DNA of 51,775 nt, from the NCBI GenBank assembly GCA_904419545.1, contig CAJFRY010000006.1, positions 90,609 through 142,383 on the forward strand. Reading direction: 5' to 3'. Within the stretch, counting starts at the first letter, position 1. Every line of letters begins with the position of its first letter. This stretch comes from Candidatus Woodwardiibium gallinarum (GTDB taxonomy: Bacteria; Bacillota; Clostridia; Oscillospirales; CAG-382). Below, piece after piece: positions 1 to 51,775 of this stretch. A model generated the notes under the pieces. It saw nothing but the letters and a program-made list of their open reading frames with translations, had not been told where the DNA came from and did not search any database. Position numbers and translations under genes: made by a program.

Positions 1-558
1 CCCGCCGTAAAACGGGTTCAACGCCGATCATAGCTGCGCATACCGCGCACCTGCGTTCAAAGGACGCGCACGGACAAAAGATCGCGGCAGGCAGTCGGAA
101 TGCATTCGCACCGGATGGCGCCAAACCGCACCGCAGCGCAAAACGGTTTTTTTGGGGTTCTTTTATTCTCCTGAAAAATCCGAATCCATATAAGGCGAAG
201 GCATGGCATTTTACGCGCTTGGCTGTTTCTGCGGACAGCGGCAGACGCCATATGGCGGCACCGCATGCTTCTGCTGAGAAACACCGGTTTCCCCCGAAGG
301 CATTTTGAAGGGCAAACCGCAATCACTTCCGTTTCGATGTCCGCATTCCTGTGCGCACCCACGGACAGCCGGCCCGTTTCGCCCTTCCCTCCGCTTGAAA
401 TATGCGCCGTCGATTTTTCCCCTGACCACCGCTCAAAGCATTCCGCCTGAGGCTGCAATCCATCCGTCGCGGCTTGATTGGGTCGGGTTTGACGATTGCG
501 ATCTTTTTCTCACAAAAAAACACATTATGCAGCGCAAAAGGGGACTTTTGTCTTTCTG
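1..558. other. Intergenic, no gene recognised
   Basis: No reading frame in this stretch has a ribosome site or a recognisable product. It holds small inverted repeats, for example around 225-280 where TGTTTCT and AGAAACA flank a GCCATATGGC palindrome. I see no RNA gene. The upstream neighbour lies outside the window. Confidence 0.5.
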
Positions 559-587
559 TTGACAAGAAAGACACTTTGTATTATAAT
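559..587 (+). promoter_or_regulatory. Consensus sigma-A promoter of the GT-C-like gene
   Basis: A perfect TTGACA (559-564) and a perfect TATAAT (582-587) are separated by 17 bp. Transcription should start near 594, about 75 nt before the gene at 670. Confidence 0.9.
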
Positions 588-600
588 GGACGCAGCCTGT

Positions 601-625
601 CCCCGCCTTTTGTGACGGGGTTTTT
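601..625 (+). terminator. Possible attenuator hairpin in the leader
   Basis: CCCCG (601-605) pairs with CGGGG (616-620) and is followed directly by five T. It begins only a few nucleotides after the predicted transcription start, so it could stop early transcripts. The stem is only 5 bp, so this is a weak candidate. Confidence 0.35.
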
Positions 626-662
626 CAGCGCAGGAGAACGAAACGGAGTGAAAGGAGCTTCA

Positions 663-686
663 ATGGCATATGAAGCTTTTCCCTGA
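663..686 (+). CDS. Possible 7-codon leader peptide overlapping the next gene
   Basis: The AAAGGAG at 651-657 is best spaced (5 nt) for the ATG at 663, not the ATG at 670 (12 nt). The 663 frame encodes MAYEAFP and stops at 686, inside the downstream gene. It may be a translational coupling device, or the ribosome may simply use the second ATG. There is no homology evidence for a peptide this short. Confidence 0.25.
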   Translation: MAYEAFP

Positions 687-2712
687 GCAGAAAGACAAAC
701 GCCGCCTTGCGGTCACCGCCGGCCTGCTGCTTCTGGCGGCGGTATTGCTGTTTGCGGCCGAAGCACTGCTGGACAATCTTCACGGCCGGCCCTCCGGGGA
801 GACCGAATCCATCGGCATAGACGCGCTGACGCTGTCCGGCGCAGAAGCCCAAGACGGCAGCTTCACGCTGTCCGGCGCGGGCAGCGCCGTGTTCGACATC
901 CGTCCGGCCGACGTCGGCAACGTCACGTTTTCCATTCACGCGTCCGAGGACCGCATCTGCCGTGTGCGCGTATCCCTGAAGACCGGCGCCTGTCTGGAAA
1001 CCTTTGTGCAGTACAACCTCTACGAATTCTTTTCGCAGGATGGAACTGTCACCGTGCCGCTGGATGCAAGGGATGTGCGCAGTGTGCGGCTTACCTTCGA
1101 GGATTCCTGCCGCGGGCTGACGGTCACGGATATAACGGTCAACGCACAGCCGGACGGCTTCTCCTTTAATCTCGGACGCTATTTGCTGTTGTTCTTCGTT
1201 GCGGCGCTTCTGATTCTGATTTTCCGGCTGCGGCTTTGGCGCATCCGATACCGTGCCGATTCGCCCAACTGCCGGGCGCTGCTGTTTTTTGTCACGACGC
1301 TGCTGCTGATTCCGGCAATCTTCTGCGCATCTACGCAGGAGAAGCTGACCGAAGCGTATCCGCTGGAAAAGCCGGTGGAGGAGTACGGCTGCTATGTGCA
1401 GCTCTTCGACGCGTTCCAAAAGGGACAGCTCCATCTGGATATTGACGCGCAGGCCGAGCTGATTTCCTCGCTGGAGAATCCCTACGACCGCTCGCAGCGC
1501 GAAGCGCTGGGCATCGGCGCATACCAGCCGAGTTGGGATCGGGCGTTGTACGAGGGGAAGTTCTATGTTTACTTCGGCGTAGCGCCGGTGCTGCTGATTT
1601 ACTATCCGTTCTATTTTCTCACCGGCGCCCTGCCTACCGACCTGACGGTGATGGCCATCCTTTCAGCCGCCGGGGTGGTGTTTATGACGCTTTTGTTTCT
1701 GGAACTGCTGCGCCGGTTCGCGCCGAACGCACCTTTTCTGCTTGTACTGCTCGGCGTGGTGATGCTGCCGGCCGCGTCGCTGTTGTATATGATGGCGACC
1801 TGCGGTTCGTTTTACTATGCGGCGGTGCTGTCCGGCGTCGTCTGCTGCTGTGCATTTCTGTATTTTACGCTGCGCGCGGAGGCACGGGCGGACGGCGGAC
1901 TGCGCAAGGCGCTGTTTGCACTGGCAGGCTTTTTCTTGGCCGCGACGGTCGCTTCGCGTCCGAATCTGGCACTGTATCTGCTGATCGTGCTGCCGCTGCT
2001 TATCGGCATTCTCGTCAAGCGGCCGAACGGACTTCGCAGCACGCTGTGGGACGTCGCCGCCTTCGCGGCGCCGCTGGCCGTCTGCGGCGGCCTGCTGATG
2101 GTTTATAATTACGCGCGTTTCGGATCGGTGTTCGATTTCGGCAACGCGTATCAGATCACAGTGGCCGATACGTCACAGTACAGCTTTTCGCTCTTGAAGC
2201 TGTTTCCTGCGGCCTGGCACTACTTCCTCCAGCCGCCGGAAATCGACTGTCTGTTTCCGTACATCCATCCCGCTTATGACGACCTGCGCTCTTACGGCGG
2301 GTATATCTACAACACAATCAACATCTCCGCCGCCGCCATACCGGCATCCGCCGGCGTGCTGCTGGCCTTCCGCACCGGCTGGAATGACCGATATGGGAAA
2401 ATCATGTGCCGCACAGTCCCGGCCGTCTGTCTTCTGATGGCATTTTTTGAAATCTGCTTTGCAGGCGTGCACATCCGCTATGCAGCGGACATTTTGTTCC
2501 CGCTGCTCGTGTTCGGCGCGGTGATGCTATGCCGGTTCGTCGGCGAACGGTTGGAAAACGGCGGTTCGCTTGCGTTGTCCTACACACTTGCGTCCGGCGC
2601 GATGCTCGTGTCACTCCTGACGGGACTGGCGCTGATGTTCGACAACGAGCCGGATTACATCGTCAACAGCCTGCCGGATATCGCCGAGACGGTCCGCAAC
2701 CTGTTTTCTTAA
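670..2712 (+). CDS. Polytopic membrane protein, GT-C glycosyltransferase-like
   Basis: 680 residues. A membrane segment at about 12-32 is followed by a beta-rich extracytoplasmic stretch (about 35-165). About ten more hydrophobic segments run from about 170 to 665. An aromatic loop near 289-303 (WDRALYEGKFYVYFG) and a HIRYAADILFP segment near 600 resemble the charged or aromatic loops and late RY...D motif of GT-C transferases that use polyprenyl-linked sugars. I do not see a clear DxD-type first-loop signature, so donor and acceptor are unknown. It is transcribed from the consensus promoter at 559-587 and appears monocistronic or loosely linked to the DUF2461 gene 170 bp downstream. Function is inferred from architecture only. 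Confidence 0.6.
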   Translation: MKLFPEQKDKRRLAVTAGLLLLAAVLLFAAEALLDNLHGRPSGETESIGIDALTLSGAEAQDGSFTLSGAGSAVFDIRPADVGNVTFSIHASEDRICRVRVSLKTGACLETFVQYNLYEFFSQDGTVTVPLDARDVRSVRLTFEDSCRGLTVTDITVNAQPDGFSFNLGRYLLLFFVAALLILIFRLRLWRIRYRADSPNCRALLFFVTTLLLIPAIFCASTQEKLTEAYPLEKPVEEYGCYVQLFDAFQKGQLHLDIDAQAELISSLENPYDRSQREALGIGAYQPSWDRALYEGKFYVYFGVAPVLLIYYPFYFLTGALPTDLTVMAILSAAGVVFMTLLFLELLRRFAPNAPFLLVLLGVVMLPAASLLYMMATCGSFYYAAVLSGVVCCCAFLYFTLRAEARADGGLRKALFALAGFFLAATVASRPNLALYLLIVLPLLIGILVKRPNGLRSTLWDVAAFAAPLAVCGGLLMVYNYARFGSVFDFGNAYQITVADTSQYSFSLLKLFPAAWHYFLQPPEIDCLFPYIHPAYDDLRSYGGYIYNTINISAAAIPASAGVLLAFRTGWNDRYGKIMCRTVPAVCLLMAFFEICFAGVHIRYAADILFPLLVFGAVMLCRFVGERLENGGSLALSYTLASGAMLVSLLTGLALMFDNEPDYIVNSLPDIAETVRNLFS

Positions 2713-2842
2713 ATACATACCGTTTTGACTGCTTCTCTGCCACTGTCTGCGCCGTTCACCGCTATCCTCCGAATTTACAGGAATCCCGCTTGTCATACGG
2801 AGTTTCAGCTCGGTGTTCGGCCTTCCCTGAACGACCGTCCTG

Positions 2843-2882
2843 AAAGGAGGCGGCTTTCCGAAGCGAAAGCCATTGCATTTTT
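2843..2882 (+). promoter_or_regulatory. Ribosome site separated from ATG by a hairpin
   Basis: AAAGGAGG (2843-2850), then GGCTTTC (2852-2858) pairing with GAAAGCC (2865-2871), then 11 nt to ATG 2883. Folding the hairpin restores a near-normal spacing of about 12 nt. The same layout recurs before the ABC exporter at 10148. Confidence 0.5.
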
Positions 2883-3560
2883 ATGTTTACCGAGCAAACG
2901 ATCCGTTTTTTACAGGAAAATCGATTCCGCAATGACCGCGAATGGTTTGCCGCGCATAAAGCGGACTGCGCGCGGCTTGTGCTTGAACCGCTGGATGCAT
3001 TGGCCGAGGCCGTCGCGCCCGCCGTTGCCGCTGCGGACGAGTGGATCGTCACCCGTCCGGCTTCAGTGCGCTCGCGCATCTACCGCGACCTCCGCTATGT
3101 CCGCGACGGGATGCTGTACCGCGAGGACATGTGGCTCTCCTTCAAGCGCGATAAGAAGCGCTATCCGAATTATCCCGAATTCTATTTCTATTTCACCCCG
3201 ACGGCGATGTCCTACGGCTGCGGCTTCTACACCCCGACAGCCGGGACGATGGCGGCCCTGCGCGAAATGATTCTGAAGCATGACGCGCCGTTTGAAAAAG
3301 CGCAGGCAGTCTGTGCGCAGGGGTTCGCGGTCAGCGGCGACGTATACAAGCGCTCGCGTTATCCCGACCAGCCCGAGGCGCTGCGCGTATGGCTCGACCG
3401 TAAAACAATTTCCGTCGAACGCCCGGAGAAAGGCTTGGAAGCACTGTTCGACCCTGCGCTGCCGCAGAAAGTCGCAGCCGGTTTCACGGCGCTCAAGCCG
3501 GTGTACGCCTTTTTCCTGCGCGCCGCCGAGTACGGCGAAGAAGACGGGCGCATCGAATGA
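2883..3560 (+). CDS. DUF2461 family protein
   Basis: 225 residues, the usual length of the DUF2461 (TIGR02453) family. Family hallmarks include the N-terminal segment with FLQENRFRNDREWFAAHK, the SRIYRDLRYVRDG motif, and the following WLSFKRDKKR. Members are soluble, widespread and of unknown biochemical role. The start codon has an odd context. The AAAGGAGG at 2843-2850 is separated from ATG 2883 by a perfect 7-bp hairpin (2852-2858 with 2865-2871), and no in-frame start lies closer. A bidirectional terminator follows at 3626-3659. Confidence 0.88.
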   Translation: MFTEQTIRFLQENRFRNDREWFAAHKADCARLVLEPLDALAEAVAPAVAAADEWIVTRPASVRSRIYRDLRYVRDGMLYREDMWLSFKRDKKRYPNYPEFYFYFTPTAMSYGCGFYTPTAGTMAALREMILKHDAPFEKAQAVCAQGFAVSGDVYKRSRYPDQPEALRVWLDRKTISVERPEKGLEALFDPALPQKVAAGFTALKPVYAFFLRAAEYGEEDGRIE

Positions 3561-3625
3561 GAAGCGCTGAGTCGGGACGGCTTGCGGATTGTCTGTTCCG
3601 AAGAATACCGGACTTTTACCAACAA

Positions 3626-3659
3626 AAACGGGCAACACCGTATACGGCGTTGCCCGTTT
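3626..3659. terminator. Bidirectional intrinsic terminator
   Basis: An 11-bp stem (3626-3636 with 3649-3659) with an inner CCG/CGG helix and a TATA loop lies between convergent genes. The minus strand reads into a T-rich run after the stem. Confidence 0.75.
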
Positions 3660-3717
3660 GATACGTACAATAATATTTGTAGGTTTCACGTACGGGAAGC
3701 GAGGCATACAATAAACG

Positions 3718-3749
3718 TATGCCGTGCCGGCAGTGGCCGACACGGCATA
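3718..3749 (-). terminator. Second stem-loop after the GyrI-like gene
   Basis: TATGCCGTG pairs with CACGGCATA, one mismatch, then CGGC with GCCG around a 4-nt loop. It starts about 9 bp past the stop codon of the minus-strand gene and is followed on that strand by a T-rich run. Confidence 0.6.
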
Positions 3750-3757
3750 TCATTATC

Positions 3758-4252
3758 CTACGACGCCAAAATAAACGCGTAGTCGGAGATGATATTCCCC
3801 TTTTCATCGGGCGTTGTGTAGCGCGGGCAGGTACAGTTTTGAAATGACCATACGGCGCCCTGCGCATCTTTACCGATTTTGAAGCCCGCATCTTTCAGCC
3901 GCGCAGCGCATGCACCGGGGTCATAGGAGCCGTCGCCGTAGAACCAGCACACGCCGAAGCATGCTTCGTCAAAGTCTACGCTGCAAAGCCCGTTCGGAAC
4001 CGGCGTATCCGGCGGCGTGAACATCCCGATGTAATAAGCGAACGGTTCGCCGTCGCAGTGCCGTTCCAGCCCGACGTAGCCGCCGTCCTTCCACAGCGCG
4101 CGGACAGCCTCCACGCCGCCCATTGCGCGTTCGATCGCGCCGAAGGTGTCGGTGGAAAAGCACTCGCCCCAGCTTGTAAAACCGTCGTATTTCCGGCCGA
4201 TGAAACGCATCGCCGGCACAGCCTCGCGGTAGCATTGGATAATCTCTGCCAT
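3758..4252 (-). CDS. GyrI-like / effector-binding domain protein
   Basis: 164 residues from the ATG at 4252, chosen because a GAGAGGCGGG ribosome site lies 7 nt upstream. An upstream in-frame ATG (4318) lacks one. The PAMRFIGRKY opening and the alternating strand pattern resemble the ligand-binding GyrI-like/AraC effector domain, here without any helix-turn-helix. Such stand-alone domains bind hydrophobic or cationic small molecules, and the ligand here is unknown. It is followed by two stem-loop terminators and is convergent with the DUF2461 gene. Confidence 0.6.
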   Translation of the reverse strand: MAEIIQCYREAVPAMRFIGRKYDGFTSWGECFSTDTFGAIERAMGGVEAVRALWKDGGYVGLERHCDGEPFAYYIGMFTPPDTPVPNGLCSVDFDEACFGVCWFYGDGSYDPGACAARLKDAGFKIGKDAQGAVWSFQNCTCPRYTTPDEKGNIISDYAFILAS

Positions 4253-4368
4253 TTGATGTCCCGCCTCTCTTATCGAAGGGGCAGTCCCCCACGATTGATT
4301 TTGTCCATTATACAACAAAATCTACGGGAATGCAAGACTTTCCGATTTTTGCAGCGCCTTCCGGCAAC

Positions 4369-5463
4369 TCAACCCGACAGCGTGTCGAATTCGGGGTCGC
4401 CGCGCAGGAAATCGAAGCAGGGGCGCTCCAGTGTCCGGCGAACCAACTCGCGGTAAGCTTCGGTATAATTCCGGCCCGTATCGGCAGAGTCGAATACCGC
4501 CGCCGCGACCCACGGGGCGGTATACGGCCGCTTGTCCCCGGCTTCGGGCAGCCCGTCAAACGCGTCGGCGTGCGCGAAGGCCAACCGTATGCAGCGCAGC
4601 GTCTCCTCCCGTCCGCCGAGCGCGGCGTAATCGCAGGCGAGTTGTCTGTAGATATCAGCGATGCGGCAGTGGTAAAACAGGAAATTTCCGTCACAGATTA
4701 CGGCGTTCCAGACCTTCAGCGCCGTCTCCTGCGCAAGGATGTCGTTCTCGGTCGAGACGTCCTCCCGCCGAAGGTGCGGCAGGTTCCGGCAGAGCAGGTC
4801 GGTCAGGTCCAGCGTGAGACAGTGCCTGGTCACGAGCGCTTTCTCCCGGCCTTCCTCTGTGGTGTAAGCGTCGGCCAGCAGAAGCTCCCGCGAACAGTAG
4901 AGTGACGGCAGCATCTTGGCATAGGCTTCGGCCTTCTGCTCGTCTGCGACCGGCGCATTCCGATTTGCATAGAGATATACCGCCGTCTGCAGGACCGAAC
5001 TGCGGATTTCAGGGTCGGAGCAGTCGCGCAGAATGCGCTCACACAGTGCCGCACATTCTGCGGCGTTGTCCGCCTGCGAAGCGGCAAACTCGTCACGGTA
5101 CAGCGTACCCAGCAGCACGTGTGCCAGATTGCACAGACAGGTGAAGTTCTTCGGATAGCACTGCACAGCCTCGCGCCAGAGGCGAAGCACACCGTTGACG
5201 TCTCCCACCCGCCACAAGCGCGCCGACTTCGACACATAGGCGTCTATCTCCTGCTTGGTCCGCTCGGCGTCGATACCCAAAAGCTCGTCCGCCGAGACGC
5301 CCAACATCTGCGTGAGCGCAGGCAGCAGCGCGATGTCCGGCATCGTTCTGCCGCTCTCCCACTGGGAGACCGCCGAGACGGAAAGGTTCAGGTATTCCGC
5401 AAGCTGCTCCTGCGTCATATCCTGCCTGCGGCGCGCGTTTCTGATGTTTTCTCCGATTTTCAT
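4369..5463 (-). CDS. XRE-family regulator with helical (TPR-like) C-terminus
   Basis: About 364 residues. Residues 1-62 form a Cro/CI helix-turn-helix (IGENIRNARRRQDMTQEQLA, then SVSAVSQWESGRTMPD). A long alpha-helical part follows, rich in Leu/Ala/Cys, with TPR-like character, ending in a CFDFLRGDPEF-type tail. The start is ATG 5463, or 5466 immediately before it, with AAAGGAG at 5471-5477. The gene at 18631 has the same architecture and tail, so the two are paralogues. A candidate inverted-repeat operator overlaps its own promoter. What the helical domain senses is unknown. Confidence 0.82.
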   Translation of the reverse strand: MKIGENIRNARRRQDMTQEQLAEYLNLSVSAVSQWESGRTMPDIALLPALTQMLGVSADELLGIDAERTKQEIDAYVSKSARLWRVGDVNGVLRLWREAVQCYPKNFTCLCNLAHVLLGTLYRDEFAASQADNAAECAALCERILRDCSDPEIRSSVLQTAVYLYANRNAPVADEQKAEAYAKMLPSLYCSRELLLADAYTTEEGREKALVTRHCLTLDLTDLLCRNLPHLRREDVSTENDILAQETALKVWNAVICDGNFLFYHCRIADIYRQLACDYAALGGREETLRCIRLAFAHADAFDGLPEAGDKRPYTAPWVAAAVFDSADTGRNYTEAYRELVRRTLERPCFDFLRGDPEFDTLSG

Positions 5464-5508
5464 CATATATCTCCTTTCGGTCGAGGTAGAAGCGCTTCCG
5501 TTGTGTAC

Positions 5509-5537
5509 AGGATAACAAAAACACGCTCCGATTACAA
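5509..5537 (-). promoter_or_regulatory. Promoter of the XRE regulator
   Basis: On the minus strand TTGTAA (5537-5532) and TATCCT (5514-5509) are 17 bp apart, upstream of the start at 5463. Confidence 0.55.
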
Positions 5538-5545
5538 GAGCGTGT
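5521..5545. promoter_or_regulatory. Candidate operator over the -35 box
   Basis: Perfect 8-bp inverted repeat ACACGCTC (5521-5528) and GAGCGTGT (5538-5545) with a 9-bp centre that contains the -35 hexamer. Its placement suits autorepression by the XRE protein. This is inference from position and symmetry only. Confidence 0.45.
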
Positions 5546-5856
5546 ATCTGTATTTCTATTTCAGCGCCGCTTAATTTTTTAAATCCGAATAAAAAAAGCC
5601 TTTCATTAACAATCTCTTTGCACCCGCAAAAATTTCGGTTCGACGGTCGCCCCACGGTGCCTGAATGCAGCAGAAAATCGAAGCGCAGTTCTCTCGCCCC
5701 GTTTCCGATACCGGACAGAAAAAGGCACAGAGCGGATGTTTTGGCACCGAAAACCATTGTGCCCGTTTGGGTCTGCCTTTAGCCGCCGACCGGTCGCATC
5801 TGCTTCGCGAAACGAACGGCAATACGCCGTCTTGCTTCCATCTCCGCCTTCATCCG
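5546..5856. other. Intergenic, nothing recognised
   Basis: About 310 bp between the XRE promoter and the end of the DtxR-like gene. I see no ribosome-site-supported frame, no clear terminator and no repeat shared with other parts of the window. Confidence 0.4.
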
Positions 5857-6225
5857 TTACCGACCGCCGTCCCTCTGACGGCGAATCGCCTCAAAACTTT
5901 CCGCGCTGATGACATGCTCGATGCGGCAAGCGTCCTCGGCAGCGACGATCGGATCGACGCCCAGCCCGGTCAGCCAATCGGTGAGCACCGTATGGCGCTC
6001 ATAAATACGTTCTGCGATTTCACGTCCTTTGTCGCACAAACGGATGCAGCCGTTCCCGTCAAGCTCGACATAGCCGTTCTCACGAAGATTTTTCATCGCG
6101 ATACTGACACTCGGCTTGGAAAAATTCAGTGCGTTGGCGATGTCCACCGCACGGACGGAGCCGTTCTGCCGGCTGAGGATGAGAACGGTCTCCAGATAGT
6201 CCTCGGCAGACTTTTGAATTTTCAT
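5857..6225 (-). CDS. DtxR/MntR-type metal-dependent regulator
   Basis: 122 residues from ATG 6225, preceded by GGGAGG at good spacing. Residues about 1-60 are a winged helix (SAEDYLETVLILSRQNGSVR, then NALNFSKPSVSIAMKNL). The second half is the metal-binding dimerisation domain, with the EDACRIEHVIS segment holding the Cys/Glu/His ligands of DtxR-type proteins. No SH3-like third domain is present, as in other short Firmicute members. It probably represses metal (Fe or Mn) uptake genes when the metal is bound. Its neighbour upstream is a Na/Pi cotransporter gene 141 bp away, so a shared transcript is possible but not shown. Confidence 0.85.
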   Translation of the reverse strand: MKIQKSAEDYLETVLILSRQNGSVRAVDIANALNFSKPSVSIAMKNLRENGYVELDGNGCIRLCDKGREIAERIYERHTVLTDWLTGLGVDPIVAAEDACRIEHVISAESFEAIRRQRDGGR

Positions 6226-6366
6226 ATCGTTATGCCTCCCTTTCAAGCGGAACGCAGGCGCGCACGGCGGCTGAAAGACTTCGCCTCCCGTTTCCCGCAG
6301 ATCACTTTTACGATTCCCAAAACGAAAATGCAAGCAACAGCAAAACCATTCGCCGCTTCGCCCCGT

Positions 6367-8112
6367 TTACGAGAGGCTGTATTTCTCGGCATATACACGG
6401 AACTTTTGGCGGAACGCTTCGCCCTCTCCCTTGATCGCGCGCATCGACGCGTGGGCGTTCATATCGTGCCGGTTTGCGTCTAAAAGACAGACGGCGATAT
6501 TGGAGCAGTGATCGGAGGTCCGCTCCAGATTCGTGAGCAAGTCCGCCCAGACAAAGCCGGCTTCTACGGTACAAGCCCCGTTTCTCAGCCGCACAATATG
6601 GCTGTCGCGCAAAGCCTCTTTCAAACTGTCGACAACCTGCTCCAGCGGCTCTACGTCATACGCGGCTTCGGCGTCATCGCGGACGAAGGCATCGAGCGTC
6701 ATCCCAAGTATCTCAGACACCGCTGCACAAAGCACGGACAGCTCCTTTTGCGCATCGGAGGAAAAGGCAATCTTCTTCGCGTTCAATTCCTCGACCGATT
6801 CCAGCACGTTGACGCTGTGATCGGCAATCCGCTCGAAATCGCCGATGACCTTCAGCAGCTTGGACACCTCCGCGCTGTCGTCTTCCCCGATTTGATAGCG
6901 CGAGATCTTGGTCAGATACGTGCCCAGAATATCCTCGTAATGATCGGTAGCGTTTTCGATGCTTCGAATACGCTCGGCGTCGGCCACGTCATACCGTTCA
7001 ATCGACGCAAGCGCAAGCCGGAACCCGTCGACAGCTTCGCCCGCCATTTTTCGGACAAGCTTTTCCGCTTCGGCCAGCGCAATCGTGGGCGTGGCGAGCA
7101 GGCGATCGTCCAGTTCGACGGCTTTTTCAGCTTCCTTTCCTTCCGGAACCAGCTTATAGGCCAGCTTTTCCAGCAGCGATGACATCGGAAGCAGAAGAAT
7201 GGTACAGAGGACATTGAACGCTGAGTGTGCGATGGCGATCCCGAGGTAGGAAGCTGAGGCGTCGAGGATCGCCGGCTGGAACACGGCGGAAATGATGCTG
7301 AAAACAGACAGCCAAACGACCGTACCGATGACGTTAAAAGACAGGTGAACGACGGCGGCACGCTTGGCATTCTTATTGGTGCCGAGGGAGGAGAGCAGCG
7401 CTGTCACGCAGGTGCCGATATTCTGCCCCATAATGATCGGCACGGCGGCCGCATAGGTAACGGCACCCGTCGCGGAAAGGGCCTGCAAAATTCCAACCGA
7501 GGCCGAGCTGGACTGGATGATGCCGGTGAGCACCGCGCCAACAAGCACGCCGAGAACCGGGTTTTGAAACATCAGGAACAGGTTCTGAAACGCCGGGATA
7601 TCCGCCAGGCCGGAGACCGCAGCGGACATTGTATCCATCCCGAACATCAGAACCGCGAAGCCCAGCAGGATCGTGCCCGTGTCCTTCTTTTTATCGGATT
7701 TGGAAAACATAAGAAACACGGTGCCGACAAGCGCCAGGACCGGCGTAAAGGAGGTCGGCTTCAGCAGCATCATAAACGGATTGTCGCTTGAAATGCCGCC
7801 GAGACTCAAAATCCAAGCGGTCACGGTTGTGCCGATGTTCGCCCCCATGATCACGCCGATGGACTGCCGGAGGGTCATGATCCCCGAATTGACAAAGCCT
7901 ACCACCATCACAGTCGTCGCCGAGGAGCTCTGGATCACAGCCGTTACGCCCAGACCCGTTAAAAATCCCTTGATCCTGCTGTTTGTCAGCTTACCGAGCA
8001 GGGCCTTTAGCCCGTTTCCGGCTCGTCTTTCCAGCCCATCGCCCATTACATTCATGCCGAACAGGAAAAGGCAGAGGCCGCCGACCAGCGTCAACGCATC
8101 AAAAATCGTCAT
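6367..8112 (-). CDS. Na+/phosphate cotransporter family protein with PhoU-like tail
   Basis: 581 residues from ATG 8112, preceded by GGAGGAAG. The N-terminal ~320 residues carry two inverted Na_Pi_cotrans repeats with the signature QSSSATT (61-67) and a second QSSSAS. The C-terminal ~200 residues are PhoU-like helical bundles. This matches the YjbB/NptA-like family that moves phosphate with sodium across the cytoplasmic membrane. The PhoU-like tail is thought to regulate transport. An AT-rich stretch with TATAAT on the minus strand (8181-8176) lies upstream and is likely its promoter. A DtxR-like regulator follows. Confidence 0.9.
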   Translation of the reverse strand: MTIFDALTLVGGLCLFLFGMNVMGDGLERRAGNGLKALLGKLTNSRIKGFLTGLGVTAVIQSSSATTVMVVGFVNSGIMTLRQSIGVIMGANIGTTVTAWILSLGGISSDNPFMMLLKPTSFTPVLALVGTVFLMFSKSDKKKDTGTILLGFAVLMFGMDTMSAAVSGLADIPAFQNLFLMFQNPVLGVLVGAVLTGIIQSSSASVGILQALSATGAVTYAAAVPIIMGQNIGTCVTALLSSLGTNKNAKRAAVVHLSFNVIGTVVWLSVFSIISAVFQPAILDASASYLGIAIAHSAFNVLCTILLLPMSSLLEKLAYKLVPEGKEAEKAVELDDRLLATPTIALAEAEKLVRKMAGEAVDGFRLALASIERYDVADAERIRSIENATDHYEDILGTYLTKISRYQIGEDDSAEVSKLLKVIGDFERIADHSVNVLESVEELNAKKIAFSSDAQKELSVLCAAVSEILGMTLDAFVRDDAEAAYDVEPLEQVVDSLKEALRDSHIVRLRNGACTVEAGFVWADLLTNLERTSDHCSNIAVCLLDANRHDMNAHASMRAIKGEGEAFRQKFRVYAEKYSLS

Positions 8113-8198
8113 CCGAACTTCCTCCGATGTTATCTTTTTGAAGGCTTTGCGCAAAACGGAATCATAATTCCCGCCATTATATATAATTTTAATTGTCA

Positions 8199-8517
8199 AA
8201 TATAAAATACAGATGTCTTAATTTGTAAATTTTTAACCCGCTTCCGTTTGCATACGCCTGCTTCGCCGCAGGGCACACGGCTTAACCCGCCCGGCAAAGC
8301 GGCATTGCCCCAAGGTAGCCGCTCGTCTATCCGCCGAAACACCGGCGAAGCGCGGCGGCCGGTCTGCGAAGCCGACCGCATTTCGAAGCCGGAGGACGTC
8401 TCTCTTCCGACGGCATCGAAGCCCGGCAAAGCAATCCGTGCTTTGCCGTATAAAAAGCACATAACATTGCTTTGAGCGGCAATGTATACAAAGTATACGC
8501 CGTTTGCCCTTTACGTC
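8199..8517. other. Palindrome-rich intergenic region
   Basis: It holds several hairpins: a perfect 10-bp stem CGGCAAAGCA (8424-8433) with TGCTTTGCCG (8439-8448), and GTATAC-aaa-GTATAC at 8484-8498 just past the methylase stop codon. No gene is supported. The hairpins lack T-runs, so they are not typical terminators. Confidence 0.45.
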
Positions 8518-9519
8518 TCACCCGTCCTTGATCAGGCAATGCAGATATTCAATGGTGCTGCTGCTCCGATGTCTGCGATTTTCGTCCGTATCCGCCTTAA
8601 ATCGGCGGTAATCGGTAGAAAACATCTCATATGCGCCGTACCGCCGCATAATTGTCTGAATTTCTTCAAGCGGTATAAGCCCCTCGTTATTATAGCTGAG
8701 GAAAATATACTGAAATCGCGCATGCCGAAGCACGTCCTCCAACACATCCGCCGCAGTACGGGACGAGCAATAAGCGCTTCGCTGCTCTCCCGCCGCGCGC
8801 AGGCCGGTCTTCCCCGAGAGCGGCGGATTGTCATACCGCGCGATTGTCTCGAGCACGTGATAGTTGGAACAGTATTGGCGCGCGTTATATGGCGGATCAA
8901 GATAGAGAATGTCCCCCTCCACACGGCGAATCAGCGCGTTGATATCCTCGTTGTACACCTCGCAGCCGTCAACGCCGTCTATAACGGGCAGCAGCTCCAG
9001 CTGAAAATCCCGTTCGGCAGATTTCTTGATATGCTTGAGGAACGCGCCATAGACAGACGCGGTGTTGGCATATTTGTCAATGGATTGGATCAGACTGGCA
9101 AGCAGATAAAAATACTGCGCGTCGTTGATTTCGCCGGCATTCCGCAGCCGCTCCAATTCGAGGCGGACGGCATCACAGCGCCTGCCGTTGCCGTCGGTAA
9201 AATAATTGCGTCCGCTGCCGCTGCCCGCGCAGTAATGGCGATAAACGAAGCCGTCCACACCGGATAACTCGTTCAGATAGAAAAAGCGCGATACGTCCAG
9301 CGGCGGCCGGTTGCCGATCAGATGGCGGTTGAGCACATAGCTGTAATACTGGAGGTCGTTGGAAATCACACGGTACCCCTTCGCCTTAAAGGTCTTGCCG
9401 ACCACACCGGTGCCGGCAAACAGGTCGGCAAAGGTACGGTCCGGCGCATCACCCGAGACAAGCTCGATTGTCCGCGTCAGGAAATCCGTTAATGTATGCT
9501 TTGAGCCGATATAGTTCAC
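8518..9519 (-). CDS. D12-class (Dam-like) DNA adenine methyltransferase, orphan
   Basis: 333 residues. The order of motifs is that of alpha-class N6-adenine methylases. MNYIGSKHTLTDFL (1-14) is at the N-terminus, then FADLFAGTGVVGKTF (motif I, S-adenosylmethionine binding). A variable target-recognition part follows, and the catalytic DPPYNARQY sits near residue 213. It should methylate adenine in a short DNA site. No restriction endonuclease, specificity subunit or MutH-type gene lies beside it, so it looks like an orphan methylase with a regulatory or defence-evasion role. The site cannot be read from the sequence. Confidence 0.87.
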   Translation of the reverse strand: MNYIGSKHTLTDFLTRTIELVSGDAPDRTFADLFAGTGVVGKTFKAKGYRVISNDLQYYSYVLNRHLIGNRPPLDVSRFFYLNELSGVDGFVYRHYCAGSGSGRNYFTDGNGRRCDAVRLELERLRNAGEINDAQYFYLLASLIQSIDKYANTASVYGAFLKHIKKSAERDFQLELLPVIDGVDGCEVYNEDINALIRRVEGDILYLDPPYNARQYCSNYHVLETIARYDNPPLSGKTGLRAAGEQRSAYCSSRTAADVLEDVLRHARFQYIFLSYNNEGLIPLEEIQTIMRRYGAYEMFSTDYRRFKADTDENRRHRSSSTIEYLHCLIKDG

Positions 9520-9543
9520 GCCCGTCCCCCTATGCTTTATCTG

Positions 9544-9572
9544 ATGCTGTCATTATATCACATTCAGCAGCA
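9544..9572 (-). promoter_or_regulatory. Possible methylase promoter with flanking inverted repeat
   Basis: A minus-strand TATAAT (9557-9552) lies inside an inverted repeat ATGCTG (9544-9549) / CAGCAT (9567-9572), 25-53 bp upstream of the start codon. No good -35 is visible, so it may need an activator or be bound by a repressor. Confidence 0.35.
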
Positions 9573-9641
9573 TAAAAAAAGAGGAATCAGCCTTTTTCTA
9601 TTGATATTATTTGATAAAAATGTCGAAACATTTTCATCCGT

Positions 9642-9770
9642 CATTTGCACAAGCAAAGGACGCTCCGGGCAAAGCCCGGAGTCATACGCCGTACAATATC
9701 TGTTTCTTGGCGGCATTTGCCGCAGATAACAAACCGTTTTGTCAAAAAATCATATTATCGAAAAAGACTT
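9642..9770 (+). repeat. Dispersed palindromic repeat, copy A
   Basis: It contains CTCCGGGC-aaa-GCCCGGAG (9663-9681), a conserved segment ending in ACAATATCTGTTTC, and the hairpin GCGGCATTTGCCGC (9710-9723). It matches copy B at 13634-13786 over most of its length, with gaps of 24 and 12 bp. Both copies stay open in the same frame, giving peptides with FAQA.DAPGKAR and PYNICFL. Confidence 0.75.
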
Positions 9771-9988
9771 TCAAAGCAGCGCGTGAAAAAGCCTGTGTTC
9801 AAGTCCAATGATGTATGGGCGGCTGCAGGGAATCGCCTGAAATGTGCAGAAGGACGGCCTTTCCGATATTCGGCTGCCTCCGTGCCTTATCCGGCCTGCT
9901 CTCCCAGCCGGTCCGGTACCCTTGCCGCACTGCGGTACCGCGCAGAAGCACTGAATTGCAGAAAATCGGATATTTTTTCAAAAACCTA

Positions 9989-10016
9989 TTGACTTTCCGG
10001 CCCGGGAATATATAAT
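9989..10016 (+). promoter_or_regulatory. Promoter of the ABC-DUF1854-darA operon
   Basis: TTGACT (9989-9994) and TATAAT (10011-10016) with a 16-bp spacer. The transcript starts near 10023, leaving a leader of about 125 nt. That leader holds a hairpin of GCGGCGG with CCGCCGC around 10060-10080. Confidence 0.75.
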
Positions 10017-10097
10017 GCCTATATACACATATCCGTGTATCTATCCGCTATCCGACAAAAAGCGGCGGGAAGTTCCGCCGCACCGAGCCAAAGAGAG

Positions 10098-10147
10098 AAA
10101 AGGAGGCGCCGCGGGATCAGAGAGGCGCCCGCGGAAACTGCATACTT
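10098..10147 (+). promoter_or_regulatory. Ribosome site separated from ATG by a hairpin
   Basis: AAAAGGAGG (10098-10106), then CCGCGGG (10109-10115) pairing with CCCGCGG (10128-10134), then 13 nt to ATG 10148. No in-frame start codon is nearer to the ribosome site, so the hairpin probably brings it close. Compare 2843-2882. Confidence 0.5.
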
Positions 10148-12409
10148 ATGGAAACACAGACGAAAGCGTTGACAAACCGTCCGCTGCCGGACGGTACGGA
10201 AGAACGGCTGCGAAGCCGTCTGGAGGACGGCGAACGCCTGCTGTTCACCGTAGTCTGCGACCTGTCGCCCACAGGCGGCTACAGCGATTCGGTGCTGGCC
10301 GTCACCGACAGACACGTGCTGTACACCGAGGAGGACGGCAGCTTTACGGCGCTGCCGTATACGGATATTGCGGAAGCGGCGGTCAAGCGCATGTACGGCA
10401 ATGCGCGGCTGACGATGCGCAAAAAAGACGGCGGGACGGTGCGCGCCGTGCGGTTCACCTACGCGGTGGCGTCGCTCTGCGATATGGCGGCGGCATTCAT
10501 CAACAACGTCGCGGGCGGCGAAACGCCGGACAGCGAGCTGCCCGCAGCGGAGGCGGCCTTCGACCGGATGAAGCTGGTCTGTCCCAAGTGCGGACGGCGG
10601 TTGATCCGTGAGGGCGCGGAATGCATCCGCTGCCAGTCGAAGGGCAAGATTGTCAGCAAGCTGTGGAAATACGTCGCGCCGGAAAAGAAACCGCTGATCA
10701 TCAGCCTGATCATGTCGGTCATCACGACTGCGATGGCGCTGCTGCCGCCGTTTATCACGAAGATGCTCGTTGACGAGATCATCCCCAATTCGGACAAGAA
10801 AATGCTGGTGACGGTGGTCGCGTTCCTTTTCGGCGCCTACTTTATCCAGCATGCTGTGGGCGCACTGCGCGGCTACATCCTGCGCATCGCGGGCGACAGG
10901 ATCGTGCTGCATCTGCGCAACGACGTCTATCTCAAGGCACAGTACCTGCCGATGAAGTTCTACGACAAGACCTCCACCGGCTCGGTCATCAACCGCATCT
11001 CGGGCGACACGGCCACCCTGCAGGCCTTCATCCTGCGCATCACGCAGGAGGTAATCGTGCAGTTCTTCATGCTGGTCGGCATCATCATCATTATGTTCGC
11101 TCTCGAATGGCGGCTGACGCTGCTGTCGCTGCTGCCGGTGCCGGCGGTGGTCATCGGCGTAAAAATCTTCGGGCGGAAGATCGCGCCGTTCTACAAGCGC
11201 ATCTGGCGGCGCTGGGCGGCGGTGACAAGCGTGCTGACCGACTCGATCCCCTGCATCCGCGTCATCAAATCCTTTGCGGGTGAAAAACGTGCAGTAAAGC
11301 GATTTGAAAAATACAACGAGGAATGGCTGAAGGTGGACGTCAGAAGCGCACGGATCACATCGGTCTATCCGTATATCGTCGGCTTCGTAGTGACCTGCGG
11401 CTCACTGCTGATCTGGAGCGTAGGCGGCGGCTGGGTCATTGACGAGCCGGGCGGCCCGCTCTCCCTCGGTCTGCTGGTTTCGTTCATCTCCTACGCTTCG
11501 ATGTTCTACCAGCCGGTCAACTTCTTTGCATATCTGTCCGACTCCTATCAGAGCGCGCTGGCAGCAGCCGAGCGCATCCTCGACATCCTCGATGCCGAGC
11601 CCGAGCAGTCGCCCGAGGACGGCGAAAAGCCCGACGTTATCCGCGGCCGCATCGAGTTCCGCAACGTCAGTTTCTCCTTCGACCGGACCAAGAAGGTGCT
11701 TTCCGACGTGAGCGTGACCATCGAGCCGGGCGATATCGTGGGCATCGTGGGCACGACAGGCAGCGGCAAATCAACGCTTATCAACCTGCTGATGAAATTC
11801 TACGACGGCTACGAAGGCGAAATTCTCGTGGACGGCATCGACCTTCGAAAATTGGATACAGGATATTTCCGTTCCAAAATCGGCTACGTGCAGCAGGAGC
11901 CGATGATGTTTTCCGATACCATCTACAACAACATCGCCTACGGCGTCCCGGGTGCGCACATCGAGCAGGTCATCAACGCCGCGGACGTCGCTAACGCGCA
12001 CGAATTCATCGCGCGGCAGCCCGACGCGTACGATTCGATGCTGGGCGAGCGCGGCGTGGGGCTTTCGGGCGGCGAGAAGCAGCGGATTTCCATCGCCCGC
12101 GCGGTGCTGATGAATCCGAGCATCCTCATCTTCGATGAGGCGACTGCAGCCGTCGACTCGGAAACCGAGAACCTGATCCAGGAGGCCATCGAACGTCTCA
12201 TCAGCGGCCGGACGACGCTGATGATTGCGCACCGCCTGTCCACGCTGCGGAAGGCGAACAAAATCATCGTCGTCGATCAGGGCCGCATCATCGAATGCGG
12301 CTCGCACGACGAGCTGATGGCGCTCGGCGGCAAGTATCACCGGCTCATCGAGATTCAGTCGATGTCCGAAAAGCTGCGCAGGAGCAAAGAGGAAGAGAGG
12401 TTTGAATAA
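10148..12409 (+). CDS. ABC exporter (fused permease-ATPase) with PH-like and zinc-ribbon N-terminus
   Basis: 753 residues. About 20-130 form a compact beta domain that looks PH-like (TDRHVLYTEEDGSFTALPY). A four-cysteine ribbon CPKCGRRLIREGAECIRCQ sits near 144-162. Six membrane segments of a type I exporter follow (about 180-460). The ATPase has Walker A GTTGSGKST (about 535-543), signature LSGGEKQR (about 639), Walker B ILIFDEAT and the H-loop IAHRLST. Half-transporter, so it should act as a dimer. It overlaps none of its neighbours, but the DUF1854 gene starts on the next base after its stop. In other bacteria DUF1854 proteins accompany such ABC exporters linked to cyanophycin metabolism. 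No cyanophycin gene is seen here, so the substrate is unknown. Confidence 0.9.
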   Translation: METQTKALTNRPLPDGTEERLRSRLEDGERLLFTVVCDLSPTGGYSDSVLAVTDRHVLYTEEDGSFTALPYTDIAEAAVKRMYGNARLTMRKKDGGTVRAVRFTYAVASLCDMAAAFINNVAGGETPDSELPAAEAAFDRMKLVCPKCGRRLIREGAECIRCQSKGKIVSKLWKYVAPEKKPLIISLIMSVITTAMALLPPFITKMLVDEIIPNSDKKMLVTVVAFLFGAYFIQHAVGALRGYILRIAGDRIVLHLRNDVYLKAQYLPMKFYDKTSTGSVINRISGDTATLQAFILRITQEVIVQFFMLVGIIIIMFALEWRLTLLSLLPVPAVVIGVKIFGRKIAPFYKRIWRRWAAVTSVLTDSIPCIRVIKSFAGEKRAVKRFEKYNEEWLKVDVRSARITSVYPYIVGFVVTCGSLLIWSVGGGWVIDEPGGPLSLGLLVSFISYASMFYQPVNFFAYLSDSYQSALAAAERILDILDAEPEQSPEDGEKPDVIRGRIEFRNVSFSFDRTKKVLSDVSVTIEPGDIVGIVGTTGSGKSTLINLLMKFYDGYEGEILVDGIDLRKLDTGYFRSKIGYVQQEPMMFSDTIYNNIAYGVPGAHIEQVINAADVANAHEFIARQPDAYDSMLGERGVGLSGGEKQRISIARAVLMNPSILIFDEATAAVDSETENLIQEAIERLISGRTTLMIAHRLSTLRKANKIIVVDQGRIIECGSHDELMALGGKYHRLIEIQSMSEKLRRSKEEERFE

Positions 12410-12898
12410 ATGGCAAGAACCTACATAGAGGGCGACGAGGCGCGCATCGAGCGCACCGACTTCTGCAAGGTCACGCTGACCTACTACGACGGGCGCGTTT
12501 TTGAAGATTTGGAGCCGCGCCGTCTGTTTCCGCTCTCCGGACTGCACAAATACATTACGCTGCTCGATCCCGAGGGACGAGAGGCGGCCATCATCCGCAG
12601 CCTCGATACGCTCATGCCTGAGTCGCGGCAGGCGGTGGAGGCGTGTCTGGAGGAATTCTACCTCATCCCGCGCATCACGGGCATCTACGATATCACCGAC
12701 AAAAAGGGGTCGCTGAGCTGGCATGTCCAGACCGACCGCGGCGAGCGGCGCTTTTCCATCCGCAACCGGCACAGCGATATCAAGGTGCTCTACGACGGCC
12801 GCGTGCTCATCCGCGATTCGGACGACAACCGATATGAGATCCCCTCGCTTGACAGGCTCGACAAGAAGAGCCGCTCCAAACTGAAAAGTGAAATCTGA
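12410..12898 (+). CDS. DUF1854 family protein
   Basis: 162 residues, soluble and beta-rich. It matches DUF1854 in length and in segments such as RRLFPLSGLHKYITLLD and the ITGIYDITDKKGSLSWHV core, with RFSIRNRHSDIK following. The first codon lies immediately after the stop of the ABC exporter gene and the ribosome site GAAGAGAGG is inside that gene, so the two are translationally linked. A partner or regulatory role for the exporter is likely from this conserved pairing. The biochemical activity is unknown. A c-di-AMP receptor gene follows 23 bp later. Confidence 0.85.
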   Translation: MARTYIEGDEARIERTDFCKVTLTYYDGRVFEDLEPRRLFPLSGLHKYITLLDPEGREAAIIRSLDTLMPESRQAVEACLEEFYLIPRITGIYDITDKKGSLSWHVQTDRGERRFSIRNRHSDIKVLYDGRVLIRDSDDNRYEIPSLDRLDKKSRSKLKSEI

Positions 12899-12921
12899 AA
12901 ATCGTGAAAGGATCAACCGAT

Positions 12922-13251
12922 ATGACAAAACTCGTTCTGGCAATCATCAACAACGACGACAGCGCCATCGCGACCTCCGCGCTCAATGCCGAAGGCTTTT
13001 TCGTGACCAGGCTGTCGACGACGGGCGGCTTTCTTACGGTCGGCAACACCACGCTGCTCATCGGCACCGAGGACGGCAAGGTCGAGCGGATCAAGGAGAT
13101 CCTATCCCGTACCTGCGCCACGCGCAGACAGCTCAATCCCTCCTCGCAGAATTACGGAAAGGGGCTCAAATCCTTTTCCCCCGCCGACGAGGTGACGGTC
13201 GGCGGCGCGACGCTGTTCGTGCTCGGCGTGGAGCAGTTCGAGAAGCTGTAA
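12922..13251 (+). CDS. darA: Cyclic-di-AMP receptor, DarA/PstA (PII-like)
   Basis: 109 residues from ATG 12922 (AAAGGA upstream), the usual length. It has the DarA/PstA pattern of a PII-like trimer: MTKLVLAIINNDD start, TRLSTTGGFLTVGNTTLLIG (about 29-48) forming ligand loops, and the C-terminal GGATLFVLGVEQFEKL strand. Family members bind c-di-AMP between subunits; what they control is poorly understood. Usually it lies near tmk and holB. Here it is the third gene of an ABC-exporter operon, which suggests, by context only, that exporter activity could be tied to c-di-AMP. Confidence 0.92.
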   Translation: MTKLVLAIINNDDSAIATSALNAEGFFVTRLSTTGGFLTVGNTTLLIGTEDGKVERIKEILSRTCATRRQLNPSSQNYGKGLKSFSPADEVTVGGATLFVLGVEQFEKL

Positions 13252-13262
13252 TCCTGTGATCC

Positions 13263-13304
13263 GATACGGCCGCCGCATAAAAAACAGAATTATGCGTCGT
13301 ATCC
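13263..13304 (+). terminator. Stem-loop after darA
   Basis: GATACG pairs with CGTATC and CGCATAA with TTATGCG around a short A-rich loop. It lacks a long T-run, so termination strength is uncertain. Confidence 0.4.
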
Positions 13305-13306
13305 CC

Positions 13307-13335
13307 TTTACAAACGAGCCGGAATCTGTTATACT
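13307..13335 (+). promoter_or_regulatory. Promoter of the hydEGF leader
   Basis: TTTACA (13307-13312), 17 bp, TATACT (13330-13335). The transcript should start near 13342. Confidence 0.75.
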
Positions 13336-13341
13336 TTAATC

Positions 13342-13481
13342 AGAATCCTGACATCAAAGCTTTGCGCTGCGTGAAAGGATGCGAATCCACGAAACGATTT
13401 ACAACGGAGACACGGGACAGCCGTGTTCCCTTTTCATGCCGCTTCGCCGCATCCTTTGTCGGGATGCGGCATTTGTTTTTT
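13342..13481 (+). ncRNA. Candidate riboswitch or attenuator leader of hydEGF
   Basis: A leader of about 140 nt ends in an intrinsic terminator: GCCGCATCC (13446-13454) pairs with GGATGCGGC (13462-13470), then a T-rich run to 13481. An earlier segment AAAGGATGCG (13374-13383) is perfectly complementary over 10 bp to CGCATCCTTT (13448-13457), the 5' arm of that terminator. The two folds exclude each other, as in a transcriptional switch. The early segment can also fold as GGAT-GCGA-ATCC, and ACACGG/CCGTGT (13410-13426) makes another hairpin. I could not match the aptamer part to a known riboswitch or T-box class. Confidence 0.55.
13446..13481 (+). terminator. Leader terminator
   Basis: A 9-bp GC-rich stem, 7-nt loop and ATTTGTTTTTT tail. 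It ends 13 nt before an excellent ribosome site and ATG at 13495. Confidence 0.8.
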
Positions 13482-13494
13482 ACGGAGGTAAGGT

Positions 13495-13788
13495 ATGAAA
13501 ATCCATCCTGCGGCCACACGCCGCACCGCAAACGGCCCGGGCGCGACGGGACGAGAGGGCGGAAAGCTACGGGCAGCCATGCACCGGAGGACCGCTTGCC
13601 CGCAGCGCCGTTCCCTTTCATACTTCTGTTTGGCATTCGCGCAAGCAAATGACGCTCCGGGCAAAGCCCGGAGAAATATGCCGTACAATATCTGTTTCCT
13701 GCAAAGCCAAATGGATTTGCAGGTTGCGGTATTTGCCGCAGGGGATAAAACGGCTTCAAACCGTTTGATCAAGAAAATGGTATTATGA
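13495..13788 (+). CDS. 97-codon frame coupled to hydE, function unknown
   Basis: The ATG at 13495 has an ideal GGAGGTAAGG ribosome site 6 nt upstream. The stop codon overlaps the hydE start as ATGA (13785-13788). hydE has no convincing ribosome site of its own, so translation of this frame probably drives hydE. The product is basic and low-complexity (rich in Arg, Ala, Pro). Its second half is encoded by dispersed repeat copy B and shares FAQA.DAPGKAR and PYNICFL with copy A's frame. It may be a leader frame created by repeat insertion and not a functional protein. Confidence 0.4.
   Translation: MKIHPAATRRTANGPGATGREGGKLRAAMHRRTACPQRRSLSYFCLAFAQANDAPGKARRNMPYNICFLQSQMDLQVAVFAAGDKTASNRLIKKMVL
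13634..13786 (+). repeat. Dispersed palindromic repeat, copy B
   Basis: Same element as copy A at 9642-9770: the CTCCGGGC-aaa-GCCCGGAG hairpin, the segment ending ACAATATCTGTTTC and a TGCGG/CCGCA hairpin. It has an extra 24-bp hairpin insert (CTGCAAA/TTTGCAG) and a 12-bp insert. Its right end abuts the hydE start codon. Confidence 0.75.
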
Positions 13789-14840
13789 ACGGCTCAATCT
13801 CTTCCCTGATCGACCGTCTGGCCGCCGCGCACCGGCTCGAGCACGGCGAATACAAAGCGCTCATTGACGGCCGGACCCCCGAAGCGGCGGAACGGCTGGC
13901 AGCCCTTGCGTCGGAAGCCCGCAAAAGAATCTACGGAAACAAAATTTACATCCGCGGTCTGATCGAAATCAGCAGCATCTGCAAAAACGACTGCCTGTAC
14001 TGCGGGCTCCGCAGAAGCAACCGAAGCTGTCAGCGCTACCGTCTTGACGCGGACAAAATCCTGTCCTGCTGCCGGGAAGGTTATGCGCTGGGCTTCCGCA
14101 CATTTGTCCTGCAGGGCGGCGAGGACGCGTATTTTACCGATGGGCGCCTCTGCGGACTCCTGCGCGCAATCAAGCGCGAGCATCCCGACTGCGCCGTAAC
14201 GCTTTCGTTTGGAGAACGCAGCCGGGAAAGCTACGAACGCCTGCGCGAAGCCGGCGCCGACCGCTATCTTCTGCGGCACGAAACCGCCGACGCGGCGCAT
14301 TATGCAAAGCTCCACCCCGCTTCAATGTCATTTGAAAACCGAATGCGCTGCCTGAACGATCTGAAGGCGCTCGGTTATCAGGTCGGCTGCGGGTTTATGG
14401 TAGGATCGCCCCGCCAGACCTCCGAAACGCTGGCTTCGGACCTGAAATTTGTGGAAGCCTTTCAGCCCGATATGTGTGGAATCGGCCCGTTCATACCGCA
14501 GTCCGAAACGCCCTTCCGTGCGGAAAAAGCAGGCTCTCTGGAGCTGACCTGCTATCTTTTGTCAATCCTGCGTCTGATCCGTCCGAACCTGTTGCTGCCG
14601 GCCACCACGGCGCTCGGATCCGTCCATCCCTTTGGCCGGGAGATGGGCATACAAGCCGGCGCAAACGTCGTTATGCCGAATCTGTCTCCGCAGGCGGTGC
14701 GAAAAAAATATGCGCTGTACGACAACAAGGTCACCGACGGGGACGAATCGGCGCAGTGCGTCGCTTCGCTCGCCGCGCGAATGGCCGCCATCGGCTACGA
14801 GGCGGTCATCGACCGGGGCGATGTCATCCGCTCCGATTAA
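13785..14840 (+). CDS. hydE: [FeFe]-hydrogenase maturase HydE (radical SAM)
   Basis: 351 residues. The radical-SAM cluster motif CX3CX2C is at Cys66, Cys70 and Cys73 (CKNDCLYC). The FVLQGGED, SFGERSRESYERL and ETADAAHYAKLHP segments are typical of HydE. With HydG and HydF it builds the two-iron subcluster of the H-cluster, and HydE processes an iron-cyanide-carbonyl-cysteine precursor. The start at 13785 overlaps the stop of the upstream 97-codon frame. hydG follows 57 bp downstream with its own GAGAAAGGA ribosome site. Confidence 0.94.
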   Translation: MNGSISSLIDRLAAAHRLEHGEYKALIDGRTPEAAERLAALASEARKRIYGNKIYIRGLIEISSICKNDCLYCGLRRSNRSCQRYRLDADKILSCCREGYALGFRTFVLQGGEDAYFTDGRLCGLLRAIKREHPDCAVTLSFGERSRESYERLREAGADRYLLRHETADAAHYAKLHPASMSFENRMRCLNDLKALGYQVGCGFMVGSPRQTSETLASDLKFVEAFQPDMCGIGPFIPQSETPFRAEKAGSLELTCYLLSILRLIRPNLLLPATTALGSVHPFGREMGIQAGANVVMPNLSPQAVRKKYALYDNKVTDGDESAQCVASLAARMAAIGYEAVIDRGDVIRSD

Positions 14841-14897
14841 ACGGCAATCCGGCAAAATCCGAGAACAAGAAATCCAACTCCGAGAAAGGAAGCAAAT

Positions 14898-16355
14898 ATG
14901 GCAATCTACAATCCCGCATCGCTAAAAGCCGAGGAATTTATTTCCGATGCCGAAATCCGTGAAACGCTGGCATACGCCGAAGCAAACAAACACAACCTCC
15001 CGCTCATCGAAGCGCTTCTCGAAAAAGCAAGGCCGAAAAAAACGGCGAATGGCCACGTCTGCGCCGGGCTGTCCCACCGGGAAGCGTCGGTGCTGCTCGC
15101 CTGCGACATACCCGAAGTGACGGAAAGAATCTTCAAAATCGCCGAAGAAATCAAGCTGGCCTTCTACGGCAACCGCATCGTCATTTTTGCACCGCTGTAC
15201 CTTTCAAATTACTGCATAAACGGCTGCGTATACTGTCCCTATCACGCGAAGAACAAGCACATACCGAGGAAAAAGCTGTCGCAGGAGGAACTGCGTGCCG
15301 AGGTCATCGCGCTCCAGGACCAGGGCCACAAGCGTCTTGCCATCGAGGCGGGCGAAGACCCCATCCATAACCCGATTGACTATATCCTCGAATGCATCCA
15401 TACCATATACAGCATTCATCACAAGAACGGCGACATCCGCCGCGTGAATGTAAACATAGCCGCCACCACCGTGGAAAACTACCGCAGGCTGAAGGAAGCG
15501 GGCATCGGCACATATATCCTGTTTCAGGAGACCTATCACAAGGAAAGCTATGAGCAGCTCCACCCCACGGGTCCGAAGCACGATTATGCGTACCATACCG
15601 AAGCGATGGACCGCGCTATGGACGGCGGCATCGACGACGTCGGACTCGGCGTCCTGTTCGGGCTGGAATATTACAAATATGATTTTGCGGGGCTGCTGAT
15701 GCATGCCGAGCATCTGGAGGCGGTCCATGGCGTCGGCCCGCATACGATCAGCGTACCGCGCATCAAGCGCGCCGACGACATCGACCCCGACGCGTTCGAC
15801 AACGGCATCGACGACGACACCTTTGCCAAGATCACCGCCTGTATCCGTCTGGCGGTGCCGTATACCGGCATCATCATCTCCACCCGCGAAAACGAGAACA
15901 TCCGTTCCAGGCTGCTCCGTCTGGGAGTTTCACAGGTTTCCGGCGGCTCGCGGACCTCCGTGGGCGGCTACGCCGGCTACAGCAGCGACGAGCGCCCGCA
16001 TGACACCGAGCAGTTCGACGTTTCCGACCAGCGGTCGCTGGACGAGGTGGTCTGCTGGCTGATGGAAAACGGCCACATCCCATCCTTCTGTACGGCCTGT
16101 TACCGCGAAGGGCGTACGGGCGACCGTTTTATGAGCCTGTGCAAATCGGGGCAGATCCTCAACTGCTGCCAACCGAATGCGCTGATGACCCTGACCGAAT
16201 ATCTGGTGGACTACGCCTCCGAAAAGACCAGAGCCGTCGGCTTTCGGATGATAGAGGAGGAACTGAAACGGATTCCCGGCGAAAAGGTGCGCCGCATAGC
16301 GGAGCAGAACATTTCAGACATCAAAAGCTCCAATCGCCGCGATTTCCGATTTTAA
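14898..16355 (+). CDS. hydG: [FeFe]-hydrogenase maturase HydG (tyrosine lyase)
   Basis: 485 residues, full length. The radical-SAM motif is at Cys106, Cys110 and Cys113 (CINGCVYC). The second, auxiliary cluster motif CX2CX22C is present near the C-terminus (FCTACYREGRTGDRF, then a terminal Cys pair). HydG splits tyrosine into p-cresol, CO and cyanide and makes the Fe(CO)2(CN) unit for the H-cluster. The tail carries the expected ALMTLTEYLVDYAS helix. It is the middle gene of hydE-hydG-hydF, 19 bp before hydF. Confidence 0.96.
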   Translation: MAIYNPASLKAEEFISDAEIRETLAYAEANKHNLPLIEALLEKARPKKTANGHVCAGLSHREASVLLACDIPEVTERIFKIAEEIKLAFYGNRIVIFAPLYLSNYCINGCVYCPYHAKNKHIPRKKLSQEELRAEVIALQDQGHKRLAIEAGEDPIHNPIDYILECIHTIYSIHHKNGDIRRVNVNIAATTVENYRRLKEAGIGTYILFQETYHKESYEQLHPTGPKHDYAYHTEAMDRAMDGGIDDVGLGVLFGLEYYKYDFAGLLMHAEHLEAVHGVGPHTISVPRIKRADDIDPDAFDNGIDDDTFAKITACIRLAVPYTGIIISTRENENIRSRLLRLGVSQVSGGSRTSVGGYAGYSSDERPHDTEQFDVSDQRSLDEVVCWLMENGHIPSFCTACYREGRTGDRFMSLCKSGQILNCCQPNALMTLTEYLVDYASEKTRAVGFRMIEEELKRIPGEKVRRIAEQNISDIKSSNRRDFRF

Positions 16356-16374
16356 CGCAAGGGAGAGAAGAAAT

Positions 16375-17577
16375 ATGGGACTAAACGACGTCGTATCGGC
16401 CGAGCGGCTGCACATCGGCTTTTTCGGCATGTGCAACGCCGGCAAATCCAGTCTGGTCAACGCCGTGACCGGACAGCAGCTCTCGGTCGTGTCCGAGGTC
16501 AGGGGCACGACGACCGACCCGGTTAAAAAAGCAATGGAGCTGCTGCCGCTGGGCCCCGTCGTCATTTTGGACACACCGGGCCTCGACGACGAAAGCGAGT
16601 TGGGCAAGCTGCGCGTGGAGAGAGCTGAGCGGATGCTGGCGCAGACGGACATTGCCGTTCTGGTAGCGGATGGAACGCAGGGCCTGCGCGACGAGGACGC
16701 AAGACTGTTAGAGCAGCTCGACGCGCGCAAAATTCCCTACATCATCGCCTACAGCAAGGCGGACCGCGTCGCGAAGCGGGGCGCAGTCGGTGAAAACGCG
16801 CTCTATGTCAGCGCCGTCACGGGCGAGGGGATTTTTGAACTGAAGGAACGGCTGGGGGCATTTGCCAAACGCCTGCAAAACCCGAAATCCCTCGTGCGCG
16901 ACCTGCTGGCGGCGGGAAACGTGGTGGTCCTGGTGACGCCGATTGACGAAGCGGCGCCCAAGGGCAGGCTGATCCTGCCCCAGCAGATGGTCCTGCGCGA
17001 CGTTCTGGACGCAAACGCCATCGCCGTCGTCTGTCAGGACACCGAGCTGCAAAGGACGCTGGACAGCCTGAAAAACAAGCCTCGGATGGTCATCACCGAC
17101 TCGCAGGCGTTTGAAAGCGTCGCCAGGTGCACGCCCGCCGACGTCCCTTTGACCTCCTTTTCCATCCTGATGGCGCGCTACAAAGGCGACCTGCGCGAAC
17201 TGGTAAAAGGCTTCGCCGCGCTGCGGACGCTGCGGGACGGCGACAGGGTGCTGATCTCCGAGGGCTGCACGCACCACCGGCAGTGCAACGACATCGGCAC
17301 CGTGAAAATGCCGGGGTGGATCGAGCGCTTCACGGGCGTAAAGCCCGCGTACAGCTTCACCTCCGGCGGGGAATTCCCGAAAGAGCTGAAGGACTGCCGC
17401 GTGATCGTGCATTGCGGCGGCTGTATGCTCAACGAAGCCGAAATGAAGCACCGCATCCGCCAAGCCATGGATTCAAACGTACCGATTGTGAATTACGGAA
17501 TCGCCATCGCAGGCATGCACGGCATCCTTCGCCGCAGTCTGGAGCTTTTTCCGGACATTCTGCGCCTGCTGGACTGA
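16375..17577 (+). CDS. hydF: [FeFe]-hydrogenase maturase HydF (GTPase scaffold)
   Basis: 400 residues. The N-terminal GTPase domain has G1 GMCNAGKSS (18-26), DTPG and YSKAD. The C-terminal cluster site fits CxHx46CxxC: Cys298, His300, then Cys347 and Cys350, with His346 before the pair. HydF is the scaffold on which the two-iron subcluster is assembled before transfer to the hydrogenase. Ribosome site GGGAGAG lies upstream. A strong terminator at 17588-17632 closes the operon. No hydrogenase structural gene is in the window. Confidence 0.95.
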   Translation: MGLNDVVSAERLHIGFFGMCNAGKSSLVNAVTGQQLSVVSEVRGTTTDPVKKAMELLPLGPVVILDTPGLDDESELGKLRVERAERMLAQTDIAVLVADGTQGLRDEDARLLEQLDARKIPYIIAYSKADRVAKRGAVGENALYVSAVTGEGIFELKERLGAFAKRLQNPKSLVRDLLAAGNVVVLVTPIDEAAPKGRLILPQQMVLRDVLDANAIAVVCQDTELQRTLDSLKNKPRMVITDSQAFESVARCTPADVPLTSFSILMARYKGDLRELVKGFAALRTLRDGDRVLISEGCTHHRQCNDIGTVKMPGWIERFTGVKPAYSFTSGGEFPKELKDCRVIVHCGGCMLNEAEMKHRIRQAMDSNVPIVNYGIAIAGMHGILRRSLELFPDILRLLD

Positions 17578-17587
17578 ACAGCCGCAA

Positions 17588-17632
17588 AAGAGCCGCAGCC
17601 GACGCCCGCAAGGGCATTTGGCTGCGGCTCTT
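17588..17632 (+). terminator. Terminator of hydEGF
   Basis: A 13-bp stem (17588-17600 with 17620-17632) with an inner GCCC/GGGC helix, ending in CTTCCCTT. Confidence 0.8.
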
Positions 17633-18105
17633 CCCTTATATCTAAAACCGGTTGGAAACTGTAAAAAAACGGGCATAATCAGAATTTGCGAGACTTTGGC
17701 CTCGCAAATTCCGATATAACGGATTGCGCATAAGTTTTTGCCTGCGGTTTTATCACGTTGTCATGTTCAATAAGAAGCCTGCCCCGTCAGGCGGTGCGGC
17801 AAAATGCGGCGGCCGGGATGTGAAATCCAACGGGAGGGACATCTTGCCTGCGTCATACCGCAGGAAAGCTGCCCATCCCCGCCTGTCCTTTAAAGGCGGC
17901 GCTTTGCAGGCGCTCGACCGTGCGCCTGCAAGCGCATCGGCCGCGTTTTTGCGTCATACGAATCAAAAGTCTGGAAAGCGGGAATCGTCTGCTTTCCCGC
18001 TTTTTCCCGAGTCAAAAATCCTCAGAATGCCGCTTCAGGCACTTGCATACGGCAATTTTCTGCGCCACAATTACGGAAGCAGGACATTTGAGGGAGGACA
18101 ACGCA
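17633..18105. other. Intergenic region with three strong hairpins
   Basis: It holds a perfect 11-bp stem GAATTTGCGAG (17682-17692) with CTCGCAAATTC (17701-17711). A GC-rich stem of about 14 bp follows at about 17898-17934 (GCGCTTTGCAGGCGC with GCGCCTGCAAGCGC). The terminator at 17975-18005 is the third. No gene is supported and no consensus promoter is obvious. Confidence 0.5.
17975..18005 (+). terminator. Intrinsic terminator upstream of the 18106 gene
   Basis: AAAGCGGGAA (17975-17984) pairs with TTCCCGCTTT (17994-18003), with T continuing to 18005. It is 100 nt before the start at 18106, so it may be an attenuator for that gene or the end of an unseen transcript. Confidence 0.65.
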
Positions 18106-18531
18106 TTGGACAACCGGGAATTACAGGAACAAATCGCGAAGTTGAACAAAACGGCGCTTCAATTTGCAAACCGCTGCGGAAAATTTTTCTTTTACACCGA
18201 AAGCAGTATATACGATTTGGAGCAGATTCTGCAAGGGTATCACGAAGATCTCCGTAGCGAAAAGCCGACCGAAAATCAGCTTTGGAGCATGGCAAGCATC
18301 TGGGGCGCCTATCTGGGTGAAACCATGCTCAGAAACGGACTGCGGGACAAAGGCTTCGAATGGGCCGTTGCCGACGGTTCTCCCATCCCCGTGCTGCGGA
18401 ACGGGCCGGCTGTAATCACGCCGATCGACAAGGTATACAAGCGCTTTGTCAACGGACGCGAGGACAACGTGGTTTCCCTTTTATATTCATATGCTTCGGA
18501 TTGCACTGACGGACCAATCGTGATACGTTAA
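18106..18531 (+). CDS. Conserved hypothetical protein, possibly DUF3806-like
   Basis: 141 residues from a TTG start at 18106, chosen because AGGGAGGA lies 8 nt upstream. Longer in-frame starts upstream cross a terminator. It is soluble and mostly helical in the first half. The segment QLWSMASIWGAYLGETMLR, then a DKVYKRFVNGREDNVVSL strand, recalls DUF3806-type proteins, but I am not certain. It is convergent with the XRE regulator downstream. Function unknown. Confidence 0.6.
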   Translation: MDNRELQEQIAKLNKTALQFANRCGKFFFYTESSIYDLEQILQGYHEDLRSEKPTENQLWSMASIWGAYLGETMLRNGLRDKGFEWAVADGSPIPVLRNGPAVITPIDKVYKRFVNGREDNVVSLLYSYASDCTDGPIVIR

Positions 18532-18630
18532 GGGGCAGCAAAGGCTGCGCGGACTTTTGCGCCGCTTTCGCCGCCTAAAAGCCACCGCGCCTTGCTGCGT
18601 TTCTCTGTTTTCCCGCGTCTCCGGGCTTCC

Positions 18631-19701
18631 TTATGAGCCGCAGCGGGGCGAAGCGAGGCTTTGGAAGTCCGCACGCCCGCGCAGCGGGTCGAAGCAGCGA
18701 TTGTTGTCCAGACAGCGCAGGAAGTTGTCCAGATCGGTGACGCCGGTCTCCGGCACGGGAACGTCAACCTCGAGCATATCGAACAGCTTGGCGGTACAGC
18801 GGAACTTCCGCCCGCCGAAATCGGCACACAGCTTCGTCATCGCCTCCGCGTGGCGGCGCGCCGTCCGCAGCGCCTCTATAGCGTCTTCCCAGCGCTGCGC
18901 GCCGCAGAGCCGGAAAGCCTTGTGGACGGCGTTGTATTGCAGTGTATTGTGGTAGAGCCCCAAATGGCCGTCGGGGAACAGCAGGCTGACGATCTGCTCG
19001 ACCGCGTCGTACGCCTCCGGGCCGCCGATTTCCCGAAGCCGCATCAGAAGTTCGAACAGCGCATGGTCCGCCAGCTTCTGACAAAGCGCCCGCTTTTCCC
19101 CGCCCTCCAAACAGAGAGCGAGCAGTTCGTCGCGTTTCCGTTCGTCCTGCTCAGACCCGGCGTAAGTTTTAGCCTCCGGATTCCTGCCGAGATAATGCAA
19201 CGCGAGCACAATGCCGTACCGCGCTTTTGCAAGCAGCTTCTCCTCGTCGGCGCGGTCGAGAACGGTCCGGTAATGCTGCACGGCACTTTCCAGCAGCGTG
19301 CGGTACGCCCCGTCATCCTCACGCAGGAACGCGACGTAGCATTCCGCAGAGGCCAGCCATTCCAGATACGGCAGGTCGCCCGGATATTCCGCCGCCGCGC
19401 GGCAGGCAATCTCATAATTCTTTTCCTTGTCATCGTGCTTCCAGTAGTCCCTGAAGGCTTCGTCGAATTCGGCGCGGCGAAGGTCCTTTTCATACGTTTC
19501 CATCCCGAGCAGGTGGTCGGCGCTCACGCCGAACAGGTTGCAGAGCGGCGGCAGCAGCGATATATCGGGCATCGCCGCGTCGGTCTCCCAGCGGCTGACC
19601 GCCTGCGGGGAAATGGACAGCAGCTCGGCGAGATTTTCCTGCGTCAGTCCCGCGTCCCGGCGCAGAGCTCGGATTCTTTGTCCGAAGGTCATCGGAATCA
19701 T
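18631..19701 (-). CDS. XRE-family regulator with helical C-terminus (paralogue)
   Basis: 356 residues. Helix-turn-helix at about 6-60 (TFGQRIRALRRDAGLTQENL, then SPQAVSRWETDAAMPD), and about 290 residues of helices rich in Ala, Leu and Glu follow. The ending FDPLRGRADFQSL parallels the FDFLRGDPEFDTL ending of the regulator at 4369, so both belong to one family of probable stress or nutrient sensors. Start ATG 19701 has AAGGAG 3 nt upstream. The ATG three codons later (19692) has 12 nt spacing, and either could be used. Target unknown. Confidence 0.82.
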   Translation of the reverse strand: MIPMTFGQRIRALRRDAGLTQENLAELLSISPQAVSRWETDAAMPDISLLPPLCNLFGVSADHLLGMETYEKDLRRAEFDEAFRDYWKHDDKEKNYEIACRAAAEYPGDLPYLEWLASAECYVAFLREDDGAYRTLLESAVQHYRTVLDRADEEKLLAKARYGIVLALHYLGRNPEAKTYAGSEQDERKRDELLALCLEGGEKRALCQKLADHALFELLMRLREIGGPEAYDAVEQIVSLLFPDGHLGLYHNTLQYNAVHKAFRLCGAQRWEDAIEALRTARRHAEAMTKLCADFGGRKFRCTAKLFDMLEVDVPVPETGVTDLDNFLRCLDNNRCFDPLRGRADFQSLASPRCGS

Positions 19702-19895
19702 CCACTCCTTATACGATAATTTGCTAAAAACAAAGCGACGGCTTCGGCTTCCGACGCCCTGCCGTGTACGTACGGGGCAAGGCCTCTTTATCCTTTGCCC
19801 GACCGGTCTGTTCCTATTCTACCACCCGGACCGCCCTTTGTCCACCTCTCGCTGTTTGAGGCGAAGTAAACGCAAAATGGAGCTGCAAAAGCATG

Positions 19896-19927
19896 AAAAA
19901 AGGAGCCTGCTTCTTTCTCCAGACTCC
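19896..19927 (-). terminator. Terminator after the DUF4855 gene
   Basis: On the minus strand GGAGTCTG pairs with CAGGCTCC and is followed by TTTTTTC. It lies 127 bp past the DUF4855 stop codon. Confidence 0.75.
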
Positions 19928-19942
19928 CATATGGACGTTTTT

Positions 19943-19978
19943 CGGGAGGGAACCCTTTCTCCGGGCGGTTCCCTCCCG
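19943..19978. other. Perfect 12-bp inverted repeat
   Basis: CGGGAGGGAACC (19943-19954) pairs with GGTTCCCTCCCG (19967-19978). It has no T-run on the minus strand, where the upstream gene is transcribed. It may support termination together with 19896-19927 or stabilise the mRNA 3' end. Confidence 0.5.
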
Positions 19979-20053
19979 AGCAGCTTTTCTTCAGGTTTGA
20001 GACAGCGTCTTTATCCGCGCCCTGAAACCCGAAAAAGCCTTCAGACTACGGTT

Positions 20054-22210
20054 TTATTTCTTCTTTTTCTTGTTTTTGCCGCCCGCGAGCTTGCCGGTCG
20101 CCGCAGCTACGCCCGCCGCGATTCCGCCGACGAGGACGACCGCGCCGGCGGCGAGTCCGCCGATGAGCGCCCAGTTGGTTCCCTTTTCCTGCGGCGCATC
20201 CCCGCCGGAGACCGCACCGTCCGACGGCTCGGGCTGCGAAGCGCCGCCCGCTTCGCCGGTAACGTTGACCCGGAAGGTCAGCTCCTCGGTCGTACCGTCA
20301 GGCTTGTTAACGGTGATGGCAAAGCTGTCTTCACCGACGTAATTGCGGTCGGGACGGTAGCGGAACTCATTCCGCTCCGGAAAACAGGAGACTGTTCCGT
20401 TGGGCGCCTGTTCAGAGACCTCAAAATCATTCATCCAATCACCCGAAATGGTGATCTCTCCCGAATACAGGTCGCCCTGCGCAACGGTGATTTCCGGCTC
20501 GTATTGGACTTCCACCTCTTCAGGCAGGCTGAGGGTGCCTTTGATGAATTTATACAGCGCGTCGTAGAACCAGCGGACTCGGGCGTCGCTGCTGACGGCG
20601 CACTGATGGACGCTGCCATAGCCCGCGCCCTGATAATAGGCGTGGACGGCATCGGTCATCATACCGCTGCGCGAGGCCGAGACAAGATATTGAAGGAAAT
20701 AATCGGCATACGGGTCCATATTCGTCGCCAGGTTCTCCTTCATCTCCATCTGGATGCCAAAGTGATACTTGGCGGCAGTGTCGACAAAGTCCTCCATAAA
20801 GCTTGCCGGGTCCTTCTGCGCCCACGCGTTAAAGGAGAGGTTCGGCTGGAGAATGGTCGCGTCGAACCCGATGTCCTCCGCCATCCAGCTTCCGGCGGAC
20901 TGGAAATACGGAATAAAGACGCATTGCAGGCCGCGGCTCTGGATCTGTTCCACGCAGCGGTACGCCATCTCAACCTCATAATCGTTCTGATCCTCGATGA
21001 TCGATTCACTGCACCAGAAAAAGCCCTTGAAGTCGAGATGCTCGTAATTGTTTTCCGCAAACCGCCGGATGCACTCGTCCACAAACCAGCAGTATACGTC
21101 GACACAGTCGTCGAGGGTGGAGATTTTTTCGACCACACCGTCTCCGTCCCAATCACCGAAATCGAGATCACTGATCTTCGGATAGGGCACGGTGAGGTAA
21201 ACGGCCGTTTTGTGCGTATCGGGCAGGTCAAGGTCGGCCTTCAGCTCGGCGGTAGCCTCGTTGAGCGCATCAAGGTTGATGCCCTCGCCGAAGGTGTTGT
21301 CCAGCAGATATTCCCAATCGGAAAGCACCGTCGGGCCGCCGTCCTTGGTCAGCTTGCCGCCGGACGGGCAGAAGCCCTGGAGAATCAGGAACATAATCGC
21401 GTCAAACATCGTGTCGACATAATTGCCTTCGGAATCGACATAGCCGATGTAAGAGCGGAAAACATCCTTGGTGTTGTTGACAAGCGTCTCGTCCTGCGGG
21501 TAATAGCCGTTATGAAAGCACATGATGTCCCGCACGCCGATATCGGCGCCGTTATCGAAATACAGTTCCTCTTCTTCAGGCGGTACGGGGGACAGCGCAC
21601 GCGCATCGTCGGTCAGCGCGCCGCCGTAGACCTCGATCTCATCAAGGAAGGTGTTGACCTGCACGTCGAAATGGACACGTACATAGCGGGCGCGCGCCGA
21701 AGCGAAATCAGCCGTATACGGTACGCGGACGCGGCCGTCAAGAGTATTGGAGACCGGTTTTTCAATGGTGGCGACCGTCTCGAAATCGGTTCCGTTTTCA
21801 CTGAGCGAGACGGTGAGCGTGCGCGGGCAGTAGACGCCCTCCTCGCGGTTCTGCAGAAATTCCATCGCTACGCCGTCGACCGACATCGTTTCGCCCAGAT
21901 CGATGGTCACGGTGCGGCCGTAGGCATTGACAAAATGCGCCCATAAGCCGGAATAGTATTCCGAGGTGCCGTAGACACCGTCGGTAAGCTGCTCCTTGCC
22001 GCCCTGCTCGGTGGTACCGAGGCTATGCTCGTTCGGCGCGTCGCTCTCAACGGTGTAGGGCTTGCCGAGCGCGATGTTCGTGCGCCCCTCCGCGGCAAAC
22101 GCAGGAAGTGCGACCGGCAGCATGGCCGAAGCCAGCAGGCCGGCCAATACCTGTTTGGTCAATTTCATAAGCCGTTTTCTCATTCCCTTCGGTTCTGTGG
22201 ATCTTTTCAC
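20054..22210 (-). CDS. Secreted DUF4855 protein with membrane anchor
   Basis: Up to 718 residues. A GTG start at 22210 overlaps the yebC stop as GTGA and has GAGG 7 nt upstream. An ATG at 22183 is an alternative. A signal peptide (KQVLAGLLASAMLPVALPAFA) is followed by a discoidin-like beta domain (about 45-195: NIALGKPYTVES, RYVRVHFDVQ). A DUF4855 domain spans about 210-540 (DIGVRDIMCFHNGYY, HLDFKGFFWCSESI, VFIPYFQSAG). Next is an Ig/cadherin-like module (about 545-650), then a C-terminal membrane segment with a lysine-rich tail. DUF4855 looks like a TIM-barrel glycosidase-type fold; activity is unproven. Probably displayed on the cell surface and possibly acting on glycans. Confidence 0.85.
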   Translation of the reverse strand: MKRSTEPKGMRKRLMKLTKQVLAGLLASAMLPVALPAFAAEGRTNIALGKPYTVESDAPNEHSLGTTEQGGKEQLTDGVYGTSEYYSGLWAHFVNAYGRTVTIDLGETMSVDGVAMEFLQNREEGVYCPRTLTVSLSENGTDFETVATIEKPVSNTLDGRVRVPYTADFASARARYVRVHFDVQVNTFLDEIEVYGGALTDDARALSPVPPEEEELYFDNGADIGVRDIMCFHNGYYPQDETLVNNTKDVFRSYIGYVDSEGNYVDTMFDAIMFLILQGFCPSGGKLTKDGGPTVLSDWEYLLDNTFGEGINLDALNEATAELKADLDLPDTHKTAVYLTVPYPKISDLDFGDWDGDGVVEKISTLDDCVDVYCWFVDECIRRFAENNYEHLDFKGFFWCSESIIEDQNDYEVEMAYRCVEQIQSRGLQCVFIPYFQSAGSWMAEDIGFDATILQPNLSFNAWAQKDPASFMEDFVDTAAKYHFGIQMEMKENLATNMDPYADYFLQYLVSASRSGMMTDAVHAYYQGAGYGSVHQCAVSSDARVRWFYDALYKFIKGTLSLPEEVEVQYEPEITVAQGDLYSGEITISGDWMNDFEVSEQAPNGTVSCFPERNEFRYRPDRNYVGEDSFAITVNKPDGTTEELTFRVNVTGEAGGASQPEPSDGAVSGGDAPQEKGTNWALIGGLAAGAVVLVGGIAAGVAAATGKLAGGKNKKKKK

Positions 22211-22935
22211 TCGTCATCCTCCCAGTTGTGCCAGACATTCTGCACGTCGTCGTTGTCCTCCAGCATACCGAGCAGCTTGTTCATCTTCGTGCGCTGCTCC
22301 TCATCCTCCAGCCGGACATAAGTGTTCGGAATTTTTTCCACCTCGGCGGAAAGGAAGGCGTATCCCTTCTCCGCCAGCGCATCGCGGACGGACGGCAGCT
22401 CGGACGGGTCGGTAAAGACCTCGAATATCCCGTCGTCACCGGTAAAATCGACCGCACCGCACTCCATTACATCCTCCATAAAGCGGTCCTCATCGGCGAC
22501 GGTTTTGCCGTCAACCACGATCACGCCCTTATCCGCAAACATGAAGGAAACGCAGCCCGTCGTACCCATATTGCCTCCGCACTTATCGAAGGAATGGCGG
22601 ATATCCGCCGCCGTGCGGTTGCGGTTGTCGGTCGTCGTTTCCACAATTACGGCTACACCGCCGATGCCGTAGCCCTCGTAGACGACAACCTCATACTGCG
22701 CACCGTCTCCGCCGGCGGCCTTCTTGATGACACGTTCGATGTTGTCGTTGGGGACATTGTTGGCTTTGGCTTTCTGGATCAGGTCGCGCAGGCGCGTATT
22801 GGACACAGGGTCCGGCCCGCCCTCTCGGACGGCGATGGAAATCTCCTTTCCGATTTTGGTGAAGACGCTCGCGCGCTGCGCATCGGTCTTCTCCTTTTTA
22901 TGCATAATGTTTTTCCATTTGGAATGTCCGGACAT
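22207..22935 (-). CDS. yebC: YebC/PmpR family protein
   Basis: 242 residues from ATG 22935, which opens the conserved MSGHSKWKNIMHKKEKTDA. Other hallmarks are GPDPVSNTRLRDLIQKAKAN and NVPNDNIERVIKKA. The acidic C-terminus is typical. Members are nucleoid or ribosome associated; some act as transcription regulators, and recent work links YebC-type proteins to relief of ribosome stalling at polyproline. It sits between argS (84 bp upstream) and the DUF4855 gene, whose GTG start overlaps its stop. Confidence 0.94.
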   Translation of the reverse strand: MSGHSKWKNIMHKKEKTDAQRASVFTKIGKEISIAVREGGPDPVSNTRLRDLIQKAKANNVPNDNIERVIKKAAGGDGAQYEVVVYEGYGIGGVAVIVETTTDNRNRTAADIRHSFDKCGGNMGTTGCVSFMFADKGVIVVDGKTVADEDRFMEDVMECGAVDFTGDDGIFEVFTDPSELPSVRDALAEKGYAFLSAEVEKIPNTYVRLEDEEQRTKMNKLLGMLEDNDDVQNVWHNWEDDE

Positions 22936-23018
22936 AACAATACCTTTGCCTTTGCCGCACAAAGGCTTCCTTTCTTGCAGAATTTAACGGTTCGGGAAAC
23001 GGTAACAGCCGCCCGCCA

Positions 23019-24719
23019 TTATATTTCTTCGGTCCGCCGGATGGTGAGCAGATCGAGCGATTTGCCGATGATCTGCCGCGCCGCGGCCGTCAGCCGCAGA
23101 CGGAAGGCCTGCTCGGCGCCGGACGACTTCAGGATCGGGCAATTGTGGTAAAACACATTATAGGCCGCGCAGACATCCAGAACATAGCGCGAGACGATGC
23201 TCGGCTCGTACTCATTGAGCGCCGCGTCCACGCGTGCAGGGAAGCGCAGGAGCGTTTTGACCAGCGCCGTCTCGTCGGCCGACGGGACATAGCCGGCAGC
23301 CGCGCCTTCGTCAGGGCAGGCCGCTTTACGCAACACGCTGGACGCGCGCGCGTAGGTGTACTGCACATACGGACCGGTATTGCCGTCGAAGGAGAGCGCG
23401 CCCTCCCAGGTGAAGTTGGTATCCTTGATGCGGCTGCCCGAAAGCGCGTTGAAAATCACCGCGCCCGTGCCGACGGCGACGGCAGTCTCGTGCCGGTTGG
23501 GCAGCGAAGCATTTTTCTCTTCCATAATCTTTTCGGCCTTGGCGATAGCCTCGGCAAACAGGTCGTCCAGCAGGATCACGTTGCCCGTGCGCGAAGCCAG
23601 CTTCTCGCCGCCCACGCTCATCGTTCCGTAAGGCACGTGAACAAGCTGATCGGCCCAATCGTAGCCCATCAGTTCGACGACCTTGAACCACTGGGCAAAA
23701 TGCAGGCTCTGTCCGGCACTGGTGACATAGATGCACTTGTCGAAATTATAGGTCTTTTTGCGCCAGACGGCGGCGGCAATATCACGCGTGGGATAAAGGG
23801 TCGAGCCGTCGCGCTTGAGGATGAGGGCGGGCGGCATCCCGTATGCGTCGAGCGGGACGATCCACGCGCCGTCATCCTGCACGAGCAGCTTTTTCTCGCG
23901 CAGCTCCTCGACGATGGCGGGCATTTTATCGGTGAAAAAACTCTCGCCGTCATACGAATCGAACTCGATGCCGAGAAGCTCGTAGGTCTTTTTATACTCA
24001 CGCAGCGAAATTTCCTTGAAATAGCGCCAGATCGCCAGATATTCCTCGTTGCCGCGCTCCAGCTCCGCAAATGCGGCGCGCGCTTCGTCGTTGAGCGAAG
24101 GGTCCTTCTCCGATTCGTCGGAAAAACGGACGTAGATGTCCACCAGCTCCTCGATGCCGCGTTCGGCCACGCGGTCGGCGGAACTCCATTTCTTATACGC
24201 GACGATCAGCTTGCCGAACTGGGTGCCCCAGTCGCCGAGGTAGTTGATGCCCACACAGCGGTAGCCGCAGAAGGCGTGCAGGTTTTTGATGGCGTTGCCG
24301 ATAACCGTCGTACCGAGATGTCCCACGTGGAAGCGCTTGGCGATGTTGGGCGAGGAATAATCGATGACCATTGTTTTTCCCATCCCCTGCCCGCGCGCGC
24401 CGAAATCGGGGTTTTGCAGAATCGCATCCACCCGTCCGGCATAAAAGGCGGGGTCGATGAAAAAATTCAGGTAGCCGTTGACCGCTTCGGCGCGCAGAAC
24501 GCCGTCCGGCAGCTTCACCGAAACGGCGATGTCGGAAGCAATAGCGGCCGGGCTTTTGCGCAGTGCTTTGGCCAGCCGGAAGCAGGGCAGCGCGAGGTCG
24601 CCGACGGCGACGTCCTCCGGCTGCTCGAAGAGCGAGGGGAGCGAAACGCCGAGCTGTTCCTCGGTCGCGCCGCAAGCGTCCAGCGCGGCGGAGGCCAATG
24701 TTTGGATGAGCTGTTCCAT
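23019..24719 (-). CDS. argS: Arginine--tRNA ligase
   Basis: 566 residues from ATG 24719 (MEQLIQTLAS). Class I synthetase with the HIGH-type motif FHVGHLGTT after SSPNIAKR, typical of ArgRS. The N-terminal Add1-like domain (about 1-110) and the C-terminal DALR anticodon-binding domain (about 450-566, with YEPSIVSRYVLDVC) are present. It charges tRNA-Arg with arginine. It is the first gene of a probable argS-yebC-DUF4855 operon. The region before it shows a minus-strand TTGACA at 24787-24782, but no strong -10 at normal spacing. Confidence 0.96.
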   Translation of the reverse strand: MEQLIQTLASAALDACGATEEQLGVSLPSLFEQPEDVAVGDLALPCFRLAKALRKSPAAIASDIAVSVKLPDGVLRAEAVNGYLNFFIDPAFYAGRVDAILQNPDFGARGQGMGKTMVIDYSSPNIAKRFHVGHLGTTVIGNAIKNLHAFCGYRCVGINYLGDWGTQFGKLIVAYKKWSSADRVAERGIEELVDIYVRFSDESEKDPSLNDEARAAFAELERGNEEYLAIWRYFKEISLREYKKTYELLGIEFDSYDGESFFTDKMPAIVEELREKKLLVQDDGAWIVPLDAYGMPPALILKRDGSTLYPTRDIAAAVWRKKTYNFDKCIYVTSAGQSLHFAQWFKVVELMGYDWADQLVHVPYGTMSVGGEKLASRTGNVILLDDLFAEAIAKAEKIMEEKNASLPNRHETAVAVGTGAVIFNALSGSRIKDTNFTWEGALSFDGNTGPYVQYTYARASSVLRKAACPDEGAAAGYVPSADETALVKTLLRFPARVDAALNEYEPSIVSRYVLDVCAAYNVFYHNCPILKSSGAEQAFRLRLTAAARQIIGKSLDLLTIRRTEEI

Positions 24720-24983
24720 ATCTTTTTCTACCGTCCTTATTGATAAAAGCAAGGCTGCAGAAAGCAGCGCTTATCTTATATTGTCAACCGAAGCGCAAAC
24801 CGAGAGCTTCCGCGAGCTTCTGCACATCAGATTTGCACAGCGCCTGAAAGCGAAGCGGGGGCTTCGTCTCCCCGGGGGGGGTATCTCGGCAGCCGCGTTC
24901 TGCACGACCGTCAGGATGTTTTCATTATATCACAGCGGCTACGCTTTAGCAAGGGGAAAATCAGCCAAACCGCACAAAAAGCA
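24720..24983. other. Intergenic region upstream of argS
   Basis: It contains an AT-rich stretch at 24770-24790 with TTGACA and ATAAGATAAG on the minus strand, the likely argS promoter region. The rest (24800-24980) holds no supported frame and no T-box-like tRNA-sensing leader that I can recognise. Confidence 0.4.
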
Positions 24984-25012
24984 CCCGCGCTGCCGGAAAC
25001 CGGCAGCGCGGG
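24984..25012 (-). terminator. Terminator of the phosphofructokinase gene
   Basis: A perfect 13-bp stem, CCCGCGCTGCCGG (24984-24996) with its complement (25000-25012) and an AAA loop. The minus strand continues TGCTTTTTG. Confidence 0.9.
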
Positions 25013-25122
25013 AAGAGGATGAAGCACACCGGGTGTTTCGCTGCAAAAGAAATGTTTATCAACCCGCCCGCAAACGGCGGGCCAAACCGATCGGCGAAGG
25101 AACACTGCGGTCTGAAAACGGC

Positions 25123-26367
25123 TTACGCCTTGACCTTCTTGAGCCTGACAAAACGGGGCAGTCCATCCTCCTTGCAGAGGTCGGTCTCGCCTTGAATGAG
25201 AGGCAGCGCATATTCAATGAACTTTTCGTTCAGTCCGTCCTTGGTTTCGTTGAGCCACTCCAGCGGCACCTTCTTTTCGGTATTGGCAACAACGGTCAGG
25301 TCAAACAGCTTGATGTTGCATTTATATTTTCCGTTCTCCGTCGTACGTTCAAAGCCCACCATCTTATCGGTCGTACCGGCAACGGCATATTCCACGGCAG
25401 CCTTGCCCGCTGCAAACGACTCCTCAATGTCGGTCTTGGAGGCGCAGTGCGCAGCGCAGCGCTGCAGGAGGCTCAGCTCGATGCCGCGCACCTTGGCGCC
25501 GGTCTTTTTCTTGATCTCATTGGCAAGGAAGGAGGCCAGACCGCCAAGCTGTGCGTGGCCGAAGGAATCCTTGGAATTGGCCAGATCCGCACCGTACTCG
25601 GAGATATACTTGCCGTTCTTGTCCTTGATGCCCTCACTGACGGCGACGATGCACTTGCCGTTCTTGTTGTAGATATCCTGTACCTTGGCCATAAACGCGT
25701 CGAGATCGAAATCCACCTCGGGAAGGTAAATGAGATCCGGACCGTTGCCTTTATAGGATGCAAGCGCGGCGGAGGCGGTCAGCCAGCCGGCATTGCGGCC
25801 CATAATTTCGACGACGGTGATCATCCCCGTATCATACACGCGCGCGTCGTGATAGATTTCCATCAGCGAGGTGGCGATGTACTTGGCAGCCGACGCGTAA
25901 CCCGGGCAGTGGTCGGTGCCGGCAAGGTCGTTGTCGATGGTCTTGGGAATACCCATCACACGGCATTCATAGCCGTTTTTGAGCATGAATTTGGAAATTT
26001 TGTTGCAGGTGTCCATCGAGTCGTTGCCGCCGTTGTAGAAGAAATAGCGGACATCATACTTCTTGAAGATCTCGAGGATACGCTTATAATCGGTTTCGTC
26101 CTCCTCCGGGCTCTTGAGCTTGTAGCGGCAGGAGCCGAGCGCAGAGGACGGCGTATGCTTCATCAGCGCCAGCTCGGCAGGGTCCTCCTTGCCCATATCG
26201 ATGAGGTTGTCGTCCAACACGCCCTTGATGCCGTTGAGCGCACCGAGGACGCGGGTGATGCTGTCGTTCTCCAGCGCGGTTTTGATCGCACCGTAGGCGC
26301 TGGCGTTGATGACGGAGGTGGGGCCGCCCGACTGACCGATGATGCAGGCGCCTTTTAACTGACTCAT
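25123..26367 (-). CDS. pfp: Pyrophosphate-dependent phosphofructokinase
   Basis: 414 residues. Group A PFK fold with GQSGGPTSVIN at the N-terminus. Two residues mark pyrophosphate rather than ATP use: Asp in GGNDS (113-117), where ATP enzymes have Gly, and Lys in PKTIDND (141-147), where ATP enzymes have Gly. MGRNAGWL is also conserved. It reversibly phosphorylates fructose 6-phosphate with PPi. The ribosome site AGAAAGGA lies upstream of ATG 26367. The gene is divergent from fba across a 225-bp region with facing promoters, pairing two consecutive glycolytic steps. Confidence 0.92.
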   Translation of the reverse strand: MSQLKGACIIGQSGGPTSVINASAYGAIKTALENDSITRVLGALNGIKGVLDDNLIDMGKEDPAELALMKHTPSSALGSCRYKLKSPEEDETDYKRILEIFKKYDVRYFFYNGGNDSMDTCNKISKFMLKNGYECRVMGIPKTIDNDLAGTDHCPGYASAAKYIATSLMEIYHDARVYDTGMITVVEIMGRNAGWLTASAALASYKGNGPDLIYLPEVDFDLDAFMAKVQDIYNKNGKCIVAVSEGIKDKNGKYISEYGADLANSKDSFGHAQLGGLASFLANEIKKKTGAKVRGIELSLLQRCAAHCASKTDIEESFAAGKAAVEYAVAGTTDKMVGFERTTENGKYKCNIKLFDLTVVANTEKKVPLEWLNETKDGLNEKFIEYALPLIQGETDLCKEDGLPRFVRLKKVKA

Positions 26368-26453
26368 TTGAATACAATCCTTTCTGCATGTGCCGCCGTC
26401 CGTCCCTGCGGGGGACGCGGCCGCCTTTTTTGTTTCCTAAGATTCCGCATTTT

Positions 26454-26482
26454 ACTATACCACAACCCTTTCCAAAAATCAA
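26454..26482 (-). promoter_or_regulatory. Promoter of pfp
   Basis: Minus strand TTGATT (26482-26477), 17 bp, TATAGT (26459-26454). The leader includes a small GTCCC/GGGAC hairpin near 26402-26416. Confidence 0.65.
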
Positions 26483-26522
26483 CCGCTTTTGTAAAATTAT
26501 ATCCCTGCTTGCGGCAAAGCCA

Positions 26523-26551
26523 TTGACAAAATCGGAAAATACTGATAAAAT
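26523..26551 (+). promoter_or_regulatory. Promoter of fba
   Basis: TTGACA (26523-26528), 17 bp, TAAAAT (26546-26551), giving a short leader before ATG 26593 with AAGGAGATA as ribosome site. Confidence 0.85.
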
Positions 26552-26592
26552 AGAGCCGTTGGAACAAAATAACCGATAAGGAGATATTTGTC

Positions 26593-27528
26593 ATGCCACT
26601 TGTTACATCCACCGAAATGTTCAAAAAAGCGTACGAAGGCGGCTACGCCATCGGCGCATTCAACGTCAACAACATGGAAATCATCCAGGGCATCACCGAA
26701 GCGGCGATGGAGGAAAACGCGCCGCTGATCCTGCAGGTTTCCTCGGGCGCGCGCAACTATGCAAAGCATGTGTATCTGATGAAGCTCATCGAAGCTGCCA
26801 TTGAGGACACGGGGTTGCCCATCTGCGTCCACCTCGACCACGGCGACACGTTCGAGCTCTGCAAATCCTGCATCGACGGCGGCTTCACTTCGGTCATGAT
26901 TGACGGCAGCCATCATTCGTTTGAGGACAACATCGCGCTGACCAAGCAGGTCGTCGACTATGCGCACGCCAAGGGCGTCGTCGTTGAAGGCGAGCTGGGC
27001 AGACTGGCCGGCATCGAGGACGCGGTCAACGTCTCCGCAGCCGACGCCTCCTACACCGACCCGGCGCAGGTGGAAGAATTCGTGACCAGAACCGGCGTCG
27101 ACTCGCTGGCCATCGCCATCGGTACCAGCCACGGCGCGTACAAATTCAAGCCCGGCCAGAAGCCACAGCTCCGCTTCGACATCCTCGAGGAAGTCAGCAA
27201 GCGTCTGCCCGGCTTCCCGATCGTGTTGCATGGCGCTTCGAGCGTCATCCCCGAGTACGTCAAGATCATCAACGAGAACGGCGGCAAGATGCCCGACGCG
27301 ATCGGCATTCCCGAGGACATGCTGCGCAAGGCGGCTTCGATGGCGGTCTGCAAGATCAATATCGACTCCGACCTGCGTCTGGCGATGACGGCCTCGATCC
27401 GCCAGTACTTCAACGAGCATCCCGACCACTTTGACCCGAGACAGTACCTCAAGCCGGCCAGAGCGAACATCAAGTCGCTCGTCAAGCACAAGATCGTCGA
27501 CGTGCTCGGCTGCAACGGCAAAGCGTAA
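26593..27528 (+). CDS. fba: Class II fructose-bisphosphate aldolase
   Basis: 311 residues, the usual size. Zn-dependent class II signature VHLDHGDTFE (79-88) with catalytic Asp82 and zinc ligand His83, the GELGRLAG loop with the zinc-binding Glu, and the LHGASSV and INIDSDLRLA phosphate-binding segments. It cleaves fructose 1,6-bisphosphate into dihydroxyacetone phosphate and glyceraldehyde 3-phosphate. Monocistronic, with its own near-consensus promoter and a strong terminator, divergent from the PPi-phosphofructokinase that makes its substrate. Confidence 0.96.
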   Translation: MPLVTSTEMFKKAYEGGYAIGAFNVNNMEIIQGITEAAMEENAPLILQVSSGARNYAKHVYLMKLIEAAIEDTGLPICVHLDHGDTFELCKSCIDGGFTSVMIDGSHHSFEDNIALTKQVVDYAHAKGVVVEGELGRLAGIEDAVNVSAADASYTDPAQVEEFVTRTGVDSLAIAIGTSHGAYKFKPGQKPQLRFDILEEVSKRLPGFPIVLHGASSVIPEYVKIINENGGKMPDAIGIPEDMLRKAASMAVCKINIDSDLRLAMTASIRQYFNEHPDHFDPRQYLKPARANIKSLVKHKIVDVLGCNGKA

Positions 27529-27571
27529 GCTTCGGCCCGCACAAAGTCTTTTCCCGCAAATATGTATATGC

Positions 27572-27608
27572 AAACCGCCCGGCGCTTTGGGTACGCCGGG
27601 CGGTTTTT
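27572..27608. terminator. Strong terminator between fba and the helicase
   Basis: A 13-bp stem AAACCGCCCGGCG (27572-27584) with CGCCGGGCGGTTT (27594-27606), followed by TTTTTGTTCTTTT on the plus strand. It can also serve the minus-strand helicase gene. Confidence 0.92.
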
Positions 27609-27657
27609 GTTCTTTTCCCCGTTATAGTCAAAAAGTAAAAAGGCTTTCAAAACGATC

Positions 27658-30600
27658 TTAGACGTTCAATCTCTCATAAAGCTTCTTGAGCTTATTTGTC
27701 GTTATGGTTTCATCATAATGCATGCCTTCGTAAGTAAGATGAAGAACTGGATATATGGGATGCTTTGTTTTCAATATAAAATGATTTTCGAGCAACCATT
27801 CTATAATGGTAATTAAATCATCACGACGAAGTTGTCTTAACTTCCCATACTCCGGCAGCTTGTCCAATTCAGCATCTGCAATACGCTTGCTGTTTGCTCC
27901 ACGAAGTACATCTGCTAAAATATTTATGCCATAATAATGCTTTTCACTGATATGAGAGAGGCATTGCAAAACGGTATGAACAATATCATTCAAATCGTTT
28001 TCTTCGAACATAACCGCTTTAACACTTGCTCTCTTTATCACCGTGCTTTCTTCGTGCTGAGGTTGAGCCTTTGCAACTTGAACTTGTGTTGGTGATTTGG
28101 TTGTTGCAGATGTAAGCTCTTTTGCAGGCAAAGGATCTGGATCAAGTTTAAGCATTTCATAATAATACTTAGGAGTAATGAAACGTCCACAACCCGTACC
28201 ATCTTTTTTATAATTGGTGCAACCAAGGATATAATTATTTTCTTTTCCCGGTTTGACAATAAGATAGCCATCTCTACATTGGTCACATTTCAAAATAGAG
28301 AGTTTTCCTGCTTTGTATTCATTGGTCATAAATCCGCACACTTCCGGCTCGTTTGTGCAAATGTACAAACGCAGACCGTATGCGTTCTTATAGCGGAACT
28401 GCATAGGGTAGCCACAGATGGGACAAGTTTTCTTTGCGATATTATTTTGCGGCGGTTCCTCGCTCCAATTTCCGCGAAGAACAACATTCTTGTAATCTCG
28501 CTTTATTTCAAGCAAGAACTCAGAAGGGTTCTGTTCTGGTGCTATAAAATAGACACGGTTTTTAGTTCTTGTCATTGCAACATAAAACAAGCGGCGTTCT
28601 TCGGCATAGTCAATGGAGCGATCCCCTTTGATTACAAAAGCAAGAACGGGATCATCTTCGATTTTAGAAGGAAAGCCGTATGTTTCATTGCGCCCATTTA
28701 CAACAATAACATTATCATATCCCAAGCCTTTCGAGGCGTGAGCAGTCATAAATGTGATGTTAAGCTTCGGATATTTTACGCTTTTGAGTTTACCTCCTCG
28801 ATTAACATATTCAAACAAACCCGATTTTTCCAACTTATCACCATCAAATCCGAACCTGCCGAGTAATAGGATAGAAGAATTCTCGGATTTGCCTTCCTGT
28901 TTGTTAAATTCAATGATTTGCTCAAGCGCAACTTCTACAGCGTGTGCAATGGCGTAATTTGCACCGCTTTTATTATCGGCATTTCGTTTTTTCGGACTCC
29001 CGTCATAAGTGTAGATAATAACAGGATCAACGATATTTTTGGGGGACTTCAGTTCTTTTGAAATTTGTGCTTTGTTTTTCTGAATAAAGTTGCCGGCAAT
29101 ATCAATTACTTCCTGCGAGTTGCGATACGTCTTTACGATCTTCAAGAGCTTTGCATAGCCCATTTTCTCCTCAAACTTCGTGAAGAGTGTTATGTCGGAA
29201 CCACTAAACGCATAAATGGATTGCCAATCATCACCGACAGCAATTATCTTCGCGTCAGTAACTTCGGACAAGGTTGTTACTAAATCAAATCTTTGCCGTG
29301 AAATATCTTGATACTCATCTACGATAATATATTTGAAATCAAGTTTCTTCTTCATTTCTTTGACTTCTCGGAGAACCCGTGCAGATTCATTTATCATATC
29401 CTCAAAGTCAACGGCATTGTTTTCTTTTAGATAACGCTCGTATTCCAGATAACAATCGTTGCAAATATCCAAGAAGAGTCTTGTACGTACATTTTGAGTT
29501 GAATGATACATACGGCTAAATTCATCCGCAGTAAAACCGTTTGTTTTGAAGTTCGTAATAAAGCGACAAATCAAATTGACAAGCTTTCTTATGTAACGGT
29601 TTTCTTCGGTGGATACGAGCTTTTCCATTATCTCTTTGTTGGAACGGGGATGCAACTCAAAACCGTTATTTTCCAGTTCCTCTTGCAAATGCTCTAATAG
29701 AGATCTACGGTCTGAATACTGCGAGAAAGTATAGATAAGATTTGTGCCGTGTTGCCTATGCAGATTGATTTTGTCATTTATAGCCTTTTTATAGGTTTCA
29801 AGCTGATCGTCACTAAAGCGATCATTTTTGCCATCTTGCGTAATGCCGAAATGTTCAATATAGGCAACTCTATCACCCTGCCGAATAATAAAGTCGGGCG
29901 TATAGGGCTTTTTTGAAAAAAGAATATCATACTTATACATCGGCTCATATTCATAGTCGATGTTATTCAAATACAAAAAATTTGCAATTTCCACCTCTTG
30001 ATGGGAACGCATTACTTCGCTTTGAATTGTCACTGAGTTTTTTGTGCGAATATCAATAACTTGTTGTTTAAACTCGTTGAGATCACTACGCATTGTGGCA
30101 AAATTTGATTTTGCAATTTTATTGAAAAAACTATTGAGATCTTCACCCTCATACGGAGCATCAAAGTATGAAGCAAAAAACAAAATCAAGTTATTTACAA
30201 GTCTTTCGTTCTTTAATATAGAACTTTTGAAATAATCCTGCAAAACAAAGTATAGCTTTGAAGAATCAACAATATTAAGTTTTTCCGATGACTGTTTTCT
30301 CAATATAGCATTTCCGGTTGAATGGAAAGTAGCAATAGGGCAATCTATCGCCAAATCGCTATTCAGTTTATCACGAAGCTCTTGAACAGCCTTATTAGTA
30401 AAAGATACAACAAGAATCTGAGATGGTTCAACTCCTTTTTTCTCCACCAAATATTTAACTTTTGCCGCAATTGTAGTGGTTTTGCCCGCACCCGCACCAG
30501 CAATAACAAGACAATAATCCTCATCCGTCAAAATAACACGACGTTGATCTTCATCCAATTTGATTTGAGGATCAACTTCACGAAGAATATTATCCAAATA

Positions 30601-30966
30601 ATGTTGTTCCTCGATCATCGCACGACGGATAAAAGATTCATTATGCTCGTCAACAAGGGCTTCAAAGTTTATATATTTTGATAATGCTCCTTCGATAACA
30701 GAAAGTGAAAGGCCGTTATTTTTGCAGAAAGCATCTAACAATCGGCTGCTTTGAAGCACACCAAAATACTCAACGGTTTTCTTACTGTCAAGCAACTGTG
30801 CACGATATTCACTTTTGGCAATATAGCGGTTTTGCGATAATGTGGCATCCATATAGACCTTTAAATCCCATAAACTTTGGCACTCCAAATTTTCAAAAGA
30901 CATATTCTCTCGAAGCATATTTGCGGTTGAGGCTTTCTTTTTTAAGAACTTAGAAAAGAAACTCAT
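27658..30966 (-). CDS. UvrD-like superfamily 1 helicase with zinc ribbons and an RQC domain
   Basis: 1102 residues. Helicase motifs in order: LDEDQRRVI (137-145), Walker A AGAGAGKTTT (156-165), VDEYQD (549-554), GDDWQSIYAFSGSD (578-591), TAHASKGLGYDNV (741-753) and the EERRLFYVAMTRTKNRVY box (789-806). Residues about 322-374 form a restriction-endonuclease-like insert (YTPDFII, YIEHFG), as in helicase IV relatives; the usual Lys is absent, so nuclease activity is doubtful. Four-Cys ribbons follow: Cys848/851/870/877 and Cys894/897/916/926. The C-terminus (about 990-1085: YYGINILADVLRGANSKRI, YPVLHLTYEGM) looks like a RecQ RQC winged helix. Base composition is far more AT-rich than all neighbours, so it was probably acquired by transfer. 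Likely a DNA repair or defence helicase. Confidence 0.88.
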   Translation of the reverse strand: MSFFSKFLKKKASTANMLRENMSFENLECQSLWDLKVYMDATLSQNRYIAKSEYRAQLLDSKKTVEYFGVLQSSRLLDAFCKNNGLSLSVIEGALSKYINFEALVDEHNESFIRRAMIEEQHYLDNILREVDPQIKLDEDQRRVILTDEDYCLVIAGAGAGKTTTIAAKVKYLVEKKGVEPSQILVVSFTNKAVQELRDKLNSDLAIDCPIATFHSTGNAILRKQSSEKLNIVDSSKLYFVLQDYFKSSILKNERLVNNLILFFASYFDAPYEGEDLNSFFNKIAKSNFATMRSDLNEFKQQVIDIRTKNSVTIQSEVMRSHQEVEIANFLYLNNIDYEYEPMYKYDILFSKKPYTPDFIIRQGDRVAYIEHFGITQDGKNDRFSDDQLETYKKAINDKINLHRQHGTNLIYTFSQYSDRRSLLEHLQEELENNGFELHPRSNKEIMEKLVSTEENRYIRKLVNLICRFITNFKTNGFTADEFSRMYHSTQNVRTRLFLDICNDCYLEYERYLKENNAVDFEDMINESARVLREVKEMKKKLDFKYIIVDEYQDISRQRFDLVTTLSEVTDAKIIAVGDDWQSIYAFSGSDITLFTKFEEKMGYAKLLKIVKTYRNSQEVIDIAGNFIQKNKAQISKELKSPKNIVDPVIIYTYDGSPKKRNADNKSGANYAIAHAVEVALEQIIEFNKQEGKSENSSILLLGRFGFDGDKLEKSGLFEYVNRGGKLKSVKYPKLNITFMTAHASKGLGYDNVIVVNGRNETYGFPSKIEDDPVLAFVIKGDRSIDYAEERRLFYVAMTRTKNRVYFIAPEQNPSEFLLEIKRDYKNVVLRGNWSEEPPQNNIAKKTCPICGYPMQFRYKNAYGLRLYICTNEPEVCGFMTNEYKAGKLSILKCDQCRDGYLIVKPGKENNYILGCTNYKKDGTGCGRFITPKYYYEMLKLDPDPLPAKELTSATTKSPTQVQVAKAQPQHEESTVIKRASVKAVMFEENDLNDIVHTVLQCLSHISEKHYYGINILADVLRGANSKRIADAELDKLPEYGKLRQLRRDDLITIIEWLLENHFILKTKHPIYPVLHLTYEGMHYDETITTNKLKKLYERLNV

Positions 30967-31089
30967 ATGTTATGCCCTTCTTCAATAGATTGTTACCCTT
31001 GGCATCTCACGTATTGCAGCCGTTCTCAAAGGAAATTTATCAATTCATTTGTTCGATTAATTCAAACGCATCATTCAGTAAGATCATTA

Positions 31090-31953
31090 TTAAGAATCTA
31101 TGGTAAATGTTTCATGAAAATCGCCGCCGTAGAAGACGTTTTCAAGAAATTCCACCGACCACGGGATCCATCTGCCGACATACGGGTAGATACGGTCCGG
31201 ATTGCCGCCGCCCGCCGTCTCGCGCGTACAGACCGACAGGCTGTGGTTCCCCTTCGGAAATACGTGCAGCTCGGCTTTCACCCCCGCTCTTGCAAGCGCG
31301 CCGGCCATCAGCAGCGAATGAACCGCAAAAACACAGGTATCGTCCGCCGTATGCCAGAGAAAGGCCGGCGGCGTCCGTTCGTCCACGTTTTCGTCCACAG
31401 AAAGCGCATGGAGCTGTTCATGCGAAGGGTCGGGGCCGGTCAGGTTCAGAAACGAATACAGATGTCCCCCTCTGGTTGCCGAGATGACGGGATAGCCGAG
31501 TACCATCGCGTTCGGGCGGAAGTCCTCGCTTTTGCAGCCGAGCGTATCGCGCAGCAACGGCAGGTGCCACTGCGTCCCGATGTGCGCGGCAAGATGTCCG
31601 CCCGCCGAAAAACCGCAGACGGCGATTTTCTGCGGGTCGATATAAAACTCCTCCGCACGGGCGCGGAGGAGCGCAATCGCGGCCGCCGCGTCAAGCAAAG
31701 GATGCGGGTGACGCGCATTCACGCCGACCGCATAGCGGACGACAAACGCGCTGTAGCCAGCCGCCAGATAGGCGTTCGCCACCGGTTCGGCCTCGCGGTC
31801 GGAGGTATAGTCATACCCGCCGCCGGGGAAGATGACGACCGCCGGCCGCGGCGGCATCGTCAGCTTTTTGGAGCGCGTCTGTACATAACACTGAAGCACC
31901 GCTTTTTCACAGTTTTCATATACGTTCCTGCTGTGGATTTGTATTTCTTCCAC
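31090..31953 (-). CDS. Alpha/beta hydrolase, acetyl-esterase-like (copy 1)
   Basis: 287 residues from a GTG start at 31953 with GGAGGG upstream. Oxyanion segment VVIFPGGGYDYTS (39-51), nucleophile Ser116 in CGFSAGGHLAAH, then HTADDTC (Asp) and KGNHSLS (His) complete the triad. The BD-FAE/acetyl xylan esterase type removes acetyl groups from sugars or peptides in the cytoplasm, since no signal peptide is visible. It is a tandem duplicate of the next gene. Its last eight or nine residues (HETFTIDS) are encoded by AT-rich DNA of the helicase island and do not match the copy-2 end, so the junction has replaced its natural C-terminus. Confidence 0.88.
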   Translation of the reverse strand: MEEIQIHSRNVYENCEKAVLQCYVQTRSKKLTMPPRPAVVIFPGGGYDYTSDREAEPVANAYLAAGYSAFVVRYAVGVNARHPHPLLDAAAAIALLRARAEEFYIDPQKIAVCGFSAGGHLAAHIGTQWHLPLLRDTLGCKSEDFRPNAMVLGYPVISATRGGHLYSFLNLTGPDPSHEQLHALSVDENVDERTPPAFLWHTADDTCVFAVHSLLMAGALARAGVKAELHVFPKGNHSLSVCTRETAGGGNPDRIYPYVGRWIPWSVEFLENVFYGGDFHETFTIDS

Positions 31954-32007
31954 CGTAAATCCCTCCGTCGCTGTTGACTTGCCACAAAAACAAAGCCGTC
32001 CGGCGCT

Positions 32008-32853
32008 TCAGTGCCGGAAGTCGCCGCCGCGGAACACGTTTTCAAGGAACCGAACCGACCATGGCACCCACCGCGCAACGTAAGGATAGACACGCTCCTC
32101 GCTGCCGCCGGCCGCCGTCTCATAAGTACAGACCGACAGGCCGTGCAGACCGTTCGGAAACACGTGCAGCTCGACGGGGACGCCCGCCTTGGCAAGCGCG
32201 CCGGCCATTACGAGCGAATTCTCAACCGGGACGCAGGTATCGTTCGCCGTATGCCAGATAAAAGCCGGCGGCGTGCGTCCATCAGCCTTTTCCTCGGCAG
32301 AAAGGCCGGCGAGCTCCTCCTGCGAGGGCTCCGGCCCGAGCAAATTGAGAAAGGAATGCAGATGCGGACTGCGGATGCCTGAAATGACGGCATAACAAAG
32401 CACCATCGCGTTCGGGCGGAAGTCCTCGCTTTTGCCGCCGAGCGTATCGCGCAGCAGCGGCAGGTGCCACTGCGTCCCGATGTGCGCGGCAAGATGTCCG
32501 CCCGCCGAAAAACCGCAGACGGCGATTTTCTGCGGGTCGATATGGAATTCCTCCGCACGGGCGCGGAGGAGCGCAATCGCGGCCGCTGCGTCAAGCAAAG
32601 GATGCGGATGCCTCGCGTCCGCGCCGACCGCATAACGGACGACAAACGCGCTGTAACCAGCCGCCAGATAGGCGTTCGCCACCGGCTCGGCCTCGCGGTC
32701 GGAGGTATAGTCATACCCGCCGCCGGGGAAGATGACGACCGCCGGCCGCGGCGGCATCGTCAGCTCACGCGAGCGCGCCTGCACATAGCACTGGACGACA
32801 GCCTTTTCGCAATTTTCATACACCGGCTTGCTGTGCAATTGGATCTCTGTCAT
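32008..32853 (-). CDS. Alpha/beta hydrolase, acetyl-esterase-like (copy 2)
   Basis: 281 residues from ATG 32853 with GGACGGAG upstream; a longer frame to 32913 runs inside lnt and lacks support. Same triad as copy 1: Ser in CGFSAGGHLAAH, Asp in HTANDTC, His in NGLHGLS. From about residue 30 to 155 the two copies are nearly identical, while the last 120 residues differ at roughly a third of positions. It overlaps the 3' end of lnt by 38 bp, so it belongs to the same transcript. Confidence 0.88.
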   Translation of the reverse strand: MTEIQLHSKPVYENCEKAVVQCYVQARSRELTMPPRPAVVIFPGGGYDYTSDREAEPVANAYLAAGYSAFVVRYAVGADARHPHPLLDAAAAIALLRARAEEFHIDPQKIAVCGFSAGGHLAAHIGTQWHLPLLRDTLGGKSEDFRPNAMVLCYAVISGIRSPHLHSFLNLLGPEPSQEELAGLSAEEKADGRTPPAFIWHTANDTCVPVENSLVMAGALAKAGVPVELHVFPNGLHGLSVCTYETAAGGSEERVYPYVARWVPWSVRFLENVFRGGDFRH

Positions 32854-34381
32854 GTTTTTTCTCCGTCCTTTTTTCAATATAAGACCATAAGAGGATAGCC
32901 AAAACAACCGCAAAGGATAGGTACAGTATCACATCGCCGATATAGCTGTACAGCGTGCGATGCGCTGCGGCGCCGACGTCGGCATAGGCGACCGCAACCG
33001 TCTCGGGGGCTGTCTGCGCGCGCAGCTCGCCCTTCGGGCCGATAATACAGGAAATGCCGGTATTGGCCGCGCGCACGACACAGACGCCGTTTTCCACCGC
33101 GCGCAGCACCGAATGCGACATATGCTGGCTGAGCGCAGCCGAATCGCCGAACCACGAGTCGTTGGTCACGACGGCCAGCAGCTTTGCGCCGCTGCGGATG
33201 CTCTCGGCAGCCAGCGGCGGAAAAATGGAATCATAGCAGATGAGCGCGCCGGTCTCGATACCGCAAAGCGGGACGACGGTGCTGTCCTCGCCGGCGACAA
33301 ACTGCGTGCTGCCGAGGTTGAGGTCCTCTAAAAAGGGCAGCAACGTCTTCAGCAGCGACTCAAACGGCAAATATTCGCCGAACGGGACGAGATGTCGTTT
33401 ATCGTAGCGCTCCGAAATGCTGCCGTCGGGATACACAGCCAGAAATGCATTGCGCCCGACCTCCCCCTCACGGACGAGCACACCGGTGGCGATGGTACAT
33501 CCGTATTCGGCAGCAATCCGCGCATACGTCCGATAAAGCACACCGTTCTCGTCAAAATATATCGGGACGGCCGACTCGGGCAGCAGAATCAGCTCGGCGC
33601 CCGCCGCAGCGGCCTGCTCTGTCAGCGACGCGTAAAGCGAGAGGATTTCCTCTGCGCGGCCGGACTCCCATTTTTCACTCGTTCCGATATTCCCCTGCAC
33701 CACGGCGGCGCGGATCGTCTCGGTCTCGCTGACAGGCAGCGCCAGCAAAATGCAGCCGAGCGTAAGGTTACCTGCCAGCAGTGCGCTGCCGGCGGCGAGG
33801 GCCGCTTTCTTCTCCGGCTGCCGTGCAAACAGCGCCAGATAACCGCAGCCGGTGACAATCACCAGCGTAACGAAATACGACCCGAGCAGCGACGCGCTCT
33901 GGATTGCGGGCAGGAAAAGATACTGCCCGGCGGCCAGCGTCCCCCACGGAAAAGCCAGCGTACCGAGCGAGAGCGTCCACTCGAAAATCACCCACAGCGC
34001 GCCCGCACAAAGCGGCAGCAGCGCGCGGCGGCGGACAAAGCGAAGCATGGTAAACACGGCGGAGAAGAAAAGCGCGTGCACGGCAGGAATGGCAAAAACG
34101 GCCAGCAGCACGACAAAAACGGCGACGCCCCGCGTCATGCCGAAGCCCTCAAACGGGTACAGATTGACGAAAAAAGAGTACAGCGGCAGATGGAAGCAAT
34201 ACGCGAACAGGTAACAGCGCCCGAAGCGACGCCCTCCGTCGCGGAACCGCAGAGCAAGGAAGAGAATCAGCCCTGGGTAGGCGCAGAAAAACAGCCTGCC
34301 GTCCAGAAAAGGCAGCGCGGTCAGCAGCCCCGCCGCGGCATTGCCCAGCAGCGGCGCAGCCGACGACCAAAGCCTGCGCAT
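32816..34381 (-). CDS. lnt: Apolipoprotein N-acyltransferase
   Basis: 521 residues. About six membrane segments in residues 10-215 precede a nitrilase-like domain. The Glu-Lys-Cys triad is visible: Glu269 in LLPESAVP, Lys328 in ERYDKRHLVPFGEY and Cys382 in GALICYDSIFP. A last membrane segment is near 485-510. It transfers an acyl chain to the N-terminal cysteine of lipoproteins at the outer face of the membrane. Its start is 3 bp from the stop of the upstream isomerase-like gene, and the esterase gene starts inside its 3' end. Most low-GC Firmicutes lack classical Lnt, but many Clostridia have one. Confidence 0.92.
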   Translation of the reverse strand: MRRLWSSAAPLLGNAAAGLLTALPFLDGRLFFCAYPGLILFLALRFRDGGRRFGRCYLFAYCFHLPLYSFFVNLYPFEGFGMTRGVAVFVVLLAVFAIPAVHALFFSAVFTMLRFVRRRALLPLCAGALWVIFEWTLSLGTLAFPWGTLAAGQYLFLPAIQSASLLGSYFVTLVIVTGCGYLALFARQPEKKAALAAGSALLAGNLTLGCILLALPVSETETIRAAVVQGNIGTSEKWESGRAEEILSLYASLTEQAAAAGAELILLPESAVPIYFDENGVLYRTYARIAAEYGCTIATGVLVREGEVGRNAFLAVYPDGSISERYDKRHLVPFGEYLPFESLLKTLLPFLEDLNLGSTQFVAGEDSTVVPLCGIETGALICYDSIFPPLAAESIRSGAKLLAVVTNDSWFGDSAALSQHMSHSVLRAVENGVCVVRAANTGISCIIGPKGELRAQTAPETVAVAYADVGAAAHRTLYSYIGDVILYLSFAVVLAILLWSYIEKRTEKKHDRDPIAQQAGV

Positions 34382-34384
34382 CTC

Positions 34385-35239
34385 TTAAAGCCGCGCGAGC
34401 ATCTCCCGCACGGCGGAAGTCGCGGTTTCGAACGCCTCAAACGGGGTGGAAAAGCTGTATTTATGTCTGATGTCGTCCAGTTTGGACAGCGAGGAAAGGC
34501 CGGTAAACATCATCAGGTGCGGCTCCATCGTCAGCACCAGCTCACGGTCGGGATAGTCGGCGTTCAGTAAGCGGAGCGTTTCCTCCAGCAACGCCTTCCC
34601 CTTCCCCGGCGGCACGATCACGCCGTCCTCGTCTGCATCCTTGATGTGCATATAATCGATATAGTCCTTCAGCAGCCCGTAGGCGGGTGCGGGGTCGAAG
34701 CGGCAGAAAGCGAAATTGCCGCTGTCCAGCACGGCGCGCAGGCGGCCGCCGAAACGGTCGAGCAGCGCTTTCTCGCGCTGCGGCGTGTCTCCCAGGATGT
34801 CCTTCTCATTCTCGTGGCAAAGCATAAAGCCGCGCGCCTCGGCCTTATCCAGCAGCTCGCCGAGCATCCGGCAGGCCGTTTCGGCAAATGCCTCGTCAGA
34901 CTGCCCCTCGCCGCGATAAAACGAAAACACGCGGATGCGCCTGCAGTCCAGCCGGTCGCCGATGTCCATGATACGGTCAAGCAGCGCCTTATGCGCCTCG
35001 AAATCGTCGGTAACCGCGATTTTGCCGATCGGCGAGCCGAGCGCGGACAGGCCGATGCCGGCCTTCTTCAGCTTTCCGCCCACGGCAGATACCTCTGCGT
35101 CGGTGAGCTGCGTAAAGCTCTTCCCGTCCACGCCGCGCAGCTCCAGCAGCGGGATGTTGAGTTTTTTCAGCGCTTCGAGCTGCCCGTCGAAATCGGGCGT
35201 GATCTCATCGGCAAATGCCGAAAGGATGAATTCAGCCAT
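34385..35239 (-). CDS. Sugar phosphate isomerase/epimerase-like TIM barrel
   Basis: 284 residues from ATG 35239 (MAEFILSAFADEI) with GGGAG upstream. AP-endonuclease-2/xylose isomerase-like fold. Metal-binding segments are recognisable as LELRGVDGKS, LCHENEKDILGDT, VLDSGNFAF, YMHIKDAD and LTMEPHLM. Substrate is not predictable; relatives isomerise sugars or inositol derivatives. It lies 19 bp after the MORN-repeat gene and 3 bp before lnt in a tight co-directional run. Confidence 0.88.
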   Translation of the reverse strand: MAEFILSAFADEITPDFDGQLEALKKLNIPLLELRGVDGKSFTQLTDAEVSAVGGKLKKAGIGLSALGSPIGKIAVTDDFEAHKALLDRIMDIGDRLDCRRIRVFSFYRGEGQSDEAFAETACRMLGELLDKAEARGFMLCHENEKDILGDTPQREKALLDRFGGRLRAVLDSGNFAFCRFDPAPAYGLLKDYIDYMHIKDADEDGVIVPPGKGKALLEETLRLLNADYPDRELVLTMEPHLMMFTGLSSLSKLDDIRHKYSFSTPFEAFETATSAVREMLARL

Positions 35240-35258
35240 ATATGCTCCCTCTCTGTCG

Positions 35259-36146
35259 TCATTGTGCGCCGTCCGCAGGGTCGGAGACATCGGGCGGGAC
35301 GGTGTCGTCGACGACCACGATCCTGCCCGCCTCAAAATAGCCGGTGTAAGTGCGGCCGTCCGGCCAGGTGTAAACGGCTTTTTCGCCGTGCTTCCAGCCG
35401 TCGCCGTCGGGGATGAAATTCCCTTCCTCGTCGGTCAGGCGCGTATCCATGCTGTTGGCATGGAAGGTCCCGGTGTAGGTCTCTCCATTGGCCCACTTAT
35501 AAAAGCCCTCGCCTTCCCGCCGGTCGGCGGCGAATTGTCCTTCATAAAAATCGCCGTTGGAAAAATAGAACTTGCCCTGCCCGTCCTTGGTCCCGTCCCT
35601 GAAATCGCCCTCGTAGCGCGCACCGTCGGACCAGACGAACACGCCGAGCCCGTTGGCCAGCCCGTTTTGGAACGCGCCCTCGTAGCGCGCACCGGAAGCC
35701 CACGTGTAGGTGCCCGTGCCCTCCTTGCTGCCGCCCGAGAGATATCCGACATAAACATCCCCGTTTTCATAGGTATAGGTGCCGTAGCCGGTCAGTTCGT
35801 CATCGACGAACGAGCCCTCATAGACATCCCCCGTGGTAGCGAAAACCATTTTCCCGTTCCCATGACGGTAGATGCCTTCGATGTCGCCCGTGTAGACGTC
35901 GCCGTTGGAATAGGTGATGGTGCGATTCATATAATCCAGCTCGGCGGTGACGCCGCCGGGCACTTTAATCGTGCCGGTGACGGGCTGACCGCTCTGCACC
36001 TTGCCGAAAAAGGTATAGCCCTTATCGGTGCTCTTATACCGGTAGCCGAGCGCAAGCAGCACGACGAGCGTCACACAGACGGCGACGAGCGCGATGATAA
36101 AGATGAGAACGAGGGGGTTAATCCCCTTCTTCCGTCTCTCGTACAT
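35259..36146 (-). CDS. Membrane-anchored MORN-repeat protein
   Basis: 295 residues. A short basic N-terminus (YERRKKG) and one membrane segment (about 10-34) are followed by about eight MORN-type repeats with the pattern G-x-Y-x-G-x(5-11)-G-x-G (for example DVYEGSF..TGYGTYTYENG, ARYEGDF..GQGKFYFSNG). The ending is acidic. Topology predicts an extracytoplasmic repeat domain. MORN repeats form extended hairpin arrays in membrane- or scaffold-linked proteins. Role unknown; its place between cell-cycle and envelope genes (parAB, serS, lnt) hints at an envelope function. Confidence 0.88.
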   Translation of the reverse strand: MYERRKKGINPLVLIFIIALVAVCVTLVVLLALGYRYKSTDKGYTFFGKVQSGQPVTGTIKVPGGVTAELDYMNRTITYSNGDVYTGDIEGIYRHGNGKMVFATTGDVYEGSFVDDELTGYGTYTYENGDVYVGYLSGGSKEGTGTYTWASGARYEGAFQNGLANGLGVFVWSDGARYEGDFRDGTKDGQGKFYFSNGDFYEGQFAADRREGEGFYKWANGETYTGTFHANSMDTRLTDEEGNFIPDGDGWKHGEKAVYTWPDGRTYTGYFEAGRIVVVDDTVPPDVSDPADGAQ

Positions 36147-36170
36147 AAAAGGTTCCCCTCTCTTTCCCGC

Positions 36171-36593
36171 TTACGAGCCGCCGCCGAACATACTCTCGAA
36201 CCAATCGATCAGCTCGGGAAACACATATACGCACACCAGCGCGACCGCAAACAGGACAAGGATTGAGATGAGCATCACGAACATCGACATTCCCTCGTTG
36301 CCGTAGCGTTTTTCCGCCAGTTCCACCTTCTCGGCAGGGATGAAATAGCGTCCGTCGGGCGTGCTTTGTACGACGGCGGAAAGCGGTGTGCCCTCGCGCA
36401 GCGCGTGGCGCAGCAGAACGCCGTTTTTATAACCGAGCGCCGCCAGACCGACCGCCGAGCCTTCGGTGAGCGCGTCGGCCGCCAGCAGCCGGCGAATCAG
36501 ACCGCCCTGCACGCGTTTGATATAAAACGTATAAATCAGAGCCAGCGCCAGACCGGCACAGAGCCCCCATAAAATTTGTTCAACGCTGTTCAT
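36171..36593 (-). CDS. Small two-segment membrane protein, unknown
   Basis: 140 residues. A first hydrophobic helix (about 7-25), a cytoplasmic loop of about 75 residues ([37 protein letters not shown]) and a second helix (about 102-127) precede a short glycine-rich end. The start ATG overlaps the serS stop as ATGA, so translation is coupled. I do not recognise a family. It always reads as a companion of serS and the MORN gene here. Confidence 0.7.
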
Positions 36594-37873
36594 CGCGCCG
36601 CACCGATCACATCGACGCCCATATAGGGTCTGAGCGCCTCGGGCACGGTAACGCTGCCGTCGGCCTGCTGATAATTCTCGAGAATGGCCGCGACCGTGCG
36701 TCCGACAGCTACGCCCGAACCGTTGAGCGTGTGGACGAACGACGCCTTGCCGCGCGGGTCGGTCTTATAACGGATGGCCGCGCGCCGCGCCTGATAGTCC
36801 TCAAAGTCTGAGCAGGAGGATATCTCTACGTAGCGGCCGTAGGACGGCATCCAGACCTCGATGTCGTAGGTCATCGCCGAGGAAAAGCCCAGATCGCCCG
36901 TGCAGAGCATCACAACACGGTAGGGCAGGCCGAGCAGGTCAAGAACATGGCAGGCGTCGGCGGTGAGCTTTTCCAGCTCGTCATACGAGCTTTCCGGCGT
37001 GGTAAACTTCACCAGCTCGACCTTGTTGAACTGGTGCTGGCGGATCAGGCCGCGCTGGTCACGCCCCGCGCTGCCCGCCTCGGCGCGGAAGCAGGCGGAA
37101 TAGGCCGCGTACTTGATCGGCAGCACATCGGCGGACAGGATGTCGCCGCGGTGCATATTCGTCACCGGCACCTCTGCGGTGGGGATGAGGAAATAGTCGT
37201 TGTTCGCCACACGGAACGCGTCCTCCTCAAACTTGGGAAGCTGACCGGTGCCGCGCATCGAATCGCGGTTGACCATATAGGGTGGGAACACCTCGGTGTA
37301 CCCGTGCGCGCCCGTATGCGTATCGAGATAGAAATTGACAACCGCACGCTCCAGCCGCGCGCCGAGACCCTTATAGAAGTGGAAGCGCGCGCCGCTGACC
37401 TTGGCGGCGGTTTCGGGGTCGAGGATGCCGAGGTCGCGCCCGAGGTCCCAATGCGCCTTCGGCTCGAAGCCGAACTGCGTCGGCTCGCCGCTGCGGCGGA
37501 TTTCGGCGTTCTCGCTGTCGTCCTTCCCGACGGGGACGCGCGGATTCGGCAGGTTGGGGATGGAGAGCAGGACGTCCTCCAGCTCCTTTTCGATCTCTGC
37601 CTGACGCGCGTCGTCCTCCTTAATGCGGCGGGCGATGGCCTTCAGCTCCTCAAAAACAGCCGAAACGTCCTGCCCCGCCTTCTTGAGGGCGGGGATTTCC
37701 TTATTTTTGGCATTCTGTCTGGCCTTCTGCTCCTCGTTGTCCGCTATCAGCGCACGGCGCGCAGCGTCCAGCTCAAGGGCTTTGTCGACCGACGCCGAAT
37801 AGTCGGTCCCGCGCGTCGCCAGGCGCACCTTGACCGCCTCCGCGTTTTCCCTGATGTATTTGATGTCGAGCAT
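36590..37873 (-). CDS. serS: Serine--tRNA ligase
   Basis: 427 residues, full length. The N-terminal coiled-coil arm (about 28-110) that grips tRNA-Ser is followed by a class II catalytic domain. Motif 2 has [20 protein letters not shown], and motif 3 has [20 protein letters not shown]. It charges tRNA-Ser (and tRNA-Sec where present). It lies 46 bp after parB and overlaps the next small gene by 4 bp. No T-box leader is present, so it is expressed from an upstream promoter with parA and parB. Confidence 0.97.
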
Positions 37874-37919
37874 TTCTATCGTCCCTTTCCAAATTTATGG
37901 CGTCGGCTTAAAAAGCCGT

Positions 37920-38822
37920 TCATTCTTCCTCCGAGAACAGCTCGTCGCCGCACAATGATTTCATCAGCAGCTCCAGGTCGTCGGCCGAGGAATAGGCCAG
38001 CGCCAGACTGCCGCTTCCGTTCGGCTTGCGGCGGATGGTCACCCGCCGGCCGAGGATGCCGCCGGCCTTGCTTTCGAGCTGCTTATAATACGTGCGGCTG
38101 ATAAGCGACTGACCGCCCGGCTGCGCTTTGTCCTGCCCTTCGAGCAGCAGCTTGACGTAGCGCTCGGTCTCGCGCACGGACAGCCCGCTGCGCACAACGG
38201 TATCGGCGCAGGCGCAGACCGCCTCGTCCGCAAGGACGCCGCAGAGCGGGAGCAGGCTGCGCGCGTGGCCGTAGTTCAGACTGCCGTCAATGCAGAGATC
38301 CTGCACCTTCTGCGGCAGCGTAAGCAGACGCAGCATATTTGCCACCGACGCGCGGGACTTCCCCACGCGGCGCGCCGCTTCCTCCTGTGTAAGCCCGAAC
38401 GCGTCGATGAGGTCACGGTAACCCGACGCTTCTTCGATGGGATTCAGGTCGGCCCGCTGTAAATTTTCCACCAGCGAGACGGCCGCCGCCGACTCGTCCG
38501 ACAGGTCCTTGACGAGCACGGGGACCTCTGACAGGCCGGCCATTTTGGCTGCGCGCCAGCGGCGCTCGCCGGCGATGATCTCATAATAGCCGTTCTCCCG
38601 CCGGCGCACGACGATGGGCTGGATCAGCCCGTGCTCGGCGATCGATTCGGCCAGCTCCTGTAACGCTTCTTTATCAAAATTCCGCCGCGCCTGCTTGCGG
38701 TTGGGCTCGATATCGAGCGTGCGCAGCATCGCGGTGCGGTTGGCGCCGGTCTCGGCGTCGTTGTCGGCCAGCAGCGCGTCCAGTCCGCGGCCGAGCCCTT
38801 TTTTCGGATTTGCAGTCGCCAT
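37920..38822 (-). CDS. parB: Chromosome-partitioning protein ParB/Spo0J
   Basis: 300 residues. KKGLGRGLDALL N-terminus, the CTP-binding GERRWR motif (85-90) and ENLQRADLNPIEEA (119-132) define a ParB CTPase clamp. The helix-turn-helix is at about 144-166 (LTQEEAARRVGKSRASVANM), and the C-terminal dimerisation domain follows. It loads on parS sites and spreads, working with ParA to segregate origins. No obvious parS palindrome was seen in the window. It lies 25 bp after parA. Confidence 0.96.
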   Translation of the reverse strand: MATANPKKGLGRGLDALLADNDAETGANRTAMLRTLDIEPNRKQARRNFDKEALQELAESIAEHGLIQPIVVRRRENGYYEIIAGERRWRAAKMAGLSEVPVLVKDLSDESAAAVSLVENLQRADLNPIEEASGYRDLIDAFGLTQEEAARRVGKSRASVANMLRLLTLPQKVQDLCIDGSLNYGHARSLLPLCGVLADEAVCACADTVVRSGLSVRETERYVKLLLEGQDKAQPGGQSLISRTYYKQLESKAGGILGRRVTIRRKPNGSGSLALAYSSADDLELLMKSLCGDELFSEEE

Positions 38823-38847
38823 GATGTTGTTTCGTTCCCTCCCCGTT

Positions 38848-39621
38848 TTATCCGCCGAGCCGCTTGATGAGTTCCTCTGCGACCAGCGTATAAGCGACCG
38901 CCCCGCGCGAGGAACGGTCGTACTCGGTGATCGGCTGCCCGAAGCTGGGCGCCTCGCTCACCTTGACGTTGCGCGGGATCGGTACGCGGAACAGCTTGTC
39001 CGCAAAATGGCGCTTAATCTCGTCCATCACCTGCACGGTGAGGTTGAGCCGCCCGTCGTACATATTGATCAGCACGCCCAGCAGCTCAAGCGACGGGTTG
39101 TACAGCTTCTTGATCTGGCGGATGGTCTGGGTAAGCTGGGAAAGCCCCTCCAACGAGTAATATTCGCACAGCAGCGGCACGACTACCCCGTCCGCCGCAG
39201 TGAGCGCGTTGATCGTCAGCAGCCCGAGCGAGGGCGGACAGTCGACGGCAATTACGTCGTACTGCTCGCGCAGGGGACGCAGCGCATCGCGCAGGCGGTA
39301 CTGGCGGCGCTCCTCGTCCACCAGCTCCAGCTCGGCGCCGACGAGGTCCATCGACGAGGGGATGACCGACAGGTTCTTGAAATCGGTGCGGACAACGGCC
39401 TCGTCGGCCTTCAGCCGCCCGATAAGCAGATCGTAGACCGTGCCGCCCGCACGACGCTTGCTGATGCCCAGCCCCGAGGTGGCGTTGCCCTGCGGGTCTG
39501 CGTCGACCAGCAGCACGCGCTTGCCCGCGCGCCCCATCGCCGCCGCGAGGTTGACGGCCGACGTGGTCTTGCCCACGCCGCCCTTCTGGTTGGCGAACAC
39601 GATAATTTTGTACTTCGGCAT
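38848..39621 (-). CDS. parA: Chromosome-partitioning ATPase ParA/Soj
   Basis: 257 residues. Deviant Walker A KGGVGKTTS (13-21), VLLVDADPQGNATSGLG, and the VIAVDCPPSLGLLTINAL Walker B region identify a chromosomal ParA/Soj ATPase. ATP-dependent dimers bind DNA nonspecifically and are released by ParB. Forms the parA-parB pair, and is preceded by a phosphotransferase gene 33 bp upstream whose promoter probably drives the whole run. Confidence 0.96.
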   Translation of the reverse strand: MPKYKIIVFANQKGGVGKTTSAVNLAAAMGRAGKRVLLVDADPQGNATSGLGISKRRAGGTVYDLLIGRLKADEAVVRTDFKNLSVIPSSMDLVGAELELVDEERRQYRLRDALRPLREQYDVIAVDCPPSLGLLTINALTAADGVVVPLLCEYYSLEGLSQLTQTIRQIKKLYNPSLELLGVLINMYDGRLNLTVQVMDEIKRHFADKLFRVPIPRNVKVSEAPSFGQPITEYDRSSRGAVAYTLVAEELIKRLGG

Positions 39622-39654
39622 ATCTGTCCTTCCCTCGCAGAAATCGTAATCCTT

Positions 39655-40596
39655 CTATGAAAAACCGCACACCGTGCGCAGGATGTCGCGCTCGATATCG
39701 GGCACCCAAGCCACCGGTGCGTGCTCGTAATTCAGCAGGCAGAGCAGCGCGGAAACGTCGCATAACCGCGCGAGCGCGAGCCAGCCGGCAGGCAGCGGGA
39801 CGTCCGAGGCGGCGTTATATCCGTCCGCAAACGCGTCATATACGCCGCTGTCGGGCAGCGCCGCCGCATCATCGTCCCTCCTGCGGAAAAAGTGCCCGAT
39901 GTCGGTATACGGCGAACCGGCGTACGCCCATTCAAAGTCAATCAAAGTCAGTTCCCCGTCCGCGCACATCAGGTTGGCGGACGAGAAATCGCCGTGGCAG
40001 AAAACGCTCCGTTCCTCAAGTCTGTCCAAAAGCGCCGGATTGTCCCGCACAAAGGCGCGCAGCGCCTCGACCGTTTTAGCCTTAAGCCGGGAACCGGGGC
40101 GGCCGTTCAGCAGCACCGTCAGCTTTTCCCGCCAACGCGGCAGGTCCCCGGCGGCGTTCAGCCTTTCGTCCAGCAAAGCGTCGTGCGGATATTGCCGCGT
40201 ATGGAGCAGGCCGCACATCCACCCGGCCTGGCGGGCCAGTTCCGGCGGGAATTTCCCCTGCTCCCGCACGAAGCGGACGAGCGGCACGCCGGGAACCCAC
40301 TCCGCAATCGTATACGCGTACGGAAACGCGCTTTTGCTTCCATCGTGGTAAAACAACTGCGGGACGCGCAGTCTGTCCCGCCAATACGCATACGAAGCGG
40401 CCTCGGTCCCGTCGGTGGCATTGGAATAAATTTTCAGAAAGAACTTCCCCGCATCGGTCTCCACCGCGTAGCCGCTGTTGCCCATGCTCTCGGACAGCGG
40501 GGTGACGCCCAGCACGGTCAGCGAAGTTTCGAACGGTGCGAAAAGCGCGGCGATTTCGGGCAGACCAAGCGAAAGAAAGGCGTTGATCCGTTCCAT
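39655..40596 (-). CDS. Phosphotransferase of the aminoglycoside/choline kinase fold
   Basis: 313 residues. Kinase-like signature VFCHGDFSSANLM (catalytic Asp) followed by LIDFEWAYAGSPYTDIG (metal-binding Asp). The N-terminal lobe has FFLKIYSN as the ATP-lysine strand. Family members phosphorylate antibiotics, choline, sugars or spore-coat substrates; the substrate here is not predictable. It is the first gene after a consensus promoter (40648-40676) and is followed by parA, so it may be housekeeping and not resistance. Confidence 0.85.
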   Translation of the reverse strand: MERINAFLSLGLPEIAALFAPFETSLTVLGVTPLSESMGNSGYAVETDAGKFFLKIYSNATDGTEAASYAYWRDRLRVPQLFYHDGSKSAFPYAYTIAEWVPGVPLVRFVREQGKFPPELARQAGWMCGLLHTRQYPHDALLDERLNAAGDLPRWREKLTVLLNGRPGSRLKAKTVEALRAFVRDNPALLDRLEERSVFCHGDFSSANLMCADGELTLIDFEWAYAGSPYTDIGHFFRRRDDDAAALPDSGVYDAFADGYNAASDVPLPAGWLALARLCDVSALLCLLNYEHAPVAWVPDIERDILRTVCGFS

Positions 40597-40647
40597 CTTG
40601 ACTCCTCTCTGCGCGGGGACTGGCGCGCCGATCCGACTGATTAAAAA

Positions 40648-40676
40648 ATTATACCATTTCCTGCCCCGAAAGTCAA
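40648..40676 (-). promoter_or_regulatory. Promoter of the phosphotransferase-parAB-serS run
   Basis: Minus strand TTGACT (40676-40671), exactly 17 bp, TATAAT (40653-40648), about 50 bp upstream of the start codon. Confidence 0.88.
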
Positions 40677-40734
40677 GGCGCGACGCATTTATTTACATCT
40701 GTCCGCCGTGTTTTTTACAGTTTCCGGAGATGTG

Positions 40735-40764
40735 TTGAAATGCAGGGGGAAAGTATGATATAAT
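40735..40764 (+). promoter_or_regulatory. Promoter of the 40925 membrane protein
   Basis: TTGAAA (40735-40740), 18 bp, TATAAT (40759-40764). It is divergent from the parAB promoter and gives a leader of about 150 nt. Confidence 0.75.
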
Positions 40765-40807
40765 AAATCAACGATATGCTTCTTCGAACACGGCAAACCG
40801 CAATTCG

Positions 40808-40836
40808 CGCGGAACGGGGGCTTCCGCGTCTTTTTT
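40808..40836 (+). terminator. Leader terminator (attenuator candidate)
   Basis: CGCGGAA (40808-40814) pairs with TTCCGCG (40822-40828), then TC and six T. It lies between the promoter at 40735-40764 and the gene at 40925, so most transcripts may stop here unless read-through is controlled. Confidence 0.75.
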
Positions 40837-40924
40837 GCCTCGCAGCGGTATCCATCTGTATGGTGCCGACGGGGCTTTCCGTAAGAAAACCGCCAAACAA
40901 CCAATCGGAGGGAACAGCACGATT

Positions 40925-42094
40925 ATGAAACCGTATCTGAAAGCCGCAGGACGATTTTTGACCGTTTTCGTCCTGCTGATCGCCGTCACACAGGCCGCTT
41001 ACGCCGTCACAAGGGCAATTCCCTTCGTGCCGGAGGGCTACGACCCGTCCCTCGTCGGCGCGTGGGCCGGCGCGCTGATGCTTCTCGTCCTCTTTTTCCT
41101 GCTGGTGCGGACGGCCACGCTCTACGACCGCGCGCTGCGGAAGCAGTACGCGGACGTCGGGGAAGGACGCCCGCTGCGCTTCCTGCTGTGCAGCGTTCGC
41201 TTCTGGGCGGAGACGGCCGCGTTCGCGCTGCTCTTCCTGCTGCTGCCGCTTTCGTGGCTGGACGCGGCGCTGCCGGTCCTGTTTCCGAATAAAGCGCTCT
41301 GTCTCGTCATCCTGCTGCCGCTGCTGTTCCTCGTCCAGCTCGCCGCGCGTTTTTCGGCGTTCCGCGCGTTCGGCCGGATGAACGAATCCCGCGAGCCTTA
41401 CGCGGAGAGCAAAGCCTATCGCCGGGCCCTGACCTGCATCTCGTTCGGCTGCGCGCTGGGCGCCGTCGGCGCCGAGCTGCTGGTACGGCTGATTTGCGGC
41501 GTATGGCCGACGCTCTCCAAGCTCCTCACACCGGGCGTGCTGGCAGTGCTGATCCCCGTACTGATCGCGCTGCTCGTGCTGCCGCCCGTCTTCCGGCTGC
41601 TGCGCGCGTGGAAGAAGCGAAAAGCCTTCCTCAAAAAACTCAAAGCCGTCGCGGCGGAAAAGGGGTACGGCCTCTCGGAGATCCGCCGCCCCTACGCGTC
41701 GCTGTTCTCCCTCTCGGCGGGCGAGGACTTTACGCTGCAAATGGGAGACAAACGCTATTCCTGCAAACTCATCTGCGCCAAGCGGCGCAGCAGGCCGATG
41801 ACCGTACTCGGGAACGGGGTCTGCGCGTTCGAGCACACGATCCGCCTGACAAAGATCGAGCTGTTCACCTATGAAACGCATACCTCCTTCGGCTATGAAT
41901 CCCCCTGCAAAAAGGTGCTCATCATCAATCCCGCGCCGAAGTTCCTGCAGAAAGAAGAACAAAACAAGACCCTGCCGCTCGACAACGGCGACACGGTGGG
42001 CGACAGCATCATCTACGCGGCGACCGGCTTTCTCAACGCACTCGACCGCGGAAAGCTGGGCCGGGAAAGGAGCCTGAGCCATGCGGACGAATAA
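40925..42094 (+). CDS. Multi-pass membrane protein, unknown
   Basis: 389 residues from ATG 40925 with GGAGGG 12 nt upstream. About six hydrophobic segments lie in residues 10-235, followed by a basic linker (AWKKRKAFLKKLKAVAAEKG) and a soluble cytoplasmic domain of about 145 residues with beta character. I do not recognise a family. The next gene begins inside its last codons (42081), so the two are co-translated. They probably work together at the membrane. Confidence 0.72.
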   Translation: MKPYLKAAGRFLTVFVLLIAVTQAAYAVTRAIPFVPEGYDPSLVGAWAGALMLLVLFFLLVRTATLYDRALRKQYADVGEGRPLRFLLCSVRFWAETAAFALLFLLLPLSWLDAALPVLFPNKALCLVILLPLLFLVQLAARFSAFRAFGRMNESREPYAESKAYRRALTCISFGCALGAVGAELLVRLICGVWPTLSKLLTPGVLAVLIPVLIALLVLPPVFRLLRAWKKRKAFLKKLKAVAAEKGYGLSEIRRPYASLFSLSAGEDFTLQMGDKRYSCKLICAKRRSRPMTVLGNGVCAFEHTIRLTKIELFTYETHTSFGYESPCKKVLIINPAPKFLQKEEQNKTLPLDNGDTVGDSIIYAATGFLNALDRGKLGRERSLSHADE

Positions 42095-44297
42095 GACCTT
42101 CTGCCTGCTGCTGGCCTGCCTGCTGGTATTTTCCCTCCTCCCGCTGACCGCCGGCGCGGCGGAAGTGCCGTCCGTGACGGCATCGGTGGAAAGCGGCGGT
42201 GTCCTCTACGCGGGGCAGGCGCTGACCGTGACGGTCACGGGCGCGCAGTCCGCCGCGCTGTTCCTCAACGACGACCCCGCCGTGACGCCGGACGGCGGCG
42301 GGACATACACCTTCGGCGCCGACCGGCTGCGCACCGGCGCCAACCGGCTGCGCGTCTCGATGACCGACGCATCGGGAGACGTCGCCGAGCGCTTTCTTCT
42401 CTTCACCGTGCGCGAAGTGCCGGCCTACACCTTCCGGCCGGACGGTGCGGGCGCGCTGCTGGAGGGCGACGGGCTCGAAGGGACGATGTACGGCGCAACC
42501 ACCTGCAAGAACATCAACATGTACCAAAACCGGCTCGGCCTGTTCGGCAGCGAAGCGCTGCGGCAGTCGACCGAGGCGCTCGTCGCTTTCGCAGAGCGGG
42601 AGAACATCGTGACGGAGGCGGTCAACGGCTGTCTGCCCTATCAGAGCTTCGTGGTCTCGGTGACCGGCGAGGCGGGGACGGCGGCCGTCTCCTACCGGGG
42701 CGAAACCGGCAACGGCGACCCCATCCTGCTGAAAATCTACAACCACCGCGAAAATCGCTGGGACACACTGGGGACGGTCGAAAGCGGCGAGACGGGCACC
42801 TTTCTCGCCGAGCTGCTGACCTGCTCCGAGGACGGGAAGCTGCGCGTAACGGCGCAGCCCGCCACACCCGCGGACGGCGGCGACACGCTGCTGTGGGAGG
42901 AGGCGGGAAGCGAAAACCGCTTTGAGACGGTCAACCTCGGCGGCTATGACTTTATACTCCTGCACCTCAGCGACGCCGGATCCGCCACGCTGGCGTGGGC
43001 AGACGAGGTGCTGCGGCTTTACGCGGACCGCAACGCGGTTCTGCTGCTGTCCGGCGGGGATTCGGAAACGGTTTGGGATTCGCTCGTCCTTCCCCGCCCC
43101 AATGTCCGGGCGGTTCTCCGCCGCGGCGACGGGACGGCCGCACGGCTGCGGACGGCGGACGGCCGCGCGGTGCTCGAGCTGACGGCGAAGGCCGGAGACA
43201 CGCCTTCCCTTCGTTTCACGCGCGGCAGTCAGGTGATCTTGTCCGACGGCCAAGTGTATGATCTGGAGCTGATTGACACGCCGCTTTCGATCCGCACGTT
43301 TGACTTTACCGTCGGCACCGGCGTGTTCCGCTTCGAGGACGGGGAAGCGTCCTACGACGCGCTGTTCGCAAGCTTCGACTACAACGGCCGAACCTTCTTT
43401 ACGCCCATTCTGCGGCAGGACAACGAGGAAATGCTTTACGCCGTCCCCGAGGATACCAACGACTACACCGAGCATTCCGAACGCTATTCCTCCGACTGGC
43501 GGGCAAATGTCATGCCCTCGCTGCGCTACGGAGACGAGGCTGCCGCCCCCGCGCGCGGCACCTACACAAACGACCTTTCCCTGCTCCCGGCAGAGGACGG
43601 GCTCACGGTCGAGGACGGCGGGACGTTCGTCTGTACGCCGGAGGCGGGGAACGCCGGCGGCGCCGACCTGTATTTCGGCGTGACGGCGAACGCGGACGTG
43701 CGCTGGGACATCACACTGCAAACGGCTTCCGGAAATACGGTCCGCTTTTCGCAGGAGCTGGCCGCCTGCTTCGGCTTTGACGTCCCCGAGGCGCCGTCCG
43801 GCACGTGGGCGGGCTATATCCCGATGTCCGACTGGCTCGATGCGGACGACACGGTGGTGCGCGTGACCTTTACGGCCTACGGCGGGACGGCGGTGTTTGA
43901 CCGGCTGTTTCTCGCGCAGTCGGCCGGCGGCGTCTACCGCTTCGAGGCGGAAGGCGCCGTGCGCGAGGTGCGTGCGGCCGCAGAACGGGTGCTCTATGCC
44001 CCGTCCGACCCGTCGAAGCCCGGGTACACGTTCACCGGCTGGGCGGACGAAACCGGCACACTGACCGAGTTTCCGCGGATTGCCGATGGGCAGGGCGGCG
44101 CATACACTGCGGTATTCACCGAAAATCCCGACCCCGCACGTGCCGAGGAGCTGCACGAGGAGGTCGCACTGGCCCCGATCACCGGCAGCACGCGCACGCA
44201 GACGACGGCGGAGCCGGACAGCGGCGGCGCGTGGTATCTGCTCCTGCTGGCGATTCCGTTGGTGCTGCTTCTGTTCGCCGCAAAACGCCGGAAGTAA
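42081..44297 (+). CDS. Large secreted, C-terminally anchored surface protein
   Basis: 738 residues. Signal peptide at 1-27 (LLLACLLVFSLLPLTAGAAE). A long beta-rich extracellular part follows, with a first Ig-like module (about 30-115) and several unassigned beta domains. A Listeria-Bacteroides repeat-like module (PGYTFTGWADETG, near 645-675) comes next, then a C-terminal membrane helix and a KRRK tail. Ser, Thr and Asp are frequent and cysteine is rare, as in cell-surface proteins. It overlaps the upstream membrane-protein gene by 14 bp. Ligand or enzymatic role unknown. Confidence 0.8.
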   Translation: MRTNKTFCLLLACLLVFSLLPLTAGAAEVPSVTASVESGGVLYAGQALTVTVTGAQSAALFLNDDPAVTPDGGGTYTFGADRLRTGANRLRVSMTDASGDVAERFLLFTVREVPAYTFRPDGAGALLEGDGLEGTMYGATTCKNINMYQNRLGLFGSEALRQSTEALVAFAERENIVTEAVNGCLPYQSFVVSVTGEAGTAAVSYRGETGNGDPILLKIYNHRENRWDTLGTVESGETGTFLAELLTCSEDGKLRVTAQPATPADGGDTLLWEEAGSENRFETVNLGGYDFILLHLSDAGSATLAWADEVLRLYADRNAVLLLSGGDSETVWDSLVLPRPNVRAVLRRGDGTAARLRTADGRAVLELTAKAGDTPSLRFTRGSQVILSDGQVYDLELIDTPLSIRTFDFTVGTGVFRFEDGEASYDALFASFDYNGRTFFTPILRQDNEEMLYAVPEDTNDYTEHSERYSSDWRANVMPSLRYGDEAAAPARGTYTNDLSLLPAEDGLTVEDGGTFVCTPEAGNAGGADLYFGVTANADVRWDITLQTASGNTVRFSQELAACFGFDVPEAPSGTWAGYIPMSDWLDADDTVVRVTFTAYGGTAVFDRLFLAQSAGGVYRFEAEGAVREVRAAAERVLYAPSDPSKPGYTFTGWADETGTLTEFPRIADGQGGAYTAVFTENPDPARAEELHEEVALAPITGSTRTQTTAEPDSGGAWYLLLLAIPLVLLLFAAKRRK

Positions 44298-44496
44298 AGG
44301 CAAAGCGTACACCGAGGAAATAAGCCTTCTTCATGCAAGCCGTAATGCAGCATGTTTTGCCGGGCTTTGCATGCCGCAAACCAATTGACCGAATGATCGG
44401 TGTTCGAAATCCCTTCGGGCAAGGGTTTGCAAAACCGTTTCACGTCTTTTGCAGAGCCAAAGCAACAACGGCTATGCCGCCTGCTTTTCCCCGCAT

Positions 44497-44538
44497 ACGG
44501 GGCTGCCGCTTGTGACTTTTCACTTGCGGCAGCCCCGT
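44497..44538 (+). terminator. Long stem-loop downstream of the surface protein gene
   Basis: Perfect 13-bp stem ACGGGGCTGCCGC (44497-44509) with its complement (44526-44538), extended by an inner GTGA/TCAC. AATAAATTT follows rather than a T-run, so it is a likely but unusual terminator or an mRNA end stabiliser. Confidence 0.55.
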
Positions 44539-44626
44539 AATAAATTTACAGATACACGGTGTATGGTCTTTCGGATGGTTTATACCAAAACGCAGGCAAA
44601 TAACTTTCGCACACTCCGTTATATAA

Positions 44627-44786
44627 GATTTTGCTCGGCGAAAGCCTCCGCAAAATCCGATTTTGCCCGTCAAAGGCCTTCGCAAAATCTGATTTTGCCC
44701 ATCAAAGGCCTTCGCAAAATCTGATTTTGCCCGTCAAAGGCCTCCGCAAAATCCGATTTTGCCCGTCAAAGGCCTTCGCAAAATCC
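44627..44786. repeat. Five tandem copies of a 32-bp hairpin repeat
   Basis: Units start with GATTTTGC at 44627, 44659, 44691, 44723 and 44755, exactly 32 bp apart. Each boundary forms a GCAAAAT/ATTTTGC hairpin with a 3-nt loop. The first unit is diverged, the others differ by one to three bases (ccg/ctg, ttc/tcc). An AATCC/GGATT palindrome closes the array near 44783-44797. There are no unique spacers, so it is not CRISPR. The 32-bp period is not a multiple of three, so it is not coding. Confidence 0.9.
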
Positions 44787-44834
44787 GAATCGGATTATAC
44801 TCGGTTGCCATACGGCTTTGAATCGCGTTCAAGT

Positions 44835-44872
44835 ATCAAAAAACAGTGCTGCGGACCTTTTGCCCGCAGCAC
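44835..44872 (-). terminator. Terminator of the antiporter operon
   Basis: Minus-strand GTGCTGCGG/CCGCAGCAC stem (44846-44854 with 44864-44872) followed by TGTTTTTTG. Confidence 0.85.
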
Positions 44873-45000
44873 AGATTGCTTTCAAAAAGAGAAAATATCG
44901 GTTCCAAAACCTTTTACGCTATTCCTGCCCCGCACGTCCGGCTGTCTTTGGGTACCGGGCGTAAGGAGCCGGAAACATCAAGTGCAAACGCCTTCTTTTC

Positions 45001-46188
45001 CTATTTTCCCGCTTGCTTCTGAATCTCACCGGCCTTGGTCAGGCTCAGCTTCGTGACCGCCGGACCGATGATCTCATAAATCAATGTGCCGCAGAGAATG
45101 ACGGCGCGTATGGTATCGGCCTGATCGGCGGGAAGCACCTGCTGCGCGACCAGGGTCAAGCCGATGGCGACGCCCGCCTGCGGAATCAGCGTCGGGCCGA
45201 TGTAGCGGCAGACCGCTTTAGGCGCTTTCATCAGCTTTGCGCCAAGGTACGCGCCGAGCATTTTGCCGAGGACACGAACGACGACGTAGATAATACCGAC
45301 CAGCCCGATCTGCGGAATGACCGAGACGTCCAGGCCCGCGCCCGAAACGACAAAAAACATCATAAACAGCGGCGGGGTCATCGAATCGGCAAGGTCGGCC
45401 ATTTCATCGCTCTCGCCGGAGACATTGCAGAAGACCGCGCCCAGCGCCATACAGGACATCAGTGCGGAAACATCCAGCAGCGTCGCCAGCCCGGAGGCAA
45501 GGAAAATGAAAGCGATGAGGATCGCCTGCCGGTTGCCCGGCTTTTTGAAAAAACGCATCGGCACCAGCATCCCCAGCCCGCAGGCCGCGCCCAGCAGAAG
45601 TGCAAGCGCGATTTCCCAGAACGGTTCGAGGATCGACAATGCTATATTGGCTCCGGCAGAGCCGGAGATGGTCCGGGCAATCGTCACCGAAAAGCCGAAT
45701 GCGATCAATGCGACCGCGTCGTCAAGAGCGACGACGCTCATAAGCGTCTCGGTCACGGGCCCGCGCGCCTTATACTGCTTGATGACAAGGATCGTGGCCG
45801 CCGGTGCGGTCGCGGCGGCGATGGCGCCGAGCACGAGCGCAAATTCTACGTCGAAGCCGAAAGCGACCAGCGCGCCCTGCACGAGAAAGACGGCGACCAG
45901 CGCTTCAAAAACCGCAATAACCACGGGCGTAAAGCCGACCCGCTTGAAGTACGAACGCTTGAAGGTCAATCCGACCGTAAACGCGATGAACGCCAGCGCC
46001 ATTTCCGAAATGAGCGAGAAATCGTCGACGATCGTTTCGGGCAGAAGCCTGAGAACGCAGGGTCCGATCACCAATCCTGCGACAAGATAGCCGGTGACGT
46101 TGGGCAATTTTACAAATTTCGCCAGACGGCCGAACAGAAGCCCTGCGATGAGAAGAATCGCAAGGTACATCAGGACATTCAATTCCAT
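45001..46188 (-). CDS. Cation/proton antiporter (CPA2/NhaP-Kef-like)
   Basis: 395 residues from ATG 46188 with AAGGAAA upstream. Twelve to thirteen membrane segments. An N-terminal LLIAGLLFGRLAKFVKLPNV half and the functional VALDDAVALIAFG segment with a double Asp are typical of electrogenic CPA2 antiporters. GAIAAATAPAATILV precedes it. It should exchange Na+ or K+ for H+. No TrkA-N domain follows the membrane part. The neighbour 49 bp upstream is a small PII-like protein in the same operon, which may regulate it. Confidence 0.9.
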   Translation of the reverse strand: MELNVLMYLAILLIAGLLFGRLAKFVKLPNVTGYLVAGLVIGPCVLRLLPETIVDDFSLISEMALAFIAFTVGLTFKRSYFKRVGFTPVVIAVFEALVAVFLVQGALVAFGFDVEFALVLGAIAAATAPAATILVIKQYKARGPVTETLMSVVALDDAVALIAFGFSVTIARTISGSAGANIALSILEPFWEIALALLLGAACGLGMLVPMRFFKKPGNRQAILIAFIFLASGLATLLDVSALMSCMALGAVFCNVSGESDEMADLADSMTPPLFMMFFVVSGAGLDVSVIPQIGLVGIIYVVVRVLGKMLGAYLGAKLMKAPKAVCRYIGPTLIPQAGVAIGLTLVAQQVLPADQADTIRAVILCGTLIYEIIGPAVTKLSLTKAGEIQKQAGK

Positions 46189-46237
46189 TGTAACGTTTTC
46201 CTTCTTTCCGAACGTAAAGAGAGCGCAGAAAACCGCA

Positions 46238-46609
46238 TCACAGCACGGTCGTTTCGTAAAGGCCGTCGGCAAAGGTCACCGGCAGAGCAAATAAAATACC
46301 CGTGTCCGGCTGCGCGAGATCACCGACCTTTTCGCGGATGACGCGCCGCACGCGTTCGCGCATCGATTTGTCAATGACCATAAAAATGGTTTTGCTCTCC
46401 CTTCGGTCTGAAGCGGCAAAAGCCCGAAAGGCAGCGATGATGTGGCTGTCCTCGGCATCGGCCAGCGCATGTGCCATCCCGCTTGAGGAGACAGTCGTCG
46501 CACCGGGAATGCCGGCGTCGTTGAGGGCGTACAGGAGCTTATTATACACCTCTGTTTTATACAACACAAGCACGAGCAGCTCGAGCCCGCCAGAATCCGC
46601 ATTGGTCAT
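46238..46609 (-). CDS. PII-like regulatory protein, antiporter-linked
   Basis: 123 residues from ATG 46609 with AAAGGA 13 nt upstream. The beta-alpha-beta pattern (LELLVLVLYKTEVYNKLLYA, then SKTIFMVIDKSMRERVRRVI) matches a ferredoxin-like PII-type trimer. The T-loop region lacks the canonical uridylylation Tyr. Stand-alone PII-like proteins next to transporters usually bind a nucleotide or ion and gate the partner. Here that would be the antiporter 49 bp downstream. Ligand unknown. Confidence 0.7.
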   Translation of the reverse strand: MTNADSGGLELLVLVLYKTEVYNKLLYALNDAGIPGATTVSSSGMAHALADAEDSHIIAAFRAFAASDRRESKTIFMVIDKSMRERVRRVIREKVGDLAQPDTGILFALPVTFADGLYETTVL

Positions 46610-46721
46610 ATAGGATCGCGTCCTTTCCCGTTTTTGTCCGCCAAGGCGCCGAAATCCCTGCCTTTCAGCGGAGATTCCGGCGCACGGCGGCTTTTCTTCA
46701 TTCATTTTAATGCACGTAAGC

Positions 46722-46750
46722 ATTATAATACGCAAGCGTTCAAATAACAA
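46722..46750 (-). promoter_or_regulatory. Promoter of the PII-like/antiporter operon
   Basis: Minus strand TTGTTA (46750-46745), 17 bp, TATAAT (46727-46722), about 110 bp upstream of the start. Confidence 0.65.
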
Positions 46751-46768
46751 TCGCCATATTGCACAAAA

Positions 46769-47431
46769 TTACGTCGTATAATCGCCGTTATACGACACGA
46801 GCGAAGCATTCTCCACTCCGGGCAGCGCGCCGATGCGCTCCGGAAGATCCGCGCCGCCTACGGATTTCAGTTCTACGGTCAGCTCGATTCGGCCGCCTGC
46901 GCAAACCTTGCTGCGCAGCGTGGTTTTATACTCGTCCAGCAGCGCCTCCACCGACGCGAGCGCTTCGGTATCGCAGCCGACGACGAGCAGATAGCTTTTC
47001 TCATTCCAGCGCAGGCGAGTGAAAAGGATCACCGCCGCCGCGACAATCAGGTTGCCGTAAAGCACAACGTAATACAGCCGCGCCCCTGCGGCGATGCCCG
47101 CAGCCACCGACCAGAAGAGATACATAAGATCAACCGGATCCTTAACTGCGGTCCGAAAGCGGATCATCGACAGCGCGCCGAGCGCGCCGAGCGAAAAAGC
47201 AAGGTTGGAGGCAACACAGAGAATGATCATCGCCGAGACGACCGTCATCAGCGGCAGCGTGATATTGAAGCGGCGGTCATAGAGCACACCCTTGGAAAAC
47301 AGGCGATAAACAAGATAGATCAGACAGCCTGCAACAACGGACATCAGCATCGTGACAATGACAGTCGCTGTGGTCACCTCCGCGTTGCCCGTCGAGAGAC
47401 TGGTTTGCAGATAAGTCCAAAAGTCGTTCAT
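46769..47431 (-). CDS. DUF4956 membrane protein
   Basis: 220 residues. Three or four membrane segments (about 20-45, 60-85, 105-140) include the conserved LGALSMIRFRTAVKDPVDLMY stretch, followed by a cytoplasmic ferredoxin-like domain (about 145-220). This is DUF4956, commonly encoded next to VTC-domain proteins, as here (99 bp from the VTC gene). Probably the membrane partner of the VTC protein in making or moving a polyphosphate-like or other phosphorylated product. Inference from gene pairing. Confidence 0.88.
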   Translation of the reverse strand: MNDFWTYLQTSLSTGNAEVTTATVIVTMLMSVVAGCLIYLVYRLFSKGVLYDRRFNITLPLMTVVSAMIILCVASNLAFSLGALGALSMIRFRTAVKDPVDLMYLFWSVAAGIAAGARLYYVVLYGNLIVAAAVILFTRLRWNEKSYLLVVGCDTEALASVEALLDEYKTTLRSKVCAGGRIELTVELKSVGGADLPERIGALPGVENASLVSYNGDYTT

Positions 47432-47529
47432 CGTTGCGCAAATCCTTTCTTGCGGATATCAGGCAAATGCCTTTATGCCGGGAGATGCGTCCGGTCGGAG
47501 AACAAAATCCGCCGTGCGCCAAGGTGCCG

Positions 47530-48270
47530 CTAACGAGTGCACCCTTCAAGCCATTCTCCTCCCGGGAGCGCAGCGCGCCCGCCGGCGCGCTGCGCGTCGC
47601 GGCAGACAGCATACTTCGACAGCGAAACGCGGCGCTGACGGTCGGTTTGCAGTGCCTTACGAATATATGCAGGCAAAAAGCCGTCGAATTTAACCTCCAT
47701 CAGCAGAAATCCCGGGCGATAGCAGGACAGACGCCGCAGTCGGCCGCTGAACAGGTCCCTGTCCCCCACGCAGGCGCAGAGGTCTTTGTCAAAGGTGACG
47801 CGGACGTTACCTGCTTCACAGACGAATGCCTCCCGCCGGTATTCCACAATCACCGACGGCGCCAGCAGCCGCGTCCGCGCCGCCGTACGCAGCGCACCCC
47901 GCAGGCCCGGCGCATCCGGCTCGGGAAGCACGCCGGACAAGAGCGCGTCATACTCCTGCCGGGTCAGGCGCTCGCTCTCCTTACGGCAGAGCGCGCCGAA
48001 TTTGGCCTTGCGCTCGAGCTTGATACATCCGTCGTCCCCATCATAGATGCGCAGACGGAATTTTTCACGCCGAAGCAGGCCGGAAGTCTTATCCGTATAA
48101 GCGGACGCATATATGTCGTCAAAATACAGACTGCGCACTTCGTAGCCGCCGCCGGAAGCGTGCGCGTCGGGCCGCAGCAGTGCGGAAAGCCGCTCGCGCA
48201 GCTCCAGACAGGCGCCGCGGTCGATAAGATATTTCAGCTCGTGCCGCAGCCGAACGCCGGAAGAGTCCAT
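47530..48270 (-). CDS. VTC-domain (polyphosphate polymerase-like) protein
   Basis: 246 residues. The tunnel-fold signature is seen in RHELKYLIDRG, VRSLYFDDIYASAYTDKT, REKFRLRIYDG, CIKLERKAKFG, VIVEYRREAFV, VRVTFDKDL and LLMEVKFDGFLPAYI, with the Arg/Lys/Glu residues that line the phosphate tunnel. VTC4 of yeast makes polyphosphate from ATP; bacterial single-domain versions are usually near DUF4956 and CotH genes. A CotH kinase gene is not in this window. A possible transposon edge lies about 50 bp upstream of the start. Confidence 0.9.
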   Translation of the reverse strand: MDSSGVRLRHELKYLIDRGACLELRERLSALLRPDAHASGGGYEVRSLYFDDIYASAYTDKTSGLLRREKFRLRIYDGDDGCIKLERKAKFGALCRKESERLTRQEYDALLSGVLPEPDAPGLRGALRTAARTRLLAPSVIVEYRREAFVCEAGNVRVTFDKDLCACVGDRDLFSGRLRRLSCYRPGFLLMEVKFDGFLPAYIRKALQTDRQRRVSLSKYAVCRDAQRAGGRAALPGGEWLEGCTR

Positions 48271-48322
48271 ACAAATTTAACCTGCCCTTTACATGAAAAT
48301 GGGTGTAAAAGAACGGCGCAGC

Positions 48323-48356
48323 AAGGGAGAGGCTTCGTAAGGAAGTTCTCTCCCTT
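48323..48356. terminator. Stem-loop between VTC and TnpV genes
   Basis: AAGGGAGAG (48323-48331) pairs with CTCTCCCTT (48348-48356), with an inner CTTC/GAAG. It sits at the boundary between the GC-rich chromosome and the accessory segment. Confidence 0.45.
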
Positions 48357-48422
48357 CGGCTTTTGTAGTCAGCCGGAATGATTGGATTTGTAGGAAAATC
48401 AATCGTATTGGAGGATTACAAA

Positions 48423-48803
48423 ATGAAACAGTACATCTATAACGAGCAAAACGGTCTTTGGTACGAACTGCGGGGCGATTATTATATGCCCTGCTTGAAA
48501 TTACAAGCCGAAAACGAAGAACGGCACATCGGCGTATGGGGGCAGCGGCATTTGCGGTATATTGGAGAGCACAAAAAGGCTCTTTATACCAGCCTTTTAA
48601 CAAGCGGCAAGCTGCAATCCTATCTTGCCGATGTTGAGGAACAGGCTCAGGATCTGTTTGACCGGCTTATGAAACAGCGGGCAGAGCGTGAGAGCATTAC
48701 CGAAACCTCGAAAGCCGACAATCAGATGGAATGGGTTGGCAGGATAAATGCCCTGCGGTCGGCGGTTATAGAAACCGTCAATGCCGAGGTGATTTTCGTA
48801 TGA
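48423..48803 (+). CDS. tnpV: TnpV transposon-encoded protein
   Basis: 126 residues from ATG 48423 with TTGGAGGA upstream. The start YIYNEQNGLWYELRGDYYMP and the IGVWGQRHLRYIGEHKKALY segment are characteristic of TnpV proteins carried by Firmicute integrative elements. Its function in transposition is not known. The next small gene overlaps its stop as ATGA. No integrase or transposase is visible, so this is likely a fragment or edge of an element. Confidence 0.88.
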   Translation: MKQYIYNEQNGLWYELRGDYYMPCLKLQAENEERHIGVWGQRHLRYIGEHKKALYTSLLTSGKLQSYLADVEEQAQDLFDRLMKQRAERESITETSKADNQMEWVGRINALRSAVIETVNAEVIFV

Positions 48804-48946
48804 GGAAGAAGAAATACCACCTTTATTTGACGGCAGAAGAAAGACGGTATCTTTTCGAGGCTCTGCTGACTTACCGCAATAAGCTGCTGGCGCAGGGCAG
48901 ATATACAGGCCTTGTGGACGAGGTAATGATAAAGCTGCAAAAATGA
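48800..48946 (+). CDS. Small transposon-associated protein
   Basis: 48 residues from ATG 48800, which overlaps the TnpV stop (ATGA). Basic start (MRKKKYHLYLTAEERRYLFE), a single helical unit. Such short frames follow tnpV in many conjugative elements. Function unknown. Confidence 0.75.
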   Translation: MRKKKYHLYLTAEERRYLFEALLTYRNKLLAQGRYTGLVDEVMIKLQK

Positions 48947-49191
48947 GCCTGTAACGCTTTCAAATGCAAAAACGAGGGGCAAGGTACAAACACCTTGCCC
49001 CTCAAAGTTCAGGCTCTGAAAACGGCTTATAATCAGGCTTTTTTGACCTCTAAATGTCCACACGGCGGAATAGACGGTTTGATTTGAACTGTTGATCGTG
49101 CTTCTGTTTTTTATCGAAAAAGTATTGAATTCCAGCAAGTTTTATGGTAAGGTTATATATGTAGAATTATATTCAGAAAGAGGTCTTGACT
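48947..49191. other. Intergenic, mobile-element flank
   Basis: Contains the hairpin at 48974-49003. The rest up to 49191 is AT-rich with no supported gene. A poor promoter may lie in 49125-49175 (TTGAAT at about 49125, then AT-rich -10-like sequence). Confidence 0.4.
48974..49003 (-). terminator. Strong hairpin, terminator on the minus strand
   Basis: GAGGGGCAAGGT (48974-48985) with its perfect complement (48992-49003), followed on the minus strand by GTTTTTGC. It could insulate the chromosomal genes from transcription entering from the mobile segment. Confidence 0.75.
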
Positions 49192-49338
49192 ATGATGGTG
49201 AGAAGGGAGAAAATGCTGATAAGCAAGCACAGCATAACTGCGCCCTTTTTTCCTGTCAAGAGAAGAACTACATATTTTTTCAAAGGCGTATTCCGCCCGT
49301 TTTTATACGGGTGGGGTACGCCTTTTTGTGTTGCCTGA
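49192..49338 (+). CDS. Candidate 48-residue leader peptide of the TetR gene
   Basis: A frame from ATG 49192 (AGAGG upstream) encodes a basic, aromatic-rich peptide ending in FCVA. A full intrinsic terminator (49282-49325 plus T-run) is embedded in its 3' end. This is the layout of leader-peptide attenuation seen before ribosome-protection resistance genes. It lies 63 bp before the TetR start. It is not proven to be translated. Confidence 0.4.
   Translation: MMVRREKMLISKHSITAPFFPVKRRTTYFFKGVFRPFLYGWGTPFCVA
49282..49327 (+). terminator. Terminator within the leader frame
   Basis: AAAGGCGTA (49282-49290) with TACGCCTTT (49317-49325), with inner CCCGT/ACGGG, followed by TT. Confidence 0.8.
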
Positions 49339-49369
49339 TAAACAGTACAAATTTTTTCTCATAGAATTT

Positions 49370-49379
49370 ACTAATTAGT
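49370..49379. promoter_or_regulatory. Candidate TetR operator
   Basis: Perfect ACTAATTAGT palindrome, embedded in TTACTAATTAGTTAA, 22 bp before the start of the TetR gene. Placement suits autoregulation. Confidence 0.5.
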
Positions 49380-49401
49380 TAATCAAAATAATGGGAGGTG
49401 A

Positions 49402-49995
49402 ATGGTATTGCAAGAAAAAGGTATCCCGGAAAGACGTACAACATTTTTGGAAACCTGTTTCGATACCTTTTGCAAGAGTGGACTGGAAAACACCAGCCTG
49501 CAAATGCTGGCGGAGGCCTGCGGCGTTACCAATGGGGCGCTGCTCTACTACTTCGGCAGTAAAGACAACATTATCATCGAATCCACCGCCCACTGTATGG
49601 CAAAGGTGGAGGACGACTTTATGGCACAGGCCCCCACCAGTTTTGCGGACATCGAACGGTTTTTGCGGGAAATGCCTTATCTCACCGCAAAACTCCACGG
49701 GGCAAAATACCGCTTTATGTATCAGGTATATGCAAGTCCAAAGTACCGGGAATGCGGCAAGGAATTTTTCAAAGGCGTAAATATAAGGTATCACAATTAT
49801 GCAGAACTGCTTTCCGGCAAACTGGGGATGCCCGCAGATTTTATCCAGGGCATGACCTATCTGTTTGTCCGTGCCTGTGTTCATTTTGCTCTGTTTGAGG
49901 ACGAGGACTATTTACAGTTACAGTTAAATGCAATTCGTACTTCCCTGCGGACGTTCATGAGTGCCGGAAAATTAAACGAGGAGGAAACACTATGA
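49402..49995 (+). CDS. TetR/AcrR family regulator
   Basis: 197 residues. The N-terminal helix-turn-helix (about 25-46) has NTSLQMLAEACGVTNGALLYYF followed by GSKDNIIIES, typical of TetR. The C-terminal ligand domain is divergent. ATG 49402 follows GGGAGGTG closely; TTG 49408 gives better spacing and may be the true start. The stop overlaps the next gene's ATG (ATGA, 49992-49995), so it is co-expressed with the surface-protein gene. Ligand unknown. Confidence 0.88.
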   Translation: MVLQEKGIPERRTTFLETCFDTFCKSGLENTSLQMLAEACGVTNGALLYYFGSKDNIIIESTAHCMAKVEDDFMAQAPTSFADIERFLREMPYLTAKLHGAKYRFMYQVYASPKYRECGKEFFKGVNIRYHNYAELLSGKLGMPADFIQGMTYLFVRACVHFALFEDEDYLQLQLNAIRTSLRTFMSAGKLNEEETL

Positions 49996-51775
49996 AAAAA
50001 CGATTATTAAGCCTTCTGCTCACCATCTGCCTTGTGGCGGGTCTTGTGCCTACTGTGGTAATTGCGGCGGACGGAGACAAGGCCATTATGTCGGGGACAA
50101 GCGGTATCAAGGACCCGACGGCAACTCCCGACGATCAGCGCACATACTACGTCCCCAACAGTTATATCTATTTTGGCGTGAACGGCGGCACCCCTATCAA
50201 ATGGCGGGTGTTAAACGCTGACAAGGCCAACGATGAAAGCACAAACGGCGTGTTTTTGCTTTCGGAATATCTGCTTGCAAGCGGGATAGCGTCCAATCAG
50301 GATGGCAGCGCGAATGAGGGGCAGCAAAGCTACGCACAGGAGTGGTGTAAAAACTTTGCGTCTAATCTATCGAACTTTTCCCAAATAGAGCAAAGCGCCA
50401 TGCTGGGTGTTGCAAAGACGGATAGTGAGGAGAGTTTGTATGGTTGGGAATGGGGTGAAAGCAGCTTGACAAGGGAGGATAAGATGTTTTTCCTCTCCGC
50501 ACGAGAGCTTTTTGATTATGTCGCAAACTTTAGCTATACTTACTTGCTACAGGCGACTTTTATCGGCAGCGAATCCGATTTGTGGGGGCTCCGTTCGCCT
50601 GTAAGAGAAAATAATAGCCATGTGGGCGTAGTTAGTACCTTTGGTGAGGTGTTAAACTCCTCCTTTACAGGTTACGAGAGTTTTGCTGCTCGCCCCGCTT
50701 TTAACTTAGATCCTAACTCTGTTCTCTTCACATCTGCCGCCGAAGGTGGCAAATCCGCAGACGGCATGGACAGCGGATTAACGGCGATAGGCAATTATGA
50801 AGGCAACGAATGGAAGTTAACGATATTAGATGAAAGCCGTAATTTCGGCGTAACAGAACAGACCGCTGTTGGTATTCCCGGTGATACCATTACTCTGAAT
50901 TACACCGCAGCGACCGTTGGAACAAATGAATATATCTCCGCCATCATTGCGGACGAAAGCGGCATACAGTATTACGGCAGAGTAATGCAGCCGAGCACAG
51001 AGAACGGAACTGTGAATGTTACCATTCCGTCCGGACTTGCTGCCGGAAAATACACACTGAATGTATTTTCTGAGCAGTGCAACGGAGACTATAAAACAGA
51101 TTACGCCAGCGAGTTTGAGCAGATTACACTAACCGTTGAGGAGGTACCCGCACCGAAGCAGGATAAAGCCATCACACTGGGGACAAACGGAATTAAAGAC
51201 CCGACCGCAGAGGGGAATACATACTATATTCCAAACAGTTATATCTATTTTGGCGTGAACGACGGCACCCCTATCAAATGGCGGGTGTTGGACGCAGACA
51301 AAGCTAATGACAACAGCACAGACGGAATATTTTTGCTGTCGGAATATCTGCTTTCAAGCGGGGTATATTTCAATAAAGAAAAAACTTCAAATTTTTGGCA
51401 GAATACTTGTACAGCTTCTTCCGTTTGCAGCGTCTGCGGACAACCTTATGGCTCAGTTGATTCCACCAACCACACCGGTTCCGAAGCGTGGACAACAACA
51501 GAAACAAGCCATACCAAAGTGTGGAGCTGCTGCCAAGCTGTTATCGAGGGGCCGGCCGAACACACATGGGAAAACGGGGAATGCACCGTATGCGGATACC
51601 CCTGTCAGCACACCGGCGGCACTGCTACGTGTTCCCAGCTTGCGCAGTGCGAAAGATGCGGAACCCTCTACGGAGACTATGACGAAACAAACCACGATCC
51701 GGCAGACGAATGGACGCAGGAAAACGGAAAACACTATCATATCTGCCAGTACGGCTGCGGCACACATCTGGACGA
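49992..51775 (+). CDS. DUF6273-type surface protein, incomplete at the window end
   Basis: 594 codons are visible with no stop. Signal peptide at 1-26 (RLLSLLLTICLVAGLVPTVV). From about 29 a DUF6273-like module (SYIYFGVNGGTPIKWRVLNA, FLLSEYLLASG, FLSARELFDYV, AARPAFNLD) runs to about 270. An Ig-like part (about 285-385) follows. A second module starts at about 390 (DKAITLGTNGIKDPT), but it stops after about 60 residues and passes into CxxC/HTW-type cysteine repeats (SVCSVCGQPYG, ECTVCGYPCQH, QCERCGTLYG). Such proteins are large adhesin-like cell-surface proteins. The second module appears shortened by deletion. Confidence 0.82.
   Translation, partial: MKKRLLSLLLTICLVAGLVPTVVIAADGDKAIMSGTSGIKDPTATPDDQRTYYVPNSYIYFGVNGGTPIKWRVLNADKANDESTNGVFLLSEYLLASGIASNQDGSANEGQQSYAQEWCKNFASNLSNFSQIEQSAMLGVAKTDSEESLYGWEWGESSLTREDKMFFLSARELFDYVANFSYTYLLQATFIGSESDLWGLRSPVRENNSHVGVVSTFGEVLNSSFTGYESFAARPAFNLDPNSVLFTSAAEGGKSADGMDSGLTAIGNYEGNEWKLTILDESRNFGVTEQTAVGIPGDTITLNYTAATVGTNEYISAIIADESGIQYYGRVMQPSTENGTVNVTIPSGLAAGKYTLNVFSEQCNGDYKTDYASEFEQITLTVEEVPAPKQDKAITLGTNGIKDPTAEGNTYYIPNSYIYFGVNDGTPIKWRVLDADKANDNSTDGIFLLSEYLLSSGVYFNKEKTSNFWQNTCTASSVCSVCGQPYGSVDSTNHTGSEAWTTTETSHTKVWSCCQAVIEGPAEHTWENGECTVCGYPCQHTGGTATCSQLAQCERCGTLYGDYDETNHDPADEWTQENGKHYHICQYGCGTHLD

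Follow-up and report, generated by a model that had tools for sequence, protein, structure and literature searches.

The window examined here, a stretch of 51,775 nucleotides from the genome of Candidatus Woodwardiibium gallinarum, carries three [FeFe]-hydrogenase maturation genes in succession on its forward strand: hydE (13785-14840; TIGR03956, 547 bits), hydG (14898-16355; TIGR03955, 896 bits) and hydF (16375-17577; TIGR03918, 537 bits). These matches bear out the hydEGF assignment of a first-pass annotation made from the sequence alone. The same annotation had placed a promoter, a leader of about 140 nucleotides and an intrinsic terminator before these genes, and all are present on the same strand within 13307-13481. 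The promoter is of the sigma-A type (TTTACA-17-TATACT, with TG before the -10 box; 13307-13335), and a promoter scan finds no other promoter-like site in 2 kb, where shuffled sequences give 0.7. Directly upstream of the leader, on the same strand, lies a gene for the cyclic-di-AMP receptor DarA/PstA (PF06153; 12922-13251), itself preceded by an ABC transporter open reading frame and then a gene for a DUF1854 'cyanophycin metabolism-associated' protein (10148-12898).

Between the leader and hydE, about 290 nucleotides are without recognisable coding. In related genomes this place (13495-13784, + strand) is occupied by hyd_TM1266, of which no coding remains in the window: a search for TM1266 found none at the locus, and no NCBIfam model matched the open reading frame at 13495-13788. 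The TM1266 gene of this genome is found on another contig (C28), away from the hyd operon. A dispersed repeat of about 145 nucleotides (13634-13777, + strand) sits between leader and hydE, and it has dozens of other copies across the genome, full or partial and 71-91% identical, with short inverted matches. The operon has lost hyd_TM1266, and the repeat now occupies the vacated place. We rejected the repeat as the origin of the leader, because it begins downstream at 13634 and the leader occurs nowhere else in the genome.

At the very 5' end of the leader is a hairpin (13345-13380) that alignment of 36 cores, pair counts and covariation identify as the conserved sensing element, or anti-antiterminator. 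It consists of an outer helix, P1a (13345-13349/13376-13380), with the base CCU/AGG, a GA/AA internal loop (13350-13351/13374-13375), a covarying middle helix, P1b (13352-13354/13371-13373), and an apical helix, P2 (13358-13360/13366-13368). When 13344-13380 is folded without constraint, the minimum free energy (MFE) structure is exactly this arrangement (-9.4 kcal/mol). The 3' side of P1a overlaps the antiterminator 5' strand AAAGGATGCG (13374-13383), which pairs at 10/10 positions with CGCATCCTTT (13448-13457), so that the perfect ten-base-pair complement noted in the first-pass annotation holds in full. CGCATCCTTT lies within the 5' arm and loop edge of the intrinsic terminator, a stem-loop of 10 pairs (13446-13470) followed by a U-rich tail (13471-13481). 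The intervening spacer (13384-13445) is not conserved and includes a local hairpin (13409-13427). The leader as a whole is more stable than its dinucleotide shuffles (z -2.95 for the MFE).

Two other foldings were set aside. The GNRA-type hairpin that had earlier been pointed out is indeed present (GGAT-GCGA-ATCC, 13377-13388, its 3' half in the spacer), but it is not conserved, since relatives show no constraint on the sequence that follows AAAGG; we therefore reject it as the sensing element in favor of the 5' hairpin. A long helix of the MFE structure, GUGAAAGG:CCUUUUCAU, was likewise rejected, as it is not conserved and no leader forms it below -9 kcal/mol.

The first 45 nucleotides of the leader recur upstream of hydE in unrelated metagenome-assembled genomes. 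We compared 80 hydE loci from a scan of genome contigs and 25 loci from the family of the window's genome, and a covariance model (R1) places the core just after a promoter in 46 and 7 of them, respectively, counts that include many sequences from metagenome-assembled genomes and that strict filters make too low. Among 35 genomes tested, 34 hold the core exactly once. The consensus in close relatives is CCUGACAunAAGv-hairpin-CUGmGUGAAAGGurCGg, and it stands right behind the -10 box: 43 of 52 relatives have such a box (at least 5/6 matches) upstream of the motif's CC, where shuffles predict 14.6 (phylogeny is ignored in this and all other shuffle controls), and the distance is mostly 7-11 nucleotides. 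A terminator follows the core in 50 of the 52 leaders. The first gene past it is usually hyd_TM1266, followed by hydE, and TM1266 adjoins the motif in 47/53 motif loci.

Base-pair variation among these leaders supports the inner helices of the hairpin. P1b, which separates the near-invariant CCU:AGG base from P2, occurs in close relatives as CAY/RUG, CAG/CUG, CGU/ACG, CGC/GCG and UAG/UUA, and P2 changes from A-U to G-C and also swaps among A-U, C-G and G-C pairs. P1a is nearly invariant and thus varies too little to be supported by covariation itself. When 58 cores were aligned by their invariant ends only, with no fitting to structure, their own pairings gave 143 pairs versus 121 after shuffling, and the variant cores alone gave 36 versus 25 (p 0.0002). 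The competing pairing is also maintained. Each close leader's tail, AAAGGnnnnn, pairs with its own terminator 5' arm at a mean of -13.1 kcal/mol, versus -10.7 +/- 0.3 for permuted tails (0/5000). Upstream of hydE, relatives thus keep the terminator and both alternative pairings, and the proposal of a switch-like transcription attenuator before hydEGF withstands the comparison with homologous leaders that could have overturned it.

Comparative analysis thereby establishes that the hairpin, antiterminator and terminator exist and are conserved; from these we infer the direction of the switch, OFF on binding, and the involvement of a binder. The simplest reading is readthrough by default and termination once the hairpin is stabilized. 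Under this scheme, the nascent RNA would first fold the hairpin, whose CCU:AGG base is short and weak. Without a signal, AAAGG and the bases that follow would invade and pair with the terminator 5' arm as it emerges, and formation of this antiterminator would preclude the terminator and allow hydEGF to be transcribed. A binder that stabilizes the hairpin would lock AGG in place and block the antiterminator, the terminator would form, and transcription would stop about 140 nucleotides from its start. Folding energies computed at two transcript lengths have the order predicted for an OFF switch: in a transcript ending at 13459 the antiterminator is the more stable (-33.0 versus -29.5 for the hairpin state), whereas in the full-length leader the combination of hairpin and terminator is favored (-45.3 versus -42.3 for the antiterminator).

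The leader before hydEGF is one form of a wider class, for which we use the name 'hyd motif'. Across the phylum, matches to the strict models R1 and R2 were mostly chance hits in open reading frames, except in the window's genome and one other (G417), and we therefore used a general model, R3, which matches in 60/398 genomes; its matches inside unrelated genes (L281, L284, L291-L293 and others) we treated as chance. In other families, upstream of TM1266, the motif takes the general form CCUGA-NNNN-RAG...CUGA-N'N'N'N'-RAGG, with P2 between the halves. Here P1b is a helix of 4 base pairs in which every Watson-Crick pair type is seen (UUGC/GCAA, CUUA/UAAG, UAAA/UUUA, CAAA/UUUG, CCAA/UUGG, GGGA/UCCC, GGUU/AACC). 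Its covariation is 0.521 versus 0.147 +/- 0.029 for shuffled controls in 16 rows aligned by sequence, with slid structures reaching at most 0.216, and 0.469 versus 0.143 +/- 0.014 in 46 rows fitted by R3, a procedure biased towards the structure. The halves of the motif nearly match each other, with CUGA...RAG on both strands, giving the hairpin a pseudo-two-fold symmetry. Many distant leaders carry two copies in tandem, 10-20 nucleotides apart; the window type has a single copy. A simple scanner finds the motif upstream of TM1266 in 81/164 loci versus 2.65 expected from shuffles. Distant leaders also have the terminator (50/65, 2.4 expected) and the competing pairing, in which the leader's own tail and arm average -11.6 versus -10.2 +/- 0.3 when permuted (0/3000). 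The original observation is confirmed, and it is broader than first stated.

Genes directly after motif copies are hyd_TM1266, hydE, hydG, a pair comprising an aspartate ammonia-lyase-like gene (aspA, named by eye from its sequence) and hydF, and an NMT1/SsuA-like ABC transporter, with or without TM1266. Some genomes, such as G121, carry separate copies before TM1266 and before hydG. The motif precedes the transporter at seven loci (L280, L287, L290, L297, L298, L265 and L279), its binding-protein family being assigned from the copy in the genome analysed here, and these arrangements suggest that the transporter is linked to H-cluster assembly. On contig C28, the genome's single hyd_TM1266 lies behind a leader with the element TTCTGACGCATGAGGGTCCGTCCCGAATGGAAAGG (L124, 1376-1412) and a terminator, and is itself followed by a gene for an SsuA/NMT1-like substrate-binding protein. 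Reading by eye, we tentatively regard TTCTGACGCATGAGGGTCCGTCCCGAATGGAAAGG as a second, divergent copy of the motif, which our models do not score.

No Rfam 15 family accounts for the motif. The covariance models gave 0 matches at gathering score over the whole window and, with lax filters, only chance matches far below threshold in 13240-13800. Twenty related loci gave no match on the motif, the single match (TwoAYGGAY) lying elsewhere in one of them (L214). No T-box match appeared at any reported level in the window, in 13240-13800 or in the 20 related loci. The first-pass annotation's failure to recognize a class is thus matched by the Rfam search. We found no description of a hydE or TM1266 leader RNA in the open literature searched, and a term search of PMC2864571, PMC11109978 and PMC8040213 found none; an unnamed match in a long supplementary candidate list is possible. 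On comparative grounds, we consider it probable that the leader attenuates transcription in cis, that it belongs to an RNA class not filed before, the hyd motif, and that this class controls maturation genes of [FeFe]-hydrogenase.

What might bind the hairpin? The most prominent candidate is the small protein TM1266 (PF21699/TIGR03959, 'iron-only hydrogenase system regulator, putative'). A single structure has been solved for it, 2nzc, which contains four chains and was entered as a hypothetical protein. TM1266 is encoded in 57/60 motif-positive genomes versus 153/337 others (p 2e-14, phylogeny ignored), and common descent could account for some of this co-occurrence. The three exceptions are two genomes with weak motif matches that adjoin no hyd gene (G333, G435) and one without HydE (G301). 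The 153 genomes that have TM1266 with no detected motif are explained in part by strict filters and divergent variants. Among 35 motif genomes, 34 have TM1266, and four of them, including the window's genome, keep it outside the operon. Conversely, the motif stands at hydE or hydG in 0/13 genomes that have hydE and lack TM1266. As expected of a protein-dependent attenuator, the gene for TM1266 is thus either part of the operon under control or inherited together with it. In two loci (L078 and L099, about 3970-4010) hyd_TM1266 has shrunk to a stub some dozen codons long and the leader remains; that of L099 is missing one G near P1b, perhaps as decay begins.

Co-occurrence, two-fold symmetry and tandem sites therefore make TM1266 a plausible RNA-binding regulator. 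It is the most likely binder, and we give about even chances to its acting as a putative RNA-binding repressor of its own regulon, in feedback from maturation status. Somewhat short of that, we tentatively propose that TM1266, which is widespread, is a putative RNA-binding attenuation protein that would read hydrogenase-maturation status and repress an entire H-cluster regulon (hydE, hydG, hydF-aspA, TM1266 and the ABC importer) across Bacillota through a new pseudo-symmetric, often tandem hairpin.

Several established systems work by comparable logic, and the hyd motif would add a new RNA class to a type of device already known. In the PyrR-dependent pyr attenuators of Bacillota, a conserved 5' anti-antiterminator hairpin, whose 3' strand otherwise serves as antiterminator, frees the terminator when stabilized, and the regulator is encoded in the controlled operon. 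The hyd motif shares these features, but its sequence and hairpin are unrelated, its regulon is hydrogenase maturation, and TM1266 binding is putative, whereas PyrR binding is experimentally known. OFF riboswitches such as those for purines, SAM (SAM-I) and lysine likewise arrange aptamer, antiterminator and terminator as exclusive helices just after the promoter; the hyd hairpin, however, is much smaller and symmetric, and no Rfam riboswitch model matches it. Small hairpins in tandem, as in many distant hyd leaders, are also typical of guanidine-II (mini-ykkC) RNAs and ANTAR targets. The hyd motif differs from these in carrying its conserved bases in internal loops (CUGA/RAG) rather than apical loops, in lacking an Rfam match and, in the window type, in being single copy.

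A metabolite or metal riboswitch is a serious rival to the TM1266 model, although we think it rather less than probable. Here the hairpin alone would bind a ligand linked to the H-cluster, such as iron, a HydG or HydE intermediate, a tyrosine- or serine-derived species, SAM or the substrate of the ABC transporter, and TM1266 would merely be a member of the regulon. Two features expected of a riboswitch are present in the leader: a structured sensing domain that is conserved and covaries, and an expression platform whose mutually exclusive pairings are kept in homologues. A regulon of enzymes together with an NMT1/SsuA-like transporter is the kind that riboswitches typically control, the GA and R bases of the loops are strongly conserved, tandem copies recall glycine riboswitches, and in G473 (L078) the leader persists with TM1266 reduced to a stub. 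Yet the motif is very small and conserves few bases outside its helices, and a nearly two-fold symmetric shape is more usual for the site of a protein dimer. Its strong association with TM1266, including where the two are unlinked, and the failure to find the motif in hydE genomes lacking TM1266, also speak against a hairpin that acts alone. On balance, a riboswitch that binds a ligand is no more likely than a TM1266-dependent attenuator.

Two further explanations seem improbable. The loss of the ancestral first gene from the window's operon and the repeat downstream might fit a fixed partial terminator, whose alternative pairings set a constant readthrough with no response to signals, but such an element would not keep covarying, mutually exclusive helices across many families, and we regard it as quite unlikely. 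Still harder to credit is a leader peptide whose translation by the ribosome sets attenuation. The sequence AAAGG is reminiscent of a Shine-Dalgarno element and has an ATG after it in the window; an examination of the bases after AAAGG in 52 leaders, however, found no conserved start codon and nothing of the conserved short open reading frame with regulatory codons that marks such attenuators. Where ATG is present it abuts AAAGG without spacing, and what is conserved is a hairpin with covariation rather than a run of codons.

To our knowledge, the regulation of [FeFe]-hydrogenase H-cluster assembly in bacteria is largely unknown, and we know of no target so far for TM1266, hitherto a 'putative regulator'. 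The hyd motif would supply a concrete cis target, a proposed switching mechanism and a defined regulon that includes a transporter, which may be of relevance to H2-producing gut Clostridia and to biohydrogen strains.
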